This document shows positions 1 to 64,000 of a DNA stretch of 64,000 nucleotides, in pieces. Source of the DNA: Clostridia bacterium (GTDB taxonomy: Bacteria > Bacillota > Clostridia > Christensenellales > CAG-917); NCBI GenBank assembly GCA_017461985.1, contig JAFTSA010000008.1, forward strand, positions 124,001-188,000, given 5' to 3'. A program made the position numbers and the translations under genes. Below the pieces are notes generated by a model, which saw nothing but the letters and a program-made list of their open reading frames with translations, had not been told where the DNA came from and did no database searches. Positions within the stretch are counted from its first letter, which is position 1. Each line of letters opens with the position of its first letter.

Positions 1-431
1 ACGTCGGGGTTGGTGGCAAGGATAACTTCCTCTACGTCAGGGGTGAGACGAGCAAGAAGTTCCTTGATGCGGATGTCGTTGGGACCTATCTTTTCCATAG
101 GAGAAATGACGCCGTGAAGGACGTGATACACTCCCTTGAAGTCCTTGACTTTTTCAAGGGCGGTTATGTCACGAGGCTCTTTGACAACGCATATTGTTTT
201 GGGGCTTCTTGTGGCGCAAATGTCACAGACGTCATGCTCTGTGAAGTTGCCACAAACACTGCAAAAGTGGACGTTTTCTTTGAGGGTGGCAATGGCTTCT
301 GCCAACTCCTTTACGTCCTCGTCCGTTGAGTTGAGGACAGCGTAGGCATATCTTGCCGCTGTCTTTTCACCCACTGACGGCAGTTTTGAAAAAGCCGCTA
401 TAAGTCTTGAAAGGGGCTCGATATATTTCAT
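1..431 (-). CDS. recR: Recombination protein RecR (C-terminus beyond window edge)
   Basis: RecR acts with RecF/RecO in loading RecA at gaps during recombinational repair. Translating the reverse strand from the ATG at 431 gives about 143 residues and the frame is still open at the left edge, so roughly the last quarter of a usual ~200-residue RecR is missing. The N-terminal helix-hairpin-helix (about residues 14-27, SKLPSVGEKTAAR), a four-Cys zinc site (C57, C60, C69, C72) and the start of the Toprim domain (YHVLHGVISP, about 102-111) are all visible. The start overlaps the stop of the upstream ebfC gene by one base (TAATG), so the two are translationally coupled. The order dnaX-ebfC-recR is the classic conserved cluster, which makes the assignment secure. 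Confidence 0.96.
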   Translation of the reverse strand, partial: MKYIEPLSRLIAAFSKLPSVGEKTAARYAYAVLNSTDEDVKELAEAIATLKENVHFCSVCGNFTEHDVCDICATRSPKTICVVKEPRDITALEKVKDFKGVYHVLHGVISPMEKIGPNDIRIKELLARLTPDVEEVILATNPD

Positions 432-754
432 TAGAACATTCCACCTGCGCCGGCAAGAGGTCCAAGCAATTCATTTGAAAGTTCGTCTGCTTGTGCCATT
501 GCATCGTTGAGTGCGGCAAGCACCATATCTTCAAGCATTTCAACGTCATCGGGATCAACTGCTTCGGGGTCAATGGTCACTGCAACGGGAGTCTTGTTGC
601 CCTTCAAAGTGACTTCAACCATACCACCTGCTGCCGTGCCGGTGACTTCTTCTTCTGCAAGTTGTTCTTGTGCTTGTTGCAGTTTTCTTTGCATTGCTTG
701 TGCTTGCTTCATGATTTGTTGCATATTTCCGCCGCCAAATCCGCCGTATCCCAT
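431..754 (-). CDS. ebfC: YbaB/EbfC family nucleoid-associated protein
   Basis: This small DNA-binding protein of 107 residues has the size and shape of the YbaB/EbfC family, which forms dimers that bind DNA and help shape the nucleoid. It has a Gly-rich start, a long amphipathic helix of the family type ([20 protein letters not shown]), a central segment with the conserved VTLKGN and a Gly-rich C-terminus. A good ribosome site (AAAGGAG) lies six bases before the ATG. It sits between dnaX (22 bases upstream) and recR (overlapping by one base), the usual location. The name rests on family and context; the precise DNA target in this organism is unknown. Confidence 0.93.
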
Positions 755-776
755 ATTATCTCCTTTGAGCGTTGCT

Positions 777-2273
777 CTATTTTATTTCCACTTTGTTGCC
801 GAACATAGATTTCACGTAGGGCAAGGACTTGTCTTCCTCGTATTTTGCCACGTGCTTTATGTTCATATTCAGGTCTGACAAGGCGTAAAAAACGTCGTTG
901 AGTATGTCACGATTTCCTTTGTCCGTCAGTATGCGATAGGTCGCTTCTGAGGAGAGAGCCACCGTAAACTCCTTGTCGTCACTTGATACGTCTGCTTCAA
1001 GAACTGAGAGCGCAAGAAGTTTTTGCCCTCTGTTCATCAGCTCGGATGCCACCTGTTGCCACACCTGTCGGGCATCCGATTTGACAGGTGTCGGCTTAAA
1101 ACCCGACTGCGCTATTGACTTGATTTTCTTTTCAAGCATTGCAACCTTTGCTTCAAGTTCCTTTATCTTGGCGTTGTCACTGGCTTCAGGGCCTGCGGCT
1201 GCACTGACTATGGCTGCTTCAAGCAAGATGCGGTGTTGGGTGCTGTATCTAAACTCTCCTTCAAGAGCGTTCATTGCCTTCATAATTGTCATACACTTTA
1301 CCACACTATACTTTTTGGCGATATCCACGAGGAGTGCATAAGTGGTGTCGGGGATTGACAAAAGTTGCTTTGCGTTTTTGCAAGTCTTGATATAAAGGAC
1401 GTTTCTGAAAAATGCTGAAAGGTCGCTGGCAAGGATGGGTATGCTCTTTCCAAGTTCGCACATGGTGGCAACCTCATTGAGAGCCGTGTCAACGTCACCT
1501 GATGCAACCGCGTCTGCAAGGTGTGCAATCTTTGTGGGATCACTTGCGCCCAGCACTTCAAGGACTGAGTTGTAAGTGACGTGTCCGCCAGAATAACTGA
1601 CACACATATCCGCAATTGAAAGTGCATCACGGACACTGCCTTGACCTGCGTTTGCAATAAGATTCAAGCTTTCACGGTCGTAGGTGAACCCATTGTCGTC
1701 AAAGATGAATTTCAGTCTTTCTGCAATTTGGCTTGCAGGCACGAGGCGGAAGTCAAAACGCAAGCATCTTGAAAGAATTGTCGCAGGGATTTGATGGACC
1801 TCCGTTGTTGCAAGGATAAAGATTGCATGGGCAGGAGGCTCTTCCAGCGTCTTCAAAAATGCGTTGTATCCGCTCTTTGTCAGCATGTGAACTTCGTCGA
1901 TGATGTACACCTTGTACTTGCCAATGGTGGGAGGGAATCCAACCTTGTCAGTGAGTTCACGGATTTGCTCAACGCCGTTGTTGGATGCTGCGTCGATTTC
2001 AATGACGTCAAAGTTGTCACTGAGAGCAAGCTCCAAACACACGTCACACTTTCCGCAAGGTGATGAGTCCACAGGGGTTGCGCAATTTACGGCACGGGCA
2101 AAAATTCTTGCAACGGAAGTCTTACCTGTTCCCCTAGTGCCGGTGAAAAGGTAGGCATGTCCAACCGTGTCGGTTGCAATTTGATTTTTCAGAGTGCGCA
2201 CGATATGGTCTTGACCGATGACGTCGTCAAAGGTTTCGGGACGATATCTGCGATATAAAGATGTGTTCGCCAT
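777..2273 (-). CDS. dnaX: DNA polymerase III subunit gamma/tau
   Basis: Clamp-loader ATPase subunit of DNA polymerase III. The 498-residue product starts [20 protein letters not shown], the typical DnaX opening. It has a Walker A motif (GTRGTGKTS, about 45-53), the four-Cys zinc module (C64, C73, C76, C79), a Walker B/DExH-type box (IIDEVH, about 124-129) and the sensor/SRC motif (ILSRCLRF). The C-terminal part after about residue 370 is short, with a coiled coil and a small tau-like tail, so the protein is at the lower end of the family's length. I see no classic slippery heptamer for tau/gamma frameshifting. It heads the dnaX-ebfC-recR operon. The start has no Shine-Dalgarno sequence and lies only seven bases below a strong -10 box (see promoter entry). 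Confidence 0.97.
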
Positions 2274-2280
2274 AGATATT

Positions 2281-2309
2281 ATTATAATCTAATATAGAGA
2301 ATAAATCAA
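2281..2309 (-). promoter_or_regulatory. Sigma-A promoter of dnaX, probably leaderless
   Basis: Reading leftward, TTGATT (2304-2309) and TATAAT (2281-2286) are separated by exactly 17 bases. The -10 box ends seven bases before the dnaX ATG, so transcription should begin at or within a base or two of the start codon. No ribosome site precedes the ATG. Confidence 0.7.
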
Positions 2310-2517
2310 GAATAAGTTTTTATTGCTCTTGACAAATTTTGCAAAAGCAAAATAGTCAAGTTTTAGGCAAAACATTGACAAATACGAACTGTAAAATAAT
2401 GATGAAAACAACCGACAACAAAAAGAAAAATCCCACCTAATATGACGGCGAGATTTGAGCATTAAGCAATATGGTTAGAATTTTAATTTCAGGTTTGCAG
2501 GCAGTAAAACACAGATG

Positions 2518-3249
2518 TCAAGACAGCGTCAAAGCAAGGGCTTGATGGCAGTAAACAAGTTGTACCGTTTGACGTCTAAGTGAGGAGAGCGTCTTTGCTG
2601 TATTGCCAGTTTCAACCCCATCAATTATGGCAAGTGCAGTGACAAGAGCCAGCTTGATTTCAGTGATTTCATCAAGACTGCTATTTTTTGTTTTTTCATA
2701 GAAAACGGACTTTATATCTTCAATTTTAGATGATAAAACACCGATTTGGGTTTTTACATCGTCAACGGTCACCTCGTTGTCTGCCAGTGAATTGGACAGA
2801 TTGTATAGGGTGTCAAAGGTCAAATCAAAGTAAGTGAGAGCCTCGTCCACCGCGCTTTTAAGCCCCTTGTCTTTCAGCGAAACGCTCACTGCTTTCATAG
2901 GGATTTCTCTCACCATAAGGCTGCTGTCAGCAAGTTTTGCAAGGACGTTTTCTGCGGAATTTTTGTCGGGATAAACCGCAAGGACAATGCTGTTGTCCTC
3001 CCTCATATCAACGTAGCCTGCACCCCCTCTCAAGCGTATCAAATCCGCATTTTGGTGGGCAATGGTGACGTCGTCAATCCCTGCCGTTGTGATGAAATAA
3101 TATGCTCTGTCCGCTTCCTTGTCAAAGAGTGCAACAACCAATTTGTCACCGCCGAGGAAGTATCCAACCGCAATCGTCAGCCCCAAAATGGCAACTATTG
3201 TGGCAACCACAACCCCCTTTGTCACGTCAACTTTTCTCTTTTTTGTCAT
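2518..3249 (-). CDS. Membrane-anchored protein with SPOR-like domain
   Basis: A 243-residue protein with a short basic N-terminus and one membrane segment (about residues 12-33, VVVATIVAILGLTIAVGYFL), the rest predicted outside the cytoplasm. Residues about 49-110 (AYYFITTAG...GYVDMRED...VLAVYPDKNSAENVLAKL) follow the pattern of SPOR peptidoglycan-binding domains, with a beta-strand, helix, a G-Y-x-x strand and a final V-x-P-x-x strand. The last ~120 residues are helical and unassigned. The gene stands alone; the antiporter terminator lies just upstream. No convincing ribosome site precedes the ATG. The SPOR reading is from pattern only, so a role in the cell wall or division is an inference. 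Confidence 0.7.
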   Translation of the reverse strand: MTKKRKVDVTKGVVVATIVAILGLTIAVGYFLGGDKLVVALFDKEADRAYYFITTAGIDDVTIAHQNADLIRLRGGAGYVDMREDNSIVLAVYPDKNSAENVLAKLADSSLMVREIPMKAVSVSLKDKGLKSAVDEALTYFDLTFDTLYNLSNSLADNEVTVDDVKTQIGVLSSKIEDIKSVFYEKTKNSSLDEITEIKLALVTALAIIDGVETGNTAKTLSSLRRQTVQLVYCHQALALTLS

Positions 3250-3293
3250 AGTTTACACTATGCAGTTAGCCCAATTTTTACGCCATTTTGCAA

Positions 3294-3325
3294 CAAAAAA
3301 AGCAAACCTTTCGGCTTGCTTTTCT
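3294..3325 (-). terminator. Terminator of the antiporter gene
   Basis: Leftward hairpin with an AAAAGCAA/TTGCTTTT stem (3298-3305 with 3316-3323) followed by a T-rich tract, placed 16 bases beyond the antiporter stop codon. Confidence 0.85.
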
Positions 3326-3340
3326 TTCGTTTATGGTATG

Positions 3341-4795
3341 TTATTGATTGTCATTTGAGGGTTGAGGGGTGCTTTCAACAGCAATTTCAGTGGGTGCTGT
3401 TGACGGGCTCTCTGCCACAACGGACACGCTTTCAGTGGGAGCAACTGTGTTTTCTGCCACTGTTTCAACTGCGGGCACTGTCTCGTGGGAGTGGTTTGTG
3501 TGCAAGTGAATATGGGGGAAATGTATGTTGTGATAGATTGCGCCACGGTGAGAAACTCTCTCTTCGGGGGCGATTTCCCCTGCCTTCATCAAGGACATCT
3601 TTGTAAGAGAGGGTCCAACAAGTTCCATAATCAGCACTGAGAAAAGCACTATGTTGGACACCATTGCCCCTTGCTCTCCAAGGGCGGTTGATTTCAGTGC
3701 CATGCCAAGTGCCACACCTGCTTGTGGGAACAGTGTTATGCCAAGATATTTGGTGACTTGAGGTTGACATTTTGTCAGTTTTGCACTGCCAAATGCGCCC
3801 ACGTACTTGCCCAAGCAACGGAACAAAATGTACACCACACCGATGATGATGTTGTTGTAGTCTTTGAGGACACCGAGGTCAAGGTCCGCACCGCTTATGA
3901 CGAAGAACAACACAAACAAGGGGGCTGTCCATCTGTCAAGACGATCCATAAGTTCGTGGGAAATCTCACTGATGTTGCAGAAGATTGTGCCCAGCATCAT
4001 ACAGGTCAAAAGTGATGAAAAGCCTATGTGCACTCCGCCCACCTCAAATTTCAAAAGGGATATGCCAACGGTGAGGAAAACAAATGCCACCGACACTGAC
4101 AAACGCTTTGAACGTGAGTGGAAAAATCTTTCCACAAAGGAGAACAAAAAGCCCATTGCTGCCCCAAGTGCCAATGAAAGTACGATTTCAATGAGGGGCT
4201 CAACCAAAATGGATATGACGTTGACACTGCCCGAAATCATAGCCTTTGCCACACCAAAAGACACTGCAAACAGCACAAGTCCCACTGCATCGTCAAGGGC
4301 GACTACGGGGAGCAAAGTGTTGGTGAGAGGGCCTTTTGCCTTGTATTGGCGGACAACCATAAGGGTTGCGGCAGGTGCGGTTGCAGATGCGATTGCCCCA
4401 AGGATGATTGCCGAAGGCAAAGGGAGTTTTTCAGGTATGATAAAGTGCAGTGCTATAAGTGCGCCGTCCACGAGGAGAGTGGCGGCAACTGCTTGCACAA
4501 TGCCTATGACTGTTGCTTGCTTGCCTATTGCTTTCAGGTCGGACAATCTAAACTCGTTGCCGATTGAAAATGCGATGAAGCCAAGTGCAACTTCTGATAT
4601 GACTGATATGGACTTGATTTCATCAAACGAGGTGAATCCCAGTCCTTTGACACCTGCCTGTCCAAGACAGAAAGGTCCAACAAGTATGCCTGCCACCAGA
4701 TATGCCGTCACTGCGGGGAGTTTCAAAACCTTTGCAAGGCGTGATAACAAAAGACCGACTATAAGTGCTATGGCAAGGCTCAATAAAATTTCCAT
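3341..4795 (-). CDS. CPA2/KefB-type cation:proton antiporter with His-rich tail
   Basis: A 484-residue polytopic membrane protein with about 12-13 hydrophobic segments, starting MEILLSLAIALIVGLLLSRL and resembling the monovalent cation:proton antiporter-2 family. The paired motif ASATAPAATLMVVRQY (about 140-155) followed by LDDAVGLVLFAV (about 168-179) matches the family's discontinuous-helix and Asp-containing ion site. No TrkA-N or TrkA-C regulatory domain follows the membrane part. Instead the last ~60 residues are a soluble tail with HNIHFPHIHLHTNHSHE, rich in His, and then a Thr/Pro/Glu-rich end. Ribosome site AGAAGG precedes the ATG. The transported ion (Na+, K+ or a metal) cannot be told from sequence. 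Confidence 0.85.
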   Translation of the reverse strand: MEILLSLAIALIVGLLLSRLAKVLKLPAVTAYLVAGILVGPFCLGQAGVKGLGFTSFDEIKSISVISEVALGFIAFSIGNEFRLSDLKAIGKQATVIGIVQAVAATLLVDGALIALHFIIPEKLPLPSAIILGAIASATAPAATLMVVRQYKAKGPLTNTLLPVVALDDAVGLVLFAVSFGVAKAMISGSVNVISILVEPLIEIVLSLALGAAMGFLFSFVERFFHSRSKRLSVSVAFVFLTVGISLLKFEVGGVHIGFSSLLTCMMLGTIFCNISEISHELMDRLDRWTAPLFVLFFVISGADLDLGVLKDYNNIIIGVVYILFRCLGKYVGAFGSAKLTKCQPQVTKYLGITLFPQAGVALGMALKSTALGEQGAMVSNIVLFSVLIMELVGPSLTKMSLMKAGEIAPEERVSHRGAIYHNIHFPHIHLHTNHSHETVPAVETVAENTVAPTESVSVVAESPSTAPTEIAVESTPQPSNDNQ

Positions 4796-4904
4796 ACTAT
4801 GCCTTCTCTCTTAAAAAATCCAACGTATTGTATTCCTTTCGTGAGGCAAATGTCAACCCTTTGACACAACATTTTATATAAAATATAAACCGCTCCAAAG
4901 TCCA

Positions 4905-4931
4905 AAAGAAAAACCCCACCATAGATGGGGC
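4905..4931 (-). terminator. Terminator of the DUF2284 gene
   Basis: Leftward CCCCA/TGGGG hairpin (4914-4918 with 4926-4930) followed by TTTTTCTTTT, about 40 bases beyond the DUF2284 stop. The 175 bases between the antiporter and this gene hold nothing else recognisable. Confidence 0.8.
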
Positions 4932-4970
4932 TTCATTATACGATGATTGTTGTGTGCTTTTTCAGCGCTT

Positions 4971-5510
4971 CTATTCCACAAATACCGCGCTATACCAGTT
5001 TTGTTCGGGGTCGTTTCTGTCCTGCAAGGTGAAGATGGGCAAACCCATTTGGCTCACTGTTTTGAATACGTCAATGCCTACGCTGTGAAAGGCAGGTCTT
5101 GCCATTTTCACGTTTCTGCAAGGCAGGTTGCACTGGGCTGCGCAAGTTTCACACAGTCCGCAGTCCGAAAGGGAGAAAGCAAAATAATAGCCGTCGTGGA
5201 AAGACTCACTTTCAAGTTTGAAGGAGATTTTTTGAGAAAGTTTCTTCTCGTGAGTGTGGACGATAATCCCCCACTTATAGCGAGAAAACATCTCTTTCAG
5301 CTCACTCATACTGGGATTGCCCGGTCTTGACGGACAGGTGTGATTTTTGCCCCAATCCTCGCAACCATACATACACTTGAGGAGGGTTCTGCTGTCAAAA
5401 CAGATTTGGTCAATTTCAAAAAGCACCGCATCGGTTGCGCCCATTTCAAGGGCAATATCAATATATTTTTGTGCCTTTTGTATGTTTTCGGGTTTATGCA
5501 CGTATTCCAT
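4971..5510 (-). CDS. DUF2284 Cys-rich putative metal-binding protein
   Basis: A 179-residue soluble protein of the DUF2284 type. It has an N-terminal helical segment followed by Cys pairs spread through the chain: CMYGCEDWGKNHTCPSRPG (about 46-64) and SDCGLCETCAAQCNLPCRN (about 113-131), the second resembling a ferredoxin-like or zinc-binding cluster. Family members are often annotated as predicted metal-binding proteins with no proven function. Ribosome site AAAGGAG lies five bases before the ATG. It is monocistronic, bounded by its own terminator and by the terminator of the next gene upstream. Confidence 0.85.
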   Translation of the reverse strand: MEYVHKPENIQKAQKYIDIALEMGATDAVLFEIDQICFDSRTLLKCMYGCEDWGKNHTCPSRPGNPSMSELKEMFSRYKWGIIVHTHEKKLSQKISFKLESESFHDGYYFAFSLSDCGLCETCAAQCNLPCRNVKMARPAFHSVGIDVFKTVSQMGLPIFTLQDRNDPEQNWYSAVFVE

Positions 5511-5585
5511 TTTTTCTCCTTTGTCTTAGGACTTTCCACTATTTGACCTTATTATATACCAAAGCCTCCTCAAAATCAAGGCACA

Positions 5586-5615
5586 ATAAAACCCCACCTT
5601 GCGATGGGGTTTTGG
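5586..5615. terminator. Terminator after the HEPN-like gene
   Basis: AAAACCCCA (5588-5596) and TGGGGTTTT (5605-5613) form a symmetric stem with T-runs on both strands. It lies 24 bases past the stop of the leftward gene at 5640-6068. Confidence 0.85.
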
Positions 5616-5639
5616 CGAAGAGTGTGAAACGTAAAACTA

Positions 5640-6068
5640 CTATTTAACTCTTCCATAATCTTTTAGTGCTTGAATACGTATTTTTTCTAAAATCTTATAA
5701 ACATTTGAGAATCGTTCATTATCTCGTTTCAATTTGCGACACTCATTCTCAAACTCCTTACTTTGCAAAAAATTATTAATGTATAAGAAATTTTGATATG
5801 TTTTATGACACCAGTGATTTCGTTTTTCGGTCATTTGTTTTAAAAAATTATAATCATCTGCGGAAATATATGAATTTTTGTCACTAAAGTCAAGTTCTCG
5901 TAATTTTTGGAGTGTTTGACCAAGTGAGCATTTTTTGATTTCTTCTAAATTATCTTCAAATCTACCAATATGCATTGCTGCATAGATATATTTTACATCA
6001 TGCTCAATTACTTGACAATACATTAGAGTTTGTCCAATCAAATAATGAAATTCATCTATATTAAACAT
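5640..6068 (-). CDS. HEPN-like protein with R-x4-H motif
   Basis: I do not recognise a named family. The 142-residue, helix-rich, Lys/Glu-rich product contains TEKRNHWCHKTY (about 90-101), which fits the R-x(4-6)-H signature of HEPN RNases (Arg, four residues, His), placed after two predicted helices as in small HEPN proteins. HEPN proteins are frequent RNase effectors in defence and toxin-antitoxin systems; that role here is inference. The gene is clearly more AT-rich than the housekeeping genes around it and follows a lipoprotein gene by 10 bases, so the two form an operon. An alternative is a non-catalytic HEPN-like helical bundle. No nucleotidyltransferase partner is adjacent. Confidence 0.6.
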   Translation of the reverse strand: MFNIDEFHYLIGQTLMYCQVIEHDVKYIYAAMHIGRFEDNLEEIKKCSLGQTLQKLRELDFSDKNSYISADDYNFLKQMTEKRNHWCHKTYQNFLYINNFLQSKEFENECRKLKRDNERFSNVYKILEKIRIQALKDYGRVK

Positions 6069-6078
6069 GATAATTCAC

Positions 6079-6516
6079 CTAAACAGAATATATTATTTTT
6101 CCCGATATAGATTTAATTGTTGCAGTATCAATGTAACTACCCATATATCCAGAAACATTTAATAATTCCTTAATTTCATCAAAAGTATATTCATTTGCAA
6201 CAAAAACCATGCTGCCACTAGCATTTAAATATACAGTCTCTATTTCTGTGTAAATGTTTGTTGTATATTCACTAGTAATTGTTCTATTAAGTTCAATTTT
6301 AACGTCCTCATAGTATGCGAAACTTAATACACCATTAAATGTATAGGTACGTCCCAATAGTGACACATCTAAAAATTTCCAATAATTATCTAGAGTAATA
6401 TCAATTTCGTAATGATTAAATTCTGGTTCGTGATTATTTGAAGTCGAATTATTGCAACCTGAAAAAAACAACGAACAAACTAATATTGAAATTAAAACAA
6501 TTAAAACTTTTTTCAT
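6079..6516 (-). CDS. Small lipoprotein, unknown function
   Basis: A 145-residue protein with a clear lipoprotein signal: MKK, a hydrophobic stretch and the lipobox FFSGC, so the mature chain would be tethered at Cys20 on the outside of the membrane. The mature part is Asn/Thr/Ile-rich, mostly beta-strand in character, ending in SISGKIIYSV. No known domain was recognised. It is AT-rich, is preceded by its own promoter and lies 10 bases before the HEPN-like gene. A joint function of the two is suggested only by linkage. Confidence 0.7.
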   Translation of the reverse strand: MKKVLIVLISILVCSLFFSGCNNSTSNNHEPEFNHYEIDITLDNYWKFLDVSLLGRTYTFNGVLSFAYYEDVKIELNRTITSEYTTNIYTEIETVYLNASGSMVFVANEYTFDEIKELLNVSGYMGSYIDTATIKSISGKIIYSV

Positions 6517-6544
6517 AATTTACCCCTAAAAAATTGTTTTTTAT

Positions 6545-6573
6545 ATTATAACATAACCTTACAAAAATTTCAA
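6545..6573 (-). promoter_or_regulatory. Promoter of the lipoprotein/HEPN-like pair
   Basis: Leftward TTGAAA (6568-6573), 17-base spacer and TATAAT (6545-6550), about 29 bases before the lipoprotein ATG. Confidence 0.75.
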
Positions 6574-6683
6574 TCTCGTTAGATATTACAACAACATAAA
6601 AGTGAACCAAAATTTATTATTTGGCACTATGGCGTGTGCTTGTCTTGATATAAAAAAGCCCTTACAAAAGGACATTATGATAG

Positions 6684-6722
6684 AAAAATAACCTAACCCG
6701 AATTGAGTTCGGATTAGGTTAC
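6684..6722 (-). terminator. Terminator of tRNA-Ser
   Basis: A 13-bp stem (6690-6702 with 6708-6720) followed leftward by ATTTTTC, starting four bases below the tRNA CCA end. Confidence 0.85.
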
Positions 6723-6725
6723 ATT

Positions 6726-6816
6726 TGGCGGAGAGTGAGGGATTCGAACCCTCGTGCGGTTTAACCCGCAACTCGATTTCGAGTCGAGCTCGTTATGACC
6801 ACTTCGATAACTCTCC
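6726..6816 (-). tRNA. tRNA-Ser (anticodon CGA)
   Basis: A class II tRNA of 91 bases including the encoded CCA. Acceptor GGAGAGT pairs with ACTCTCC, the anticodon stem CTCGA/TCGAG encloses loop CTCGAAA (anticodon CGA, codon UCG), a long variable arm TTGCGGGTTAAACCGCA is present and the T arm contains GGTTCGAATCC. It is intact. Confidence 0.96.
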
Positions 6817-6844
6817 GTGTAAATGATATTTAGTTTGAAAGTGC

Positions 6845-6990
6845 TGCTTTCAAGTCAGCCTCGTTATGTCCGGTCGTGGGCAAGCACTCCCCGCTTTGGC
6901 TACAAACAGTTCGCTGGACTGTTTGCTTTACGCGTCGCGCCACTTCGATACGCTTCCTTGCTTTGTCGCGCCACTTCGTACTCTTCCGTA
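6845..6990. repeat. Decayed partial copies of the tRNA-Ser 5' half
   Basis: The 309 bases between tRNA-Ser and the next gene hold no coding sequence. The segment 6850-6870 matches the anticodon/D-arm part of the tRNA at 6776-6797 (shared CTCGTTATG and TTC-AGTC). A tandem pair at 6935-6957 and 6966-6987 (GTCGCGCCACTTCG) resembles the tRNA 5' end at 6798-6816. A short palindrome AAACAGT/ACTGTTT lies at 6904-6924. These look like decayed tRNA-gene fragments rather than a functional RNA. Confidence 0.55.
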
Positions 6991-7069
6991 TTCGGTGGCA
7001 TATGCGATTTCCGCAATTGACAGGTGTATTTTACAACAAATAGCAGGCTTTTGCAACCAAAATTGGGTA

Positions 7070-7107
7070 TTGCTTTTGCCGTAGATAATATGTATAATTA
7101 TATTATC
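7070..7107 (+). promoter_or_regulatory. Promoter with overlapping palindrome
   Basis: TTGCTT (7070-7075), 17 bases and TATAAT (7093-7098) form a promoter for the membrane protein gene. An inverted repeat GATAATA (7084-7090) with TATTATC (7101-7107) is centred on the -10 box and could be an operator. Confidence 0.65.
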
Positions 7108-7125
7108 ATTTAAGGGGATAATATT

Positions 7126-7875
7126 ATGAAACTCAATCTTACTCGCAAGCAAATCCTGTTTTGCCTTCTTGGTCTTTCAGTGGTCATTATGATTTTTGGC
7201 ATTTTGTTCCTTGTCAACGCAATGGGTATGGCAGATTTCTACACCGCCTACGCAGAGATGGACAATGCACTTGCAAAATATATCATCGTCATATTGACTA
7301 TGGCAACAGGCATTATGCTTTTCAGCAACGTGGCAATGCGCTTTGAGGACAAGAAACTCCGCAACGGACTGACTTGTTTCATCACAGTTTTCTCATTCAT
7401 TTTGACTTTGCCTCTGGTTTACGTATTTTTCTCACTGATGCCTTTTGCAGCAAAATACGACACAGCAACCGTATTGGCATCTGGCTCAGTCACCGCAATC
7501 GGTGATTTCACTCCCGAAGTGACCGCATTGTCCGCAGAAGTCCTCGGTCTCAACGCAGTGGACGGAATCATGGGTGTCAACAACATCTACCTTGGTTTTG
7601 CAGACTGGTTTGGTGAAGGCGCACTCCTTTGGGTTGTCCTTTCATTTATGCTTGTGCTTGGCATCGTATTCTTGTTTGAGCCCCTCATTGCAGGCATCTG
7701 TGTTATGAAAGGCAAAATGCTCCAACTCTTTGGCAAGGACAAGAACGGCAAATTTGCAGTTGTTGCAATCGTTGACCTACCTTGGGCAAAAGAAGACACT
7801 TGCGACTGCGCTCATTGTGACTGCTGTTGCCACGAAGAGCCTGCCCTCGAAGAAGCCGCCGCAGACGAAGAATAA
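7126..7875 (+). CDS. Four-TM membrane protein with Cys/His-rich C-terminal tail
   Basis: A 249-residue protein with four hydrophobic segments (about residues 9-31, 47-66, 78-105 and 163-187), a loop between segments 3 and 4 and a charged cytoplasmic end. I do not recognise the family. The last 28 residues contain TCDCAHCDCCCHEE: Cys at 226, 228, 231, 233, 234 and 235 and His at 230 and 236, a plausible metal- or redox-active cluster, then an acidic end. Ribosome site AAGGGG precedes the ATG. The gene stands alone between tRNA-Ser and a bidirectional terminator shared with groEL. Confidence 0.75.
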   Translation: MKLNLTRKQILFCLLGLSVVIMIFGILFLVNAMGMADFYTAYAEMDNALAKYIIVILTMATGIMLFSNVAMRFEDKKLRNGLTCFITVFSFILTLPLVYVFFSLMPFAAKYDTATVLASGSVTAIGDFTPEVTALSAEVLGLNAVDGIMGVNNIYLGFADWFGEGALLWVVLSFMLVLGIVFLFEPLIAGICVMKGKMLQLFGKDKNGKFAVVAIVDLPWAKEDTCDCAHCDCCCHEEPALEEAAADEE

Positions 7876-7894
7876 AACAAAGTTTTATATCAGC

Positions 7895-7928
7895 GAAAAA
7901 CCCACTCGGTTGAGTGGGTTTTGTTTTG
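7895..7928. terminator. Bidirectional terminator between membrane protein gene and groEL
   Basis: AAAACCCACTC-GGTT-GAGTGGGTTTT hairpin with T-rich runs on both strands, between convergent genes. Member of the CACTC/GAGTG terminator family repeated through the window. Confidence 0.9.
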
Positions 7929-7950
7929 GGTTTATTGATTGGGTTGTGGC

Positions 7951-9582
<1,632 letters not shown>

Positions 9583-9855
9583 CTATTCCACGATTGCGAG
9601 GATGTCTGTTTGACGGATGATTGTGACGTCCTTTCCGTCAAGCTTGAACTCGCTTCCTGCATACTTGCTGTAAACCACTTTGTCCCCCACCTTGACAACC
9701 ATTGCGGTGTCTTCGGTGCCGGGACCAACTGCTATAACTTCTGCAAGTTGGGGCTTCTCTTGTGCTGAGCCGGGGAGAACGATTCCGCTTGCAGTCTTTT
9801 CTTCTGATTCGATTGCCTTGATAACAACTTTGTCAAACAAGGGTTTCAATGTCAT
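9583..9855 (-). CDS. groES: Co-chaperonin GroES
   Basis: A 90-residue lid of the GroEL chamber. It begins MTLKPLFDKVVIKAIESEEK, with the mobile loop around ASGIVLPGSAQEKPQLAEVI (about 22-41) and the usual GDKVVYSKYAG (about 57-67) strand. Ribosome site GGAGGC lies shortly before the ATG. It is the first gene of groES-groEL and is preceded by a CIRCE element and a consensus promoter, so repression by HrcA is expected. Confidence 0.98.
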   Translation of the reverse strand: MTLKPLFDKVVIKAIESEEKTASGIVLPGSAQEKPQLAEVIAVGPGTEDTAMVVKVGDKVVYSKYAGSEFKLDGKDVTIIRQTDILAIVE

Positions 9856-9886
9856 AATTTATGCCTCCGATATTGTTTTCAAAGAT

Positions 9887-9913
9887 TTAGCACTCTTGGT
9901 GCTTGTCTGCTAA
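9887..9913 (-). promoter_or_regulatory. CIRCE operator (HrcA binding site)
   Basis: Leftward TTAGCAGAC-N9-GAGTGCTAA, against the consensus TTAGCACTC-N9-GAGTGCTAA: one perfect half and one half with two changes. It lies just downstream of the groES promoter, the normal repressing position. HrcA itself is not in the window. Confidence 0.9.
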
Positions 9914-9914
9914 C

Positions 9915-9943
9915 ATTCTATAACCAGCATTGCCAAAAGTCAA
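9915..9943 (-). promoter_or_regulatory. Promoter of groES-groEL
   Basis: Leftward TTGACT (9938-9943), 17-base spacer, TAGAAT (9915-9920), directly abutting the CIRCE operator. Confidence 0.8.
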
Positions 9944-9995
9944 TACTTTGTGCCAAAAACTTTTGGATTTTAATGTGTTTTAATGAAAAAGATTG

Positions 9996-10024
9996 TTGAA
10001 GCAAGTCTTATTATATGCTATTAT
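9996..10024 (+). promoter_or_regulatory. Promoter of the dCMP deaminase gene
   Basis: TTGAAG (9996-10001), 17 bases and TATTAT (10019-10024), about 50 bases before the chosen ATG. Confidence 0.6.
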
Positions 10025-10073
10025 ATATAAAAAGACAATCCTAAAATACAATTTGAAACAAAAAGAGGCAGAT

Positions 10074-10523
10074 ATGGACAAATGGGATAAGAGATTTATG
10101 GAAATGGCAGAAGTTGTGTCAACTTGGACAAGTTGCGCAAGAAAAGGCCGTGCAATCGGCGCAGTCATCGTCAAGGACAAGCGTATCTTGACAACGGGAT
10201 ACAATGGTGCACCTGCAGGCATCATGAGTTGCCGTGACAAGGGATATTGCATGCGTGACCAACTGGGCATTGCCAGTGGCACTCAACAAGAAAAATGCTT
10301 TGCAGTCCACGCAGAGCAAAACGCAATCGCACAAGCCGCAAAACTTGGTGTGTCTGTTGACGGCGCAACAATGTACGTCACCCATCAACCCTGCACAATC
10401 TGCACCCGCATCATCATCAACAGCGGAATCAAGCGCATTGTCTACAAGCACCCCTACCCCGACAAATTCTCCGTGGAGCTCCTTGAAGAAGCCGGCGTAG
10501 AACTGATCAAGTTTGAGGAATAA
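10074..10523 (+). CDS. Deoxycytidylate (dCMP) deaminase family protein
   Basis: A zinc-dependent deaminase of 149 residues that would convert dCMP to dUMP for thymidylate synthesis; ComEB-like proteins have the same fold. Zinc ligands and the catalytic Glu are visible as HAEQNA (H79, E81) and PCTICT (C107, C110). A substrate/extra-zinc type Cys-rich stretch SCRDKGYC lies at about 52-59. I chose the ATG at 10074, with AGAGG upstream and the family start MDKWDKRFMEMA. A longer frame to 9993 would run through the promoter. It is a single gene with its own terminator. Confidence 0.9.
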   Translation: MDKWDKRFMEMAEVVSTWTSCARKGRAIGAVIVKDKRILTTGYNGAPAGIMSCRDKGYCMRDQLGIASGTQQEKCFAVHAEQNAIAQAAKLGVSVDGATMYVTHQPCTICTRIIINSGIKRIVYKHPYPDKFSVELLEEAGVELIKFEE

Positions 10524-10542
10524 GAACACAACTTTCAAAAAT

Positions 10543-10571
10543 AAAACCACCTGAATACGGGTGGTTTTTTT
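10543..10571 (+). terminator. Terminator of the dCMP deaminase gene
   Basis: AAACCACC/GGTGGTTT stem (10544-10551 with 10560-10567) followed by a T-run, 20 bases past the stop codon. Confidence 0.85.
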
Positions 10572-10633
10572 GTTGGGCTTTGGGTTTAGGAAAATGCGAA
10601 CATTGTTCAGCCTATAAATATATGAAATAACAC

Positions 10634-10663
10634 TTGACATACAGGAGTCATTATATGTATAAT
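10634..10663 (+). promoter_or_regulatory. Promoter of the cupin regulator-pot operon
   Basis: TTGACA (10634-10639), 18-base spacer and TATAAT (10658-10663). The leader from here to the first ATG at 10790 is about 120 bases and contains the inverted repeats listed next. Confidence 0.8.
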
Positions 10664-10677
10664 GCTATTATCAAATT

Positions 10678-10752
10678 GTTTAGTTTGCCTAAACTTTTAA
10701 CTTAAAATTGCGAAACTTGTTAAACGAGGCGTCAATTTTGCCTAAACTAGGC
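10678..10752 (+). promoter_or_regulatory. Paired palindromes, candidate operator of the cupin regulator
   Basis: GTTTAG-TTTGC-CTAAAC (10678-10694) is a perfect 6-bp inverted repeat. A second palindrome GCCTA-AAC-TAGGC lies at 10740-10752, and the CTAAAC half-site recurs at 10743 and 10769. They lie downstream of the promoter of an XRE-type regulator, as expected for autoregulation. Binding is inference. Confidence 0.5.
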
Positions 10753-10789
10753 GGAAAGTTTATGAATACTAAACGAAAAGGTCGCAAAA

Positions 10790-11323
10790 ATGGAACTTGG
10801 AATCAAAATCAAAAGACTCCGTCTTCAAAACGATTTGACTCAGGAAGAACTTGCCGACCGTTGCGAGTTGACAAAGGGATATATCTCCCAACTTGAAAAC
10901 GAGTTGACTTCCCCGTCAATCCAAACCCTTGAGGACATTTTGAACGCACTGGGCACTACCTTTGCGGATTTTTTCCGTGACGAAAAGGAAGAGAAAATCG
11001 TGTTTACTGACGAGGATTTCATTGAGAAAATCGCAGAAGGACACAAGATTGAGTGGCTTGTGCCAAACGCACAAAAAAACGAGATGGAGCCCATCCGTGT
11101 CACAATCGACCCTCACACCTCTCTCAGTGAGGATATGCCCCACGAAGGTGAGGAATTTGGCTACGTACTGTCAGGCCGTATTCTCCTGCACCTTGGCAAC
11201 AACACACAGATAGTCAAAAAGGGGGAGGCATTCTACTTCCCCGCAGGCAAGATGCACAAGATTGAAAACCGCACCTCAGAAAAGGCGGTTGTGCTCTGGG
11301 TTGCATCTCCCCCCACTTTTTAA
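10790..11323 (+). CDS. XRE-family regulator with cupin domain
   Basis: A 177-residue two-domain regulator. Residues 1-60 form a helix-turn-helix of the XRE type (GIKIKRLRLQNDLTQEELAD...SKGYISQLE-like core TKGYISQLENELTSPSIQTL). Residues about 100-177 form a cupin barrel with HEGEEFGYVLSGRILLHLG and EAFYFPAGKMHKIENRT. This architecture is common for regulators of polyamine uptake or metabolism (the PuuR-like group). The gene lies 30 bases before potA in the same direction and behind a palindrome-containing leader, so it probably senses a polyamine through the cupin and controls its own operon. The ligand is inferred from neighbours. Confidence 0.88.
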   Translation: MELGIKIKRLRLQNDLTQEELADRCELTKGYISQLENELTSPSIQTLEDILNALGTTFADFFRDEKEEKIVFTDEDFIEKIAEGHKIEWLVPNAQKNEMEPIRVTIDPHTSLSEDMPHEGEEFGYVLSGRILLHLGNNTQIVKKGEAFYFPAGKMHKIENRTSEKAVVLWVASPPTF

Positions 11324-11353
11324 TACACCCGAAAAACATATTTGAGGTATACG

Positions 11354-12991
11354 ATGGCAGCAAACAATGAAATCATCATTCAAGTCAAAAACGTAACAAA
11401 GGCATACGGCAACAAAGAGGCCGTCAAAAACGCAAGTCTTGTCATAAAGCGCGGTGAGTTTGTCACACTCCTCGGCCCTTCCGGCTGTGGCAAAACCACC
11501 ACTCTCCGTATGATAGCAGGCTTTGAAATGCCCACCAGCGGACGCATCATCTTCAACGGCGAGGACATCACTGAAACCCCTCCTCACCTCCGCAAGGTGA
11601 ACACCGTCTTCCAAAAGTACGCACTTTTCCCCCACCTCAACGTGTTCAACAACGTTGCTTTCGGCCTTAAATTGAAGGTCATACCCAACGGCACAAAGGT
11701 GAACAAGAAAGGTGAAACCATTGAACTTTTCCGCAAATATACCAAGGCAGAAATCAAAGAAAAAGTCAATGCTGCCCTCAAAATGGTTGACCTTGAGGAC
11801 TACGGTCACAGAAACGTGTCTTCTCTCTCTGGCGGTCAACAACAACGTGTCGCCATCGCACGCGCACTTGTCAACGAGCCCGAAGTGCTCCTCCTTGACG
11901 AGCCTCTCGGCGCACTTGACCTTAAGATGCGCAAGGATATGCAACTTGAACTGATGAACATGCACGAGAAGTTGGGCATCACCTTCATCTACGTCACCCA
12001 CGACCAAGAAGAAGCCCTGACAATGAGTGACAAAATCGTCATCATGCGTGACGGCGTCATCCAACAAATTGCATCGCCTGAAAAGATTTACGACGAACCT
12101 GCAAACGCCTTTGTCGCAGACTTCATCGGTGAAAGCACAATCCTTTCAGGCACTATGATTGAGGACTTCAAAGTTGAGTTCTGCGACACCGTTTTCGAGT
12201 GTGTTGACAAAGGCTTTAAACGCAATGAGCCCATTGACGTCATCATCCGCCCCGAAGACCTTAAAATACGCAAACCCGATGATAAGAAGACTATTTTGAC
12301 TGCTGAAGTCCTTTCTTGTGTGTTTAAGGGTGATCACTATCAAGTGACCGTCCTTGCAGGCGGAAACGAAATCATCGCCCACGATACAGCCTCCTATGAG
12401 GTGGGTGAAACCGTGGGACTTTATATCAAACCCTTTGACCTTCACATCATGCGCAAGGCACGTATCATCAACGAAATCGACACCGAAATGGCTGACGAAG
12501 GATTGGTGTATATCTCAGGCGGTCAGTTTGAGTGCAACTCCACTCTCCCTGCAGGCACACCTGTCAAAGTGTCCGTTGACTTTGATGACGTTGAAATCAC
12601 CGACGACGAAGAAGACGGCGTCATCTCAGCAACTGTTGTCAGCAGCATTTACAAAGGAAGTTATTATCAATGTATCGTCCGCACAGACGACCACTACGAC
12701 TTCTTTGTGGACACCGACGACGACTGGCTCAAGGGTGACCGCGTTGGCATAAAGATTGCAAAGGACAAGATCATCGTTGAAGAGCGTGAAGCCATTGACG
12801 AGGAAGAAGTCATTGAAATCCCCACCGTCGTGGTTGACGAAGTTGACCCTGAACTCAGCGAACAACTTGCCGAAGAAATCAAAACCGAAGTCATCGAGCA
12901 AGCAATCGAAGAGGATTTGGCCGTTGTCTACTGCGGTGAGGTCATCGAAACAGAAGATCTTGAAGAACTCAAGGAGGAAGAACAAGAGTGA
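11354..12991 (+). CDS. potA: Polyamine ABC transporter ATP-binding protein PotA, extended form
   Basis: ATPase of a spermidine/putrescine-type importer. Walker [11 protein letters not shown] (41-50), signature LSGGQ (158-162) and Walker B LLLDEP (179-184) are intact. At 545 residues it is far longer than the usual ~370. There is an insertion of about 25 residues in the helical domain (about 106-131). After the first TOBE-type domain ([20 protein letters not shown]) comes a second, similar one ([21 protein letters not shown]), then an acidic tail of about 70 residues rich in Glu. I chose the ATG at 11354 because GAGGT lies just upstream. It overlaps potB by four bases. First transport gene of regulator-potABCD. 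Confidence 0.93.
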
Positions 12992-13788
12992 AAGCCTTTC
13001 TCAAAAAATTCCACGTGACGAAGAGAGTGTTCAGCTATCCTTACGTGCTGTTTATGCTCCTCTTTGTCGTTGTGCCTCTTGTCATGATATTCGCCTATGC
13101 GTTTATGGACAATGACCACAACTTCACCTTTGAGAATTTCAAGATTTTCTTCACTTCTCAAAGTTCCTTGTACGTCCTTGGAAACTCCCTTTTCGTGGGG
13201 GTTGTGACGACGGTCATTTGCCTTATCCTTGGCTATCCCGTGGCATACATACTTTCAAAGAGCAAAAACGCCGGCAAGGTTATGGTGCTCCTATTTGTCC
13301 TGCCTATGTGGGTCAACTTCCTCATCCGCACCCTTGCAACAAAGGCAATCTTCTTGGCAATTGGCGTTGAACTGGGCATGGGCACTGTGCTCTTTGGCAT
13401 GGTATATAACTATCTGCCCTTTATGATTCTCCCCTTGCACACCGCAATCTGCTCTATTGACAAGAGTTATATTGAAGCCGCAAAGGATTTGGGCGCAGAC
13501 GGCAGCACGGTTTTCCTCAAAACCATACTCCCTCTTTCAAAGAGCGGTATCATGTCTGGCATCACAATGGTGTTCATCCCCACCATTTCAACCTTTGCCA
13601 TTTCACAACTGCTGTCCAACGGCAAAATCTTCCTTTTCGGTGATTCTATTGAGCTGAAATTCTCACAAGATATGTACGGCGTGGGCGCAGTTATGTCCCT
13701 TGTTATGTTGGCTTTCGTCCTTATTTCAAGCTTTGTGATGAATCACTACAACAAAAACAACGTCAACGTGGGGAGGTCATTATGGTAA
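12988..13788 (+). CDS. potB: Polyamine ABC transporter permease PotB
   Basis: A 266-residue inner-membrane permease with six hydrophobic segments. The ABC permease EAA loop is visible as [20 protein letters not shown] (about 161-180), which contacts PotA. It starts with GTG inside a GTGA overlap with the potA stop, a tight coupling, and it overlaps potC by seven bases. It would form a heterodimeric channel with PotC for spermidine or putrescine import. Confidence 0.95.
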
Positions 13789-14594
13789 AAAAAGTTTTTG
13801 AAAAGACCTATCTCCTCGTCATACTTGCCTTGTTGTATGCGCCTATCATCTTCATCATCGTCTATTCCTTCTCAGGCTCGTCCAACTTCAACTTCAAAGA
13901 TGGTTTCACCTTCTCAAGCTACGAGGCCATCTTCACCTCAGACAAGTCTGAATCCCTTTGGGAAGCGGTGGGCAACACCTTCCTCATTGCATCAGTGTCA
14001 TCTGTGTGCGCAACCATCATGGGCACCTTTGCCTCCATCGGCATATTTGCCCTTGGCAAGAGAGTTAGACGCACGGTGGAAGCGGTCAACCAATTTCCTA
14101 TCATCAACAGCGAAATCGTCATGGCAGTGTCCTTTATGATATTCTTTGTCACTTGCCGTTTTGCTGAAGGCTATGCAAGACTCATCATTGCCCACATCGC
14201 ATTCTGCACCCCCTACGTTGTGCTTTCAGTCCTCCCCAAACTTGAAAGCCTTGACCCCAACGTATACGAGGCCGCTCTCGACCTTGGTGCAAACCCTGTG
14301 AAAGCAATGCTCAAAGTCATCTTCCCCATCATCTCCCCTGCCATTATGTCAGGCTTTGTGATGGCGTTCACCATCTCCCTTGATGATTTCATCATCACCC
14401 AAATCAACAAGGGCGCGGCAACAGGCATCGACACCCTGTCCACCTATATCTATTCTGACGCACGTGTGCAAGGACTTGAACCTTTCTGGTATGCAATGTT
14501 CTCAATCATCTTCGTGCTTGTGCTGGGCATCGTACTTGTGGCAAATATGGTAAGACTAAGAAAACAAAAGAAGGAGGCAAAAAATGGCATCTAA
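13782..14594 (+). CDS. potC: Polyamine ABC transporter permease PotC
   Basis: The second permease, 270 residues, with six membrane segments and the EAA loop VYEAALDLGANPVKAMLKVI (about 163-182). A strong ribosome site (GGGGAGG) lies before the ATG at 13782, inside the end of potB. The gene overlaps potD by 11 bases. Family placement follows from sequence and from its position between potB and potD. Confidence 0.95.
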   Translation: MVKKVFEKTYLLVILALLYAPIIFIIVYSFSGSSNFNFKDGFTFSSYEAIFTSDKSESLWEAVGNTFLIASVSSVCATIMGTFASIGIFALGKRVRRTVEAVNQFPIINSEIVMAVSFMIFFVTCRFAEGYARLIIAHIAFCTPYVVLSVLPKLESLDPNVYEAALDLGANPVKAMLKVIFPIISPAIMSGFVMAFTISLDDFIITQINKGAATGIDTLSTYIYSDARVQGLEPFWYAMFSIIFVLVLGIVLVANMVRLRKQKKEAKNGI

Positions 14595-16161
14595 ACATTT
14601 TATCGCACTTCTTCTTGTGCTCATCATCACAGTGCTTTCACTTGCCACAGTCCTCACCGCTTGCGACAAGGGTGAAGGAGGCTCAACCGTTGAAACCCTT
14701 GTTGTCTACAACTGGGAAGACTATATTGACGAAAGTGAAGAAACAAGCCGTATTGACGCCTTTGTGGAGTACTACAAGGCAGTGACAGGCAGAGATCTTG
14801 AGGTGACCTACTCCACCTTTGACACCAACGAAACTATGATGACAAAGGTCTTGAACAACGACGCAAACTCCGTTGACCTCATCTGCCCTAGCGAATACGC
14901 AATCCAAAAACTTATGGCAAACGGTCGTCTTGCATCAATCACCGACCTTGTCAATGAGTATAAGGACACCGTGCCCTTCAACAACCTTGCCGACGGCACT
15001 ATGTCCAACACCGACAGCGCCTTTGTCAACGCAATCAAACACGAATTCTCCGCCATATCAACCGGGGACAGCACAGGCAGTATGACCGACTATATGGTGC
15101 CCTATATGATGGGCACAATCGGTATGCTCTACAACGTGAAATACGTCACCGAGGAAGACCTTGCCTCAGGTTGGGGTATGCTGTGGAATGCCTCAGGCAG
15201 TGAAGTCCTTGAAAACAAAATCCTTGTGAAGGACTCCGTCCGTGACACTTACGCCGCCGCAGTTATGTATATGCGCGAATATGGTCTTCTCCCCGCAGGA
15301 TATGAGGATATGCCCATTGCTGACCTCATCAACTGCACTGACGATGCTATGCTTGACGCCGCAAAGGGTGTGCTCACCGCTCAAAGAGAACATATCTCAG
15401 GCTACGAAGTGGACTTCGGCAAGGACGATATGCTCAACGAAATCGTCTACGTTGACCTTGCTTGGTCTGGTGACGCTATGTGGGCTATTGAGGAAAGCTA
15501 CGACGAGGACAACCTCTACTACAACCCTCGCACAGGTGAGTACGACAACTATATGCTTGACTACTACGTGCCTATGGACGAGGACGGCAACGCCACCGGC
15601 AACATTTGGTTTGACGGTTGGGTTATCCCCAAAGCCGCTCCCAACAAGCTGGCAGCACTCCTCTTCATCGACTTTATGAATATGCCTGAAAACGCCATCT
15701 ACAACAGCATCTACATCGGCTACACCTCCGCTGTTGCCCGTGAAAAGATGATGTACACTTTTGTTGGCACAGGTGGTGAATTTGACCTTGTTGACGGCGA
15801 ATACGTATATGCAGAAGGCGGCGCATACACCATCAACGAAGAAGTTTACGAGGCCCTCGTAGATAGCGAATATGCCCTTGCACCCGAGGACAACGAAGGC
15901 GAATATGATTTCAGTTTCTTTGAAGACGACCGCCGCTACCCCACTGAAACCTCACAGCTTGGTGTCATGCGCGACTTCGGTGACAGACAAAAGAATGCGG
16001 TCACTATGTGGGAAAACGCAAAGACTGGCACAGACGTGCCTTGGGCGCTCATTTGGTGCTCTGTGGCAATCATCGGTGGCGGACTTGTGTTTTCAGGGTT
16101 CTATTTCACCAAAAACGCCTTGAAGCGCAGACCTAGAAAAATGGCAAAAGAAGAGGAATAA
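14584..16161 (+). CDS. potD: Polyamine-binding lipoprotein PotD with C-terminal membrane segment
   Basis: Substrate-binding component. The N-terminus is a lipoprotein signal with lipobox VLTAC (Cys27). The mature chain begins with a family-type strand (LVVYNWEDYIDESEETSRID) as in PotD/PotF. It contains WSGDAMWAIEE and NIWFDGWVIPKAAPN, both usual in polyamine-binding proteins. At 525 residues it is about 170 longer than typical. The extra part includes an acidic segment with Tyr repeats (EYVYAEGGAYTINEE) and a clear C-terminal membrane helix (about 487-509) followed by a basic stretch. It would therefore be anchored at both ends. Ribosome site AAGGAGG. Last gene of the operon. Confidence 0.92.
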   Translation: MASKHFIALLLVLIITVLSLATVLTACDKGEGGSTVETLVVYNWEDYIDESEETSRIDAFVEYYKAVTGRDLEVTYSTFDTNETMMTKVLNNDANSVDLICPSEYAIQKLMANGRLASITDLVNEYKDTVPFNNLADGTMSNTDSAFVNAIKHEFSAISTGDSTGSMTDYMVPYMMGTIGMLYNVKYVTEEDLASGWGMLWNASGSEVLENKILVKDSVRDTYAAAVMYMREYGLLPAGYEDMPIADLINCTDDAMLDAAKGVLTAQREHISGYEVDFGKDDMLNEIVYVDLAWSGDAMWAIEESYDEDNLYYNPRTGEYDNYMLDYYVPMDEDGNATGNIWFDGWVIPKAAPNKLAALLFIDFMNMPENAIYNSIYIGYTSAVAREKMMYTFVGTGGEFDLVDGEYVYAEGGAYTINEEVYEALVDSEYALAPEDNEGEYDFSFFEDDRRYPTETSQLGVMRDFGDRQKNAVTMWENAKTGTDVPWALIWCSVAIIGGGLVFSGFYFTKNALKRRPRKMAKEEE

Positions 16162-16185
16162 TCCTCACCAAATGTACAACAAATG

Positions 16186-16217
16186 AAAACGCACTCTTTG
16201 AGTGCGTTTTTTGTTTT
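16186..16217 (+). terminator. Terminator of the pot operon
   Basis: AAAACGCACTC-TTT-GAGTGCGTTTTTTG hairpin 25 bases after the potD stop; CACTC/GAGTG family. Confidence 0.9.
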
Positions 16218-16266
16218 AGACAACAGTGCAGTTATCTCGTCAGCGGTATCGATAATTCTGTGAATA

Positions 16267-16296
16267 TTGACAACACCACTCCCTTTTTGATAAAAT
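16267..16296 (+). promoter_or_regulatory. Promoter of the LURP-one-like gene
   Basis: TTGACA (16267-16272), 18 bases and TAAAAT (16291-16296), followed by ribosome site AAGGAGG and the ATG at 16324. Confidence 0.75.
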
Positions 16297-16323
16297 ACAA
16301 AAAAGTGCAAAAAGGAGGCAAAT

Positions 16324-16842
16324 ATGATCCTTCAACTTCAACAAAAGTATTTCACAATCGGTGGAGACAAGTTCAACATCACCGACCAAAACGGCAACCC
16401 CGTCTATCAAGCAAAGGAAATCTTTTTCCGTGTGAGAGGCAATGCTCATCTATACGACCTGCAAGGCAGAGAGATTTGCTATATGGAAGCAAAACTTTGG
16501 TCGTGGTTTGGTCAGTACAACATTATGACTGACGAAAACAGCAAAAACCTGCTGGGCGTATTCAAGGGCACTTTCTACCCCGTCCCCTTTGTGAAGAGAT
16601 GGCGTCTTGACTATATGGGCAAAAAGTTTGTGGTGAAATGCGGTCCTTACAACTGCAAAGTGTTTGAGGCAGACGACCAGTGGCATTACGACAAAAAGGT
16701 TATGGCAGGTCACATCCGCAAACGTCTTATGAAAATACGTGACACCTACAGCATGGACTTTGATGAAAACATCCTGCCCCCTCAAATTGCGGCAATCATC
16801 ACCCTCTGGTTTGACACCGCTTTCCACAACAACCAACACTAA
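16324..16842 (+). CDS. LURP-one-related (Tubby-like) protein
   Basis: A 172-residue protein that looks like the bacterial LURP-one-related/YxjI family, a Tubby-like beta-barrel with one central hydrophobic helix. Typical strand repeats are seen: YFTIGGDKFNITDQNGNPVY at about 9-28, VRGNAHLYDLQGREICYMEA at about 37-56 and FKGTFYPVPFVKRWRLDY at about 79-96. The helix IAAIITLWFDTAFHN lies at the C-terminus. Function in bacteria is unproven; membrane-phospholipid scaffolding is sometimes suggested. Monocistronic, with its own promoter and the bidirectional terminator at 16865. Confidence 0.8.
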   Translation: MILQLQQKYFTIGGDKFNITDQNGNPVYQAKEIFFRVRGNAHLYDLQGREICYMEAKLWSWFGQYNIMTDENSKNLLGVFKGTFYPVPFVKRWRLDYMGKKFVVKCGPYNCKVFEADDQWHYDKKVMAGHIRKRLMKIRDTYSMDFDENILPPQIAAIITLWFDTAFHNNQH

Positions 16843-16864
16843 CTGTCATATCAATTAACCTTGC

Positions 16865-16900
16865 AATAAAAAACGCACTCAACCGAGTGCGTTTTGTTTT
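16865..16900. terminator. Bidirectional terminator, left copy of a 36-bp direct repeat
   Basis: ACGCACTC-AACC-GAGTGCGT hairpin with A-run and T-run flanks. The same 36 bases occur at 18263-18298 with no mismatch. The leftward membrane-protein gene ends inside it: its last codons and TGA stop lie in the hairpin. Confidence 0.9.
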
Positions 16901-17886
16901 TTATCGTTCTCATCTATTAGTATCTCTAAAAATGACACCACTTCTTGCAGTGAGGCAATAATTCGAGTATATTCACTTGATGTTGCTGTAATTCCTGAAA
17001 ACAATTTCCCCGAAACCAGATCGTATGCGACTTGAGGTGTGCTATATGATTTAATTCGCACTATGAGTCTTAATTCTGTACACGATTTTTGGCTTGTTGT
17101 TGATGTTAATGCAGTTCCTACTCCAAATCTTTTTTTCCTGCCAAGCAACATTCCTCCGGCGATTGTCGTTCCATTGGAAATTTCGCATCCGTTCTCGTAT
17201 ACTTCATAATTCAAGATTTCATCAAACGAAGTTAAAATAATTCTATACTTTTGATAATCTACAAAGCAGATAGTTTTATCCTCATTGTCGATTGCTATAA
17301 ATTTATTGTAGCCTTCTGCATTACCATTTTTAAATTCTTCAAATGTGTATACAGTTTGCGATTTAAAGCCACACTTAATTAGTTGCTCACTTGCTCCCCT
17401 GTTTATTTTTTGTATATCTTTTTGTCTTTTCTTCTTAACCAATATTATTGATAGTGAAAAAACTAAAAATGAAATTCCCATCGAGAGGAATAATTCATAA
17501 ATTTCAATAGCAGGATCATACAGGTTTTCTTCTTCTTTAGACTCAACAACGCCATCTTCTATTTCGACCTTGATTGTGCCATTGTCGTTTGACCACACAT
17601 AATATTCGGAAATATAGCCGAAAAAACTTTCGCGCTCAAGCTCTCCCTCATGGCCATCTAAAATTCTTACAACTTCTCTATATGGCATCCCAACCTTAAT
17701 CTTTTGGTAATTTTTGTATGATATATATTCAGTTGACGCGGCTTTCCTTATTGCATCTATACTAGCAAATAAACATAACATAAAAATAAAAGCAACGATA
17801 CCTGCGACTATGCAAAGGATAACTCCTTTGCGTTCTGTCATAATTTCTTTTTGTTTACCGTCAACACTTATCTTAATCTCTCTCAT
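16879..17886 (-). CDS. Two-TM protein with SmpA/OmlA-like domain, unknown function
   Basis: A 335-residue protein, AT-rich relative to neighbours. One membrane segment lies at about 21-44 and another at about 133-150. Between them YQKIKVGMPYREVVRILDG (about 60-78) and a YVWSNDNGTIKVEIEDGVV end look like the SmpA/OmlA or BLIP-like fold, suggesting an extracytoplasmic domain. The cytoplasmic C-terminal half (about 150-335) contains FIAIDNEDKTICFVDYQKYR and is of unknown type, probably a beta-rich domain. The final residues NALG and the stop are encoded within the terminator hairpin. It is divergent from a small XRE regulator across a 138-base shared promoter region; the pair looks like a cassette. 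Not recognised further. Confidence 0.6.
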   Translation of the reverse strand: MREIKISVDGKQKEIMTERKGVILCIVAGIVAFIFMLCLFASIDAIRKAASTEYISYKNYQKIKVGMPYREVVRILDGHEGELERESFFGYISEYYVWSNDNGTIKVEIEDGVVESKEEENLYDPAIEIYELFLSMGISFLVFSLSIILVKKKRQKDIQKINRGASEQLIKCGFKSQTVYTFEEFKNGNAEGYNKFIAIDNEDKTICFVDYQKYRIILTSFDEILNYEVYENGCEISNGTTIAGGMLLGRKKRFGVGTALTSTTSQKSCTELRLIVRIKSYSTPQVAYDLVSGKLFSGITATSSEYTRIIASLQEVVSFLEILIDENDKKQNALG

Positions 17887-17975
17887 CTCTTTTCCTCTGT
17901 ATTATTCGTCTTGGGTGCAGTGTACTGCACTCATATATTAACTGCCATAAAATAAAATGTCAAGTGTAGGTGAAA

Positions 17976-17994
17976 TTTATTTCACTGAAATAAA
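17976..17994. promoter_or_regulatory. Palindromic operator between divergent cassette genes
   Basis: TTTATTTCA-C-TGAAATAAA is a perfect 9-bp inverted repeat around one central base, about 30 bases before the XRE gene ATG. It is the likely autoregulatory site and could also control the divergent membrane-protein gene. Confidence 0.65.
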
Positions 17995-18024
17995 CTTTCA
18001 AATTGGAAATACTATAGGTGATTT

Positions 18025-18267
18025 ATGGATTTAAACCGAGCATTTGCATTGCGAGTTAGCAACCTGTTAGCAGAAAAGGGGATGTCAAAGTACCGACTTG
18101 AAAAAGAGACTGGCTTGACTCACTCGGCGCTTAGATATATTTTCAACGAGGTCAACTCCGATGTAAAATTTTCAACGATCGCAAAAGTTTGCAATGCACT
18201 GGACATTTCAATCAAAGATTTTTTTGATGACCCATTGTTTGACTTGTCCAATTTAGATTTTGAATAA
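18025..18267 (+). CDS. Small XRE-family DNA-binding regulator
   Basis: An 80-residue single-domain helix-turn-helix protein (FALRVSNLLAEKGMSKYRLE, then TGLTHSALRYIFNEVNSDVK and IAKVCNALDISIKDFFDDPL), typical of phage- or island-type XRE regulators. Ribosome site AGGTG precedes the ATG. The TAA stop lies in the right 36-bp repeat. It probably represses the divergent promoter region through the 19-bp palindrome at 17976. Confidence 0.85.
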   Translation: MDLNRAFALRVSNLLAEKGMSKYRLEKETGLTHSALRYIFNEVNSDVKFSTIAKVCNALDISIKDFFDDPLFDLSNLDFE

Positions 18268-18298
18268 AAAACGCACTCAACCGAGTGCGTTTTGTTTT
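18263..18298. terminator. Bidirectional terminator, right copy of a 36-bp direct repeat
   Basis: Identical over 36 bases to 16865-16900. It ends the rightward XRE gene, whose TAA stop overlaps the repeat, and the leftward fol operon. Confidence 0.9.
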
Positions 18299-18329
18299 GT
18301 CTTTTTGTTGTTTTATGATTTGTTTTGCA

Positions 18330-19163
18330 TCATTTCTCTTCGGTGGGGAAGGTCAGTTTTTCGGGCTTTAAGTCCTTCACTCTCTTGCGAAGGAAGGGGT
18401 GCATAAGATACTCGTTGAGTTCACGAAGAGGGTTAAGCACAAAGTCACGATTGTGGGTGTCGGGGTGAGGGATTGAAAGGTCGGGCTCGTCAAGGACAAT
18501 ATCGTCATAGAACAATATGTCAAGGTCAAGGGTGCGGTTGCCCCAACGCTCTTTACGCACTCTGTCCCCTGCCTTTTCAATGTCGTGCACTACGTCAAGG
18601 AGTTGACGAGGAGTATAAAGGGTTTGCGCCTCGATGACGCTGTTGACAAACACCATATCCGCAACACCGCCGTAGGGCTCACTTTCAATGCGGGTGCTTT
18701 CACGAAGACTGCGGAAGTTGTCGTCACCTTCAAGCATATTGACGGCAAGGTCAAGATAACCGTGTCTATCCCCCATATTTGAGCCAAGTCCAAGATACAC
18801 TCTGTGCCAAGCCAGTTCAGTTGAAACACCCACATAGTCAAAGACACCTTTCATAGGTGCGTCAGGCTTTTTGACGGTCACTTTCACAGCGGTGAGATTT
18901 GAAAAGGTGAGGAGGATTTTCTTGGCAAGACGACAGGCAATTGTTTCGATGAGATCAAAGCTGTTTTCACCAACAAAGGACTTTATCACCTTGCAAACGG
19001 CAGAATAACTGGCTGTTTTGTCAAGATCGTCAGTTTTTGCGGCTTCGTAAAAGTCGGTGCTCATCTCCACTGACACCAAAAATCTTTGGGGGTTGACTTT
19101 CTCTTCAAGGTTGACTCCATGAAGTGCCACAACCTCGTAGTTTTCAATCAAAATCTTGTCCAT
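18330..19163 (-). CDS. folK: Bifunctional dihydroneopterin aldolase / HPPK (FolB-FolK fusion)
   Basis: A 277-residue fusion that covers two successive steps of folate synthesis. Residues 1-118 are FolB (DKILIENYEVVALHGVNLEE, then FDLIETIACRLAKKIL and VKKPDAPMKGVFDYVGV). Residues about 119-277 are FolK, with HRVYLGLGSNMGDRHGYLD, the ESEPYGGVADMVFVNSV segment and the signature RWGNRTLDLDILFYDD that binds ATP/Mg and pterin. It would make 6-hydroxymethyl-dihydropterin and then its pyrophosphate. Ribosome site AGGTG. Last gene of folC-folE-folP-folBK, 29 bases after folP. Confidence 0.96.
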   Translation of the reverse strand: MDKILIENYEVVALHGVNLEEKVNPQRFLVSVEMSTDFYEAAKTDDLDKTASYSAVCKVIKSFVGENSFDLIETIACRLAKKILLTFSNLTAVKVTVKKPDAPMKGVFDYVGVSTELAWHRVYLGLGSNMGDRHGYLDLAVNMLEGDDNFRSLRESTRIESEPYGGVADMVFVNSVIEAQTLYTPRQLLDVVHDIEKAGDRVRKERWGNRTLDLDILFYDDIVLDEPDLSIPHPDTHNRDFVLNPLRELNEYLMHPFLRKRVKDLKPEKLTFPTEEK

Positions 19164-19192
19164 ATTTCACCTGTCGCAGTGAGGAAACTCCC

Positions 19193-19969
19193 TCACTTTT
19201 GATACAAATCAATTATCATTTTGTTTTCCTTGACGTCGTGCACTCTCACAAAAAGCACTCCCTGTCTTACTGCAAGACGGGTTGTGTCAAGGGTTGCACT
19301 GAGGCGGGATTCCACCTCACCACCAAGGAAGGATTTTCTTGACGTGCCAAGAAGCAAAGGATACCCTAAGTCCTCAAGGCGGTTGTATGATTCAAGGAGT
19401 GCCCAATCCTCATCCTTTGAAAGGTTGAATCCGATGCCACCGTCAAGGATGATTTTGTCGCGGTCAACACCTGCCCTTTTGAGGGTTGTGGTTGCCTTCA
19501 TCAAACCTAGCTCCTTGTCAAGCCACATATCCTTATTTTTACTGCCTCTGCGGTTGTGCATAACACAGATTGACGCGCCGTGCTTTGCCACCACCTCTGC
19601 CATAAACTTGTCTTCAAGGCAACTGACGTCGTTTATCATATCTGCCCCTAGACTCAGTGCTTCGTCTGCTACGTTTGAGTAGAAGGTGTCAACGGATATG
19701 ATTGCATGGGGATATGCTTCTCTCAACTGCTCCACTGCAGGAAGCACTCTTGATGCTTCTTCAAGGGCACTGACTTTCACTTGACCGGGGACGGTGGATT
19801 GTCCGCCTACGTCAATAATTTCTGCTCCGTCACGGAGCATTTTGCCTGCCTTTTCCACTATGTCGCCGTCCACTCGGCTCAGCGCAAAAAAGGACGTGGT
19901 GTTGGCGTTGAGTATGCCCATCACGTGAGTTCCATTTTCAAATTCAGTTCCTTTGACGATAAATTTCAT
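19193..19969 (-). CDS. folP: Dihydropteroate synthase
   Basis: A TIM-barrel enzyme of 258 residues that joins p-aminobenzoate to hydroxymethyl-dihydropterin pyrophosphate; the sulfonamide target. Motifs are the pterin-site opening VMGILNANTTSFFALSR (about 16-32, with ALS in place of the usual DGG), GAEIIDVGGQSTVPG (about 50-64), SVDTFYSNVADEAL, ADMINDVSC, and RVHDVKENKMIIDL at the end. The usual NxTPDSFSDGG loop is altered here to NANTTSFFALSRVDGD, which is unusual. The ribosome site is weak. Third gene of the operon, 68 bases after folE with a small GGGTG/CACCC hairpin between. Confidence 0.93.
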   Translation of the reverse strand: MKFIVKGTEFENGTHVMGILNANTTSFFALSRVDGDIVEKAGKMLRDGAEIIDVGGQSTVPGQVKVSALEEASRVLPAVEQLREAYPHAIISVDTFYSNVADEALSLGADMINDVSCLEDKFMAEVVAKHGASICVMHNRRGSKNKDMWLDKELGLMKATTTLKRAGVDRDKIILDGGIGFNLSKDEDWALLESYNRLEDLGYPLLLGTSRKSFLGGEVESRLSATLDTTRLAVRQGVLFVRVHDVKENKMIIDLYQK

Positions 19970-20037
19970 TTCGGCATTCTAACTGGGTGTTTTGATAAAT
20001 GCACCCTATTCAACTTTATTATTTACTTGGTTTATGT

Positions 20038-20583
20038 TTATCTGTTGTTCATCAACTTTTCAAGGATAAACCCGGGCACGTCACCACGGACTGCGTAGGT
20101 GACTGTCTTTGAGCCAACCTTTTTCACACCACGGGCGGTCATGCAGGTATGCTCACCCTCAACTACCACTGCAACACCCTTAGGTGAGAGGTGTTCCATA
20201 ATGGCATCTGCGATTTGGTTGTTCATCCTCTCTTGCAGTTGAAGTCGCTTTGCATAGACGTCAACAACGCGGGCAAGTTTACTGAGTCCCACAACCTTTC
20301 CGTCGGGGATATATGCAATATGCACCTTTCCAAAGAAAGGCATCAAGTGATGCTCACAGGTTGAAGAAAAGTCAATATCCTTTTCAACGACAACATCACT
20401 GCCCTCTTCAACAAAGGTGCGACTGAGATGCACTGCAGGATCGTCGTTGTAGCCAGCAAGGATTTCTTCATACATTCTTGCAACACGGCTGGGAGTGTCC
20501 ACAAGTCCTTCACGGGCGGTGTCTTCACCAAGAGCGGAAAGCAAGTCTTTCACTGCTTGTTTAAGTTTTGTCTTATCCATCAT
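20038..20583 (-). CDS. folE: GTP cyclohydrolase I
   Basis: First enzyme of pterin synthesis, converting GTP to dihydroneopterin triphosphate. The 181-residue protein shows [16 protein letters not shown] (about 27-42), the zinc/catalytic [20 protein letters not shown] (Cys77, His79-80 region), [19 protein letters not shown] and the second zinc Cys in [13 protein letters not shown]. It overlaps the folC stop by four bases (ATGA) and uses either of two adjacent ATGs. Second gene of the riboswitch-controlled folate operon. Confidence 0.97.
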
Positions 20584-21881
20584 TTCACCCCCAAATCTTT
20601 GAAGAGAGTAAGTGAGCCAGTAAGCACGATGACCTCACCAAAGAAGTCACCGAGGGCTTGTTGCACTGCAAGTTGCACAAGGGGATAGGCCTCTGCCTTG
20701 AAGCCTTGCGCCTTTGCTTCCTCTGCCAAATCCTCTGCCGAAAGTGCACGAGGGCTTGAAGGAGTGACGGTGCTTATCTTGTTTGCAATAGGTCCAAGGA
20801 TTTGGAGCATTGTCTTGTAATCCTTGTCTTTCAGCACACCCATAACAAGGTGGATACGCATTCCGCCAAAGTATTTTTCAAGAGCTTTACGCAGTGCCTC
20901 TGCCCCCTGCGGATTGTGTCCACCGTCCAAAACAAGGAGTTTACTCATCGGAAACAGCAGATTAAACCTATTATTGAACGAACCGATGATTTCAAAGCGT
21001 GCGTGCCACTCTGTTGATGCAAGTCCAAATTTTATGTGGTCACGGGTTATGTTGGCACCCTTGTCTTGAAGCACTCCTAGTGCCTCAATGGCTATTGATG
21101 CATTAGTCAGTTGATGCTCTCCAAGGAGAGGGATTGTGTAGGTTTCTCCTTTGTATTCAAAGGTTTGTCCTTCAATATCTTCTGCAAGCAAGGTGGGAGT
21201 TTGTGCCACTGTCAGGACACCCTTCACCTCTTTCACCTTGTTTTTGATGACTGTCATAACCTCATCGCATTGAGGGCAAGTGACTGCATCTTTCAAGATT
21301 ATGTCCGCCTTCTCTCCTGCGATTTCAGTGAGAGTGTTGCCAAGATAGTCGCAGTGGTCAAAGCCTATTGTGGTGATGACTGAAAGGAGCTTGTTTTTCA
21401 CTGCGTTGGTTGCATCCCATCTTCCACCAAGACCTGTTTCAAGAATCACAATATCGCAACCCTCTTCTTTAAAGCAAAGGAGTGCAACCGCTGTTTCAAT
21501 CTCAAAGGCGGTGGGAGTGAAGGGGGCAAGCCCTTCTTCCTTTCGTATTGCTTGCTCTTTCTCAATGGTGTCACGGACTATTGTGAAATATTTGGCAACA
21601 AGGCCACCAACAAGCGGTGAGCCATTGAGCAAAAATCTTTCGTTGTATTCAAACACGGAGGGAGAGTTGAAAGTGCCTGTTTTAAGACAAGCAGAAACAC
21701 ACACCGCCGTCATATATGCGGTGACTGAGCCCTTTCCGTTGGTGCCTGCAACGTGGACGATTTTGAGGTTTTCGTCAGGTGAGCCTAAAAGGTCGAGCAG
21801 TTCCCTTTCTCTTTCAAGACCGAAATCGGTGCCTGCCCTTTCAATGTTTGAAATCCAGTTGATAGCGTCTTTATAATACAA
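20580..21881 (-). CDS. folC: Folylpolyglutamate / dihydrofolate synthase
   Basis: Mur-ligase-like enzyme that adds glutamate to dihydropteroate or folates. Visible motifs are [13 protein letters not shown], the P-loop [18 protein letters not shown], the long FSSPxL-type segment [35 protein letters not shown] and [13 protein letters not shown] start it at the TTG at 21881: GGGGGTG lies seven bases upstream and the family begins at [10 protein letters not shown]. An ATG at 21908 is in frame but lies inside the 3' strand of the riboswitch P1 stem, which makes it unlikely. With this start the protein has 433 residues. First gene of the fol operon. Confidence 0.93.
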
Positions 21882-21897
21882 AAAAAACACCCCCAAA

Positions 21898-22010
21898 GGA
21901 AGTGCCATATCCGGCGAAGCGGGAGCGAAAATTGCACCGCAAGCATCTGCTTTTCGTCCGTGGACACCCCCCGTTCCATCGGCACTTAACGCGCAAAGTT
22001 CTACACTTCC
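21898..22010 (-). promoter_or_regulatory. Tetrahydrofolate (THF) riboswitch
   Basis: Leftward RNA with P1 formed by GGAAGTG (22010-22004) and CACTTCC (21904-21898). The conserved THF-I core GTAGAACTTTGCGCGTTAAG follows P1 and GCGGTGCAATTTTCGC precedes the 3' side. It matches the family known to sit ahead of folate transport and synthesis genes in Bacillota. The folC ribosome site lies just below P1, so translational control is likely; no terminator stem is evident. About 113 bases, slightly long for the class because of an enlarged internal arm. Confidence 0.88.
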
Positions 22011-22034
22011 TGAATTTGTTTGGTTTATGTGATC

Positions 22035-22063
22035 ATTATATCACCCTAGCCCCCTGAAATCAA
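22035..22063 (-). promoter_or_regulatory. Promoter of the folate operon
   Basis: Leftward TTGATT (22058-22063), 17-base spacer and TATAAT (22035-22040), placing the transcription start about 18 bases before the riboswitch. Confidence 0.85.
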
Positions 22064-22138
22064 GCGCAATATATCACAATGTGAAATTCGCCTATGGCGA
22101 AACGTCGCACTGCCTTTCTTATCACACAAAATTGACTA

Positions 22139-22167
22139 TTGATTTAGGCACTTCCGTGATGTATAAT
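22139..22167 (+). promoter_or_regulatory. Promoter of the DUF5058-like pair
   Basis: TTGATT (22139-22144), 17 bases and TATAAT (22162-22167), 30 bases before the ATG at 22197. Confidence 0.8.
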
Positions 22168-22196
22168 GTACACATAATAAGTTTTAGGAGTAGATT

Positions 22197-23111
22197 ATGT
22201 TTTTCAATTCTACACTGTCGGCTTTCCAAGCGGGATTCAATCCGGACAGCTGGGTGATGTATTTGATGTACGGACTCATCGTTGCGTTTGTGTCTGTTGA
22301 GGCAATATATTACCTTGTCAAGTCCATCCGCCGCGCAAAGAAAATCGGCATGGATATGGGCAAAATCAAACGTGTCATCACCACGTCCGCCACTTTCTCG
22401 GTGTTGCCTGCAATAGGCATCGGCATCGGTGTTGTCACTCTGGTCGGCGCAATAGGCATCGCACTGCCTGCAATCCGCCTCTCTGTTGTTGGCTCACTGC
22501 AATATGAAACCCAAGTCGCAGACGCCGCCGCATCCGCAATGGCAGGAAGCATGGCTCAACTTATGCAAGAAGGGGTCACCCCCAAAGCCTTTGTCACCAT
22601 CGCATTTATGATGACTCTTGCCATCATCTGGGGCTGTCTTTTCGTGGTGCTCTTCTACAAGCGTCTCCAACCCAAACTCACCAAACTTGGCAAAAAGGAT
22701 TTGTCCGCATCAAAGTCAGTCAACAAGTTTGTGGATCAAAAGAAGATCAACATTGGTGACCTTGCCTTCCAAATTGCTTTCATCGGCATGATCATAGCAT
22801 ATTTGTCTATGGCAATCTCCACCGTGTTTGGCACAACCAAACTTGATGACGGCAGCACCTTCCAAAATATGTACACCACCTACGGCTACTACAATCTCAT
22901 CGCAGTTGTGGTTGCAGCAGGATGTATGATGGGCTTTGACGTCCTCGTCAACAAGCTCAATTGGAAGTGGTTGGACTCTTTCTCAACAGCATTTTCAATG
23001 ATCATTGCAATGGTGGTTGTGGCAATCATAGCCTACTTTGCACAGGTCAATGGCTGGGATCCCACTCTCACCGTGGCAGAAACGGTCAAGAGTGCCGCCC
23101 TTTTGATATAG
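22197..23111 (+). CDS. DUF5058-like polytopic membrane protein
   Basis: A 304-residue protein with about six to seven membrane segments, very like the DUF5058 family in length and start (LSAFQAGFNPDSWVMYLMYG). A cytoplasmic basic loop KSIRRAKKIGMDMGKIKRV is followed by a Gly-rich hydrophobic segment VLPAIGIGIGVVTLVGAIGI (about 75-94) that could be a re-entrant or gate helix. Function is unproven; a transporter subunit is plausible. It lies 10 bases before the next membrane gene and shares its promoter and terminator, so the two probably make one complex. Ribosome site TAGGAG. Confidence 0.75.
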   Translation: MFFNSTLSAFQAGFNPDSWVMYLMYGLIVAFVSVEAIYYLVKSIRRAKKIGMDMGKIKRVITTSATFSVLPAIGIGIGVVTLVGAIGIALPAIRLSVVGSLQYETQVADAAASAMAGSMAQLMQEGVTPKAFVTIAFMMTLAIIWGCLFVVLFYKRLQPKLTKLGKKDLSASKSVNKFVDQKKINIGDLAFQIAFIGMIIAYLSMAISTVFGTTKLDDGSTFQNMYTTYGYYNLIAVVVAAGCMMGFDVLVNKLNWKWLDSFSTAFSMIIAMVVVAIIAYFAQVNGWDPTLTVAETVKSAALLI

Positions 23112-23121
23112 GAGGTGTGAT

Positions 23122-24054
23122 ATGGCAAAGAAATTGAAGAAAGTTGAATCCGTATCCCCCGAAACTCAAGTCACTCCCGCAGTGCCCGAAAAGGCAGAAA
23201 CCATTGTGGACTTCAACATAAAACTCCACCGCATCGGCAGAATTTGGAACGCAATCGGTCTTGCCCTCCTCATCCTCGTGCCCATCGTGGCCATGATCTA
23301 CTATAAGGTGACACCCGACTTTAGAGTTCTCCTTGACGGCGGTATGATAAGCATCATCCTCGTCAACTTCCTGTCCTGCCTTGCAGAGCCCGTCATCTAT
23401 GCCCCTATCCTTGGCACAAACGGCGAGTATCTTGCATTCATCACTGGCAACCTGTCCAACCTTAAAATCCCTTGCGTGGTCAAGGCTCACGAAATCGTGC
23501 CCACCGAACAAGGCAGTGAGGAACACGAACTTGTGTCCACCATCGCAGTGGCAGTCAGTTCTTTGGTGACGGTTGTTGTCATAGCGGTAGTGGTCATCGC
23601 AATCATCATCACAAATACGGTTGCTTCTGCAACAGGTGGCAAGTCACTCATTGATTATATCAATGAAAACCCCTTCCTCACTCCTGCATTTGGCTGTGTT
23701 GTGTATGCACTCTTCGGCTCACTTGGTGGCAAGTATATCGTCAAAAACCCCAAGATGGCACTTATCCCCGGTGCAATCCTCGTGCTTATCTCAATCGTCA
23801 TGGCACTCCTCGGCAGCAACCTTGGCTCAACCTCACTCATCGTTGGCATCGCAATGTGCGCAATATTTGCAGTGTTCTCATTTATGCGTGAAAAGAAAAA
23901 AGCAAAACGCAAGGAAGAAGAAAGACGTCTTGCAGCAATCGCAACCGGCGTATCCTACGAAAAGATTTGCGAAATCGAATACTATCAAAGAAAAGACGAA
24001 GAAGAAGCCGCCCTCCAAGCAAAGCTCGCCAAAAAAGCCGCAAAGAAAAAATAA
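23122..24054 (+). CDS. Membrane protein, partner of the DUF5058-like protein
   Basis: A 310-residue protein with a soluble N-terminus, about six membrane segments (first at about 47-66, IGLALLILVPIVAMIYY) and a long basic, Lys/Glu-rich C-terminal coiled tail (about 255-310). The first 40 residues are charged and contain Pro repeats. I do not recognise the family. It follows the DUF5058-like gene by 10 bases with ribosome site AGGAGGTG, which suggests an equimolar two-subunit membrane complex such as a transporter of unknown substrate. Confidence 0.7.
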   Translation: MAKKLKKVESVSPETQVTPAVPEKAETIVDFNIKLHRIGRIWNAIGLALLILVPIVAMIYYKVTPDFRVLLDGGMISIILVNFLSCLAEPVIYAPILGTNGEYLAFITGNLSNLKIPCVVKAHEIVPTEQGSEEHELVSTIAVAVSSLVTVVVIAVVVIAIIITNTVASATGGKSLIDYINENPFLTPAFGCVVYALFGSLGGKYIVKNPKMALIPGAILVLISIVMALLGSNLGSTSLIVGIAMCAIFAVFSFMREKKKAKRKEEERRLAAIATGVSYEKICEIEYYQRKDEEEAALQAKLAKKAAKKK

Positions 24055-24072
24055 TCAATCACTTACAACAAA

Positions 24073-24107
24073 CAAAAAACCCACTCAACCGAGTGGGTTT
24101 TGTTTTT
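24073..24107. terminator. Bidirectional terminator beside the restriction-modification island
   Basis: AAAACCCACTC-AACC-GAGTGGGTTTTG hairpin between the rightward DUF5058 pair and the leftward restriction gene. A near match (different loop) closes the other side of the island at 26292. Confidence 0.9.
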
Positions 24108-24118
24108 AACCAACTTGC

Positions 24119-24802
24119 TTACGCAGATTGCATAATTATCTCTTCATCGTTGGTCTTTGTCATTCCATATTTGTCATAATATTCTTCTAACGATAAAATT
24201 TGATCTTGAGTCAAAGTTAAAAATCTCCTTGATTTTAAACATAACATCGATTTAACCTGCTCTTTTGATTTATTTACACAAACAATATCAAAGCCATAAT
24301 CAAATACTAACTGTGTAATACTTATGCTTTGTGTTGAACGGACTCCTCCTTCTCCAGACAAAAATTTCTCGACTTTATTTTCTAGAAACTTTCCAATGTT
24401 TTCGTTTTGTCCGTACACTAAAAACAGCAAATTGCTAGCGTTTTTCCACACAGCCAAACAAAGATATACTTGATCAGTCTGAAAACACTTTGCCTTTTCG
24501 ATTGTTGTGTCATTAAACGTAGCACCCCACGTAGAAGCAACAAAGCTAGCAGATTTTACTTCTAAAAAAATATTTTCTTTTTCATTTTTCTTGCAGTCAA
24601 ATCCATGTTTATCAGTATTCACGAGCTCGTACCCCAAGTAATGTCCTGCCATCGAATCCCTTAGTTCATTAATAAATGTATCAGTATCACCCTTATTCCA
24701 CTTTTCTTGCACCGATGAAACTTCTTCTAAGATCTCGTGTCCTTCTACCAAAAAGTTTGTATTTATGCGTTTGTAATTTCCTTTTGCGAACAATGTACTC
24801 AT
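24119..24802 (-). CDS. Putative type II restriction endonuclease, PD-(D/E)XK fold
   Basis: A 227-residue AT-rich protein with no named family recognised. The segment HGFDCKKNEKENIFLEVKSA (about 66-85) has the D-x(n)-E-V-K layout of PD-(D/E)XK nucleases, with Asp69 and EVK at about 81-83 as metal and catalytic residues. It overlaps the upstream methyltransferase gene by four bases (ATGA), a typical restriction-modification arrangement. It would cut the site protected by that methyltransferase. Recognition sequence is not predictable from sequence alone. The overlap would delay nuclease expression relative to methylase. Assignment is from motif and context. Confidence 0.75.
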   Translation of the reverse strand: MSTLFAKGNYKRINTNFLVEGHEILEEVSSVQEKWNKGDTDTFINELRDSMAGHYLGYELVNTDKHGFDCKKNEKENIFLEVKSASFVASTWGATFNDTTIEKAKCFQTDQVYLCLAVWKNASNLLFLVYGQNENIGKFLENKVEKFLSGEGGVRSTQSISITQLVFDYGFDIVCVNKSKEQVKSMLCLKSRRFLTLTQDQILSLEEYYDKYGMTKTNDEEIIMQSA

Positions 24803-25989
24803 TTTTCAATTTTCTCCACAGTATAGTCTTTGTTCATGTTGTTTTGCTCCAAATATGTATTGATGCGCAACAACATTGCCTGATCAACGGTCGGTTGCTC
24901 ATATCCAAGGGCCTGCATCCTTATAAAGGCCTCTGTATTTGGATTAATAAATTCTTCTCGCTGAATCAACACGTATTCGTGGTGTCTATTATCTTCTTTG
25001 TTGATTTCATAAACAGCTTGAGCGGTCGTTCCACTTCCCGCATAGAAATCTAGTATTATTGAATCTTTGTGCTGGGAGCAGCGTATTAAAAATTTTATTA
25101 ACTCAACAGGTTTGGGGGTGTCAAACACACCATCTAACCCTAACTTTTTCAAATCGTTAGTACCGAACCTAGAATAAAAATCTAATATTGACGGAACATT
25201 ATTTGTTGCTTCTTCCAAATATTCGATAGCATAGGGTCGACCATTTCGATAACATAAACGATTCTGTTTGTGCAAATTTAATATCTTTTCTTTGCTAGAC
25301 CAGCCCCTTGACTTTAACGGATCTAAAATCAATCCAATTTCATTTATTATTAGTCGACTCGGCTTCCCTGGCGTAGACAAATCTTTTGCGAAAAAAATTC
25401 TTCCATGCTCGTCTATATTTGAATAATTCTTAATCCAAGTATTGCCAGTATCACGGACATATTTATCAATGGCATTTTTTAGAATTACCTCCGCGTTCTT
25501 TCTTGACGATTGAAATTCTTTATTAACTTTTTCAATGATTTGTAGAAGCTTGTCAGATTCGAACGGGTCCTCGATTCTTTGAATGTAAAATTTGGGAAGC
25601 TTTTTTTTATTTTTTGCAAAACATACCACATATTCATGAACAATATTAATGTGTTTAGCATTGCTTCGTTGCGCCTGTTTAGTAATAAAAATACCTACAT
25701 AATTTTCTTTACCAAATATTCGATAACCAATAGAAAGTAAATTTGCTAATTCGTTGTCATCTATGCTAATAAAGATAACTCCTTCATCGGTTAATAGCGA
25801 TTTTGCAGAGCCAAGTCTCAATGAAATATCTCGAGACCACAAATCATTGGCATCGTTATATGCAAATCTATGTTTAGTGTTATAAGGCGGATCAATATAT
25901 ATGAAATCAATACCATTGCGATATTTTTCGAATGTTGAAGATGTCATTACCGACAAATTATCACCAATGAATATCTTATTTGATAACAT
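24799..25989 (-). CDS. DNA adenine-specific methyltransferase, beta class
   Basis: A 396-residue N6-adenine methyltransferase of the restriction-modification type. The catalytic motif IV FIYIDPPYNT (about 29-38) comes first and the SAM-binding motif I SIILDFYAGSGTTAQAVYEI (about 301-320) near the end, the order of the beta class (Mod and M.RsrI-like). VIFISIDDNE is motif V-like and the middle region of about 120 residues is the target recognition part. I prefer the ATG at 25989, with AAGAAGG six bases upstream. It is divergent from the small XRE control gene and overlaps the nuclease gene downstream. Confidence 0.92.
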   Translation of the reverse strand: MLSNKIFIGDNLSVMTSSTFEKYRNGIDFIYIDPPYNTKHRFAYNDANDLWSRDISLRLGSAKSLLTDEGVIFISIDDNELANLLSIGYRIFGKENYVGIFITKQAQRSNAKHINIVHEYVVCFAKNKKKLPKFYIQRIEDPFESDKLLQIIEKVNKEFQSSRKNAEVILKNAIDKYVRDTGNTWIKNYSNIDEHGRIFFAKDLSTPGKPSRLIINEIGLILDPLKSRGWSSKEKILNLHKQNRLCYRNGRPYAIEYLEEATNNVPSILDFYSRFGTNDLKKLGLDGVFDTPKPVELIKFLIRCSQHKDSIILDFYAGSGTTAQAVYEINKEDNRHHEYVLIQREEFINPNTEAFIRMQALGYEQPTVDQAMLLRINTYLEQNNMNKDYTVEKIEK

Positions 25990-26025
25990 AACCAACCTTC
26001 TTAAATTCTTTTAGAATATTATAGG

Positions 26026-26070
26026 CTAACCAATGGTTAGTTGTCAAGAATAAAACTAACTTGCGGTTAT
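26026..26070. promoter_or_regulatory. Two C-box operators of the R-M control protein
   Basis: CTAACCAATGGTTAG (26026-26040) is a perfect 7-bp palindrome around one base. CTAACTTGCGGTTAT (26056-26070) is an imperfect copy exactly 30 bases downstream, next to the TATAAT (26070-26075) of the control gene, which lacks a well-spaced -35. This is the tandem layout of restriction-modification controller sites: the upstream site for activation, the weaker site over the promoter for repression at high dose. Confidence 0.75.
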
Positions 26071-26081
26071 ATAATAACTGT

Positions 26082-26294
26082 ATGGAAAAGCACTCAATAA
26101 TCAAAAAAAGACTCGTTGAAGAGATTAAAAACTGCGGTTTGACTACTGTGGAAATTGCTAAAAGAGTTGGTATTTCTCCTGAAATGGTGACTCAATACTG
26201 CACCACTCAAAAACTGCCCAAACTAGACACCTTCGCAAAACTTTGCAAGGAACTTGATCTTGATGCAAACTACATTTTAGGTATAAGTGATTAA
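26082..26294 (+). CDS. R-M control protein (XRE family, C-protein-like)
   Basis: A 70-residue helix-turn-helix protein (IIKKRLVEEIKNCGLTTVEI, then AKRVGISPEMVTQYCTTQKL and CKELDLDANYILGISD). Size and position fit restriction-modification controller proteins, which bind tandem operators to time expression of methylase and nuclease. I use the ATG at 26082 because the frame upstream runs through the -10 box and the operator. Transcription probably starts only a few bases before the ATG, as in many leaderless C-protein genes. It is divergent from the methylase. Confidence 0.8.
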   Translation: MEKHSIIKKRLVEEIKNCGLTTVEIAKRVGISPEMVTQYCTTQKLPKLDTFAKLCKELDLDANYILGISD

Positions 26295-26324
26295 AAGACC
26301 CACTCGTTTGAGTGGGTTTTGTTT
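26292..26324 (+). terminator. Terminator of the control protein gene
   Basis: GACCCACTC-GTTT-GAGTGGGTTTTG hairpin starting at the control gene stop; second flank of the restriction-modification island. Confidence 0.9.
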
Positions 26325-26363
26325 TGTCCACTATAATATTCCCTTTGCTTTTTAACCAATCGG

Positions 26364-26392
26364 TTGACAACGGAACTCAAATGATATAAAAT
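26364..26392 (+). promoter_or_regulatory. Promoter of tRNA-Ala
   Basis: TTGACA (26364-26369), 17 bases and TAAAAT (26387-26392), about 12 bases before the mature tRNA 5' end. Confidence 0.8.
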
Positions 26393-26404
26393 ACATCTTG
26401 CCTT

Positions 26405-26480
26405 GGGGGTGTAGCTCAACTGGTAGAGCGCTTGAATGGCATTCAAGAGGTAAGGGGTTCGACCCCCCTCATCTCCACCA
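26405..26480 (+). tRNA. tRNA-Ala (anticodon GGC)
   Basis: A 76-base cloverleaf with encoded CCA. Acceptor GGGGGTG pairs with CATCTCC (two G-T pairs), the D arm contains AGCTCAACTGGTAGAGC, the anticodon stem CTTGA/TCAAG encloses ATGGCAT (anticodon GGC) and the T arm is AGGGG-TTCGACC-CCCCT. Intact. Confidence 0.95.
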
Positions 26481-26481
26481 C

Positions 26482-26512
26482 AAACGGACTTTCGAGTCCG
26501 TTTTTATTTTTT
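26482..26512 (+). terminator. Terminator of tRNA-Ala
   Basis: AAACGGACT-TTCG-AGTCCGTTT stem followed by TTATTTTTT, directly after the CCA end. Confidence 0.9.
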
Positions 26513-26625
26513 GAGGGGCACAACTACGTTGTGTGCAACTGCGTTGCTGTCAAACCCCTGCGGGCTGGCGCTCATTCGCATGTGCAAGCACGCTCATTTC
26601 ACTATTACGGCACTTTGTGCCTACG

Positions 26626-26682
26626 CCCCCCTCATCTCCACCACAAAAAGACAAGCAGACACAAACTGCTTGTTTTTTTATT
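26626..26682 (+). repeat. tRNA-Ala 3'-end duplicate with its own terminator
   Basis: The 22 bases 26626-26647 repeat 26463-26484, the end of tRNA-Ala, without mismatch and are again followed by a strong hairpin (ACAAGCAG/CTGCTTGT, 26651-26673) and T-run. The segment between the copies holds only short hairpins with triplet loops (CACAAC-TAC-GTTGTG, GCAAC-TGC-GTTGC, GGCAC-TTT-GTGCC). It is a remnant of a second tRNA gene or an attachment-like site. Confidence 0.7.
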
Positions 26683-26696
26683 TATGACGGGAACTC

Positions 26697-26868
26697 ATTG
26701 AGGGGTGGTCGAACGAGAGCGTTAAGAAAACAATGGACACCCATTGTTTTTAGCGATGACCGAAGTGCTTTGTGTGGCATACACTTATACAAGCACTTTT
26801 GCCACACAAAGCGCAAGAACGACCCCCTATCTTTCTTTGATGAGGGGTTTCACAACTATGTTGCATTT
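26697..26868. other. Highly structured intergenic element, candidate RNA
   Basis: No coding frame fits this stretch. An outer stem (26701-26711 with 26820-26828, one bulge) closes two strong arms: AAAACAATGG/CCATTGTTTT (26727-26736 with 26741-26750) and GCTTTGTGTGGC/GCCACACAAAGC (26767-26778 with 26801-26812, perfect 12 bp). AAGTGCTT/AAGCACTT (26764-26771 with 26791-26798) can form as an alternative. CCCC/GGGG pairing (26823-26827 with 26843-26847) competes with the outer stem, and CAAC-TAT-GTTG plus a T-run (26852-26868) resembles a terminator. It does not match an RNA class I know. Confidence 0.5.
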
Positions 26869-26976
26869 TTTTACCCATTGCCCTTGAAATTTCCTGCAAA
26901 ATTCTTTGAAAAAGTGCGTTCATTTGTTATGTGTTTTTTTATCGTTGTGCTATAATGCGCCGTGGAGAAATTACAA

Positions 26977-28293
26977 ATGATTGCAACAATTGTCGTGAGC
27001 GCCCTCACCATAGTCACCAACTTGATATTGCTCATCTTCAAGCCCACTTTTACGGTCAAGGGTAAAACCATAAATTTCTACTGGATTATCCCTCTCATCG
27101 GAGCGATTTTGTTGCTTTCTGTAGGCTCGATATCTCCCGCAGACACTTGGGAAGGGCTCACAAGCAACACCTCAGTCAACCCTCTCAAACTTCTTGTAAT
27201 TTTCTTTGGCATGACCTTTTTGTCCGTGTTTTTGGACGAAATGGGATTGTTTCAATATTTGGCATCTTTTGCAGTCACAAAGGCCAAATCCTCACAAAAG
27301 AGTTTGTTTTTTGTGTTGTACGTCACTGTGTCTTTGCTCACCGCTTTCACCTCAAACGACATTGTAATACTCACCTTCACCCCCTTCATTTTGCACTTTG
27401 CAAAGAGAGCAAACATAAGCCCTCTGCCATATCTCATTGCAGAATTTGTTGCGGCAAACACTTTGAGTATGACTCTCATAATCGGCAACCCCACCAACAT
27501 TTACATTGCGACAAGCGTGGGTGTGGACTTTGTCACCTACTTGAAGATTATGATTTTGCCTAGCATCGCTTCAGCACTGGTTGCATTTTGGATCCTGCGC
27601 ATCATCTTTCATAAACAACTGAGTCAGCCCCTAACTGTCGAGCAAAGTCATATAGAACTCCAAGACAAAGTTTTGCTCGTTGTGGGCATTGTCCACCTTG
27701 TCGTGGCAATAGTGCTCCTTTCTATATGCTCATACATCGGCATTGAAATGTATCTGGTGTGCGCCGTGCTATCTGGCAGTCTTCTCATCTTCTCCTTTGT
27801 GTACTCACTTGTCAAAAAACAGGGTTTATCCTTGCATTTTAGAGTGTTTAAACGCCTTCCTTACGCACTTGTGCCTTTTGTGCTGTCTATGTTTGTCATG
27901 GTGCTTGCCCTCCACAACTGCGGACTCACAGAGATATTTGCAAAGGCGATCCCCAGTGGCGACAGTGTGTTTGTGTATGGTTTGACATCCTTCCTTGCGT
28001 CAAACGTGTTCAACAATATCCCTATGAGCGTGCTGTTTTCGGACATCATATCATCATCTACCCTTGCAGGCGAATCCCTTATTGGCGCAACCTATGCCTC
28101 TATCATCGGATCAAACATCGGCGCATACCTCTCCCCCGTTGGCGCACTGGCAGGCATAATGTGGTTGTCCATTTTGAAAAAGCACGGCCACCCCATATCC
28201 TTTGTGCAGTTTATGAAATACGGCGTCCTCATCAGCATACCTGTTATGTTGGTGGCATTGTCCACACTGCACCTATCTATGCTGTATGCCTAA
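26977..28293 (+). CDS. ArsB/CitM-superfamily ion permease
   Basis: A 438-residue polytopic transporter with about 11-12 membrane segments, of the ion-transporter superfamily that includes ArsB, CitMHS and NhaD. Two inverted-repeat family motifs are visible: LTAFTSNDIVILTFTPFI (about 124-141) and FLASNVFNNIPMSVLFSD (about 336-353), with the Asn-rich loops that line the substrate path, plus LIIGNPTNIYIATS. I start at the ATG 26977, with GGAG nine bases upstream; the GTG at 26962 lies six bases after the -10 TATAAT (26951-26956) and is really part of the leader. Substrate (arsenite, Na+, or a carboxylate) is not predictable; no ars genes are nearby. Confidence 0.88.
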   Translation: MIATIVVSALTIVTNLILLIFKPTFTVKGKTINFYWIIPLIGAILLLSVGSISPADTWEGLTSNTSVNPLKLLVIFFGMTFLSVFLDEMGLFQYLASFAVTKAKSSQKSLFFVLYVTVSLLTAFTSNDIVILTFTPFILHFAKRANISPLPYLIAEFVAANTLSMTLIIGNPTNIYIATSVGVDFVTYLKIMILPSIASALVAFWILRIIFHKQLSQPLTVEQSHIELQDKVLLVVGIVHLVVAIVLLSICSYIGIEMYLVCAVLSGSLLIFSFVYSLVKKQGLSLHFRVFKRLPYALVPFVLSMFVMVLALHNCGLTEIFAKAIPSGDSVFVYGLTSFLASNVFNNIPMSVLFSDIISSSTLAGESLIGATYASIIGSNIGAYLSPVGALAGIMWLSILKKHGHPISFVQFMKYGVLISIPVMLVALSTLHLSMLYA

Positions 28294-28321
28294 AAGGACT
28301 GTCAAAGTCCTTTTATTTTTT
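28291..28321 (+). terminator. Terminator of the permease gene
   Basis: AAAAGGACT-GTCAA-AGTCCTTTT hairpin followed by ATTTTTTC, overlapping the stop codon region. Confidence 0.9.
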
Positions 28322-28418
28322 CTTCCACAAACTATTCTCTTGAAATTTTCACTATCCTATTGTAAAATGAATTTAAGAAAGGTCTTTGACCTTCAAATCA
28401 TCTTTTAGGAGAATCACC

Positions 28419-29294
28419 GTGGACAACAACGATAAAATATTTCAAAGCATAGCAGTCTTGATTGACGGAGACAACGCTTCATATCGTCATATGCCTACGA
28501 TCATTGATATGATTTCAACCTACGGAAGAGTCACTGTCAAAAGGGTGTATGGCAACTGGTCAAAAGAAAATTTGAAAGGATGGAAGTCTGTAGTTAACAC
28601 TCTCGGCTTGAAAGCACAACACCAATTTGACTATGTTAAAGGCAAAAACACAACTGATATAGTGTTGGTCATAGATGCAATGAATTTGTTGCACAGCAAC
28701 AAGCACGATGCTTTCGTCATCGTGTCAAACGACAGTGACTTCACTCCTCTTTGCATTGAGTTAAAAGAGAAAGGCGTTTACGTCATAGGAGTGGGCACAG
28801 ACAACGCACAAGAATCATTCAAACGTGCCTGTGACGCTTTTGTTTCAGTAAATAAATTGATGGCATCAATTTCCGCAGACACAGAAATTTACGAGGAGCC
28901 TGCTGTGATTGAGTCTGTGGAAGGAAATCTGCTCATTGCTGAGAGCGTCGCACCTCATAATAATCAAGGTAATAACACTGAAACTATTGCCATAGAATCA
29001 GTCGACGAAGACGATGAGGATAATGAAGTTGAAATCCTTTCTCTGAGCCCAGAAGACGAACTACACCGCCTACTCAAAATTGGTGCAGCAACCGAAAAAT
29101 GGCAAGACGATGACGGTTTTGTCAACGTGGCAGGGGTTGGCGACTTTATCAAACGAACTCGTCCTGAGTTTGACATCACTCAATTCGGTTTCAAAAAACT
29201 GCCCGACTTCATAGCGGCTCATACCGATCTTTACGAGATGAAGAGATACAAAGGCAAAGGCAGTGTTTATATCCGCGCATACAAGTGCAAATAA
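28419..29294 (+). CDS. NYN (LabA/DUF88) RNase-like protein with C-terminal LOTUS/OST-HTH domain
   Basis: A 291-residue two-domain protein. The N-terminal NYN PIN-like nuclease domain (about 8-140) has the catalytic Asp clusters IAVLIDGDNAS, GKNTTDIVLVIDAMNLL and VIVSNDSDFTPLC. An acidic linker (ESVDEDDEDNEVEILS, about 195-210) follows. The last ~75 residues (LHRLLKIGAATEKWQDDDGF to GKGSVYIRAYKC) are a LOTUS/OST-HTH domain that binds RNA. The combination predicts an RNA-binding nuclease, as in eukaryotic MARF1 and bacterial LabA-type proteins. It starts with GTG, AGGAG eight bases upstream. It runs 12 bases into the next gene's start; function of the pair is unknown. Confidence 0.88.
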   Translation: MDNNDKIFQSIAVLIDGDNASYRHMPTIIDMISTYGRVTVKRVYGNWSKENLKGWKSVVNTLGLKAQHQFDYVKGKNTTDIVLVIDAMNLLHSNKHDAFVIVSNDSDFTPLCIELKEKGVYVIGVGTDNAQESFKRACDAFVSVNKLMASISADTEIYEEPAVIESVEGNLLIAESVAPHNNQGNNTETIAIESVDEDDEDNEVEILSLSPEDELHRLLKIGAATEKWQDDDGFVNVAGVGDFIKRTRPEFDITQFGFKKLPDFIAAHTDLYEMKRYKGKGSVYIRAYKCK

Positions 29295-29306
29295 CAGTAG
29301 GTGTTT

Positions 29307-30491
29307 ATGAAAAGATTTGACGTTATCATCATAGGTGGCGGTGCAAGCGGTATGTTTCTTGCAAGCGAACTTGCCGGCAGACGTGTTGCCCTCATTGAGG
29401 CAAACGACCGCGTTGGCAAAAAACTCCTTGCAACAGGCAACGGCAAATGCAACTTGACCAACCTTGATATGAACATAGTCCACTACAACCGTCCTTCTTT
29501 TGTGGAGACTTATCTTGACAGATTTGACGCTCACGACACAATTGCCAGTTTCGAGCGTATGGGTCTCATCACAAAGGTCATCGACAAGAGAGTGTACCCT
29601 TATTCAGAGTGCGCTTCAACCGTCCTTGACATACTTCGTGGTGCAGTGCAAAAGTGTGGCACTGAGGTTTTCACCGGACACATAGTCAACAGCGTGGAAT
29701 ACTTTGCAGACACCTACACCGTCGGTGGGGTGACCAAGGTGGACGGACAAACAAAGTCCTTCTCCTTCACGGCAGACAACGTTGTGCTTGCAACAGGCTC
29801 AAACGCAACCTTTGGCAGAAACAGCAACAACCTCTTCACCGCCCTTGGACACACCAATCGTGAATTCACTCCTGCCCTTGTGCCTATCAAAACAAACAAA
29901 GAGCCAATCAAGGGTTTGTCCGGCGTGAGAGTGAAAGCAGGTGTAAGATGCGGTGCAAGATATGAAGTGGGTGAGGTACTCTTCAAGGACTTTGGTGTCA
30001 GTGGCATTGCTGTGTTCAATATGTCCAGTGAAATTGCCCGTGGCAAACTGAAAATCGGCTCTAACCTCACCATCGACTTTATGCCTGAATACAGCGTGGG
30101 TGAGGTGGAAAACCTCTTAAGAAAACGTGGCAACGTCCGTGTTGGTGAACTGCTTACTGGCACTTTCCATTCAAAGGTGGTGGACAGAATTTTGTGGGCA
30201 TCCGGTGTCAACCCTGACGACCTTGCTCAACCCAAAATCTCCGCCATTGCAAGGACAATAAAAACCTACACCTTGAAGATTGAAGGCCTTGGCGACAGCT
30301 CGCTCAGTCAAGTTATGTCAGGAGGTCTTAACATAAGAGAGTTTGACCACAACCTTATGTCAATGAAGTCCAAAAACGCCTTTGCCATTGGTGAGGCACT
30401 TGACGTGGATGGTGACTGCGGTGGCTATAATCTGCAATGGGCTTGGACCTCTGCAAGAGTGGTTGCGGAGTATATTAGAAAACAATATTAA
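29307..30491 (+). CDS. NAD(P)/FAD-dependent oxidoreductase, HI0933/BaiN family
   Basis: A 394-residue flavoprotein. The N-terminus is the FAD-binding Rossmann motif DVIIIGGGASGMFLASELAG (about 4-23), followed by RVGKKLLATGNGKCNLTN (about 36-53), a hallmark of the HI0933/YhiN family. The C-terminus closes with AIGEALDVDGDCGGYNLQWA (about 361-380), the second FAD-contacting motif. Some family members, such as BaiN, reduce bile-acid intermediates in gut Clostridia; others are of unknown role, so that function is only possible here. The start at 29307 is used; an ATG two codons earlier also exists. It follows the NYN gene by 12 bases and ends at the 30550 terminator. Confidence 0.92.
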   Translation: MKRFDVIIIGGGASGMFLASELAGRRVALIEANDRVGKKLLATGNGKCNLTNLDMNIVHYNRPSFVETYLDRFDAHDTIASFERMGLITKVIDKRVYPYSECASTVLDILRGAVQKCGTEVFTGHIVNSVEYFADTYTVGGVTKVDGQTKSFSFTADNVVLATGSNATFGRNSNNLFTALGHTNREFTPALVPIKTNKEPIKGLSGVRVKAGVRCGARYEVGEVLFKDFGVSGIAVFNMSSEIARGKLKIGSNLTIDFMPEYSVGEVENLLRKRGNVRVGELLTGTFHSKVVDRILWASGVNPDDLAQPKISAIARTIKTYTLKIEGLGDSSLSQVMSGGLNIREFDHNLMSMKSKNAFAIGEALDVDGDCGGYNLQWAWTSARVVAEYIRKQY

Positions 30492-30549
30492 GTCTGTTTT
30501 CAAAGCCTAAATTCAATTCAAAACCTAAACAAAAATCTTGTTAAAATAA

Positions 30550-30580
30550 CAAAAACGCCGTTTTACACGGCGTTTTTCAT
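30550..30580. terminator. Bidirectional terminator after the flavoprotein gene
   Basis: AAAAACGCCG (30551-30560) and CGGCGTTTTT (30568-30577) between convergent genes. The rest of the 185-base gap holds no recognisable element. Confidence 0.9.
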
Positions 30581-30676
30581 TTGTTAAACTATTTGTTTTT
30601 GTTTATTCTACTATATCTGCAACTGTGAACAAAGTGAGCAATATCACTTGCCTTTGGCGAATACAACTGCAGAGGA

Positions 30677-31627
30677 CTATCGCTCTTCGCGGAAGTAGTT
30701 GACACCAAGTCCCGCAGGGGGTTGGGTTTCCTTTTTGTTGAAGAAGGAGATGACGATGAGGACGAGTGCGGTCACTGCGTAAGGCACTATCTTCAAGATT
30801 TCTTTTTCTGCAAAACCAACACCTTCAACGTAGTTGGGCAAGATGTAAAGAAGGCCAAAGATGAATGAGCCAAGAATGCCGATGTTGGGACGCCACAGTG
30901 AGAAGATGACCAGTGCAACTGCCAGCCAGCCCATTGCTTCGATGACGTATTCAAGTGATCCACGAGTGCAGTCAAGGAGATAGAATGCTCCGCCGATGCC
31001 TGAGATTGCTGCGCCCAAGATGCAAGCGGTGTATTTGTATTTGATGACCTTGATGCCTGCTGCGTCTGCTGCACCGGGGTTTTCACCAACTGCGGTGAGG
31101 GAGAGGCCTGTGCGGGTGTGCTTCAACACTATTGCGACGATGATTGCGATGACGATGCCCACGTAGACGAGGACGCCGTGTGAAAGGAAGATGGTTGAGA
31201 ACCAGTCACTTCCAACTTCACCAAACATAGGTGCGGTGAACACTTTGCTTGATTCAAAGAAGGTTGTGCCTTCTCTGCCCATCATTGAGCCCCAGAAACC
31301 AAGAGTGCCTGCGCCGAAGGTGGTGATGATGAGACCTGTGACGTTTTGGTTGCAACGGAGGGTGATGGTGAAGAATCCATACACTGCCCCCATCATGCCT
31401 GCCATGAGCATTGCAAAGAATATTGTTGCAAGGATGACGCCAAATGCCCCTGAGCCTGCCTTTGTTGCTATGTTTGCACCCATACATCCGCCGATTGCAC
31501 CCATACACATAATGCCGGGGATGCCAAGGTTGAGGTGGCCGGATTTTTCAACGATTGTTTCACCTGTTGAGCCGTAAAGGAACACAACACCAAATCTTAT
31601 TGCTTGTGTGATCAGTGTGACAAACAT
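30677..31627 (-). CDS. BMP-type nucleoside ABC transporter permease, second subunit
   Basis: A 316-residue inner-membrane permease with about eight to ten membrane segments, homologous to the branched-chain/ribose-type permeases that serve BMP-family (PnrA) receptors. It contains VEKSGHLNLGIPGIMCMGAI and AADAAGIKVIKYKYTACILG, the family's loop contacting the ATPase. I start at the ATG 31627, with AGGAGGTGG upstream, two bases after the preceding permease's stop. Last gene of the xpt-bmp-ABC run. Substrate is probably purine nucleosides, from its neighbours. Confidence 0.93.
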   Translation of the reverse strand: MFVTLITQAIRFGVVFLYGSTGETIVEKSGHLNLGIPGIMCMGAIGGCMGANIATKAGSGAFGVILATIFFAMLMAGMMGAVYGFFTITLRCNQNVTGLIITTFGAGTLGFWGSMMGREGTTFFESSKVFTAPMFGEVGSDWFSTIFLSHGVLVYVGIVIAIIVAIVLKHTRTGLSLTAVGENPGAADAAGIKVIKYKYTACILGAAISGIGGAFYLLDCTRGSLEYVIEAMGWLAVALVIFSLWRPNIGILGSFIFGLLYILPNYVEGVGFAEKEILKIVPYAVTALVLIVISFFNKKETQPPAGLGVNYFREER

Positions 31628-31628
31628 A

Positions 31629-32879
31629 TTATTCCACCTCCTTCGTATTTTCAACAACGGGTGTGGCGGTGTCTTCTGCCTCCGTCACTGCGCTATTTGT
31701 GTCTTCAACGACGTTTTCATTGAGTGTGGGAACGGTTTCTGCCAACACGTCTTCAGTTTGCTCAGTCTCGGTTGTATCCTCTTCAACTTCTTCTGCTTTA
31801 GCCTTCTTTTTGAAGTGGTGGGTGGGGAGAATCTTGTAGTTGATGAAGAACTCTGTTGCCACGATGAAGAAGAAAAAAATGCCTGTCATCATATCGGGAT
31901 ATGATGCGCCAAGACGAGCGTAGGTTGACACTTGAGTTGCACCACGGTCAATGAACACAAAGAGGAATGAGCAAAGCAACATTCCAAGGGGATTGAAGTG
32001 TCCAAGCCAAGAGATGAGGACACCTGTGAAGCCCTTGCCTGCCACGGTTGAGGCGGTGTTGATTGAGTGGTTGGTGGCGCTGACAAGCATAAAGCCGATA
32101 AGTCCGCAAATTGCACCACAGAGGATGAGGGTGCGGACGATGACTTTCTTAGTGTTGATGCCGATGTATCTTGCGGTCTTTTCGCTTTCGCCCACAACTG
32201 CCAACTCGTAGCCGTGTTTTGAATATCTAAGATAGACCACCATGAAGATTGTGACGATTGCCACAAGGATTATCTTCAAGATGAATTCGTTGTTTCCAAT
32301 AGGTCCAACAACGCCCTTGTCAAAGGACATTGTGCCTGTGCCTGAGGATGCTTCACTCTTGATGAAATAATCTACGATGCACACTGAAATGTAGTTCATC
32401 ATAAGGGTGAGCAGAGTTTCGTTGGTGTTCCACTTTGCTTTGAACAGTGCGGGTATCACTGCCCACACGATACCAAATGCCAATGACAGCACCAGTGAAA
32501 GGATGATGGTTGCAGGGTCAGGATATTTGCCACCCATAAAGGTGATGATGACTGCACTTCCCAGTGCGCCCATAAGGATTTGACCTTCACCACCGATGTT
32601 CCAGAAGCGCATCTTGAAGCAAGGTGTCACTGCAAGGGCGATGATGAGAAGGATTGCTGTGTCGTGGAAGAAATTCCACAACTTTTGAGGGGTGTTGAAT
32701 GCCTTGAAGAAGTTTTCAAAGAAGAAACCGAAACTTCTGTCTGAAATCAAGGTTGACACCACTGCGCATGCCAAAATTGAAAGGATGAAAGCCGCAAGGC
32801 GGATGCCCCAAGACTTTTTCCAGTCTATGTCAGTGCGTTTTGCAAGGTGAAAGATGGGTTCAAACTTAAACTTAGTCAT
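31629..32879 (-). CDS. BMP-type nucleoside ABC transporter permease, first subunit
   Basis: A 416-residue permease. The core (about 20-350) carries family segments FWNIGGEGQILMGALGSAVI (about 89-108) and AVVGESEKTARYIGINTKKV (about 225-244), the ATPase-contacting loop. The last ~75 residues form an acidic, Glu/Thr-rich cytoplasmic tail that most members lack. I use the ATG at 32879 because the GGGGG ribosome site lies nine bases ahead of it. The gene overlaps the ATPase gene's end by eight bases. Confidence 0.92.
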   Translation of the reverse strand: MTKFKFEPIFHLAKRTDIDWKKSWGIRLAAFILSILACAVVSTLISDRSFGFFFENFFKAFNTPQKLWNFFHDTAILLIIALAVTPCFKMRFWNIGGEGQILMGALGSAVIITFMGGKYPDPATIILSLVLSLAFGIVWAVIPALFKAKWNTNETLLTLMMNYISVCIVDYFIKSEASSGTGTMSFDKGVVGPIGNNEFILKIILVAIVTIFMVVYLRYSKHGYELAVVGESEKTARYIGINTKKVIVRTLILCGAICGLIGFMLVSATNHSINTASTVAGKGFTGVLISWLGHFNPLGMLLCSFLFVFIDRGATQVSTYARLGASYPDMMTGIFFFFIVATEFFINYKILPTHHFKKKAKAEEVEEDTTETEQTEDVLAETVPTLNENVVEDTNSAVTEAEDTATPVVENTKEVE

Positions 32880-34566
32880 TGTTTTCATCCCCCTTTTCTT
32901 GGTTTTGTGATTTGTCCACTCCGCCGAGGGAGGTCATCATATAGCCGATTTCTTCCTTTGAGGCGGTGCGAGCATCAACGATACCGCTGACTTGACCGTC
33001 ACAGAGGACCATAATTCTGTCACAGAGAGCAAGAAGTACGTCAAGGTCTTCACCGACGAAGATAACGGACACGCCTTGCTCTTTTTGTGCGTTGAGAAGG
33101 TTGTAGATGGTGTATGATGCGCCGATGTCAAGGCCACGGACAGGATATGCCGCCATAAACACGGTGGGTGCTGATGCGATTTCTCTGCCCACAAGCACCT
33201 TTTGGATATTACCGCCTGAAAGTCTACGGACGGGAGTTTTGATTGAAGGTGTGGCAACTGCCAACTCGTCAACGATGTCTTGTGCCACTTTCTTAGGGCT
33301 CTTTCTGTCAAGGAAGAGGGAGTGACCTTTTCCGTAGGAACGGAGCATAACGTTGTCGGTGAGGTCCATATTGCCAACAAGGCCCATACCAAGTCTGTCT
33401 TCAGGGACAAAGGAAAGGCGGACACCCAATTCTCTGATTTGGGCGGGAGTCTTCTTTTTCAGGTCGATTTCGTTGTCATCGTCATCGGGGTCTACGTAGT
33501 AGATGTCGCCGTGTTCAGGTCTATAAAGACCTGCGATGGTTTCAAGAAGTTCTCTTTGACCACTGCCTGCAATGCCTGCGATGCCGAAGATTTCCCCTGC
33601 TCTTGCGGTGAAAGTGACGTCTTTAAGAGCATAGTATCCTTCCATATTCTTGAGGGTGAGGCCTTCTACCATAAGTCTGGGGATAGGACGGCCGGGCTCA
33701 CTGCGGTTGATGTTCAGTTCAACCTTGCTGCCAACCATCATTTCGGTCAATTCTCTTTCAGTGGTTTCAGCGGTGTTGACGGTGGCGATATGTTCACCTT
33801 TGCGGAGGATTGCCACTCTGTCGCTGATTGCCATAACTTCATTGAGTTTGTGGGTTATGATGATGATTGATTTGCCGTCTTCTTTCATCTTGCGGAGGAC
33901 GTCAAACAACTTCTCGATTTCTTGAGGGGTGAGCACTGCGGTAGGCTCGTCAAGAATGAGGATTTCTGCCCCACGATAAAGCACTTTTATGATTTCAACC
34001 GTTTGCTTTTCACTGACTGAAAGGTCGTATATCTTTCTTGAAAGGTCAAGTTGGAAACCATACTTGTCAACCTCTGCTTGAAGTTTCTTTGCTCTCTTTC
34101 TGCCAAGAAGGTTGAATTTTGCCTTGTCAAAACCTGCCACGAAAGGCAGTGCCATATATTTGAGCACTGTGAGGAATTTGCCCTTGTCAGTGCCGTCGTT
34201 TTCTGCTTTTATTTTTTCCACTGCGCCCTTGAAGTCAAAGGAGTGCTTTTCACCAAGGATAATGTTGTCGCAAGCAGTGAAAAGATCCACCAGTTTGAAG
34301 TGTTGGTGAATCATGCCGATGCCGTAGTTGAATGCATCAAGAGGTGAACGAATAATAGCCTCTTGTCCGTTGACGAAAATCTTGCCTTCGTCAGGGAAAT
34401 AGATGCCTGCCAGCATATTCATAAGGGTGGTTTTGCCTGAGCCGTTTTCACCGAGTATGGACAAAATCTCCCCTTTTCTCACGTCAAGATTGACGTTTTT
34501 GTTGGCATAGTTTGAGCCAAAAGCCTTTGTGATGCCAACCATTTCAATTACGTTTGTAAATTCCAT
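32872..34566 (-). CDS. BMP-type nucleoside ABC transporter ATP-binding protein
   Basis: A 564-residue tandem ATPase like RbsA or the BMP-type ATPases. The N-terminal domain has Walker A LGENGSGKTTLMN (about 35-47), a signature DLSVSEKQTVEIIKVLY and Walker B ILILDEPTAVLTPQE. The second domain has AGIAGSGQRELLETIAG and LSGGNIQKVLVGREI; its Walker B-like segment reads VFMAAYPVRGLDIGA, lacking the usual acidic pair, as commonly found in this group. An insertion of about 60 residues after the first Walker region (SFDFKGAVEKIKAENDGTDK) is unusual. It belongs to xpt-bmp-ATPase-permease-permease; ATP hydrolysis would drive nucleoside import. Confidence 0.94.
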   Translation of the reverse strand: MEFTNVIEMVGITKAFGSNYANKNVNLDVRKGEILSILGENGSGKTTLMNMLAGIYFPDEGKIFVNGQEAIIRSPLDAFNYGIGMIHQHFKLVDLFTACDNIILGEKHSFDFKGAVEKIKAENDGTDKGKFLTVLKYMALPFVAGFDKAKFNLLGRKRAKKLQAEVDKYGFQLDLSRKIYDLSVSEKQTVEIIKVLYRGAEILILDEPTAVLTPQEIEKLFDVLRKMKEDGKSIIIITHKLNEVMAISDRVAILRKGEHIATVNTAETTERELTEMMVGSKVELNINRSEPGRPIPRLMVEGLTLKNMEGYYALKDVTFTARAGEIFGIAGIAGSGQRELLETIAGLYRPEHGDIYYVDPDDDDNEIDLKKKTPAQIRELGVRLSFVPEDRLGMGLVGNMDLTDNVMLRSYGKGHSLFLDRKSPKKVAQDIVDELAVATPSIKTPVRRLSGGNIQKVLVGREIASAPTVFMAAYPVRGLDIGASYTIYNLLNAQKEQGVSVIFVGEDLDVLLALCDRIMVLCDGQVSGIVDARTASKEEIGYMMTSLGGVDKSQNQEKGDENND

Positions 34567-34623
34567 AATAACCTACAAAATGTCGTATTTTTTGCTTTAC
34601 AAAACTAAAAGTTTTGTGTGTCT

Positions 34624-34655
34624 ATAAAAAAAGTATAGACGGGTCTTTGCCCGTC
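34624..34655 (-). terminator. Second terminator-like hairpin after the bmp gene
   Basis: GACGGG/CCCGTC stem (34638-34643 with 34650-34655) followed leftward by ATACTTTTTTT, in the 144-base gap before the ATPase gene. Confidence 0.75.
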
Positions 34656-34658
34656 GTG

Positions 34659-34700
34659 GAAAAAATGTGCCACACCTTGCCCTTTTGGGGGCAAGGTGTG
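34659..34700 (-). terminator. Terminator/attenuator between bmp and the ATPase gene
   Basis: A 12-bp stem (34671-34682 with 34689-34700) followed by GCACATTTTTTCC, 10 bases after the bmp stop. Together with the next hairpin it should give more receptor than transporter mRNA. Confidence 0.85.
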
Positions 34701-34710
34701 AGTTTTGTTG

Positions 34711-35949
34711 TTATTCTGCGTCGTTGCCGTAGTTTCTGTCGAGGAGGGTGATTCCGTCGATTTCAACGTCGAAGTAAGGTGCTGAACGATGCTTTGATTC
34801 GAAGAAGACTCCGTTTTCGATTGCTTCGGTGTCTTTTGCGTATGCTGCGTCTGTGTCAACGTCTGCAAGATAGCTGGTGAGCTTTTGTCCGCCAACTGTC
34901 CAGTTTGCTGTGTCGAAGACGTTGATTGTGCCGTTTTGGAGGCCTGCCTTCACTTCGTCAAGTTTTGCTTGGGTGCCTGCTGCAGGAGCATTGGGACCGA
35001 TTGCTGTGAGGACCACTGAGCCAGTTGCGATTGTGCCTGTCCAGTCCTTTGCAACTTCTGTGCCATTGACAAGTGAGTTGACAAGGTAGGTGTAGTAAGG
35101 TGCCCAGTTGATTCTTGATGAAACGATGAATGTGTCTTCGCATGCATCTGCGGTTGAGCCGTTGTATGAAACGTTGGGGACGCCTGCTTCTTCACATGCA
35201 TTGGGTGCGCCCATTGAGTCTGCGTGTTGTGAAATGAGGACGCAACCACCTGCGATAAGGCTCTTTGCTGCGTTGTTTTCTGCGGTTTCATCATACCAGC
35301 TGCCGGTAAATGTGACGTCCATTGTGACGGTGGGGCAAACTGATTTTGCACCGAGGTAGAATGAGGTGTAGCCTGACATAACTTCTGCATATGTAAATGC
35401 GCCGACATAACCCATCTTTGCTTGTGCTGCGGTGATTTCACCGTTTGCGATCATTTCGTTGAGTTTGAGGCCTGCTGCAACACCTGCCATGTATCTTCCT
35501 TCATAGATTGATGCAAATGCGTTGACAAAGTTGGGGAGGTTTTCGGTGTGTGCCTTTGTGCCAGTTGCGTGTGCAAAGAGGACGTTGGGGTATTTCTTTG
35601 CAGCCTTGATCATGTAGTCTTCATGACCAAATGAGTTTGCAAAGACGATGTCACAACCTTCTTCTGCAAGTTCACATGCCTTTTGATAGCATTCGTCTGA
35701 TTCGGGGATACCGGTGACGATGATAACTTGGTCTTCTCTGAGACCCAGTGCTTCTGCTGCTTCATTCATTGCAACGATGAAGTTTTTGTCATAGGTTGAG
35801 TTTTCGTCGTGCAAGCAGATCATACCGATTTTGATGTTGTCCATTGTGACGACTTTATCTTCATCGGTGGGGTCGCAGCCTGCGAATACGATTGCCAGTG
35901 ATGCCACGAGTGCTACTACGAGCAAGAGTGCCAAAACTTTCTTTTTCAT
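34711..35949 (-). CDS. BMP-family (PnrA-like) nucleoside-binding lipoprotein
   Basis: A 412-residue lipoprotein with signal MKKKVLALLLVVALVASLAI and lipobox VFAGC (Cys25). The mature chain has the BMP/PnrA layout: IKIGMICLHDENSTYDKNFI, CDIVFANSFGHEDYMIKAAK, KMGYVGAFTYAEVMSGYTSF and VNAFASIYEGRYMAGVAAGL. Related receptors bind purine nucleosides. It is the second gene after xpt (49-base gap, GGAGG ribosome site), and its own strong terminator follows, so it is expected to be the most abundant component. Tyr/Thr-rich stretches are of ordinary composition. Confidence 0.95.
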   Translation of the reverse strand: MKKKVLALLLVVALVASLAIVFAGCDPTDEDKVVTMDNIKIGMICLHDENSTYDKNFIVAMNEAAEALGLREDQVIIVTGIPESDECYQKACELAEEGCDIVFANSFGHEDYMIKAAKKYPNVLFAHATGTKAHTENLPNFVNAFASIYEGRYMAGVAAGLKLNEMIANGEITAAQAKMGYVGAFTYAEVMSGYTSFYLGAKSVCPTVTMDVTFTGSWYDETAENNAAKSLIAGGCVLISQHADSMGAPNACEEAGVPNVSYNGSTADACEDTFIVSSRINWAPYYTYLVNSLVNGTEVAKDWTGTIATGSVVLTAIGPNAPAAGTQAKLDEVKAGLQNGTINVFDTANWTVGGQKLTSYLADVDTDAAYAKDTEAIENGVFFESKHRSAPYFDVEIDGITLLDRNYGNDAE

Positions 35950-35998
35950 TGTTGTCCTCCGTTTTGTGCCTTTCGGCGTTTATGTTGTTTTTTTTTGG

Positions 35999-36571
35999 TT
36001 AATTTCTAAAAATGATTCCGTCGTCGCCCATACTTTCTATGGTTGCAAGGCTTTCGACTTTGTATCCCTCGGCACGAAGTGCATCTCCGCCACCTTGATA
36101 GCCCTTTTCAATGGCTATTGCAGCGCCAACCACTTCTCCACCTGCTTGTTTCACAAGCTCGATAAGACCACGAAGTGACTCGCCGTGAGCAAGAAAATCG
36201 TCAACAATTAAAACGCGGTCGTCGACAGCAAGGCATTCCTTTTCTACGACAACCGTGTTTACGTTTCCGTGAGTATAGCTTTTCACTTGGGCGCTATACA
36301 CCGTATTGGTGATGTTTGATGATTTATGTTTCTTAGCAAAAAGCACCGGCACATTCAATTCGCTTGCCACTGCGCAAGCAATTGCGATGCCCGATGCCTC
36401 AATAGTCATAATTTTTGTGATTTTTTCCCCTTCAAAGAGACGGCAAACTTCCTTGCCGATTTCTTTCATAAGAGAGCTGTCAATCAAATGATTGAGGAAT
36501 CCGCTCACTTTCAATATGTTGCCGGGAAAGACTTTCCCGTCTTTGACGATACGTTGTTTGAGTAAATCCAT
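35999..36571 (-). CDS. xpt: Xanthine phosphoribosyltransferase
   Basis: A 190-residue purine salvage enzyme that would convert xanthine and PRPP to XMP. The PRPP-binding signature is VLIVDDFLAHGESLRGLIEL (about 124-143). The start MDLLKQRIVKDGKVFPGNIL is typical, and the mid-region IMTIEASGIAIACAVASELN forms the loop before the site. Ribosome site AGGAAG lies before the ATG and can be sequestered by a leader hairpin. First gene of a run with the BMP transporter, joining nucleobase salvage to nucleoside uptake. Confidence 0.96.
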   Translation of the reverse strand: MDLLKQRIVKDGKVFPGNILKVSGFLNHLIDSSLMKEIGKEVCRLFEGEKITKIMTIEASGIAIACAVASELNVPVLFAKKHKSSNITNTVYSAQVKSYTHGNVNTVVVEKECLAVDDRVLIVDDFLAHGESLRGLIELVKQAGGEVVGAAIAIEKGYQGGGDALRAEGYKVESLATIESMGDDGIIFRN

Positions 36572-36604
36572 AACTTCCTAAGCCACTACAATTTGTGGCA
36601 AGTT
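36572..36604 (-). promoter_or_regulatory. Hairpin masking the xpt ribosome site
   Basis: In the leftward RNA GCCAC/GTGGC (36595-36599 with 36582-36586) and AACTT/AAGTT (36604-36600 with 36576-36572) make a two-part stem whose internal bulge and lower arm include the AGGAAG ribosome site. The ~88-base leader does not resemble the purine riboswitch. Regulatory role is inferred. Confidence 0.45.
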
Positions 36605-36664
36605 GGGAAAATAATCCCTATCGGTTGTGTTGAGGTTGCTTCGTCAATTTCTATTGATGAGTGT

Positions 36665-36693
36665 ATTATAGCCAACTGAAATTTTTAAGTCAA
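36665..36693 (-). promoter_or_regulatory. Promoter of the xpt-bmp operon
   Basis: Leftward TTGACT (36688-36693), 17 bases and TATAAT (36665-36670). The divergent region 36694-36907 up to the VanZ-like gene promoter holds no other element that I recognise. Confidence 0.85.
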
Positions 36694-36907
36694 ACAAAAA
36701 CACCCCCTATTTAGACATTTTTTTCAAAAATTTTTTGAAGGGCAAAATTAACCGACAAAAGACTGAAAAGTGTCGGGAATTTTTTTCACCATCTCTATCC
36801 GCCGCCACATTAAATTTCCAACGTGCGTGTGCGTGCGCGTAGTGTGCTCGCGCCCCTGCATTTCTATATTAATAATGCCAAAAAGGCGGTTTGATACCAT
36901 TTTTCCA

Positions 36908-36936
36908 TTGCAAACGACATATTCTGGTGCTATACT
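36908..36936 (+). promoter_or_regulatory. Promoter of the VanZ-like gene
   Basis: TTGCAA (36908-36913), 17 bases and TATACT (36931-36936), 30 bases before the ATG. Confidence 0.7.
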
Positions 36937-36965
36937 TACTGTATTAAGTTTTTGGGAGAGAACTT

Positions 36966-38825
36966 ATGTCCACTACTATAAGCAGAAAACACTATACTTG
37001 GATGAGAGCATTGGGGATTACAGCAATCGTCTGTGTGTTTTTGCTGTTCACTTTTATTATGGTTGAGTCCTCTTTGGATTCTACTGCAAGCGCCGCTTTA
37101 ACACAAAACTTTTACGACCTTTTCCGCCCTGTCTATGAGCAAGTTGAAGAAGCGCCCGATGCTATCTATGTGAGAGGTCTTGCTCTTTCCGCACCGGGAT
37201 ATAAATCCACAAATAGACTTTTCCCTGGAGATTCGGTGCAACTGACAGTCAATTATCAACCCTCAGGCGCAGATCCCGAAGCGTACTATTTTGACTTTGT
37301 TGACCAAGACGGCAACCCTATCCCTGTGGAGGAAAGGACCGCCACCATTGATGAAAACGGGCTTGTCACTTTCACTGACATATCAACTCTTCAAGGTGTG
37401 AAGATTCGCGCCTATCTTGTCAGCAATCCCGAAATCTATTCAAATATCATCACCCTTTATAGCTATGGCATAGAGCGTCCTACTGAGGACACTGAGTTCA
37501 CCTTCTCCCTCATTGACAGCAATGACAAAGTTCACGGCACTGAAGAAAACCCCTTGACAGTTGGCAGAAGAATGTATCTCACCATCAACAACGACGACTA
37601 TCGTTGCTCACTCTTTGATGTCACTTCAAGTGATGATAGCATTGCCGAGTACAAAGGTGGTGTCATAGTTGCAACAGGCGTGGGCACTGCAACCTTCACT
37701 GCCACCCTTGACCTTGGTGATTTGCACTGGCAATACACCTTCGACGTGGTGACAAAGGGAAAACCCTCTTCTGGCGGCGGTGGTGGAAGTACAGACACGC
37801 CTGATGACGACATCGTTGATGCAATCATAGTCCCCGAAACAATCACCGGTCCTACGTCTATCGACATTATGGCGGGTGACATTGTGGACATCACAAAGTG
37901 CAATCTTGTCTTCTACCCCGAAGGATGCGAAACGACCGTAGCAACAATCCCCAACGAAAACGATGCGGCACAAGTCACCGAGCACGGCGTTATCGGCAAA
38001 GATACAGGCACAATAGAAATGAGAGTGGTGTCCGAATATGACGACAGCGTGTCCTTCACCATAATCGTCAACGTGCACACCCCTGCCGTTGAATATATCG
38101 ATATCCTCACAGACAGCAACGTGTCCATCTACGGCGGAATACGTTTGAAAGCCTACGTCGGCCCTAAATATGCAGATGACGAGGTGGTGTGGTCTGTGGT
38201 CAACGGCAACGGCATCATTGACGAGGAGGGCAAACTGCAACCTAAACGCCTTGGCACAGTTGTCATCCGCGCAACCTCTGTTGAAAACCCCAACATCTAC
38301 ACCGAAAAGACACTTGACGTTGAAGTGTTTGACGACTTTGCCACCTTTGTCCGCAAGATTATGGGACACTTCTCTCTCTTTGCAGTCCTTGGATTCGGCT
38401 TTCTTGCAGTATTCTATTTCCTTGCAAAACGCAAATATCTCGCTCCTCTCTTCGCAGTCCTGTCTGGCATAGGCAGTGCGCTCTTCTCAGAGTTTTTGCA
38501 GATGTTTGCAGAGGGCAGATTTGCACATATGATTGACGTCATGGTGGACAGCCTTGGAGCAACCTTCGGCATCGGCATCGGTATGGTGCTCATAGGCGTG
38601 GTGTGTGGCGTGTGGCGTGCGTTATCCTATGATAGTTTCCGCAAAGTGGCAGTGGCATATCGTAGCCTCAACTTTATGAATATATTTAGGAGCAAAGCAA
38701 CCCTCAATATGTTCTTCTCCGCTGACGTCTACACAAGAGAAACCGCCGAGAATAGCCCTGCAGAAAGCACTCCGTCCCCTATCCCTCCAGAGCCTGACGA
38801 CATAACCACTGACCTAGACGAATAA
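36966..38825 (+). CDS. VanZ-like membrane protein with extracellular Ig-like (BIG2) repeats
   Basis: A 619-residue protein with an unusual layout. One membrane segment lies near the start (about 18-38). A ~400-residue extracellular region (about 60-455) follows, with three or four Ig-like repeats of the BIG2 type (VQLTVNYQPSGADPEAYYFD, GVGTATFTATLDLGDLHWQY, RLKAYVGPKYADDEVVWSVV) and a Gly-rich linker SSGGGGGSTDTPDDD at about 270-284. The C-terminal ~150 residues are a four-segment VanZ-like membrane domain with FSLFAVLGFGFLAVFYFLAK, SEFLQMFAEGRFAHMIDVM and DSLGATFGIGIGMVLIGVVC. The end is a Pro/Glu-rich tail. VanZ proteins are linked to glycopeptide tolerance; here a cell-surface role is inferred. 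Ribosome site GGGAGAG. Confidence 0.83.
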   Translation: MSTTISRKHYTWMRALGITAIVCVFLLFTFIMVESSLDSTASAALTQNFYDLFRPVYEQVEEAPDAIYVRGLALSAPGYKSTNRLFPGDSVQLTVNYQPSGADPEAYYFDFVDQDGNPIPVEERTATIDENGLVTFTDISTLQGVKIRAYLVSNPEIYSNIITLYSYGIERPTEDTEFTFSLIDSNDKVHGTEENPLTVGRRMYLTINNDDYRCSLFDVTSSDDSIAEYKGGVIVATGVGTATFTATLDLGDLHWQYTFDVVTKGKPSSGGGGGSTDTPDDDIVDAIIVPETITGPTSIDIMAGDIVDITKCNLVFYPEGCETTVATIPNENDAAQVTEHGVIGKDTGTIEMRVVSEYDDSVSFTIIVNVHTPAVEYIDILTDSNVSIYGGIRLKAYVGPKYADDEVVWSVVNGNGIIDEEGKLQPKRLGTVVIRATSVENPNIYTEKTLDVEVFDDFATFVRKIMGHFSLFAVLGFGFLAVFYFLAKRKYLAPLFAVLSGIGSALFSEFLQMFAEGRFAHMIDVMVDSLGATFGIGIGMVLIGVVCGVWRALSYDSFRKVAVAYRSLNFMNIFRSKATLNMFFSADVYTRETAENSPAESTPSPIPPEPDDITTDLDE

Positions 38826-38827
38826 AA

Positions 38828-38857
38828 CAAAAACCGCTCAAACGAGCGGTTTTTTGT
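38828..38857. terminator. Terminator of the VanZ-like gene
   Basis: AAACCGCTC-AAAC-GAGCGGTTTTTTG hairpin starting next to the stop codon. Confidence 0.9.
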
Positions 38858-38930
38858 CACAGATTTTGTCACAATCATTAACAAAATTGTATTTTTTCTG
38901 CCAGTGAAAATAGGACTCGTAGGCATTTAT

Positions 38931-38977
38931 GCCGTAATAGTGAGGCGGGTGAGTTTGCTCATTCAGCCGAACGCCAC
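38931..38977. repeat. Dispersed repeat B, copy 1
   Basis: About 47 bases with core CGTAATAGTGAGGCGGGTGA, recurring with about a quarter of the positions changed at 63159-63203. The following region 38978-39132 holds further short palindromes (ACACACA-CTT-TGTGTGT, GGTGG-TGTAAA-CCACC) and no gene. Confidence 0.6.
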
Positions 38978-39135
38978 TTATGACTAGAGGTCATACACAC
39001 ACTTTGTGTGTGGGGGTGGTGTAAACCACCCTGTTTGAGTCTAATTGTCGACACAAATGAGAGACAATAAGTCGGACAACACAAGTTGCCGTCTTCTTTC
39101 TGCCAGTGGCTCTCTCACCAAACGCACTGCTCAAT

Positions 39136-39318
39136 CACGGCTCCGCCGTGTATGAAATCATTGGAAACAATGTATGCAATCAAAACATGGTTTTGTATGG
39201 CATCAAACCGAACGGCATATCACATACACGCAAGCGTGATTACATACAATGCTTTGCATTGATGGCATACCAATCCTTCGGTTTGGATAAAAAAAATCTC
39301 GTCCTTGCGAACGAGATT
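39136..39318. repeat. Hairpin array, copy 1 (eight short hairpins with 8-nt spacers)
   Basis: Consecutive stem-loops at 39136-39150, 39159-39172, 39181-39195, 39204-39226 (degenerate), 39227-39238, 39247-39261, 39270-39286 and 39295-39318. Six of seven gaps are 8 bases: TATGAAAT, TATGCAAT, TATGGCAT, then ATTACATA, ATGGCATA, ATAAAAAA. In the first half the spacers read TATGnnAT on the top strand, in the second half on the bottom strand. The last hairpin doubles as the tRNA-Val terminator. A second copy lies at 62936-63119 with stems kept and loops changed. Confidence 0.85.
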
Positions 39319-39324
39319 GTTTTT

Positions 39325-39401
39325 TGGTGGAGACAATAAGACTCGAACTTATGACCTCTACGATGTCAACGTAGCGCTCTAACCAACTGGGCTATGCCTC
39401 C
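39325..39401 (-). tRNA. tRNA-Val (anticodon GAC)
   Basis: A 77-base cloverleaf with encoded CCA. Acceptor GGAGGCA pairs with TGTCTCC, the anticodon stem CTACG/CGTAG encloses TTGACAT (anticodon GAC) and the T arm contains GTTCGAGTC. Intact; the hairpin array begins seven bases below its CCA end. Confidence 0.95.
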
Positions 39402-39527
39402 GTAGCATTGATATATTACACCAAAACCAAAACTTAGGCAAGCAATTTGAAGCATTTTGCAAAAATATATTTTATTATTTCCTTACCCGTGCTATAATGT
39501 CAGTACATTTTATTTTAGGAGTGAAAT

Positions 39528-40034
39528 ATGTTTACACTTTCAAACCAAGAAACAGACTTTGTGAAAATTGAAATGACAAGCGGTGATAGTATGGTGGTCA
39601 AACTTGACGGCAAAAATGCGCCTATCACTGTTGCCAACTTCAAGAAACTTGTTGGACAAGGCTTCTACAACGGTCTCATCTTCCACCGTGTCATCAGTGG
39701 ATTTATGATTCAAGGAGGTGATCCAGAGGGCACAGGTATGGGCGGAAGCAAGGAAAACATCCGTGGTGAATTCCTCTACAATGGCGTGAAAAACACGATC
39801 TCTCACGTCCGTGGTGTCATCTCTATGGCAAGAGCACAGCACCCCAACTCAGCATCATCACAATTCTTCATCTGCCACGCAGACGCCAAATTCCTTGACG
39901 GACAATACGCAGCGTTTGGCAGAGTTGTTGAGGGCATTGAAACCGTTGACAAAATCGCAGCAGTTGCAACCAACTACAACGACAAACCCTTGACACCCCA
40001 AGTTATGGCAAAAGTCTATTTTGTCACAAAATAA
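39528..40034 (+). CDS. Peptidyl-prolyl cis-trans isomerase, cyclophilin type
   Basis: A 168-residue cytosolic cyclophilin that speeds proline isomerisation during folding. Active-site motifs are FHRVISGFMIQGGDPEGTGM (about 56-75), GVISMARAQHPNSASSQFFI (about 98-117) and the following ADAKFLDGQYAAFGRVVEG. It has no signal peptide. Ribosome site AGGAG lies before the ATG and a -10 TATAAT at about 39492-39497. Monocistronic, ending at the terminator it shares with the convergent mscS gene. Confidence 0.96.
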   Translation: MFTLSNQETDFVKIEMTSGDSMVVKLDGKNAPITVANFKKLVGQGFYNGLIFHRVISGFMIQGGDPEGTGMGGSKENIRGEFLYNGVKNTISHVRGVISMARAQHPNSASSQFFICHADAKFLDGQYAAFGRVVEGIETVDKIAAVATNYNDKPLTPQVMAKVYFVTK

Positions 40035-40067
40035 CACTTTATTGTAGACAACAAAAAGAAAAACCGC

Positions 40068-40092
40068 TCGGCTGAGCGGTTTTGTTTTTGTA
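40068..40092. terminator. Bidirectional terminator between cyclophilin gene and mscS
   Basis: AAAACCGCTC-GGCT-GAGCGGTTTTG hairpin between convergent genes. Confidence 0.9.
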
Positions 40093-40096
40093 ATGG

Positions 40097-41092
40097 TTAT
40101 TGTTTGTCTTCAGTTTTGGGTTGCTCTTCTGCACTTTCTTCCTTTTCCTTTCTGTTTTTGTGCTTCGTGTGCAAAAACTTTGCCAAACTTTCGTGCTCGA
40201 AATCAAACCTTTCTTCTTCAATTTTACGGATTTTTTCGACGCGTTCTTGAAGAGGTGCGGTGGTGACGGGCATAACCACGTTATCCTTTCTTTCACGGAT
40301 TTCAAGTTGATTGTAGGGGATTGAAACGTTGTTGCGTTTGAACTCGTTGTAGACGTTTTCGATGACGTAATAATAGACGTCCCAGTAATCGCTGTTGTCA
40401 CACCAACAGTTTGCAGCAAAATCTATACTGCTTGCACCTAAAACTTTGAGTCTGCAGAAAGGAGCGGGATCTAGAAGAACTCTTCCGTCGCTTTTCATAA
40501 CGTCTGTGACTATTTTTTTGACCAACTCCACGTCTGTTTCGTATGCCACGGAGAACATAAAGTCCACTCTGCGTGTGGGATATGCTCCCAGATTTGTCAC
40601 TTCTCCGTTCAAAATGTTTGAGTTGGGCAAGGTGATTTTTTTGTTGTCAGTGGTGATCAACGTGGTGAATAGGAAATTGATGTCCGTCACTTGTCCTTCA
40701 ACCCCACCAGTGATGATATAATCACCTTTTTTGAACATCTTGTTTGAGATGATTATGATGCCGTTTGCCACGTTTGAAATGCTGTTTTGCAGTGCCATAC
40801 CAACAGCCAAGATGACTGCGCTGCATGCGGTCAAAATGCCCGAAATCTCAACGCCAATTTGTGAAAGCAACAACAAAACCAAAGCTAAATACAAAACGAA
40901 CTTTAGGATTGTGATGACAAATTGCTGCGCCATCTTCTCAATTTTCGTTCTGCTAAAAAGTTTTTTGACCAGTCTAAGTACAATTTTGATTACGATTATG
41001 CCGACCAACAAAATCACGAAAAACCATAATATGTTCCAAGCATTGCTTTTGAAAAAATTTACGATACTATTCCAAATTGCCTGCCAATCCAT
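40097..41092 (-). CDS. mscS: Small-conductance mechanosensitive channel (MscS family)
   Basis: A 331-residue channel that would open under membrane tension during osmotic down-shock. Three membrane segments lie at about 18-43, 60-85 and 90-118, the last being the pore-lining helix VEISGILTACSAVILAVGMA. The beta domain (FKKGDYIITGGVEGQVTDIN, about 141-160) and the C-terminal cytoplasmic cage follow. The end is a Glu/Lys-rich tail. Ribosome site AAAGGAG. Stands alone with its own terminator. Confidence 0.93.
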   Translation of the reverse strand: MDWQAIWNSIVNFFKSNAWNILWFFVILLVGIIVIKIVLRLVKKLFSRTKIEKMAQQFVITILKFVLYLALVLLLLSQIGVEISGILTACSAVILAVGMALQNSISNVANGIIIISNKMFKKGDYIITGGVEGQVTDINFLFTTLITTDNKKITLPNSNILNGEVTNLGAYPTRRVDFMFSVAYETDVELVKKIVTDVMKSDGRVLLDPAPFCRLKVLGASSIDFAANCWCDNSDYWDVYYYVIENVYNEFKRNNVSIPYNQLEIRERKDNVVMPVTTAPLQERVEKIRKIEEERFDFEHESLAKFLHTKHKNRKEKEESAEEQPKTEDKQ

Positions 41093-41206
41093 AGTATACT
41101 CCTTTGAGTTTTTTTATATTTTAGCTTAAAAATCAACGACAGTCAACACAGCGATTGTCTGTTTGACAAATATATTATTTTGTTTTCAGTGCTTCATTTC
41201 AAAAAT

Positions 41207-41236
41207 AAAACCGCTCAAAAGAGCGGTTTTTGTTTT
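41207..41236 (-). terminator. Terminator of the aldolase-like gene
   Basis: AAAACCGCTC-AAAA-GAGCGGTTTTTG hairpin 15 bases past the leftward stop at 41251. Confidence 0.85.
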
Positions 41237-41250
41237 TGGTCACTTCTCTA

Positions 41251-42498
41251 TTATTCTGCGAGAAGATAGTCACGGCATGCGTCTTCAAGGGCTCTGCAAA
41301 TCTTGAATGCGTCTTCAAGGTCTTTGCCCATGACGATGACACCGTGGTTGCCAAGGAAGCAAGCCTTGCTGTCGCCGATGGCTGAGGTGACGTTTTTCAC
41401 AAGTTTCTTTGTGCCGGGGAGTGCTGCTTTTGCGCAAGGCACTGTGTCGCCGAGGACGTCACGATATTGTTCAGGCACGGGGAGGTCTTTGCCCATTGCT
41501 GCAAGCACACAACCGTAGAAAGGATGGGTGTGGATGGTTGCATTGACGTCAGCGTGTGCGTTCAAAAGTGCGGCGTGCATCTTTCTTTCACTTGTAGGCT
41601 TGTTTGAGCCTTCCCACTCGCCGTCTTCCAAATTGACCACTGCCATTTGTGAGGGTTGGAGCATAATGTAGTCAAGGGCTGTGGGAGTGACAAGCATATG
41701 TTTGTCACCGCATCTCACTGCGATGTTGCCCCATGTGCCTTGGACAAGGTTTTCTTCAAGAAGGCGGACGCCTGCATCCTTCACTGCTTGTGCAAGAGCC
41801 TTTTGCTCGTCGGTGACGATTGCGGAAGGTCTTTCTTCAGTGTGGACTTCTTTGCCCTCTTCTGCTGCCTTTTGGCTGTCTTGGTTCTTCTTTGAATATT
41901 TCAGTTTGTAAACAACGTGTTCAAGCACTGCGTTGAGGAGGCTGTGAGGATGGACACCGCCCTTTCTTTCTGCAAGGAGATAGCAGTTGCAAGCCTTGTC
42001 GAGGACAAGTGCTGCTGTGTAGACTTCATCAAGAGTTCTGCCAGTGACCACTGCGCCTGCTTCGGGGAGGAAACATGCGTTGCGGAGACCTGAAAGTGCC
42101 ATGATGACTTCAACTGCGTTGTTTTGCTTTGCGCATCTCACAGAAATGCCGTCGATTTGTGCCATATCGTCAAGGAGAGGAGTGAGTGTCTTTCTCTTTG
42201 CGGAAAATTCAACTATGCTCTTGCTGTCTACGATGGCTGCTGCACCCAAATCTGCGTTGTTTTTGAAGACGCTGAAAAGGATGAGTGCTGCTGCACGGAA
42301 GTTGCCGTCAAGGTCTGTGACGGTCTTGTTGGTGACGAAGGTGATGTCTTCTGCGGTGAGGTTTTCAAAGACGGAATATGCGTTGGTGATGTACATACCG
42401 CCGTCAGCCTTCACTGCAAGATAGCCACATTCGGTGAAGCCTTCTTTTGAAAGCATACCTGCATACTTTGAGATGTTGGATACGATTTGTTGATTCAT
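41251..42498 (-). CDS. Tandem class II aldolase/adducin-like protein, N-terminal half degenerate
   Basis: A 415-residue protein made of two class II aldolase-fold halves. The C-terminal half (about 220-415) has the metal-binding HTHPFYGCVLAAM and LGNHGVIVMGKDLEDAFKIC, with the Glu/His set typical of fuculose- and ribulose-phosphate aldolases. The N-terminal half (about 1-180) keeps the fold and the end pattern (LPEAGAVVTGRTLDEVYTAA) but has lost the HxH metal site. A charged linker (SKKNQDSQKAAEEGKEVHTE) separates them. It is transcribed behind a class III aminotransferase gene with a 79-base gap. Exact substrate unknown; a retro-aldol or epimerase step on a sugar phosphate is likely. Confidence 0.82.
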   Translation of the reverse strand: MNQQIVSNISKYAGMLSKEGFTECGYLAVKADGGMYITNAYSVFENLTAEDITFVTNKTVTDLDGNFRAAALILFSVFKNNADLGAAAIVDSKSIVEFSAKRKTLTPLLDDMAQIDGISVRCAKQNNAVEVIMALSGLRNACFLPEAGAVVTGRTLDEVYTAALVLDKACNCYLLAERKGGVHPHSLLNAVLEHVVYKLKYSKKNQDSQKAAEEGKEVHTEERPSAIVTDEQKALAQAVKDAGVRLLEENLVQGTWGNIAVRCGDKHMLVTPTALDYIMLQPSQMAVVNLEDGEWEGSNKPTSERKMHAALLNAHADVNATIHTHPFYGCVLAAMGKDLPVPEQYRDVLGDTVPCAKAALPGTKKLVKNVTSAIGDSKACFLGNHGVIVMGKDLEDAFKICRALEDACRDYLLAE

Positions 42499-42577
42499 AC
42501 TTTCTCCTATACAACCAAAGGTTGTAATTTATCAGATTTCAATCAAAGGGCGACGGTTGCCCGTCGCCTGATGATGA

Positions 42578-44206
42578 TTAATGTTTCTTTTCAAAACGTG
42601 CGATGTCTTCGCATTTTACGATGGTCTTGAAGACTTCTTCAAACTTTTCAAGTGCGCCGTCGATGATTTCATCGGTGTCAGCCATTGAGGTGTAAAGTCT
42701 GCTGCCTGCAAGAGTCACGATGCCGTGTGCCATGTATGCTGCGCCCATTTGTTCCATTGCGACCTTTCTGCGGAGCATTTCGGGTTTCTTCTTGAGCATA
42801 GGAATCACTGAGCCGAGAAGATTCATATGGCTGAAGTCAAAGCTCATTGCGCCTGTGCATTCAAGGTGAACGATTGAGCCTTGGTTGTAGACGACGTAAG
42901 GAAGGTTGTACTTCTTGACCAATTCCTTGAGGCCTGCGGTGAGACGGTCACCTGCTCTGCCTGCTTTTGCGCATGCGTCTTCTTTTTCGATTTCGCAGAT
43001 TGCGCAGTAGCCTGCGTATGAGCTCAAGGGGTTTGCTGCGAGAGTGCCGCCAACGTATGCCTTCTTGCCCATACCTGCAACGCCTGCTGCCATAAGTGAC
43101 ACATATTCCTTCTTGCCGCCGACGCCTCCTGCTGAGGGATAGCCACCTGCCACGACTTTGCCGAAGATTGTAAGGTCGGGATACATATCACGGCCTGTTG
43201 CTTGACGCTTGAATTTGACAACTTTGCCGTCAACGATCTTCTTGTCTTCGATGATCCATTCAAAGGGGAGTTCCTTGTCATAGTCATACTTGCCGAAGAA
43301 GTAGCCTTGTGCGCCGTGGATGCCAACTCTGAAGCCGGTGACGACTTCGTCAAAGATGAAGAGTGCGCCGTATTTCTTTGCAAGCATACGTGCTTTTTCG
43401 TTGTATTCAAGGTCGATGGGGCGTGTTCCGCTTTCAGGACCAACGGGTTCTACGATGACTGCTGCAGTGCCACCTTTTCTGGTGTTTCTACGGAGCATCT
43501 TTTCAAGCATCTTGAGGTCGTTGGGACGGACTTCGTCAGTGGTCTTGTATGAGCCACCGGGAATGCCGTGTGATTCGAGGAATTGTCTGCTTCCGGGGAT
43601 CTTCAAGCCATAGACCATTTGATCTGACCAGCCGTGGTATGCGCCGCCAACTTTGATGACGCGTTTTTTCTTGGTTGCGCAACGTGCAACACGGATTGCT
43701 GCCATGACTGATTCTGTGCCTGAGCCGAGCATACGGAACATTTCGCAACCGGGCATAAGTTCACTGATCTTCTTTGCAAGAAGAAGTTCGCCTTCGTGGA
43801 AAAGACCGGTGACAGGGCCACAAGTGTTCAGGAGTTCCAAAACCTTTTCACGGACGGGTTCATAGTTTGAGCCGAGGATGGTAGGACCGCCTGCTTGCAA
43901 GAAGTCATAATACTTGTTGCCATCAAGGTCATAAAGGAATGCTCCTTCTGCCTTTGTCATGCAGATGGGGAACGGGAAGTTGAATGCAAGATTGTGTTGA
44001 ACTCCGCCGGGGATATACTTCTTTGCGGTTGTTGTGATTTCTTTTGACTTGACGCACTTGGTGTTGAAATGTTCAAGAGTTTCCTTGAGTGCTTCGTCAG
44101 AAACGCAATAGATGGGTTGAGAAGTCAAATTGTTCAATTCATCGTAGATGGGTTGAGCTTTGTCCCACTTTGAAAGTCCATAGCCTTTTGAAAGGTCAGT
44201 TGCCAT
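42578..44206 (-). CDS. Class III PLP-dependent aminotransferase, GSA-aminomutase-like
   Basis: A 542-residue PLP enzyme, class III aminotransferase fold, most like glutamate-1-semialdehyde aminomutases or related aspartate aminotransferase family proteins. It has GSGTESVMAAIRVARCATKK, the PLP Asp region ALFIFDEVVTGFRVGIHGAQ and the Lys-containing LTIFGKVVAGGYPSAGGVGG with the PLP-binding Lys. About 75 extra N-terminal residues precede the usual start and there is an insertion around GKYDYDKELPFEWIIEDKKI. I chose the ATG at 44206 with GGAGGAG upstream. No haem-synthesis genes are near, so a different amine donor/substrate is likely. First gene of a pair with the aldolase-like protein. Confidence 0.85.
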   Translation of the reverse strand: MATDLSKGYGLSKWDKAQPIYDELNNLTSQPIYCVSDEALKETLEHFNTKCVKSKEITTTAKKYIPGGVQHNLAFNFPFPICMTKAEGAFLYDLDGNKYYDFLQAGGPTILGSNYEPVREKVLELLNTCGPVTGLFHEGELLLAKKISELMPGCEMFRMLGSGTESVMAAIRVARCATKKKRVIKVGGAYHGWSDQMVYGLKIPGSRQFLESHGIPGGSYKTTDEVRPNDLKMLEKMLRRNTRKGGTAAVIVEPVGPESGTRPIDLEYNEKARMLAKKYGALFIFDEVVTGFRVGIHGAQGYFFGKYDYDKELPFEWIIEDKKIVDGKVVKFKRQATGRDMYPDLTIFGKVVAGGYPSAGGVGGKKEYVSLMAAGVAGMGKKAYVGGTLAANPLSSYAGYCAICEIEKEDACAKAGRAGDRLTAGLKELVKKYNLPYVVYNQGSIVHLECTGAMSFDFSHMNLLGSVIPMLKKKPEMLRRKVAMEQMGAAYMAHGIVTLAGSRLYTSMADTDEIIDGALEKFEEVFKTIVKCEDIARFEKKH

Positions 44207-44242
44207 AATTTTCTCCTCCATAGGTGTTTTATCATTGATATA

Positions 44243-44271
44243 ATTATATCAAAGGCTGAAATCAATGTAAA
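44243..44271 (-). promoter_or_regulatory. Promoter of the aminotransferase-aldolase pair
   Basis: Leftward TTTACA (44266-44271), 17 bases and TATAAT (44243-44248). Confidence 0.7.
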
Positions 44272-44400
44272 CATCAATTTTTCCACTTTATCAATACAAA
44301 ACCGCAAATCTGCCCGCCAAAAAAACAATTTCTTAAAATTGTTAGAGGACTTTTTGAAAACGAGAAAACCAACAGAATTGCCAAATTGTGTAAATAAATG

Positions 44401-44429
44401 TTGATTAATTCCATTTTGTAGGGTATAAT
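44401..44429 (+). promoter_or_regulatory. Promoter of the HU gene
   Basis: TTGATT (44401-44406), 17 bases and TATAAT (44424-44429), 37 bases before the ATG. Confidence 0.85.
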
Positions 44430-44465
44430 ATAGATAGTCCACAAAGTGGACAATAGGAGGCAAAT

Positions 44466-44738
44466 ATGAACAAAGCAGAATTTATTAGAGCACTTGCAGA
44501 AAAAGCAGACCTTTCACTGAAAGATGCAGCCGCAGCAGTTGATGCATATGCAGAAGTGGTTGCCGAAGCCCTGAAAGATGGCGAAAAAGTTGCAATCGCA
44601 GGCCTTGGCACTTTCGAACTTAAAGCAAAAGCAGAGCGACAAGGATTCAATCCTGTGACAATGGAGCCTATCACAATCCCTGCCAGCAATGCTCCCACCC
44701 TGAAGTTTGGAAAAACTTTCAAAGAAAGATTTAATTAA
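44466..44738 (+). CDS. hup: DNA-binding protein HU
   Basis: A 90-residue histone-like protein that bends DNA and compacts the nucleoid. It begins MNKAEFIRALAEKADLSLKD, has the beta-arm region around VAIAGLGTFELKAKAERQGF and ends in LKFGKTFKERFN. The arm is a little atypical: RQGFNPVTMEPITIPASNAP replaces the usual RxGRNPxTGxxI signature, but spacing is kept. Ribosome site AGGAGG. Own promoter and terminator. Confidence 0.95.
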   Translation: MNKAEFIRALAEKADLSLKDAAAAVDAYAEVVAEALKDGEKVAIAGLGTFELKAKAERQGFNPVTMEPITIPASNAPTLKFGKTFKERFN

Positions 44739-44739
44739 A

Positions 44740-44770
44740 GCAAAGCCACTCAGTTGAGTGGCTTTTTTCT
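44740..44770. terminator. Bidirectional terminator after the HU gene
   Basis: AAAGCCACTC-AGTT-GAGTGGCTTTTTTC hairpin, CACTC/GAGTG family, between convergent genes. Confidence 0.9.
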
Positions 44771-44773
44771 TGT

Positions 44774-45436
44774 TTATTTTTTGCTCACGATATTACCGGT
44801 ATTAGGGTCTATCAGCAATGCCCAGTAATCCACGCCTTCGCCTATGTAGGACACGTAATAATAGTAGTTTTGGCGGTCACCGGTGATGAGTTTTACGTAG
44901 ATTTCACGGCAGTACTCCCCTGCCTCTTTTGCTCCGTTTATGCGGTCGGCAAATTCAGTTTCGGCTATGTTGATGACGTCAGCAGAGGTCAACTTGCCGT
45001 CAAGGACGTTGGTGAGGGATATGCACTCTGCCCCTTCCCCTTCACCTATGGTGACTGAAACGGGTGTGAAGTCAAGGTTGACGGAGATGATATATTCACC
45101 AAACTCGTTGCCTTTCACCTTTCCGCTGAGGGTTGCACTTTCACCGTTTATGACAAAAACGTACTCCTCGCAGTCGTGGACTTTGAGGGGCAAAATGGTC
45201 AGTTCAGTGAAGTCGACAACATCTGTCGCTTTGCCGTCTGCCATAAAGTTTTTCTCTCTTTTCCCAGACTGGATGCTCACTGCAAAATTTTCATTTTCGC
45301 CCGCATAGAACGCCGAAATCGTCCGCGAAATATTGCCCCGCTCGGTGGGAGTTTTGTCCTTGTTGCAGGACACGAAAACCACTGAGCACGCAACCACTAA
45401 AATTGCCACAAAAATCAAAAACACTTTCTTTTTCAT
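44774..45436 (-). CDS. Lipoprotein with PepSY-like C-terminus
   Basis: A 220-residue lipoprotein: signal MKKKVFLIFVAILVVACSVV, lipobox VFVSC (Cys24). The final third (LTSADVINIAETEFADRING to VDYWALLIDPNTGNIVSKK) has the helix-strand pattern of a PepSY domain, ending in the typical D-x-x-T-G-x-I. PepSY domains often regulate secreted peptidases or transport. The middle of the protein is uncharacterised. The ribosome site is weak or distant. Monocistronic; its neighbours give no functional clue. Confidence 0.7.
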   Translation of the reverse strand: MKKKVFLIFVAILVVACSVVFVSCNKDKTPTERGNISRTISAFYAGENENFAVSIQSGKREKNFMADGKATDVVDFTELTILPLKVHDCEEYVFVINGESATLSGKVKGNEFGEYIISVNLDFTPVSVTIGEGEGAECISLTNVLDGKLTSADVINIAETEFADRINGAKEAGEYCREIYVKLITGDRQNYYYYVSYIGEGVDYWALLIDPNTGNIVSKK

Positions 45437-45511
45437 AGTTCAAAATATGCATCCTCTTTCCTCGATATGACCAAAAATCCTCTTTAAATCGGTCAAGTTT
45501 CAAAAAGAAAC

Positions 45512-45540
45512 TTGCCATATCCACGGCTGTGTTGTATAAT
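45512..45540 (+). promoter_or_regulatory. Promoter of the P-type ATPase gene
   Basis: TTGCCA (45512-45517), 17 bases and TATAAT (45535-45540), about 26 bases before the chosen ATG. Confidence 0.75.
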
Positions 45541-45566
45541 TGCAATACTACTTTCAAGGTGATATT

Positions 45567-48020
45567 ATGGCAGAAAACGTTGACATCACTTATACAAACG
45601 CAGAAACCGGCTTGACCGCTGAAGAGGTGGCTTCCCGTGTTGCCGAAGGCAAAATCAACGGCGAGCAAACCATCAAAACCAAGTCAATCCCCCAAATACT
45701 CCGTGAGAATATCCTCACGTTTTTCAACTTTGTCTTTGTGGCGTTTGCAATTATCCTTTTGTTTTTCACGGTGTTTGAATTCCAAAAGGACGGCTCAATA
45801 AAGGCACATTTTGACATCGGCATCCTTGGCAACTTCGGCTTTATGATTCTCATCGTGGGCAACTGCGCCGTGGGTATTTTCCAAGGTATCCGCTCAAAAC
45901 GTACTATGGACAAGTTGAGTCTGCTCTCTGCCCCCAAAGCAATCGTCATCCGTGACGGAGAGGAAAAGGAAATTGCCATTGAGGATATTGTCCTTGACGA
46001 AATCACAATCCTTTCAACAGGCAAACAAATCTGCGCAGACGGTGTCATCGTGGACGGCAGCATTGAGGTCAATGAAAGCCTCATAACCGGTGAGCCTGAC
46101 GCTATCCTGAAAAACCCCGGTGACCAAGTTATGTCAGGCAGTTTTGTTGTGTCAGGCAAGGCAAAATGCCAAGTGCAACATATCGGTCAAGACAACTTTG
46201 TCATGAAAATATCCTCTGGTGCAAAATATTTCAAGCGTCCCTCCAGTGAAATTTGGCGCTCACTTATGTTTGTCACCAAGTTTATGTCAATCGTCATAAT
46301 TCCTGTGGGCATTGCCCTCTTCCTCATCAAATATCTTGCTCAACAAGGGGATTTGAGTGACACCGTTGTCAAAACCCTCGGCACTCTCATAGGTATGATG
46401 CCCAGCGGACTTGTTGCCCTTGCAACAACGGTGTTCTGCGTCAGCGTCATCCGCCTTTCAAAGCACAAAACCAACGCCCAAGACCTGTATTGCATTGAAA
46501 CTCTTGCCCGTGTTGACGTCCTCTGCCTTGACAAAACAGGCACGATAACCGAGGGCACAATGGAAGTCAACGGCGTTGAAAGTGACCTTGACGAAAAGGA
46601 CGTAAAACAACTGCTCAAGGACTTCACCACCGCTCTTGACGCAGAAGACGCCACCTCAATGGCAATCAAAGACTTCGTCGCAGACCTCGACGCAACAAGA
46701 GAGCATCAAGGCATTGTGCCCTTCTCCTCTGCAAGAAAGTGGAGTGGCGCAACCTTTGACGGAGTGTCCTATGTCCTTGGCGCACCCGAATTTGTATTCC
46801 GCAATCTTGACGAGGACAAGAAAGAAAAAATCTCCTCTATGGCAAGTGAAGGATATCGTGTCCTTGTCCTTGCAAAAGCACATTGTGCTTTTCATGGTCA
46901 AAACCTCCCCGAAGGTCTTGAGCTTGTGGCATATGTCTATATCACCGACAAGATAAGAGAAGAGGCCCCCGACACCCTCCGCTACTTCCGTGAGCAAGGC
47001 GTCAACGTGAAAATCATCTCTGGAGACAACCCTGCCACCGTACGTGCAGTTGCACTCCGTGCAGGACTTGAAGACTGCGACAATATCATTGATATGTCTA
47101 CAGTCACTGACGACCAAATTGATGAAATTGCAGAAAAATACACCATTTTCGGCAGAGTGCTTCCCGACCAAAAACTTGCTCTTGTAAAGGCACTGAAAAA
47201 GCACGGCCACACAGTTGCAATGACAGGTGACGGCGTCAACGACGTCCTTGCCCTCAAGGAGGCGGACTGCTCTGTTGCAATGGCCTCTGGCTCTGACGCA
47301 GCAAAGAACGTCAGCTCACTTGTGCTCCTTGACTCTAACTTTGCATCAATGCCCAAGGTGGTTGAGGAAGGCAGACGAAGCATCAACAACCTTGAGCGCA
47401 GTGCATCTCTCTACCTTATGAAGACACTGTACAACACAATGCTTGCAGTGCTGTTTATGATCGTACCCTTTGACCTTCCCTTTGAGCCTAGACACCTCAC
47501 CCTCATCAGTTCGGTCACAATCGGTATGCCCTCAATCGTCCTTGCCCTTGAACCCAACAAAGAGAGAGTGTCCGGCCACTTCCTGCCAAAGGTGCTGTCC
47601 CATGCCCTACCCGGCTCGCTGACGGTTGTGCTCGGTGCAGTTGGCGTCATCATCACAAGTGCTTGCTTCCTCGACCTAAAACTTGAACAAGTGCAAAGCC
47701 TCTATCTCATAATCACCACCTTTGTGGGCCTTATGTACCTCTTCAAAGTGTCAATGCCTTTCAACTGGGTTCACGTAGTGAACTTTGTGGCAATGCTTGG
47801 CGTGTTTGTGGCCTTCTACTTCATAGACCTTGGATTCTTCAGCACAATTGAATTCTTCGGCCTCAACAAGGACTTCACAAACGAAATGATATATGCCCTT
47901 CTCGGCCTTGCCGGCGTACTTCTCGTGTTGTTCATAGGTCTGTTGTTCCTGACAAAAGGTGTCAACAAAAAAGAGGATAGCGCCCTTGTGAAACTGCTGA
48001 AAAAAGCAAACGTAATCTAA
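45567..48020 (+). CDS. P-type cation ATPase, CtpE-like
   Basis: An 817-residue E1-E2 ATPase. Motifs are the actuator loop SLITGEPD (about 171-178, TGEP rather than the usual TGES), M4 MMPSGLVALATTV (about 277-289), the phosphorylated Asp322 in CLDKTGTITEG and the hinge MTGDGVNDVLALKEADCSVA. Ten membrane segments are likely: two before the actuator, two before the phosphorylation domain and six at the end. No heavy-metal Cys motif, so calcium, manganese or a monovalent ion are possible; the overall resemblance is to CtpE of actinobacteria. I chose the ATG at 45567 with AAGGTG upstream; the earlier in-frame start runs across the -10 box. Confidence 0.9.
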   Translation: MAENVDITYTNAETGLTAEEVASRVAEGKINGEQTIKTKSIPQILRENILTFFNFVFVAFAIILLFFTVFEFQKDGSIKAHFDIGILGNFGFMILIVGNCAVGIFQGIRSKRTMDKLSLLSAPKAIVIRDGEEKEIAIEDIVLDEITILSTGKQICADGVIVDGSIEVNESLITGEPDAILKNPGDQVMSGSFVVSGKAKCQVQHIGQDNFVMKISSGAKYFKRPSSEIWRSLMFVTKFMSIVIIPVGIALFLIKYLAQQGDLSDTVVKTLGTLIGMMPSGLVALATTVFCVSVIRLSKHKTNAQDLYCIETLARVDVLCLDKTGTITEGTMEVNGVESDLDEKDVKQLLKDFTTALDAEDATSMAIKDFVADLDATREHQGIVPFSSARKWSGATFDGVSYVLGAPEFVFRNLDEDKKEKISSMASEGYRVLVLAKAHCAFHGQNLPEGLELVAYVYITDKIREEAPDTLRYFREQGVNVKIISGDNPATVRAVALRAGLEDCDNIIDMSTVTDDQIDEIAEKYTIFGRVLPDQKLALVKALKKHGHTVAMTGDGVNDVLALKEADCSVAMASGSDAAKNVSSLVLLDSNFASMPKVVEEGRRSINNLERSASLYLMKTLYNTMLAVLFMIVPFDLPFEPRHLTLISSVTIGMPSIVLALEPNKERVSGHFLPKVLSHALPGSLTVVLGAVGVIITSACFLDLKLEQVQSLYLIITTFVGLMYLFKVSMPFNWVHVVNFVAMLGVFVAFYFIDLGFFSTIEFFGLNKDFTNEMIYALLGLAGVLLVLFIGLLFLTKGVNKKEDSALVKLLKKANVI

Positions 48021-48060
48021 AAGAAAAAACAAATGAAATAATCAAAACAAAATGAGTAAA

Positions 48061-48092
48061 GAAAAAAGAGCGACGTCGGTCGCTCTTTTTGT
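48061..48092. terminator. Bidirectional terminator after the P-type ATPase gene
   Basis: AAAAAGAGCGAC-GTCG-GTCGCTCTTTTTG hairpin between convergent genes. Confidence 0.9.
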
Positions 48093-48106
48093 TTGTTGTT
48101 GATATG

Positions 48107-49642
48107 TTATTCTTCTGTCACTTGAGGAGTGGGGGTTTCTTCAAGGTTTGGGGCGATGGTTTTCTCTTCTCCGCTTTCACGTTGTCTTCTCAAGGCAAGT
48201 TCCTCACGCATAAGTTTCTTTGTGGGCTCGTCTATCTTGTAGAAAAGCATGGGGATTGCGCTGACAATCATACATAGACCAGGGAGCAAGAAATAGACAA
48301 TCCACGCCTTGTTTTGCATGCCATCCGTGATATAGGTAGAGATTGTGTCGGGGGCGGTTTCAAGGATGCTTGACGCCGTTGATGCATTGAAACCGATTGC
48401 GCCGATGAGGAAAATGCCTATTGCAACAGACAAGGCGTTGGACAACTTATTTGCCATAGAGAGGATTGCAAACTGCGTGCCCTCTGTACGTCGTCCTGTT
48501 TTCCACTCTTGATAGTCCACTATGTCGCTTGTCATAACCATAGGCAAGAAACTGTTGGGAGCGTAGGAGAATCCAAGGAAGAATTGATAAATGAGGATTG
48601 CCCAGAAACTTCTAAGGGGTGCTCCGCCAAGGCAATACATAAGGACACAGACCACTGACACAGCAAAACCGTATAGTGCTGCGATGATAAAATACTTCTT
48701 TTCACCAAGCTTTTTGTTGATTGCGGCGTTGAAGACTATGCCTATCATACTTGACACTGCAGAGGTTATGCCGATTGCCCAACTTATGCCTGCGCCGTAC
48801 AGTTTGCCCATGCCAAGGAAGGTGAGGTCAACACCCTCTCTCATAAAGATATAGGTGGCTTGCACGGCTATGCCAAGACCTATGTTTCTGCCAAAGCCCA
48901 AGATGTAAGTGAGGAACATGATGACAATCATCTTGTTGGATTTCAGTTCCTTGAACATATCCTTGAAACTCATGGCGGAGTTTGTCCTTGTCACCACCAT
49001 TTCCTTTGTCTTGAAATACATAAGCAGTTGGAAGATGAGGCCAAGGCCACACATTATGGCGGCGGTTATGATATATTCCAGTTTGCCTATGGTTTCACTG
49101 CCTGTCAGCATACCCACTACGGTGACGATGACACCGGGGCAAGCAAGGGCTATGGATTTAAGGGTGTTTGCAAGGCCTGCGGCACTGTTCTTTTCATCGC
49201 CGTCGTGAGAAAGAAGTGCAAGCATACCTTGTGAGGGGATGTCCGCAAGAGTCATACTCACGTTCCAAAGAATTGTCATAAAGGTGATATAGACGTACAT
49301 CCCTGCCTTTGAGGGGAAGTCTATAAACACAAAGGTCACCATTGTTATGACCGCAAGAGGAAATGCGGATATCAATATCCAAGGACGCATCTTGCCCGCC
49401 TTGAAGTTGGCGCGGTCAATGAGGTTGCCTATGACAAAGTCGGCTATGATTGAAATGAATTTTGACGCAAGGAGTATGCCTGCAAAAACCATCAGGTTTG
49501 CCCCAAGCATTTTGTCAAAAAATTCCGCTTGATAGCTGTTGATGAGGCCAATGGCCAAATTGATGCCCATGACACCAAGGGCGTACATCCACATATTTGC
49601 GGACAAGCCTTTCTTCTTTTGTTGCACTGCTACGTCAGTCAT
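48107..49642 (-). CDS. Glycoside-pentoside-hexuronide type cation:sugar symporter (MelB-like MFS)
   Basis: A 511-residue carrier with about 12 membrane segments in the GPH (MelB/LacS) family. Early segments contain ASKFISIIADFVIGNLIDRA with the family's Asp residues, then FKAGKMRPWILISAFPLAVI, the conserved loop after helix 2. A second R-x-G-x-R-x-x-G loop appears as KTGRRTEGTQFAILSMANK. It has no C-terminal IIA-like domain. I chose the ATG at 49642, with GGGAGAAG upstream. An unrelated MFS gene is divergent upstream. A beta-galactosidase gene (53070-56084) lies 3.4 kb away, so a galactoside is a reasonable substrate but only a guess. Confidence 0.85.
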   Translation of the reverse strand: MTDVAVQQKKKGLSANMWMYALGVMGINLAIGLINSYQAEFFDKMLGANLMVFAGILLASKFISIIADFVIGNLIDRANFKAGKMRPWILISAFPLAVITMVTFVFIDFPSKAGMYVYITFMTILWNVSMTLADIPSQGMLALLSHDGDEKNSAAGLANTLKSIALACPGVIVTVVGMLTGSETIGKLEYIITAAIMCGLGLIFQLLMYFKTKEMVVTRTNSAMSFKDMFKELKSNKMIVIMFLTYILGFGRNIGLGIAVQATYIFMREGVDLTFLGMGKLYGAGISWAIGITSAVSSMIGIVFNAAINKKLGEKKYFIIAALYGFAVSVVCVLMYCLGGAPLRSFWAILIYQFFLGFSYAPNSFLPMVMTSDIVDYQEWKTGRRTEGTQFAILSMANKLSNALSVAIGIFLIGAIGFNASTASSILETAPDTISTYITDGMQNKAWIVYFLLPGLCMIVSAIPMLFYKIDEPTKKLMREELALRRQRESGEEKTIAPNLEETPTPQVTEE

Positions 49643-49767
49643 AATCTTCTCCCTTGACCTTTTGGTCAAATATATGTTAGCACACTGACAACCTACTTTC
49701 AAGAGTGTTTTTTTGCGCACGTAGGTGCGTGTACGGGTGGGCGTATCAATATTAAGCCTAAATCCCT

Positions 49768-49796
49768 TTGACTTATTTTTGTTTTGGTTATAAAAT
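49768..49796 (+). promoter_or_regulatory. Promoter of the MFS transporter gene
   Basis: TTGACT (49768-49773), 17 bases and TAAAAT (49791-49796). A mirror promoter for the GPH carrier should lie in the same 176-base gap but is not clear. Confidence 0.6.
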
Positions 49797-49818
49797 TGCA
49801 GTTGCAAAAGGACAAGTT

Positions 49819-51000
49819 ATGGCAACAGTATTTCTAGTTTTACTTTTCATATCATACATAACTCTCGGTCTCCCCGACAGCGCTTGGGGGACGGCTTGGC
49901 CTTTTATGAGAGAAGCCCTAGGCATGCCCATTGCCTCGGCAGGTATATTCACTATGGTGGTGACGGCCTGCTCTGCGGTGTCTTCTGCCATTATGCCCAA
50001 AATAAGCAAAAAAGTGGGCCCCGGACTTATCCTTGCAGTGTGCTCACTGATGACCGGTGCAGGCATACTTGGTGTGTATTTTGCCAACAACTTCTACGTC
50101 ATCGTAGCAATCGGCGTAGTCCTCGGCATTGCAGGTGGCGGTGTTGACGTGTCCGTCAACGATTTTGTGGCAGACCACTACTCCTCTGGTGTGATGAACG
50201 TCACCCACGCAATGTGGGGTGTGGGCGCATTTATCGGCCCTCTCATCATCACCGAAGTCATGAACAAATACGGCAACTGGCGCACAGGCTTTTTGGTGCT
50301 TGCCATTGTGCAACTGGTGTTTGCGGTGGTGCTGTTTGCCTCTCTCCCCCTTTGGAAAAAGAAACTGCCCCCTATCGTCAAACACGACATAGAGACAGTG
50401 CCCACTGCTCAAAACAAACAAAAAGCAATCCTTGCCCTTGTTGTCATGGCAGTGCTGTACTTTGTGTACACAGGTATAGAACAAATCGTAGGCTCTTGGC
50501 TCAACACCTTGCTCATTGAAAAACGTATGTTTTCTGCAAGCCTTGGTGGTGCTTGTGTGTCCTGCTATTACGGCTCAATTATGGTGGGCAGAATTGTGTT
50601 CAGTCTCTTCTCATCAAAGATAGGCAACCGCCTTACAATCTATATAGGCCTTGGCATTGCAGTTGTAGGCGCAGGGCTCTTCTTCATCACGGACAGCATC
50701 CCTGCAACCTTTGTGGCAATAGTGATGATAGGTCTTGGTTTTGCTCCCTTCTACCCTTGCAATATGCACGAAGCCAAACTGAGATTCTCCGCCGATATGT
50801 CCAAGAAAGCAATCGGCGTCCAAGTGTGCTCCGCCTGTTTTGGCATCTTGGCACTGAGCCCTTCAGTCGGCCTCCTCATCCAACACGTGGGTCACGAAAC
50901 ACTGCCCATCGTCACCGCAGTGCTCATCGCCGTTCTTGTTATCTTCACTATCATTATAAATAGACTGACAAAGCCCCAAAACACAAAAACCACAGTTTAA
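49819..51000 (+). CDS. MFS transporter, FucP/sugar-type
   Basis: A 393-residue, 12-segment carrier of the major facilitator superfamily. The N-terminus has FISYITLGLPDSAWGTAWPF, a pattern common in sugar and cyanate-type MFS carriers. The inner loop contains GGGVDVSVNDFVADHYSSGV followed by THAMWGVGAFIGPL. The second half ends in KAIGVQVCSACFGILALSPS. I use the ATG at 49819 with AAAGGA upstream. Substrate unknown. Monocistronic, divergent from the GPH carrier and closed by the terminator at 51035. Confidence 0.85.
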   Translation: MATVFLVLLFISYITLGLPDSAWGTAWPFMREALGMPIASAGIFTMVVTACSAVSSAIMPKISKKVGPGLILAVCSLMTGAGILGVYFANNFYVIVAIGVVLGIAGGGVDVSVNDFVADHYSSGVMNVTHAMWGVGAFIGPLIITEVMNKYGNWRTGFLVLAIVQLVFAVVLFASLPLWKKKLPPIVKHDIETVPTAQNKQKAILALVVMAVLYFVYTGIEQIVGSWLNTLLIEKRMFSASLGGACVSCYYGSIMVGRIVFSLFSSKIGNRLTIYIGLGIAVVGAGLFFITDSIPATFVAIVMIGLGFAPFYPCNMHEAKLRFSADMSKKAIGVQVCSACFGILALSPSVGLLIQHVGHETLPIVTAVLIAVLVIFTIIINRLTKPQNTKTTV

Positions 51001-51034
51001 TGGGTAAAAACAAACAAATAAAACTTTAATTAAT

Positions 51035-51067
51035 AAAAAAAGGCACTCAAGCGAGTGCCTTTTTTTA
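51035..51067. terminator. Bidirectional terminator between MFS gene and thrS
   Basis: AAAAAGGCACTC-AAGC-GAGTGCCTTTTTTT hairpin with runs on both strands, CACTC/GAGTG family. Confidence 0.92.
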
Positions 51068-51078
51068 TACTTTATTTC

Positions 51079-53019
51079 TTATTTGTCAAGACGCTTTTCG
51101 GCGGTTTCGAGAAGGACCTTTGACTTGAATTCATCAAGAGTCATTGTGCCCAGATCACCTTCTGCTCTGTGACGGACTGCCACGAGACCTTGCTCTGCTT
51201 CCTTGTCGCCAATGATGAGGATGTAGTTGACTTTTTCAAGTTGTGCTTCGCGGATCTTCTTGCCAAGTTTTTCACTTCTCACGTCTGCTTCTGCTCTGAT
51301 GCCAGCATTCATAAGTGCCTTCTTCACTTCAAGAGCATTGTCGATGGTGCGGTCTGTCAAGGACAACACGCGGACTTGCTCTGCTGAAAGCCACAAGGGG
51401 AATGCTCCGTTGTACTTTTCAATGAGGAGTGCAAAGGTGCGCTCGTAGCAACCGATTGAACTTCTGTGGACGATGAGAGGACGTTGTTTTTCGCCGTTTT
51501 CATCAATGTAGATCATATCAAATCTCTCTGCAAGAGCAAAGTCGATTTGCACTGTGAACATTGTGTCTTCCTTGCCGTGGACGTTCTTTGCTTGGACGTC
51601 AAGTTTAGGGCCGTAGAAAGCGGCTTCACCCCAACCTGTTTCATATTCAACGTCAAGGTTGTGGAGGATTTGTTCCATTGTTGACTCAACCTTGTTCCAG
51701 TCGTCTGCTGTGCCAACGTACTTGTCTGCGTCTTGAGGATCCCAACGTGAGAAACGATAACTTACGTCGTTGTTGAGACCGAGGACGTCGATGAGGTATT
51801 TGATGAGGTCAAGGGCTGTCTCAAACTCTTGTTCAAGTTGGTCAGGGGTGCAGACGATGTGACCGTCAGAAAGTGTAAATTGTCTGACACGGGTGAGGCC
51901 GTGCATTTCACCGCTGGCTTCCTTGCGGAAAAGGGTTGCGGTTTCAGCATATCTCACGGGGAGGTCACGATATGACTTCAAGCCGTTTTTGTAGATTGTG
52001 AATTGCAGAGGGCAAGTCATAGGACGGAGGGCGAGGATTTCATCATCAACACCTTCTTCACCGATGTAGAACATCTTGTCCTTGTAGTGATCCCAGTGAC
52101 CTGAGGTGATGAACAGATTGTTCTTGGTCATGATGGGTGTCTTGGTGAGAAGATAGCCTCTCTTTTGTTCTTCATCTTCAACAAAGCGTTGCATAAGTTG
52201 GATGATTCTTGCGCCCTTGGGCATAATGAGAGGAAGTCCTTGACCAACGTTTTCGTCTGTCATAAAGAAACCAAGGTCTCTGCCAAGACGGTTGTGGTCA
52301 CGCATCTTTGCCTCTTCAAGTTTTTTGAGATATTCTTCAAGTTCTGCCTTTTTGTCAAATGCCGTGCCGTAGATACGGGTGAGCATCTTGTTCTTTTCGT
52401 TTCCGCGCCAGTATGCACCGGTCAGTGAGGTCAACTTGAATTCCTTGACCTTTCCTGTGCTGGCAAGGTGAGGGCCTGCGCAAAGGTCGATGAAGTCACC
52501 TTGTGTGTAGAATGAGATTTCTTCTCCTTCAGGGATGTCTGCCAAAAGTTCAATCTTGTAGGCTTGTTTCATCTTTTTCAGCATTGATTCTGCTTCCTTA
52601 CGTGAAACCACCTTTCTTTCAATGGGCATATCTGCCTTGATGATTGCCTTCATCTCTGCTTCGATTTTTTCAAAGTCGCCTTGTGTGATAGGTGTCTTGA
52701 AATCAAAGTCGTAGTAGAATCCGTTTTCAATTGAAGGGCCAATTGCCAGTTGGACTGTGGGATATACGTTTCTCACTGCTTGTGCGAGGATGTGTGACGC
52801 GGTGTGGCGGTATACTGCCTTTGCTTCGTCATCGTTCCAAGTGAGAACTTCAAATTTGCAGTCGTGGTCAATGACTTCTCTCATAGAGGTGAGAACACCG
52901 TCAATTTTGCATACAAGTGCCACTTTTGCCAGTCTTTCACCGATTTGCTTTGCGATTTCGTAGGCGGACTTAGGTCCGTCAATCACAAGTTTGCTTCCGT
53001 CTTTAAGTTCGATATTCAT
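51079..53019 (-). CDS. thrS: Threonyl-tRNA synthetase
   Basis: A 646-residue class II aminoacyl-tRNA synthetase. The TGS domain opens the protein (MNIELKDGSKLVIDGPKSAY). The editing domain has the HxxxH site TASHILAQAVRNVYPTVQLA and the SAD motif CAGPHLASTGKV. The catalytic core starts around LGRDLGFFMTDENVGQGLPL, with the zinc ligand Cys in RPMTCPLQFTIY and RVRQFTLSDGHIVC. The C-terminal anticodon domain begins WLSAEQVRVLSL. Ribosome site AAGGAG. It lies 50 bases after lacZ with no terminator between, so it may be the last gene of the dnaG-rpoD run, although an internal promoter is likely. No T-box leader fits in the 50-base gap. Confidence 0.97.
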   Translation of the reverse strand: MNIELKDGSKLVIDGPKSAYEIAKQIGERLAKVALVCKIDGVLTSMREVIDHDCKFEVLTWNDDEAKAVYRHTASHILAQAVRNVYPTVQLAIGPSIENGFYYDFDFKTPITQGDFEKIEAEMKAIIKADMPIERKVVSRKEAESMLKKMKQAYKIELLADIPEGEEISFYTQGDFIDLCAGPHLASTGKVKEFKLTSLTGAYWRGNEKNKMLTRIYGTAFDKKAELEEYLKKLEEAKMRDHNRLGRDLGFFMTDENVGQGLPLIMPKGARIIQLMQRFVEDEEQKRGYLLTKTPIMTKNNLFITSGHWDHYKDKMFYIGEEGVDDEILALRPMTCPLQFTIYKNGLKSYRDLPVRYAETATLFRKEASGEMHGLTRVRQFTLSDGHIVCTPDQLEQEFETALDLIKYLIDVLGLNNDVSYRFSRWDPQDADKYVGTADDWNKVESTMEQILHNLDVEYETGWGEAAFYGPKLDVQAKNVHGKEDTMFTVQIDFALAERFDMIYIDENGEKQRPLIVHRSSIGCYERTFALLIEKYNGAFPLWLSAEQVRVLSLTDRTIDNALEVKKALMNAGIRAEADVRSEKLGKKIREAQLEKVNYILIIGDKEAEQGLVAVRHRAEGDLGTMTLDEFKSKVLLETAEKRLDK

Positions 53020-53035
53020 ATATACTCCTTGCAGT

Positions 53036-53052
53036 CGGCCTTACAACGGCCG
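53036..53052 (-). other. Small GC hairpin between lacZ and thrS
   Basis: CGGCC/GGCCG stem with a 7-base loop and no T-run, directly upstream of the thrS ribosome site. It is too weak to be a terminator; it might affect translation or processing. Confidence 0.4.
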
Positions 53053-53069
53053 TACTTTATTGATTCTTA

Positions 53070-56093
<3,024 letters not shown>

Positions 56094-56801
56094 CTATTGG
56101 GGCATATAAAGGATTCTGCGGCAGTTGGGGCACTCTGCGCCTTCTCCTGCACGCAACTTGCCTGCGGTGTCTCCGGGCACTTCCATACGACATCTTCCGC
56201 AAATATTCTTGTTTGCGTCGTATTCTACGAATACGGGCATCTTTTTGGGATCGCGGTGAGACTTGTAATAGTTGAAGATTTCGTCAGGGACGTCCTTCCT
56301 CAAGGTGTCCAGTTTTGCCTTTATTTCCAAAACCTTGGGTTGCATGCTTGCCATATATTGCTCGTAAGCGATTTTGGCTTGCTTGTAGCCTTCGCTTGCC
56401 TTGATGCCTGCCTCCCAAGTCTTTTTGTATTCATTGTTGACGCCGTCAATACGGCTCATATCCTTTGATGCTTCCTTTTCAAGAGAAGCGATTTCACTGG
56501 CAAGTGCCTCGATTTGTTTGAGATAGTAGTCTGCTTCAGAGAGGTCTTCAACACCTTCAATGATGCCGTCAAACTCGTCAAGTTTTGCCTTCAATGCGCT
56601 GAGTTTGTCTTGAATTTTTTGATGGTTTGCAATGAGTTCACCGGCTTCTGAGGACAGTTTGCCGATGGTTGCAGTTGCGTTGTCAAGATTTTTCTTTGCG
56701 CTGTAAAGACCTGCAAGCTCCTTGCTTGAGGTTGCTTCGTTTTCAAGAGCGATGAGTTCAAGGTCCACTCTTTGGTATTCAAGGATTGAATCGAATTTCA
56801 T
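56094..56801 (-). CDS. C4 zinc-ribbon coiled-coil protein (DUF164/CdsZ-like)
   Basis: A 235-residue protein of the DUF164 type. A long antiparallel coiled coil (about 1-175, rich in Ala, Lys, Glu and Asp) is followed by a C-terminal zinc ribbon: CGRCRMEVPGDTAGKLRAGE, then ECPNCRRILY, giving four Cys ligands. Similar proteins lie next to Nif3-like genes in many bacteria and have been linked to RNA/DNA or ribosome-associated roles, not settled. It overlaps the nif3 stop by four bases (ATGA). The TAG stop is part of the lacZ ribosome site. Confidence 0.9.
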   Translation of the reverse strand: MKFDSILEYQRVDLELIALENEATSSKELAGLYSAKKNLDNATATIGKLSSEAGELIANHQKIQDKLSALKAKLDEFDGIIEGVEDLSEADYYLKQIEALASEIASLEKEASKDMSRIDGVNNEYKKTWEAGIKASEGYKQAKIAYEQYMASMQPKVLEIKAKLDTLRKDVPDEIFNYYKSHRDPKKMPVFVEYDANKNICGRCRMEVPGDTAGKLRAGEGAECPNCRRILYMPQ

Positions 56802-57561
56802 AGTTCCTCCAAAGTCCTAAAAGGACAGAGTTGATTTGCTTTTATAACTTTCACTTTGTTTTCAAGGATTGATTTGAACACGTCTTCTGCCATAATTTCA
56901 CTTGCATAGTGTGAAAACTCGATGCAAGCAAAATCTCTGTTGACCGCTTCAAGATAGATGTGATGAGGCATATCACCAGACACATAGACATCTGCATTTT
57001 CTCGGCATATTCAAGGAAGGAATATGCGCCACCGCCACCGCCTGAGCACACTGCAAACTTTTTGACAAGTTTGTCGGGGTTTCCTGCCACCTTCACTGAC
57101 TTATCGCCTAGGACAGATGCAATTTTAAGTGCAAAGTCGCGGACGGTTGTGGGCTCAATTTCACAGAGGAAACAACAGCCGTTGGTTTCAATGGTTTTGC
57201 CACCAAACATTTTGACAAGAGAGGCGTTTGTGCCAATCTCACACTTGTCAAAGTTGGTGTGGGCGGAATAGACTGTGACGTCGTTTTTAAGAGCGTAAGC
57301 CACCACTTCACCATGGACCTCGTCTGCATCCACCTTTTGGAGGGGATAGTAGATCAAGGGGTGGTGTGACACCACCATGTTGCAACCGTTTTCAACTGCC
57401 ATTTTGATGACGTCAAGGGTGGCGTCAAGGCAGGTGACAACGCCGGTGCACTCGGGGTTTCTGCTGCCAAGTTGCAGACCAACTTTTGGTCTGTCGCCGT
57501 CGTCTGCGATTTCAATGGGGGCATATTGTTCGATGATTTCAATGACTTCACTTATTTTCAT
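56798..57561 (-). pseudogene. Nif3-like dinuclear metal-centre protein, single-base frameshift
   Basis: The first ~187 residues match the Nif3/DUF34 family, starting MKISEVIEIIEQYAPIEIAD with metal-site residues MVVSHHPLIYYP and VTVYSAHTNFDKC. After YSFLEYAEK (near 56996) the frame is lost. The next frame resumes with ADVYVSGDMPHHIYLEAV and runs to the stop at 56798, which overlaps the next gene by four bases. Inserting one base in the four-A run at about 56993-56996 restores the family sequence, including SGDMPHH with His metal ligands. So the gene lost one base, by mutation or by base-calling error. The second segment lacks its own ribosome site. The upstream start overlaps trmK by four bases. 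Confidence 0.85.
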
Positions 57562-58226
57562 TTTTCCACCTTTTTGAGGACTTCTTCAAGGCGAGCTATC
57601 TTGCCTTCAAGTTCCGCTGATTGATGAGTTTCAAGGATGTTTTTCATTGTTGCGATTTCTTCAAGGGAGCGTTTCAAAAAGACTTTGTCCGTCCTAAAAA
57701 ACTTTCCATACAAGATTTCATCGTCGTCAAGGTCGTCTTTATAGTCGACTTTCAACTCCGTTGAAATAATAGTATAATACTTTCCGGCGCATTCGGTCAA
57801 GAGGTCAGTGACAATTGTGTGTTTCATTAATTTCAGCTCACGACGGACTTTTTCGGGGTGAGTGTTGGGTGAAAGCACAAAATGTTTGAATTTTTTGGCA
57901 TCTAACCGCGCGGATTTCAAAATTTCTGCAATGACGTCACCGCCAAGACCGGCAATGACAACTGTGTCAACTTCTTCGCTTTTTATAGGCGAAAGCCCGT
58001 CTCCAAGACGGGTTTCCATGATTTCTGTGACTCCGTTGTCAAATGCAAGTTCACTTGCCTTTCGTAAACTGGGGGCTGAAATGTCTGTGGCAATCACCTT
58101 GTCGGCTCTGTCCGTTGACACCAAATAATATCCCAGTTTTCCGTGGTCACAACCTATGTCCGCAACCGCTCCTCCGTGTATGAGATTTGCGATTGCAGTC
58201 AGTCTTTCATCTATGCGTATAGGCAT
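57558..58226 (-). CDS. trmK: tRNA (adenine-22-N1)-methyltransferase TrmK
   Basis: A 222-residue SAM-dependent enzyme that methylates A22 in tRNAs, found mainly in Bacillota. It has the SAM motif AVADIGCDHGKLGYYLVSTD (about 18-37), VIATDISAPSLRKASELAFD (about 41-60), GDGLSPIKSEEVDTVVIAGL (about 71-90), and the C-terminal coiled coil (MKNILETHQSAELEGKIARL). Its position directly behind rpoD is a recurring gene order in the phylum. Its start overlaps the rpoD stop by one base and its stop overlaps nif3 by four. Confidence 0.95.
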   Translation of the reverse strand: MPIRIDERLTAIANLIHGGAVADIGCDHGKLGYYLVSTDRADKVIATDISAPSLRKASELAFDNGVTEIMETRLGDGLSPIKSEEVDTVVIAGLGGDVIAEILKSARLDAKKFKHFVLSPNTHPEKVRRELKLMKHTIVTDLLTECAGKYYTIISTELKVDYKDDLDDDEILYGKFFRTDKVFLKRSLEEIATMKNILETHQSAELEGKIARLEEVLKKVEK

Positions 58227-59266
58227 CAGTCAAAATCCTTCAACTTCTTAAGACGGTTGGGGTGACGGAGTTTTCTCAGTGCCTTTGCTTCGATTTGGCG
58301 GATACGTTCACGGGTGACGTTGAACTCCTTGCCAACTTCTTCAAGGGTTCTGGGGTGGCTATCGTCAAGACCGTAGCGGAGGCGCAAAACCTTTTCTTCA
58401 CGAGGAGTGAGGGTGTTGAGCACTTGAATCAGTTGTTCCTTCAGCATATTGCTTTCAGCAACGTCACTGGGTGACAATGCTCTGTCGTCTTCAATGAAGT
58501 CACCAAGGTGGCTGTCTTCCTCTTCACCGATAGGTGTTTCAAGTGACACGGGGTCTTGTGCAATCTTTTGGATTTCACGGACCTTTTCTTCGGGGCAACC
58601 AAGATATTCTGCAATTTCTTCGGGGCTAGGCTCTCTGCCCAACTTTTGAAGGAGTTGACGGGTTGCACGCACTTGCTTGTTGATGGTTTCAACCATGTGG
58701 ACGGGAATACGGATTGTACGTGCTTGGTCGGCTATTGCACGGGTGATTGCTTGGCGAATCCACCAAGTTGCGTATGTAGAAAATTTAAAGCCCTTTGTGT
58801 AGTCAAACTTTTCAACGGCCTTCATAAGACCAAGGTTGCCTTCTTGAATGAGGTCAAGGAATTGCATGCCACGTCCAACGTAGCGTTTTGCGATTGAAAC
58901 CACAAGACGGAGGTTGGCTTCAGACAAAATCTTCTTTGCCTCTTCGTCCCCCTCTTCCATACGTTTTGCCAATTCCACTTCGTCTTCTGCGGTGAGCAGT
59001 GCCACTTTGCCGATGTCCTTGAGATACATCTTCACTGAGTCGTCAACACTGCCTTCGATGATCTTGTCAAGTTCTGCGTCAGGCACATTTTCCTTAATGG
59101 TGATCTTTGCCTCAGCAAGAGCCTTGAACACCACTTCCATTTCTTCGGGAGTGACGCTGATTTTTTCAAGTTTTGCAATGATTTCTTCTTCAGTGATCGA
59201 GCCGTTTGCTTTGCCCATGGAAATCAGTTTTTCTATTTCCGCTTTGAGCAGTTGTTCTTTGTCCAT
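58226..59266 (-). CDS. rpoD: RNA polymerase primary sigma factor RpoD (SigA)
   Basis: A 346-residue housekeeping sigma factor. Region 1.2 begins around [20 protein letters not shown], region 2 has [20 protein letters not shown] (about 155-174, the -10 recognition helix), region 3 follows with [13 protein letters not shown] and region 4 has [14 protein letters not shown] and [20 protein letters not shown] for the -35 element. Region 1.1 is short and rich in Glu. It follows dnaG by 12 bases with ribosome site GGAGG. The consensus TTGACA/TATAAT promoters in this window fit such a factor. Confidence 0.98.
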
Positions 59267-59278
59267 ATTTCCTCCAAG

Positions 59279-61054
59279 TTAAATTTTATCTTTAACGTTT
59301 TTTGATTTCAATTTTTGTTGCAGTGACGCCATTTGAGTGATGATGGCTTTCTTGTCTGCGGGTGTTGAAGATGCATTATATCGTTTTGTCAGTCCGTCAA
59401 GTTGCTTTGAGATATAGTCGTTGGCAAGGACCAAAATGCAGTCGCTAAAATATATTTGCTCTGTTGCAGGCACTTCAAAGACAACGTCGTCACCAATGAT
59501 TTTGTTCAACTCATCATCGGTGTATTTGTCAAAGAGGGTTGCCACTTTCAATCCCCCTGCACTTTCAACAACGTCACCAAATATGCTTTGATGAAGAGGG
59601 TGAGTGAACCACTCCTTCTTCAAAAATCCTATGTCACCGAAAGAGGCGTGTGTCAAAATCTTGTTGAGGATAAACCTGCCTGCTTTCACGGTTTTGTCCT
59701 CTTTGAGGGGCGCGACAATCTCGGTTGTTTCCACTTCTTTTGCAGGTGCTTTGCCAAGATCTCTTGTGAGTGTATCAACCGAAACGCCACTTAAACGTGA
59801 CACAACGCCAAGATAAACCTCTCTTTCTGCGATGCTGTTCACTTCGCCGAGCACTTTCAGTGCGGCACGGACGTACTTTGTTCTGCCGTCAACACTGTCA
59901 AGATTGTAGGCGTCTGCGCACAGCTTCAGTTTGTATTCTATGATGGGGAGAGCGGCTTTCACTCTTGCCATAAAGCCCTCATAGCCTTCCTTCTTGATTG
60001 TATCGTCAGGGTCACAGCCGTCGTCAAGGGATACCACTTTCACCTCAACGCCCGCCTTCATCAAGATTTCAACGTTTTTGATCGTGGCCTTTCTGCCTGC
60101 GCTGTCGCCGTCATAGCACACGTACACAAGAGGCACAAGCCGTGCGATTTCTCTTGCTTGTCCGTCAGTGAGGGCGGTGCCCATGCCTGCCACAACGTTC
60201 TTTATGCCAACACTGCCAAGGACGATGACGTCCATATATCCCTCAACCAAGATGAGGTTGTGGAATCCGCCGTTTTCTCTCTTTTCACGCTTGACAAAGT
60301 TGATGCCATATACTGTCCTGCCCTTGTCAAAGATTTCGGTATTTGTGGAGTTTTTATACTTTGCCACGTCCTTTTCGCCGTGATAAATTCTTCCGCCAAA
60401 TGCCACCACGTTGCTCATGCCGTCAAGGATAGGCACGATGATTCTGCCGGCAAATGCGTCCACCAATTTCTCACCGTTGACAAGACCGCAGTCACGGAGA
60501 TTCTCAATTGAATATCCCTTACGGCGCATATACCCTTGCAGTTGGTCCTGTCCCAAGGAAAGACCGATGCCGTAGTATCTTGCAATGTCCTCACCAATTC
60601 CTCGGGAGAGGAGATATTCTCTTGCCTCTTTGCCTTCAACCTCACGAAGAAGATTGTTGCGATAGTAGTGAGCGGTGTCCTTCATAAGTGAAAGGAGCAC
60701 GTCCTTCTTTTCTCTCTTCTTTTTATAGTCGGGGTCAAACTTGACTTCGGGCATTTCCATACCTGCCTTTTCGGCAAGGAATTTCACTGCATCAATAAAG
60801 GACAATGATTCCATTTCCATAACGAAGTTGATGACGTTTCCGCTGGCGCCACAGCCAAAGCAGTGATAATACTGTCCGTCGGTGTTGACGCAGAAGGATG
60901 CAGTCTTCTCGTTGTGGAAAGGACAACAGCCGAAATACTTTCCGCCCTTCTTGTCAAGGCGGATATATCCAGATATGACGCTTACGATGTCACACTTGAA
61001 TTTCAGCTCGTCCAAAAACTCTTGGGTGATGCCCCCGTTGCTGTTTACTGCCAT
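59279..61054 (-). CDS. dnaG: DNA primase
   Basis: A 591-residue primase that makes RNA primers for replication. The N-terminal CHC2 zinc domain has CPFHNEKTASF (Cys44, His47) and YYHCFGCGASGNVINFVMEM (Cys65, Cys68). The Toprim catalytic core shows ILVEGYMDVIVLGSVGIKNV and VYVCYDGDSAGRKATIKNVE. A helicase-binding domain of about 130 residues closes the chain. Ribosome site AAAGGAA. It begins the transcription unit dnaG-rpoD-trmK-nif3-zinc ribbon-lacZ. Its leader has a tandem 10-base repeat at 61111-61130. Confidence 0.97.
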   Translation of the reverse strand: MAVNSNGGITQEFLDELKFKCDIVSVISGYIRLDKKGGKYFGCCPFHNEKTASFCVNTDGQYYHCFGCGASGNVINFVMEMESLSFIDAVKFLAEKAGMEMPEVKFDPDYKKKREKKDVLLSLMKDTAHYYRNNLLREVEGKEAREYLLSRGIGEDIARYYGIGLSLGQDQLQGYMRRKGYSIENLRDCGLVNGEKLVDAFAGRIIVPILDGMSNVVAFGGRIYHGEKDVAKYKNSTNTEIFDKGRTVYGINFVKREKRENGGFHNLILVEGYMDVIVLGSVGIKNVVAGMGTALTDGQAREIARLVPLVYVCYDGDSAGRKATIKNVEILMKAGVEVKVVSLDDGCDPDDTIKKEGYEGFMARVKAALPIIEYKLKLCADAYNLDSVDGRTKYVRAALKVLGEVNSIAEREVYLGVVSRLSGVSVDTLTRDLGKAPAKEVETTEIVAPLKEDKTVKAGRFILNKILTHASFGDIGFLKKEWFTHPLHQSIFGDVVESAGGLKVATLFDKYTDDELNKIIGDDVVFEVPATEQIYFSDCILVLANDYISKQLDGLTKRYNASSTPADKKAIITQMASLQQKLKSKNVKDKI

Positions 61055-61110
61055 ACTTTTCCTTTGTCAAAAGTTGTCTTTATACTTCTCTTACGAAAAA
61101 AACTTCGGCT

Positions 61111-61138
61111 TTTCCTAACTTTTCCTAACTTTTTTAGG
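61111..61138 (-). repeat. Tandem 10-base repeat in the dnaG leader
   Basis: TTTCCTAACT is repeated exactly at 61111-61120 and 61121-61130, followed by TTTTTAGG. In the RNA CCTAA/TTAGG can form a small hairpin within an A/U-rich leader. Meaning unknown. Confidence 0.5.
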
Positions 61139-61158
61139 TTTTTTCTAAATTTTTATTT

Positions 61159-61187
61159 AATATAATATATATATTATACGAAATCAA
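61159..61187 (-). promoter_or_regulatory. Promoter of the dnaG-rpoD operon
   Basis: Leftward TTGATT (61182-61187), 17 bases and TATATT (61159-61164), inside an A/T-rich stretch, about 100 bases before the dnaG ATG. Confidence 0.7.
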
Positions 61188-61281
61188 AGATTTTTCTTGA
61201 AATTCCTAAAATGGTCTGGATTTTGTACCCTCAAAACAACCTTGCGCGTAGGCGCATATCCACGCAAATGTGCGTTTTCTA

Positions 61282-61310
61282 TTGAATATGTCTTTTTTGT
61301 GTGCTAAAAT
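61282..61310 (+). promoter_or_regulatory. Promoter of the membrane-anchored protein gene
   Basis: TTGAAT (61282-61287), 17 bases and TAAAAT (61305-61310), 26 bases before the ATG. Confidence 0.65.
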
Positions 61311-61336
61311 AAGTTATCAAACTTAGGAGAAAAGTT

Positions 61337-62308
61337 ATGGCAAGAGATAGAAAAGGCATGGGATGCCTTGGCAAAACGCTTATATCCCTTCTTGTGGTGG
61401 TGACAATCATTGTAGTGGCAGGCGTTATTCTCCTCAACCTCACCCCCAACCACTTCAAACTGGGCGACCTTGAAATCGCAGGCACTTCCCTCAACGAGCT
61501 CGGTCTTGGTGATGCAAAGTTTTTGGACATCATCAAGTCATTTATGTCCTTGAAAAAGCCCGACGTTGGAGCAATCGTCACCAATCCCCCCGGGGATGAG
61601 GATAAGTCCTCCGCAGCGAACAAGGTGGAAACAGGCTCATCAATCCCTATGGACACAGACGGCTCACCGGACTTCTCCACCATCGTCACCGATCCTGTGG
61701 TCTACGACAAGGAATATCTCATCACCTATTCTGACAAGGAACTTGCCGGTCTGTTTGGCCATATCATCGACGACGCAGAAGACAAGGCGGACACCCCCGA
61801 GGCAATCCAATTCCTTGCAGACCTCAATGCTACAATCGCATCAATCACCATCAGCGACAAGCAAGATGACGGCAGTGCATCAATCCGCATTGTGGCATCA
61901 GTCAACATCAGCCATATGAGAGAGGAAATCGCAGGCAGTCTTCCCGATTTCTTGAAAAACCAAATCCCCGAAACGGTGTACATCGCCTTCTACGGCAAGA
62001 TAAATGCAAACGTGGTTGGTGACCTCGTTTACACCCACGTTGACGCCCTCATCAACGACAAAGATGACGTGATGTCCAAGGCCATCTTCAAGGTGGTTGC
62101 AGGCCGTGCAGACATCGATGAAAGCCAAGACCCCAAAGTGGCAATCGGCAACAAAGTGGGCGAAGGCTTTGAAATCTTCATCGGCAATCTGGGCAAGATT
62201 GGCACAGCCGAAACCGACTCTGACGGCGTTGTGGAAACTGGCACAAAAGTCCTTGGCAAGATTGGCATCCAAAACGGCAAAATCTCCCTCATCACAATGA
62301 CTGAATAA
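61337..62308 (+). CDS. Membrane-anchored extracytoplasmic protein, unknown function
   Basis: A 323-residue protein with one N-terminal membrane segment (about 13-34, LISLLVVVTIIVVAGVILL) after a basic start, and the rest outside the cell. The extracellular part has a Pro/Ser/Asp-rich linker (TNPPGDEDKSSAANKVETGS, about 82-101) and then alternating strands and helices (YLITYSDKELAGLFGHIIDD to DLVYTHVDALINDKDDVMSK). It could be a lipid-binding or BPI/SMP-like fold, but I do not recognise a family. Ribosome site AGGAG. Monocistronic with a shared terminator family hairpin downstream. Confidence 0.65.
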   Translation: MARDRKGMGCLGKTLISLLVVVTIIVVAGVILLNLTPNHFKLGDLEIAGTSLNELGLGDAKFLDIIKSFMSLKKPDVGAIVTNPPGDEDKSSAANKVETGSSIPMDTDGSPDFSTIVTDPVVYDKEYLITYSDKELAGLFGHIIDDAEDKADTPEAIQFLADLNATIASITISDKQDDGSASIRIVASVNISHMREEIAGSLPDFLKNQIPETVYIAFYGKINANVVGDLVYTHVDALINDKDDVMSKAIFKVVAGRADIDESQDPKVAIGNKVGEGFEIFIGNLGKIGTAETDSDGVVETGTKVLGKIGIQNGKISLITMTE

Positions 62309-62452
62309 TCCAAACCCCCAACTTAAAACACCAAAACACTCTCATAAAGTTTGTCTTTGGCAAAAACAAAACCATCTAAGCCCAAAACTAAAACTCAAAA
62401 ATTCAGCCTAAATCAACCTCGTCTAAAACAAACAATCAACCTGATTTCATCA

Positions 62453-62483
62453 ACAAAAAACCCACTCAACCGAGTGGGCTTTG
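62453..62483. terminator. Bidirectional terminator, CACTC/GAGTG family
   Basis: AAACCCACTC-AACC-GAGTGGGCTTTG between the convergent genes at 61337 and 62503. The A/C-rich stretch 62309-62452 before it shows nothing else. Confidence 0.85.
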
Positions 62484-62502
62484 TTATGATTCAAAACAAA
62501 AA

Positions 62503-62766
62503 TCAACCGAATCCCATAAATTTCTTTCCAACAAGTTTGTCGTTGTAAAAGAGTCTCATAAACATGTATCCCATTTTTGCTTCAACGGGAATGTTTATGC
62601 CATAATTGTCAATATTGCCTCTGAGCGTAAATTGACCAGCAATATAGCTTACGTATCTGTCCACGACTTGCCCATTTATGACAAGTGAGCACACTTCGGG
62701 GGCGTTGAACACTTGAACAACATTGCCACCTTCTTTATACTCAATTTTCAGTCTACCTAAACCCAT
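62503..62766 (-). CDS. Small conserved-looking protein of unknown function
   Basis: An 87-residue protein starting MGLGRLKIEYKEGGNVVQVF, predicted all-beta with short strands (APEVCSLVINGQVVDRYVSY, AKMGYMFMRLFYNDKLVGKK). No membrane segment, signal or known motif. I chose the ATG at 62766 with GGAGGT upstream; the longer frame start lacks a ribosome site. It looks like a single-gene unit; it may be a small structural or binding protein. The name cannot be better resolved. Confidence 0.6.
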   Translation of the reverse strand: MGLGRLKIEYKEGGNVVQVFNAPEVCSLVINGQVVDRYVSYIAGQFTLRGNIDNYGINIPVEAKMGYMFMRLFYNDKLVGKKFMGFG

Positions 62767-62890
62767 AATTACCTCCTTTGTGCATATCAAAATAGGCAGT
62801 TTAATAAAGCAGAGCAACCTGCAAGAGCCGTTGAATTTACTATATCAAAAATAATAGGGAAAGTCAATATAGAAGTAATTTCTAAATTAA

Positions 62891-62921
62891 GCGCCAGCAG
62901 TGACTTGTCGCTGGTTCAGGG
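62891..62921. repeat. Dispersed repeat A, copy 1
   Basis: About 31 bases starting GCGCCAGCAGTGACTTGTCG, repeated with four changes at 63197-63227. Contains the palindrome-like CAGTGAC/GTCGCTG. Confidence 0.6.
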
Positions 62922-62935
62922 TGTGCAAATTAAAT

Positions 62936-63119
62936 CACGGCAAAGCCGTGTATGAAATCATTGTGAAACAATGCATGCAATCAAAACGGAGTTTTGTATG
63001 GCATCAAGCCAAACTAAACTATTCCATGCACGCTTGCGTGATTACATACAATGCTTTGCATTGATGACATGCCACTCCTTCGGCTTGGATAAAAAAATCT
63101 CGTCCTTGCGAACGAGATT
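62936..63119. repeat. Hairpin array, copy 2
   Basis: Same order as the array at 39136: stems at 62936-62950, 62959-62973, 62982-62996, 63005-63027 (degenerate), 63029-63040, 63049-63063, 63072-63088 and 63096-63119. Stem sequences of five hairpins are unchanged while loops differ (TCC to AAA, GAAA to TGAAA, ATG to GGA). Spacers TATGAAAT, CATGCAAT, TATGGCAT, ATTACATA and ATGACATG are again 8 bases. Next to it lies a truncated tRNA-Val 3' end. Confidence 0.85.
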
Positions 63120-63120
63120 T

Positions 63121-63143
63121 TTTTGGTGGACACTACTGACTCG
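63121..63143 (-). repeat. Truncated tRNA-Val 3'-end copy
   Basis: 18 bases (63121-63138) identical to the end of tRNA-Val(UAC) at 63314-63331, then ACTCG after one missing base, and nothing beyond. It sits directly beside the second hairpin array. Confidence 0.75.
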
Positions 63144-63158
63144 TAGCAAGTGAAACGC

Positions 63159-63227
63159 GCGTAATAGCGAAACGAGTGAGTTTACTCAAATAGTGAGCGC
63201 CAGCAGTGACTCGTCACTGGTTTAGGC
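63159..63227. repeat. Dispersed repeats B (copy 2) and A (copy 2)
   Basis: Copy 2 of repeat B (63159-63203, shared CGTAATAG, GTGAGTTT and CTCA blocks with 38931-38977) runs into copy 2 of repeat A (63197-63227). Two further short hairpins follow (GGCAC-GACA-GTGCC, CGGCAC-TT-GTGCCG, 63225-63254). Confidence 0.6.
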
Positions 63228-63271
63228 ACGACAGTGCCACGGCACTTGTGCCGTAGAGTCCAGTAGTCAAA

Positions 63272-63308
63272 CAAAACAAAAAGCCGAACACATTTGTGTT
63301 CGACTTTG
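63272..63308 (-). terminator. Terminator of tRNA-Val(UAC)
   Basis: Leftward TCGAACAC/GTGTTCG hairpin followed by GCTTTTTGTTTTG, six bases below the CCA end. Confidence 0.85.
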
Positions 63309-63316
63309 ATTAGTTT

Positions 63317-63393
63317 TGGTGGACACTACTGGACTCGAACCAGTGACCCCCTGCTTGTAAGGCAGGTGCTCTAACCAACTGAGCTAAGCGTCC
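63317..63393 (-). tRNA. tRNA-Val (anticodon TAC)
   Basis: A 77-base cloverleaf with encoded CCA. Acceptor GGACGCT pairs with AGTGTCC, the anticodon stem CCTGC/GCAGG encloses CTTACAA (anticodon UAC) and the T arm has GGTTCGAGTCC. Intact. Confidence 0.96.
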
Positions 63394-63401
63394 AAAATAT
63401 A

Positions 63402-63425
63402 AGAGCCACTAAAACTAGTGGCTCT
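63402..63425 (-). terminator. Hairpin after tRNA-Glu
   Basis: AGAGCCACTA/TAGTGGCTCT stem with loop of four, followed leftward by TATATTTT, between tRNA-Glu and tRNA-Val(UAC). A moderate terminator. Confidence 0.65.
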
Positions 63426-63426
63426 T

Positions 63427-63501
63427 TGGTGACCCTACCGAGGTTCGAACTCGGGTTACCGCCGTGAAAGGGCGATGTCTTAACCGCTTGACCATAGGGC
63501 C
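63427..63501 (-). tRNA. tRNA-Glu (anticodon TTC)
   Basis: A 75-base cloverleaf with encoded CCA. Acceptor GGCCCTA pairs with TAGGGTC, the anticodon stem TCGCC/GGCGG encloses CTTTCAC (anticodon UUC). Intact. Confidence 0.95.
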
Positions 63502-63628
63502 TCGTTACACCCGAAGGTGGTTGTATTTCCGCCGATGGCTTTGCCATCTATATTTCCTCATCTTACTCTCCCAAGTGGTACTTGATTCCTCACTTGCCAT
63601 CATGGAGAAAAGATGGTACTTATCAAAT

Positions 63629-63705
63629 TGGTAGCGGCGGTCGGATTCGAACCAACGACCTGCCGGGTATGAACCGGCCGCTATAACCATCTAAGCTACG
63701 CCGCC
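63629..63705 (-). tRNA. tRNA-Met (anticodon CAT, elongator type)
   Basis: A 77-base cloverleaf with encoded CCA. Acceptor GGCGGCG pairs with CGCCGCT (G1-T72), the anticodon stem GCCGG/CCGGC encloses TTCATAC. The acceptor and T arm look like an elongator rather than an initiator; a lysidine-modified tRNA-Ile with the same anticodon is an alternative. Confidence 0.9.
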
Positions 63706-63849
63706 ATAGCACCTAACCATTTGATGCTTGTATATAATATCAACAATGTTTTTTTCTGTCAACTAAACTAAAACAATTTGATGAAAAATTTTACAATTTT
63801 CGTTATCCAAATGGTTTATATGGTGATTTTTGACTACATTGATTGATTT

Positions 63850-64000
63850 TTACACGTTGTCCCAGTCGATTCGGCGGTCCTTGAAATAGAATTCGCGGTC
63901 GCGGTCGCCGATTTCTCGCATAACTCTGCAAGGGTTGCCCACTGCCACAACGTTTGCAGGGATATCCTTTGTCACCACACTGCCTGCACCGATGACGGTG
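63850..64000 (-). CDS. Sugar O-acetyltransferase (maltose/galactoside type), C-terminus only
   Basis: The last 49 codons of a left-handed beta-helix acetyltransferase of the LacA/Maa group: [20 protein letters not shown], then [10 protein letters not shown], typical of the final hexapeptide turns, and a charged end [16 protein letters not shown]. The start lies beyond the right edge. Such enzymes acetylate galactosides or maltose with acetyl-CoA. No terminator was recognised in the 140 bases between it and tRNA-Met. Confidence 0.88.

Follow-up and report, generated by a model that had tools for sequence, protein, structure and literature searches.

Hairpin arrays at tRNA 3' ends of gut Clostridia as the probable cis-acting part of an IVP-type selfish element

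An ordered array of short hairpins located beside a tRNA-Val gene, within the 64,000-nt stretch of Clostridia DNA analysed here (the window), is probably the cis-acting part of an IVP-type selfish element whose targets are tRNA 3' ends, and the two copies in the window are probably non-autonomous. The arrays share a defined anatomy, are present in several copies in this genome, are placed 3' of tRNAs, are linked to genes for the protein IVP, carry a repeated word that is co-inherited with the IVP subfamily, and are present at sites where a congener lacks them.

Read outwards on the minus strand from tRNA-Val(GAC) (39325–39401, identified with ARAGORN and Rfam), the gene that carries element 1 at its 3' end, the order of parts is CCA, an intrinsic terminator, hairpins with three TATGNMAT words, a centre, and three inverted words. 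Terminator and hairpin array together form the whole of element 1 (39132–39324, minus strand), the bounds of which were taken from an alignment with a congener. We count the terminator hairpin (39289–39324, minus strand, inverted repeat I7) as part of the element because this comparison places the variable block at 39132–39324; its stems are common to copies at different tRNAs, and it is included in the tandem unit of locus L142. The minus strand continues with hairpin H1 (39270–39286), whose 5' arm and loop have a second partner in the centre, giving helix P1, word s1 (TATGCCAT, 39262–39269), hairpin H2 (39247–39261), word s2 (TATGTAAT, 39239–39246), hairpin H3 (39227–39238) and word s3 (TATGTGAT, 39219–39226), whose sixth position is not M, unlike the TATGNMAT consensus. 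The centre (39204–39213, minus strand) is the 3' arm of helix P1, with 39204–39212 forming a 9-bp perfect complement of 39277–39285. The other half is in the opposite orientation (plus strand) and comprises word s4 (TATGGCAT, 39196–39203), hairpin H5 (39181–39195), word s5 (TATGCAAT, 39173–39180), hairpin H6 (39159–39172), word s6 (TATGAAAT, 39151–39158) and hairpin H7 (39136–39150), the distal end of the array.

The preliminary description of this segment, a row of hairpins spaced by 8-nt words, was confirmed at these positions. The two-word pattern (up to 2 mismatches) has 7 matches in the window compared with 0.05 expected, six of them spread over both halves of copy 1 and copy 2, and the fold of the copy 1 segment beats 200 of 200 shuffles (z -4.7). 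The mirror polarity of the words was borne out as well: on the plus strand they start as TATGnnAT at 39151, 39173 and 39196 and as ATnnCATA at 39219, 39239 and 39262. Seven or eight hairpins had been counted; seven stand beside the terminator, and the eighth (39289–39324) is that terminator of tRNA-Val, though it belongs to the element. The supposed degenerate fourth hairpin was correctly located but supplies the 3' arm of a long-range helix (39204–39212/39277–39285) that covaries in relatives.

Among the matches listed, the 241 inter-word hairpins comprise 153 distinct sequences. Flush stems of 4 bp or more are found in 86% of these 153 sequences as opposed to 2.7% after letter shuffling; hairpin sequences thus vary while pairing is kept, and random controls seldom yield arrays of this regularity. 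Helix P1 covaries: in 39 sequences it is 96% paired with 32 double-changed cells, which are sequences and not events and in which two lineages dominate, and 0 of 500 shuffles scored as high, whereas controls slid along the sequence were less than 50% paired. All four combinations occur at its two covarying positions. Hairpin H1 next to P1 is also kept, and therefore one strand has two partners. The hairpin loops are polar: in the half next to the tRNA most of them end in a purine, e.g. C(GNA)G, and in the distal half most end in a pyrimidine (42:6 versus 2:40). Since this polarity flips together with that of the words, the whole unit of word and hairpin is inverted between the halves. C(GNA)G loops form unusually stable DNA mini-hairpins. 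This inverted layout of words and polar hairpins looks more like a pair of transposon ends than like a transcribed RNA. A conserved trunk formed by left words pairing with right ones was considered and rejected, the excess being weak (NN complementarity 0.33 versus 0.23 shuffled).

The second array copy in the window (62933–63090, minus strand) shows 87% identity across the final 198 nt of the query (array and terminator) and has the same order of parts. Its terminator (63091–63126, minus strand) is nearly identical to that of copy 1 and is adjoined by a decayed, displaced tRNA-Val 3' end (63125–63147, minus strand), with an intact tRNA-Val(TAC) at 63317–63393. The whole genome (G000, 1.41 Mb) contains five full arrays and one remnant, all located 3' of tRNA genes or of decayed or displaced tRNA ends. 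Each of the five full arrays has both halves and comes after a terminator; they are found at tRNA-Val(GAC), the decayed tRNA-Val end, tRNA-Cys, tRNA-Met and tRNA-Leu. A covariance model built from 39 relatives recovered all five as well as the remnant beside tRNA-Glu. With a gapped pattern we scanned 84,980 species and obtained at least 118 stretches, a set selected by word and hence biased to TATGNMAT; most derive from gut Clostridia MAGs and have perfect hairpins between the words. Hairpin-bearing relatives are present on at least 100 contigs of gut Clostridia, so that the further copies which the preliminary description had proposed to look for exist both in this genome and in relatives. 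Within the host family, matches to the covariance model place the array in 1 of 36 genomes. About 13 pattern matches that came from other phyla or had no hairpins were excluded as unrelated repeats, and four matches on viral contigs lie within tandem repeats and are not arrays of the TATGNMAT-hairpin kind.

An IVP gene, a small ORF of roughly 116–135 aa, directly follows the array in about 14 of the 75 oriented copies among the matches listed; most array copies have no IVP gene. The IVP of G000 matches PF05635 (23S_rRNA_IVP, E 8e-19) and TIGR02436, and has a solved relative, 2rld, with five chains (E 3e-12). No IVP gene is located beside either copy in the window, and one is present at a sister copy in the same genome (L013). 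At L142, units of terminator, array and IVP gene are repeated in tandem, and in some elements the IVP gene lies between the two halves of the array. IVP genes were also sampled independently in relatives, the class and the phylum. Chains of at least 3 hairpins occur upstream in 35 of 146 IVP loci, a set that includes 18 found via the word pattern, compared with 14 of 711 control windows (Fisher 3e-18). Inverted repeats between the flanks are present in 39 of the 146 versus 0 of 150; one or the other feature was found in 69 loci and neither in about half. Among 130 IVP genes, a count that leaves the pattern-found loci out, 34 have a tRNA on the same strand within 600 nt upstream, none has one on the opposite strand, and 4 and 2 have one downstream. 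In near relatives 3 of 13 IVP genes have no hairpin array, and a scan of viral contigs found no IVP relative. In Bacteroidota we noticed a hairpin-free form, a Bernardetia plasmid (L315) with about 15 tandem TGATTAG heptamers before the IVP gene and inverted ones after it. Two CRISPR surveys list IVP as CRISPR-associated (PMC10910872, PMC3936711); word arrays miscalled as CRISPR are a possible, if speculative, reason for this listing.

The same architecture has been catalogued as RNA. Gut-1 RNA (Rfam RF01706) was listed in 2010 from human gut sequence only and without an assigned role (PMC2864571). Its model matches one half of several array elements (L020, L027, L195, L311, L312), and no Rfam model including RF01706 matches window positions 39050–39330 up to E 1. 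Of 245 genomes of the class, IVP is present in 38 of the 44 with Gut-1 and in 40 of the 201 without (p 9e-17), and 13 of 29 Gut-1 loci are found immediately 3' of a tRNA, behind a terminator. Gut-1 and the array are alike in having a long-range helix around short hairpins with a repeated word as spacer. They differ in that Gut-1 spans one half only of the array element, and in that the array of the window has the word TATGNMAT, turns words and loops the other way round in the half next to the tRNA, and no longer has a fourth hairpin. A human gut contig deposited as phage (L311) carries tRNA-Arg, a terminator, a Gut-1 array and an IVP gene in a row.

Given the covariation of P1 and the naming of Gut-1 as an RNA, a function of the array as RNA, offered in the preliminary description as a processed RNA, has to be taken as a real rival. 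According to this explanation it would be a structured non-coding RNA or a leader of the IVP mRNA, made by read-through of the tRNA terminator or from a separate promoter, and bound by IVP for autoregulation or in an RNP. The 0 of 500 shuffles that equal the double changes of P1 would suit an RNA as well, and so would the IVP genes that sometimes directly follow the array. However, an intrinsic terminator stands between tRNA and array; in the right half the inversion takes in both the units and the polarity of their loops, for which one transcribed strand would have no need; the NN letters of the words in the two halves are only weakly complementary; and in some elements the IVP gene is located between the array halves. 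On balance we regard the RNA explanation as rather unlikely.

The location of the arrays in relation to tRNA genes agrees with the selfish-element reading. Among the matches listed, 39 of 75 oriented copies have a tRNA on the same strand within 150 nt upstream. About half of the copies are without an intact adjoining tRNA, and many of the remaining oriented copies have a tRNA 3' end upstream that is displaced from its gene or decayed. In 12 copies located 90–420 nt from the tRNA, the intervening stretch matches the 3' end of that same tRNA (mean score 18.7 versus 9.1 shuffled). The placement is also found in sets that were not picked by word pattern, namely in 9 of 17 copies found by the model, in the Gut-1 matches mentioned above and in the 34 of 130 IVP genes with a tRNA upstream. 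At the tRNA-Val(GAC) locus the congener G002 is identical through the tRNA ...TCTCCACC (up to CCACC) and again from AGCAGTGCG; between these flanks it carries a different terminator and a short element. At the tRNA-Met locus it has another IVP element where G000 has the array. From the differences at these two sites it follows that gain, loss or replacement affects terminator and array together, precisely at the tRNA 3' end. Terminator stems are moreover common to copies beside different tRNAs, e.g. Leu, Gln and Tyr.

Several further observations concern these regions. Upstream of the array, window positions 38906–39071 contain additional partial copies of the 3' end of tRNA-Val in direct and inverted orientation (GAGACAATAAG, TAGAGGTCATA). 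These belong to a different short element, homologues of which adjoin tRNAs in L016, L017, L018 and L019. In L045, L057, L103, L112, L123 and L142, inserts of about 150–200 nt with a terminator separate the tRNA from its displaced 3' end, and in several of them parts of that tRNA recur in inverted orientation, which looks like the outcome of fold-back template switching. An IVP array with the word AGCTAAAT follows the tmRNA gene in L194, so tmRNA ends may be targets too. Elsewhere in the window a THF riboswitch is located at 21915–22010 (70.6 bits).

Displaced tRNA 3' ends adjoining the arrays would also be expected if the array were the att or arm-site region left by an ordinary integrative element, that is, of a tyrosine-recombinase element targeting tRNA T-loops. 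We consider such a remnant improbable: the tandem-duplicating unit at L142 consists of terminator, array and IVP gene only, and neither an integrase nor cargo was noticed, in incidental reading, beside the copies that we inspected.

The selfish-element reading further gains from the association between words and proteins. Arrays tend to carry a different word depending on the IVP subfamily, among them TATGNMAT, TATATCAT, AGCTAAAT, ATGAAAT, GTTATAT, GCGATAT and AATGATGTT besides others. When IVPs from different host families are compared, pairs with the same word show a mean identity of 69% versus 50%, a difference reached in 0 of 1000 permutations; a weakness of this test is that the words came from an automatic ranking and were entered by hand. 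In 30 of 37 cases the closest IVP from another host family has the same word. Two other statistics were discarded as over-permissive because neither separated usefully from the null, namely the short word found most often in IVP flanks and word-hairpin-word triplets (null mean 1 for the latter). The co-inheritance of word and IVP subfamily suggests, on sequence grounds, that IVP putatively reads the word. We regard as very unlikely a host-encoded DNA-binding array with IVP as an incidental neighbour, e.g. one for chromosome organisation at tRNA genes, which the strand-symmetric multi-site layout and the tRNA association would fit, but which is at odds with a word that changes with the IVP subfamily across host families, with the absence of the array from most of the family and with Gut-1 tracking IVP.

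Taken as a selfish element, the full unit would consist of a terminator, six 8-nt words among mini-hairpins in two inverted clusters, and then the IVP gene, which is absent from most copies, both of those in the window included. IVP, a four-helix bundle whose solved relative forms pentameric rings, would bind the repeated word/hairpin units and build a nucleoprotein complex on the element, and a host enzyme would place new copies at the tRNA 3' end. We infer both that DNA, and not RNA, is the substrate and that the element transposes. To our knowledge IVP has no catalytic activity, and thus the model includes no enzyme to move the element. Of the interpretations offered in the preliminary description, a non-autonomous mobile element and a protein-binding array for TATGnnAT fit best and are partly supported, by evidence that went beyond its view: all copies in this genome lie 3' of a tRNA or a decayed tRNA end, relatives of the array are linked to IVP genes, the terminator is within the unit, and the word differs by IVP subfamily.

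More tentatively, IVPs may be sequence-specific binders with one predicted word per subfamily, and arrays and IVP together a widespread class of recombinase-less selfish elements at the ends of structural RNA genes (tRNA, tmRNA, rRNA). If this is true, the class would account both for where the 23S rRNA intervening sequences (IVS) come from and for Gut-1, an orphan RNA. What rRNA intervening sequences and IVP/S23p do, and how they arose, has been an open question for more than 25 years (PMC4990558), and the arrays tie this problem to Gut-1. Furthermore, matched pairs of word and protein make binding testable by swapping arrays between subfamilies.

IVP, IVS and Gut-1 are each known separately. 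In the open papers that we searched, a coverage that stops short of most subscription journals and preprints, we found no account that describes the arrays or connects them with IVP and with tRNA ends, and this connection appears to be undescribed there. Of the features of the class proposed here, the window array has the repeated word in inverted clusters, and the window copies do not include the IVP gene. REP/BIME and IS200/IS605-type hairpin elements are short palindromes repeated in intergenic DNA, with possible recognition as single strands; the array differs from them in its unrelated stems, its ordered layout of seven hairpins and its associated protein. A conserved stem sequence as in REP/BIME is not present, given the diversity of the inter-word hairpins. 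A CRISPR is not supported: what repeats is an 8-nt word, palindromes make up the variable parts, and the two halves are in inverted orientation. The preliminary description had likewise seen no match to a known CRISPR or REP/BIME pattern.

Avd, the accessory protein of diversity-generating retroelements, belongs to a family homologous to IVP (PMC10053308). A search of G000 (98.5% complete) for the reverse transcriptase PF00078 gave no match, which sets the array apart from such retroelements and makes a retro route in cis unlikely here. An IVP relative from Xanthomonas is a pentamer according to PMC4990558 (after Lin et al. 2006), and the IVS of Coxiella has heptamers (PMC4990558). At L188, IVP is located inside a 23S rRNA gene (recognised by eye) and flanked by tandem words that are inverted on the other side. 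Compared with such 23S rRNA IVS, the arrays are situated 3' of tRNAs and not inside rRNA, in the window 3' of tRNA-Val genes; their words are interleaved with hairpins, both halves lie upstream of the IVP gene, and most copies are gene-less. What the two have in common is an IVP gene, short tandem words that are inverted on the other side, and insertion at a structural RNA gene.

Follow-up and report, generated by a model that had tools for sequence, protein, structure and literature searches.

Likenesses to the hairpin arrays considered here are found in several described systems. The intervening sequences (IVS) of 23S rRNA in Coxiella, Leptospira, and Brucella are elements at a structured-RNA gene that contain an S23 ORF and are bounded by inverted repeats (PMC4990558). 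However, the IVS lies inside 23S rRNA and is cut out by RNase III, whereas the arrays are located behind tRNA, tmRNA, or coding genes, with hairpins and a terminator, and many of them carry genes other than S23. S23 was described decades ago from rRNA intervening sequences, is widespread, and its structure has been solved, but its function is still unknown; mobility has been raised in its literature as one idea, unproven (PMC4990558). The family (PF05635) is homologous to Avd, an accessory protein of diversity-generating retroelements (DGR) (PMC10053308), from which the arrays differ in that a reverse transcriptase (PF00078) is absent from the source genome and from most array-positive genomes.

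Integron attC cassettes are likewise one-direction genes separated by palindromic sites with strand-specific folding. The arrays differ in being anchored to tRNAs, in that no integron integrase could be tied to them, in cassettes that often have their own promoter, and in a site of 120–160 bp with six or so hairpins. REP/BIME sequences with RAYT (TnpA_REP) share short palindromes in opposite orientations, many copies, and an extragenic location, but REP stems are conserved and bear a GTAG/CGTC tag, whereas in the arrays the stems are free, the spacers are conserved, and the linked protein is S23. The direct repeat of a tRNA 3′ end known from tRNA-targeted integrative elements is matched here by 20 duplications of 15–23 nt with a break in the T-loop. 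In E. coli, the rtT repeats behind tyrT are units that each carry a copy of the tRNA 3′ end and arise by tandem duplication; the unit at 63124–63316 of our sequence resembles them in this respect. No hairpin array, S23, or cassette gene is known in the rtT repeats. Finally, non-CRISPR repeat arrays also lie beside nucleic-acid-binding genes, with “23S rRNA IVP” named in a figure legend, but these have hypervariable spacers between conserved repeats, and inverted hairpin arrays are not described in the main text (Altae-Tran et al. 2023). By analogy, the arrays would work like integron cassettes and IVS elements, and they appear to belong to none of the families tested because REP stems are conserved, no integron integrase could be tied to the arrays, and the IVS lies inside 23S rRNA.

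Hairpin arrays at tRNA 3′ ends

The window (the whole stretch of 64,000 nucleotides analysed) comes from a 1.41 Mb genome in 10 contigs and holds two of its five hairpin arrays. A tRNA-Val 3′ end is present beside both, intact at copy 1 and truncated at copy 2, just as the sequence-only reading had noticed. The relevant features are as follows.

39136–39286 (−): array part of hairpin array copy 1 (full copy 39136–39321), spacer type as in copy 2
39289–39325 (−): terminator in the interval between tRNA-Val(GAC) and array copy 1, from direct sequence reading
39325–39401 (−): intact tRNA-Val, anticodon GAC; in the congener G002 the equivalent place is occupied by another insert
62503–62766 (−): candidate cargo of array copy 2, an 87-aa ORF that points away from it and has no Pfam family
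62839–62867 (−): promoter-like site behind array copy 2 (TTGACT, 17 nt, TATAGT)
62936–63088 (−): array part of hairpin array copy 2 (full copy 62936–63119), spacer type TATGTAATC / GATNNCATAC, outer hairpin at 63072–63088
63091–63124 (−): intrinsic-terminator hairpin in the interval between the tRNA tail copy and array copy 2, from direct sequence reading; the arrangement recurs in most arrays
63124–63143 (−): truncated copy of the tRNA-Val(UAC) 3′ end, with the break in the T-loop
63144–63316 (−): tail-duplication unit (period 193 bp) from the intact tRNA-Val to the truncated tail copy; it has a terminator of its own beside the tRNA
63317–63393 (−): intact tRNA-Val, anticodon UAC

On the minus strand, tRNA-Val(GAC) is followed by the terminator, the outer hairpin, two hairpins with TATGNNATC spacers, a variable centre, and hairpins with GATNNCATAC spacers. 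Copy 2 has its parts in the same order behind the truncated tRNA-Val end, which partially copies the 3′-terminal ~20 nt of the intact tRNA-Val(UAC) located 193 bp upstream in the sense direction. The two copies are 87% identical, and their alignment bears out that the stems of hairpins 1, 2, 3, 5, 6, and 8 are kept in copy 2 while loops differ (TCC/AAA, GAAA/TGAAA, ATG/GGA). Hairpins 4 (centre) and 7 (outer) of copy 2 are changed and have lost pairing. Since the alignment contains no compensatory change between copy 1 and copy 2, this pair in itself argues only weakly for selection on structure.

Two other repeats were seen near the arrays. A 31-nt direct repeat, 90% identical (62890–62920 and 63196–63226, 306 bp apart), brackets array copy 2 together with the truncated tRNA tail and is possibly a trace of insertion. 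The segment GAGCAAACTCACCCG..CTATTACG..TACGAGTC (minus strand), common to 38900–39010 and 63140–63230 of the window, ends in differing tRNA acceptor-like sequences and is a second small repeat family with tRNA 3′ ends.

All five arrays of this type in the source genome lie beside a tRNA 3′ end (tRNA-Val(GAC), truncated tRNA-Val, tRNA-Cys, tRNA-Met, and tRNA-Leu(CAA)). A three-spacer pattern matches 16 of 151 genomes of the order, while the reversed control pattern matches none, a result far above chance; one of the 16 (G062) is a microsatellite and was discounted, leaving 15 real. The spacer architecture is present in more than 80 contigs of gut Clostridia and in at least 117 stretches of the named genome collection, a non-random sample consisting of Clostridia-type metagenome-assembled genomes, mostly from the ruminant gut. 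The observation made in the window is confirmed, and the same architecture extends far wider than the two copies; its occurrence over genomes of the order is sporadic, with few tRNAs per genome carrying an array. Rfam matches at gathering score in the window are confined to tRNAs and a THF riboswitch, leaving the arrays unmatched, and no description of such arrays was found in the open-access literature. Thus, the arrays are small DNA elements of gut Clostridia that form a large and apparently undescribed family, although, as novelty rests on these two sources, an account in a subscription journal or preprint may exist.

A typical array begins with a tRNA 3′ end, a terminator flush with the tRNA, about three hairpins, a centre, and about three hairpins with reverse-complement spacers, often followed by a built-in promoter and a gene reading away. 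Of 94 oriented bidirectional arrays, 56 have an intact tRNA or tmRNA 3′ end beside them and 15 more a truncated tail (at least 15 of 18 bases matching a known tRNA 3′ end, the shuffled maximum being 13), while 23 have no recognisable tRNA tail. In the main class, the tRNA points at the array, mostly from 48–66 nt away. One-way arrays, with a single spacer direction, are mostly found away from tRNAs, so the rule of tRNA ends is limited to the bidirectional form. The earlier suggestion that the element tracks tRNA ends therefore holds for bidirectional arrays but not for one-way arrays, nor for several S23-linked arrays behind protein-coding genes. In the genome G034, the terminator is common to the copies beside tRNA-Trp and tRNA-Ala, so the conserved unit seems to include it.

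A scan of 212 tRNAs, some loci of which overlap, revealed a second copy of the last 15–23 nt of the tRNA within 900 nt in 20 distinct cases downstream versus one upstream. The break falls in or next to the T-loop, and a terminator-like hairpin then directly follows nearly all the duplicated tails. At one locus (L018), duplicated tails flank a complete array, but only some of the 20 duplications flank an array at all. Within the window, tRNA-Val(UAC) is one of these cases (period 193 bp), and tRNA-Ala at 26405–26480 is another, with a downstream 18-nt copy of its 3′ end with a period of 163, followed by a terminator. Such tail duplications can be what tRNA-directed integration leaves; by analogy with the E. 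coli rtT repeats, tandem duplication can produce them too. At another locus (L003), a pair of 43-bp repeats having a tRNA-like 3′ end lies behind tRNA-Gly (1302–1386), and two extra 3′-end copies with terminators, reminiscent of rtT units, lie behind tRNA-Leu (2090–2360).

On the distal side, 74 of the 88 nearest ORFs point away from the array, and these are diverse. In 31 arrays, the last hairpin contains a −35 box, TTGATT, at a constant offset in its 3′ arm, with TATAAT 17 nt further on; any promoter-like site is found in 54 of 100 arrays versus 22 of 100 shuffled sequences. Five loci (L091, L110, L136, L169, and L179) contain same-direction stacked units of the tRNA-array-gene-array-gene kind. 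By inspection, the first distal ORFs encode S23 or a variety of other products, and no integrase was recognised among them.

The segment GAGTTCGAA...AAAAATATCTTTTTTGTAGCCCATAGACA also recurs between or next to stacked arrays at L024, L006, L008, and L112.

Stems, spacers, and the folded strand

Pairing was scored in 283 distinct hairpins, each lying between neighbouring spacers; the counts ignore the kinship of sequences. The Watson–Crick fraction at pair positions 1–5 is 0.94, 0.95, 0.94, 0.94, and 0.89, while 0.59, 0.33, 0.30, 0.27, and 0.46 would be expected if the two sides were independent. The mean stem is 5.4 bp versus 1.6 in shuffled sequences, loops are mostly 3–4 nt, and all Watson–Crick pair types occur at stem positions. 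In G034, whose five copies have nearly constant spacers, whole stem words are swapped yet remain paired (AAAAC/GTTTT, AATAC/GTATT, AGCCC/GGGCT, AACAC/GTGTT); variation is thus concentrated in the stems and conservation in the spacers. Spacers are fixed within one array type and change together between types. Of the proposal that pairing is conserved while loops are free, conserved pairing is borne out across the family (89–95% Watson–Crick), though the window pair itself shows no compensation; across the family, however, fast change is seen in the stems and not in the loops only.

The residual mismatches are unevenly distributed between the strands. On the tRNA-sense strand, non-Watson–Crick pairs comprise 16 G·U and one A·C in the proximal half versus two G·U and 11 A·C in the distal half. 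When all bidirectional arrays are read on the GATNNNATRC strand, there are five G·U versus 28 A·C (p = 7e-5; 26 arrays versus 3), and one-way arrays show a bias in the same direction, with too few cases (2 versus 6). Because hairpins tolerate G·T and G·U better than A·C, spacer orientation seems to determine which strand folds, a different one in each array half. The flip between the halves argues against one transcribed RNA; alternatively, a strand-biased mutation process may be the source of the asymmetry. Folding a whole array as a single strand gives competing long-range folds, since its two spacer halves are complementary, and such folds were set aside as evidence.

At four loci of one genome (L231–L234, G121), mosaic arrays lie behind protein-coding genes, with spacers of several types (ATGATG, GTGATAT, GATGATATGC) in succession.

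Linkage to S23 genes

The four-helix-bundle protein S23 is a recurrent first gene after the arrays. PF05635 genes are present in 14 of 15 array-positive versus two of 27 array-negative genomes, and in those two S23 sits behind other array types. In the source genome, S23 lies beside tRNA-Cys (C2:132549; PF05635, 68 bits; PDB relative 2rld), and 20 distinct S23 genes are located near arrays of the window's spacer group. Thirty S23 loci were taken from the order; the upstream sequence was long enough in 29, and inspection revealed a hairpin array there in every one of them, the two “negative” genomes included; for L189, L194, L195, and L210, which have the least array signal by automatic hairpin count, the calls rest on repeated spacers read by eye. 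Most of these arrays have other spacers (gttatat, gtgaagt, aatgaagc, gaaatcc, acgatg, gcgatat, gttatga, atgaatt, and more). Upstream of the 29 genes there are 5.25 hairpins per 400 nt versus 1.18 in shuffled sequence; a tRNA lies upstream within about 500 nt of 14, and several others follow a coding gene. At 30 control S23 genes of the phylum outside the order, hairpins are not in excess (1.03 versus 1.00), and no tRNA lies within 800 nt.

On a tree of 48 S23 domains, with spacer labels of about 14 rows assigned by eye, 17 changes of spacer type are needed (the minimum being 15 and the mean after shuffling 30.1, with none of 200 shufflings as low), against 24 changes of host label. The tree follows spacer type and not host, and S23 proteins that share a spacer cluster with strong support even when their bacteria belong to different families. 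The array and S23 thus appear to descend together, and physical linkage, not binding, may explain their concordance. In several genomes with ATATCAT-type arrays (for example, G034, G065, and G149), S23 of the matching clade was not found.

Candidate mechanism and rival explanations

Evidence bearing on mobility comes from the sporadic distribution and from comparing copies and congeners. In G034, near-identical sequence extends from the terminator to TATAAT in five copies; upstream, each copy has a different neighbour (a tRNA or tRNA tail in four, another kind of sequence in the fifth), and downstream each has a different gene. In three congeners, three different inserts occupy the place between the equivalent tRNA-Val and a common downstream remnant. 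On the other side, no excision, circular form, or transposition was seen, nor an empty site free of any insert. We infer that the arrays may be mobile and may be bound by S23. Counts of PF00589 and PF00078 do not separate array-positive from array-negative genomes, and neither a reverse transcriptase as the copying agent nor a tyrosine recombinase as the discriminating partner was retained; the source genome has one tyrosine recombinase, which may be of IntI or Xer type, on contig C2, apart from the contig of the window arrays. The structure-dependent copying process proposed from the letters finds no support in the form of reverse transcription because the source genome has no RVT_1 protein. 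Ordinary terminators alone, CRISPR, and DGR were also considered as the identity of the arrays and set aside.

The preferred reading, to which we give an even chance, is that small mobile elements or cassettes at tRNA and tmRNA 3′ ends, served by S23, use the arrays as cis-acting sites recognised by their structure. An S23 oligomer of each clade would recognise the spacer-hairpin sites of its cognate arrays as cruciform or single-stranded DNA, not in one transcript; for the source-genome S23, this would be the GTATNNNATC-reading DNA strand of its array. The oligomer would help a putative recombinase to move array-bearing DNA into tRNA 3′ ends, with the element giving the tRNA a terminator and its cargo a promoter. 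Copy 1 (array only) and copy 2 (array with the 87-aa ORF) would then be non-autonomous members, their cognate S23 being the one beside tRNA-Cys in the same genome. Tentatively, and with the balance leaning against it, S23 proteins could be the site-recognition factors of a new mobile-cassette class, each clade binding its own array in folded ssDNA or a cruciform and guiding insertion to where structured-RNA genes end, whether tRNA, tmRNA, or, if the idea is extended to the classical IVS, 23S rRNA. If true, this would explain the function of the S23/IVP family. The position of S23 behind spacer-matched inverted hairpin arrays in one bacterial order, often behind tRNAs, offers a concrete, testable ligand, and the arrays suggest that gut Clostridia possess a mobile cassette system with no Rfam entry.

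Several other explanations account for part of these data. The stacked one-direction units, the diverse first ORFs reading away, and the T-loop breaks of the tail duplications, as left by tyrosine integrases, would all be expected if the arrays were recombination sites of integron-like cassettes stacked behind tRNAs and moved by a host or phage tyrosine recombinase, with S23 as only the commonest cargo. This is unlikely, however, as all S23 genes tested in the order lie behind arrays and S23 clades match spacer types, too tight a link for chance cargo, and no integrase could be tied to the arrays. An RNA function is somewhat less probable again: the array might be transcribed, by tRNA read-through or as a leader of the downstream gene, and its hairpins might act as RNA, for instance by binding S23 or controlling termination. 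The strong covariation of stems and the homology of S23 to Avd would fit, but a terminator precedes the array, a promoter often follows it, and G·U tolerance on opposite strands in the two halves is unexpected for one transcript.

A terminator is found beside nearly every array, and the adjoining tRNA genes are strongly transcribed, so that an insulator of transcription or replication, an elaborated terminator region spread by gene conversion at tRNA ends, could also be imagined; with few tRNAs per genome carrying an array, sporadic occurrence over genomes, and the S23 linkage left unexplained, we regard it as very improbable. Least probable of all is a mutational by-product, palindromes kept perfect by replication template switching without function: loops of 3–4 nt and perfect stems are what quasi-palindrome correction produces, but the spacers are conserved, repeated, and inverted, the mismatches are strand-biased (28 A·C versus 5 G·U), and neither the fixed tRNA position nor the S23 linkage would be explained.

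Some further S23 loci were also inspected. At S23 matches in plasmids of Nostoc, Bernardetia, Aulosira, and Monoglobus, no arrays were found in those read. Two unannotated human-faecal “phage” contigs, L227 and L229 (MT835815.1 and MT835590.1), have S23 behind hairpin arrays, one of them beside a tRNA. Upstream of a second S23 gene in the source genome (L187, C5:22798–26100) are hairpins of the gttatat type, and downstream of it lies a one-way array whose spacer is the same.
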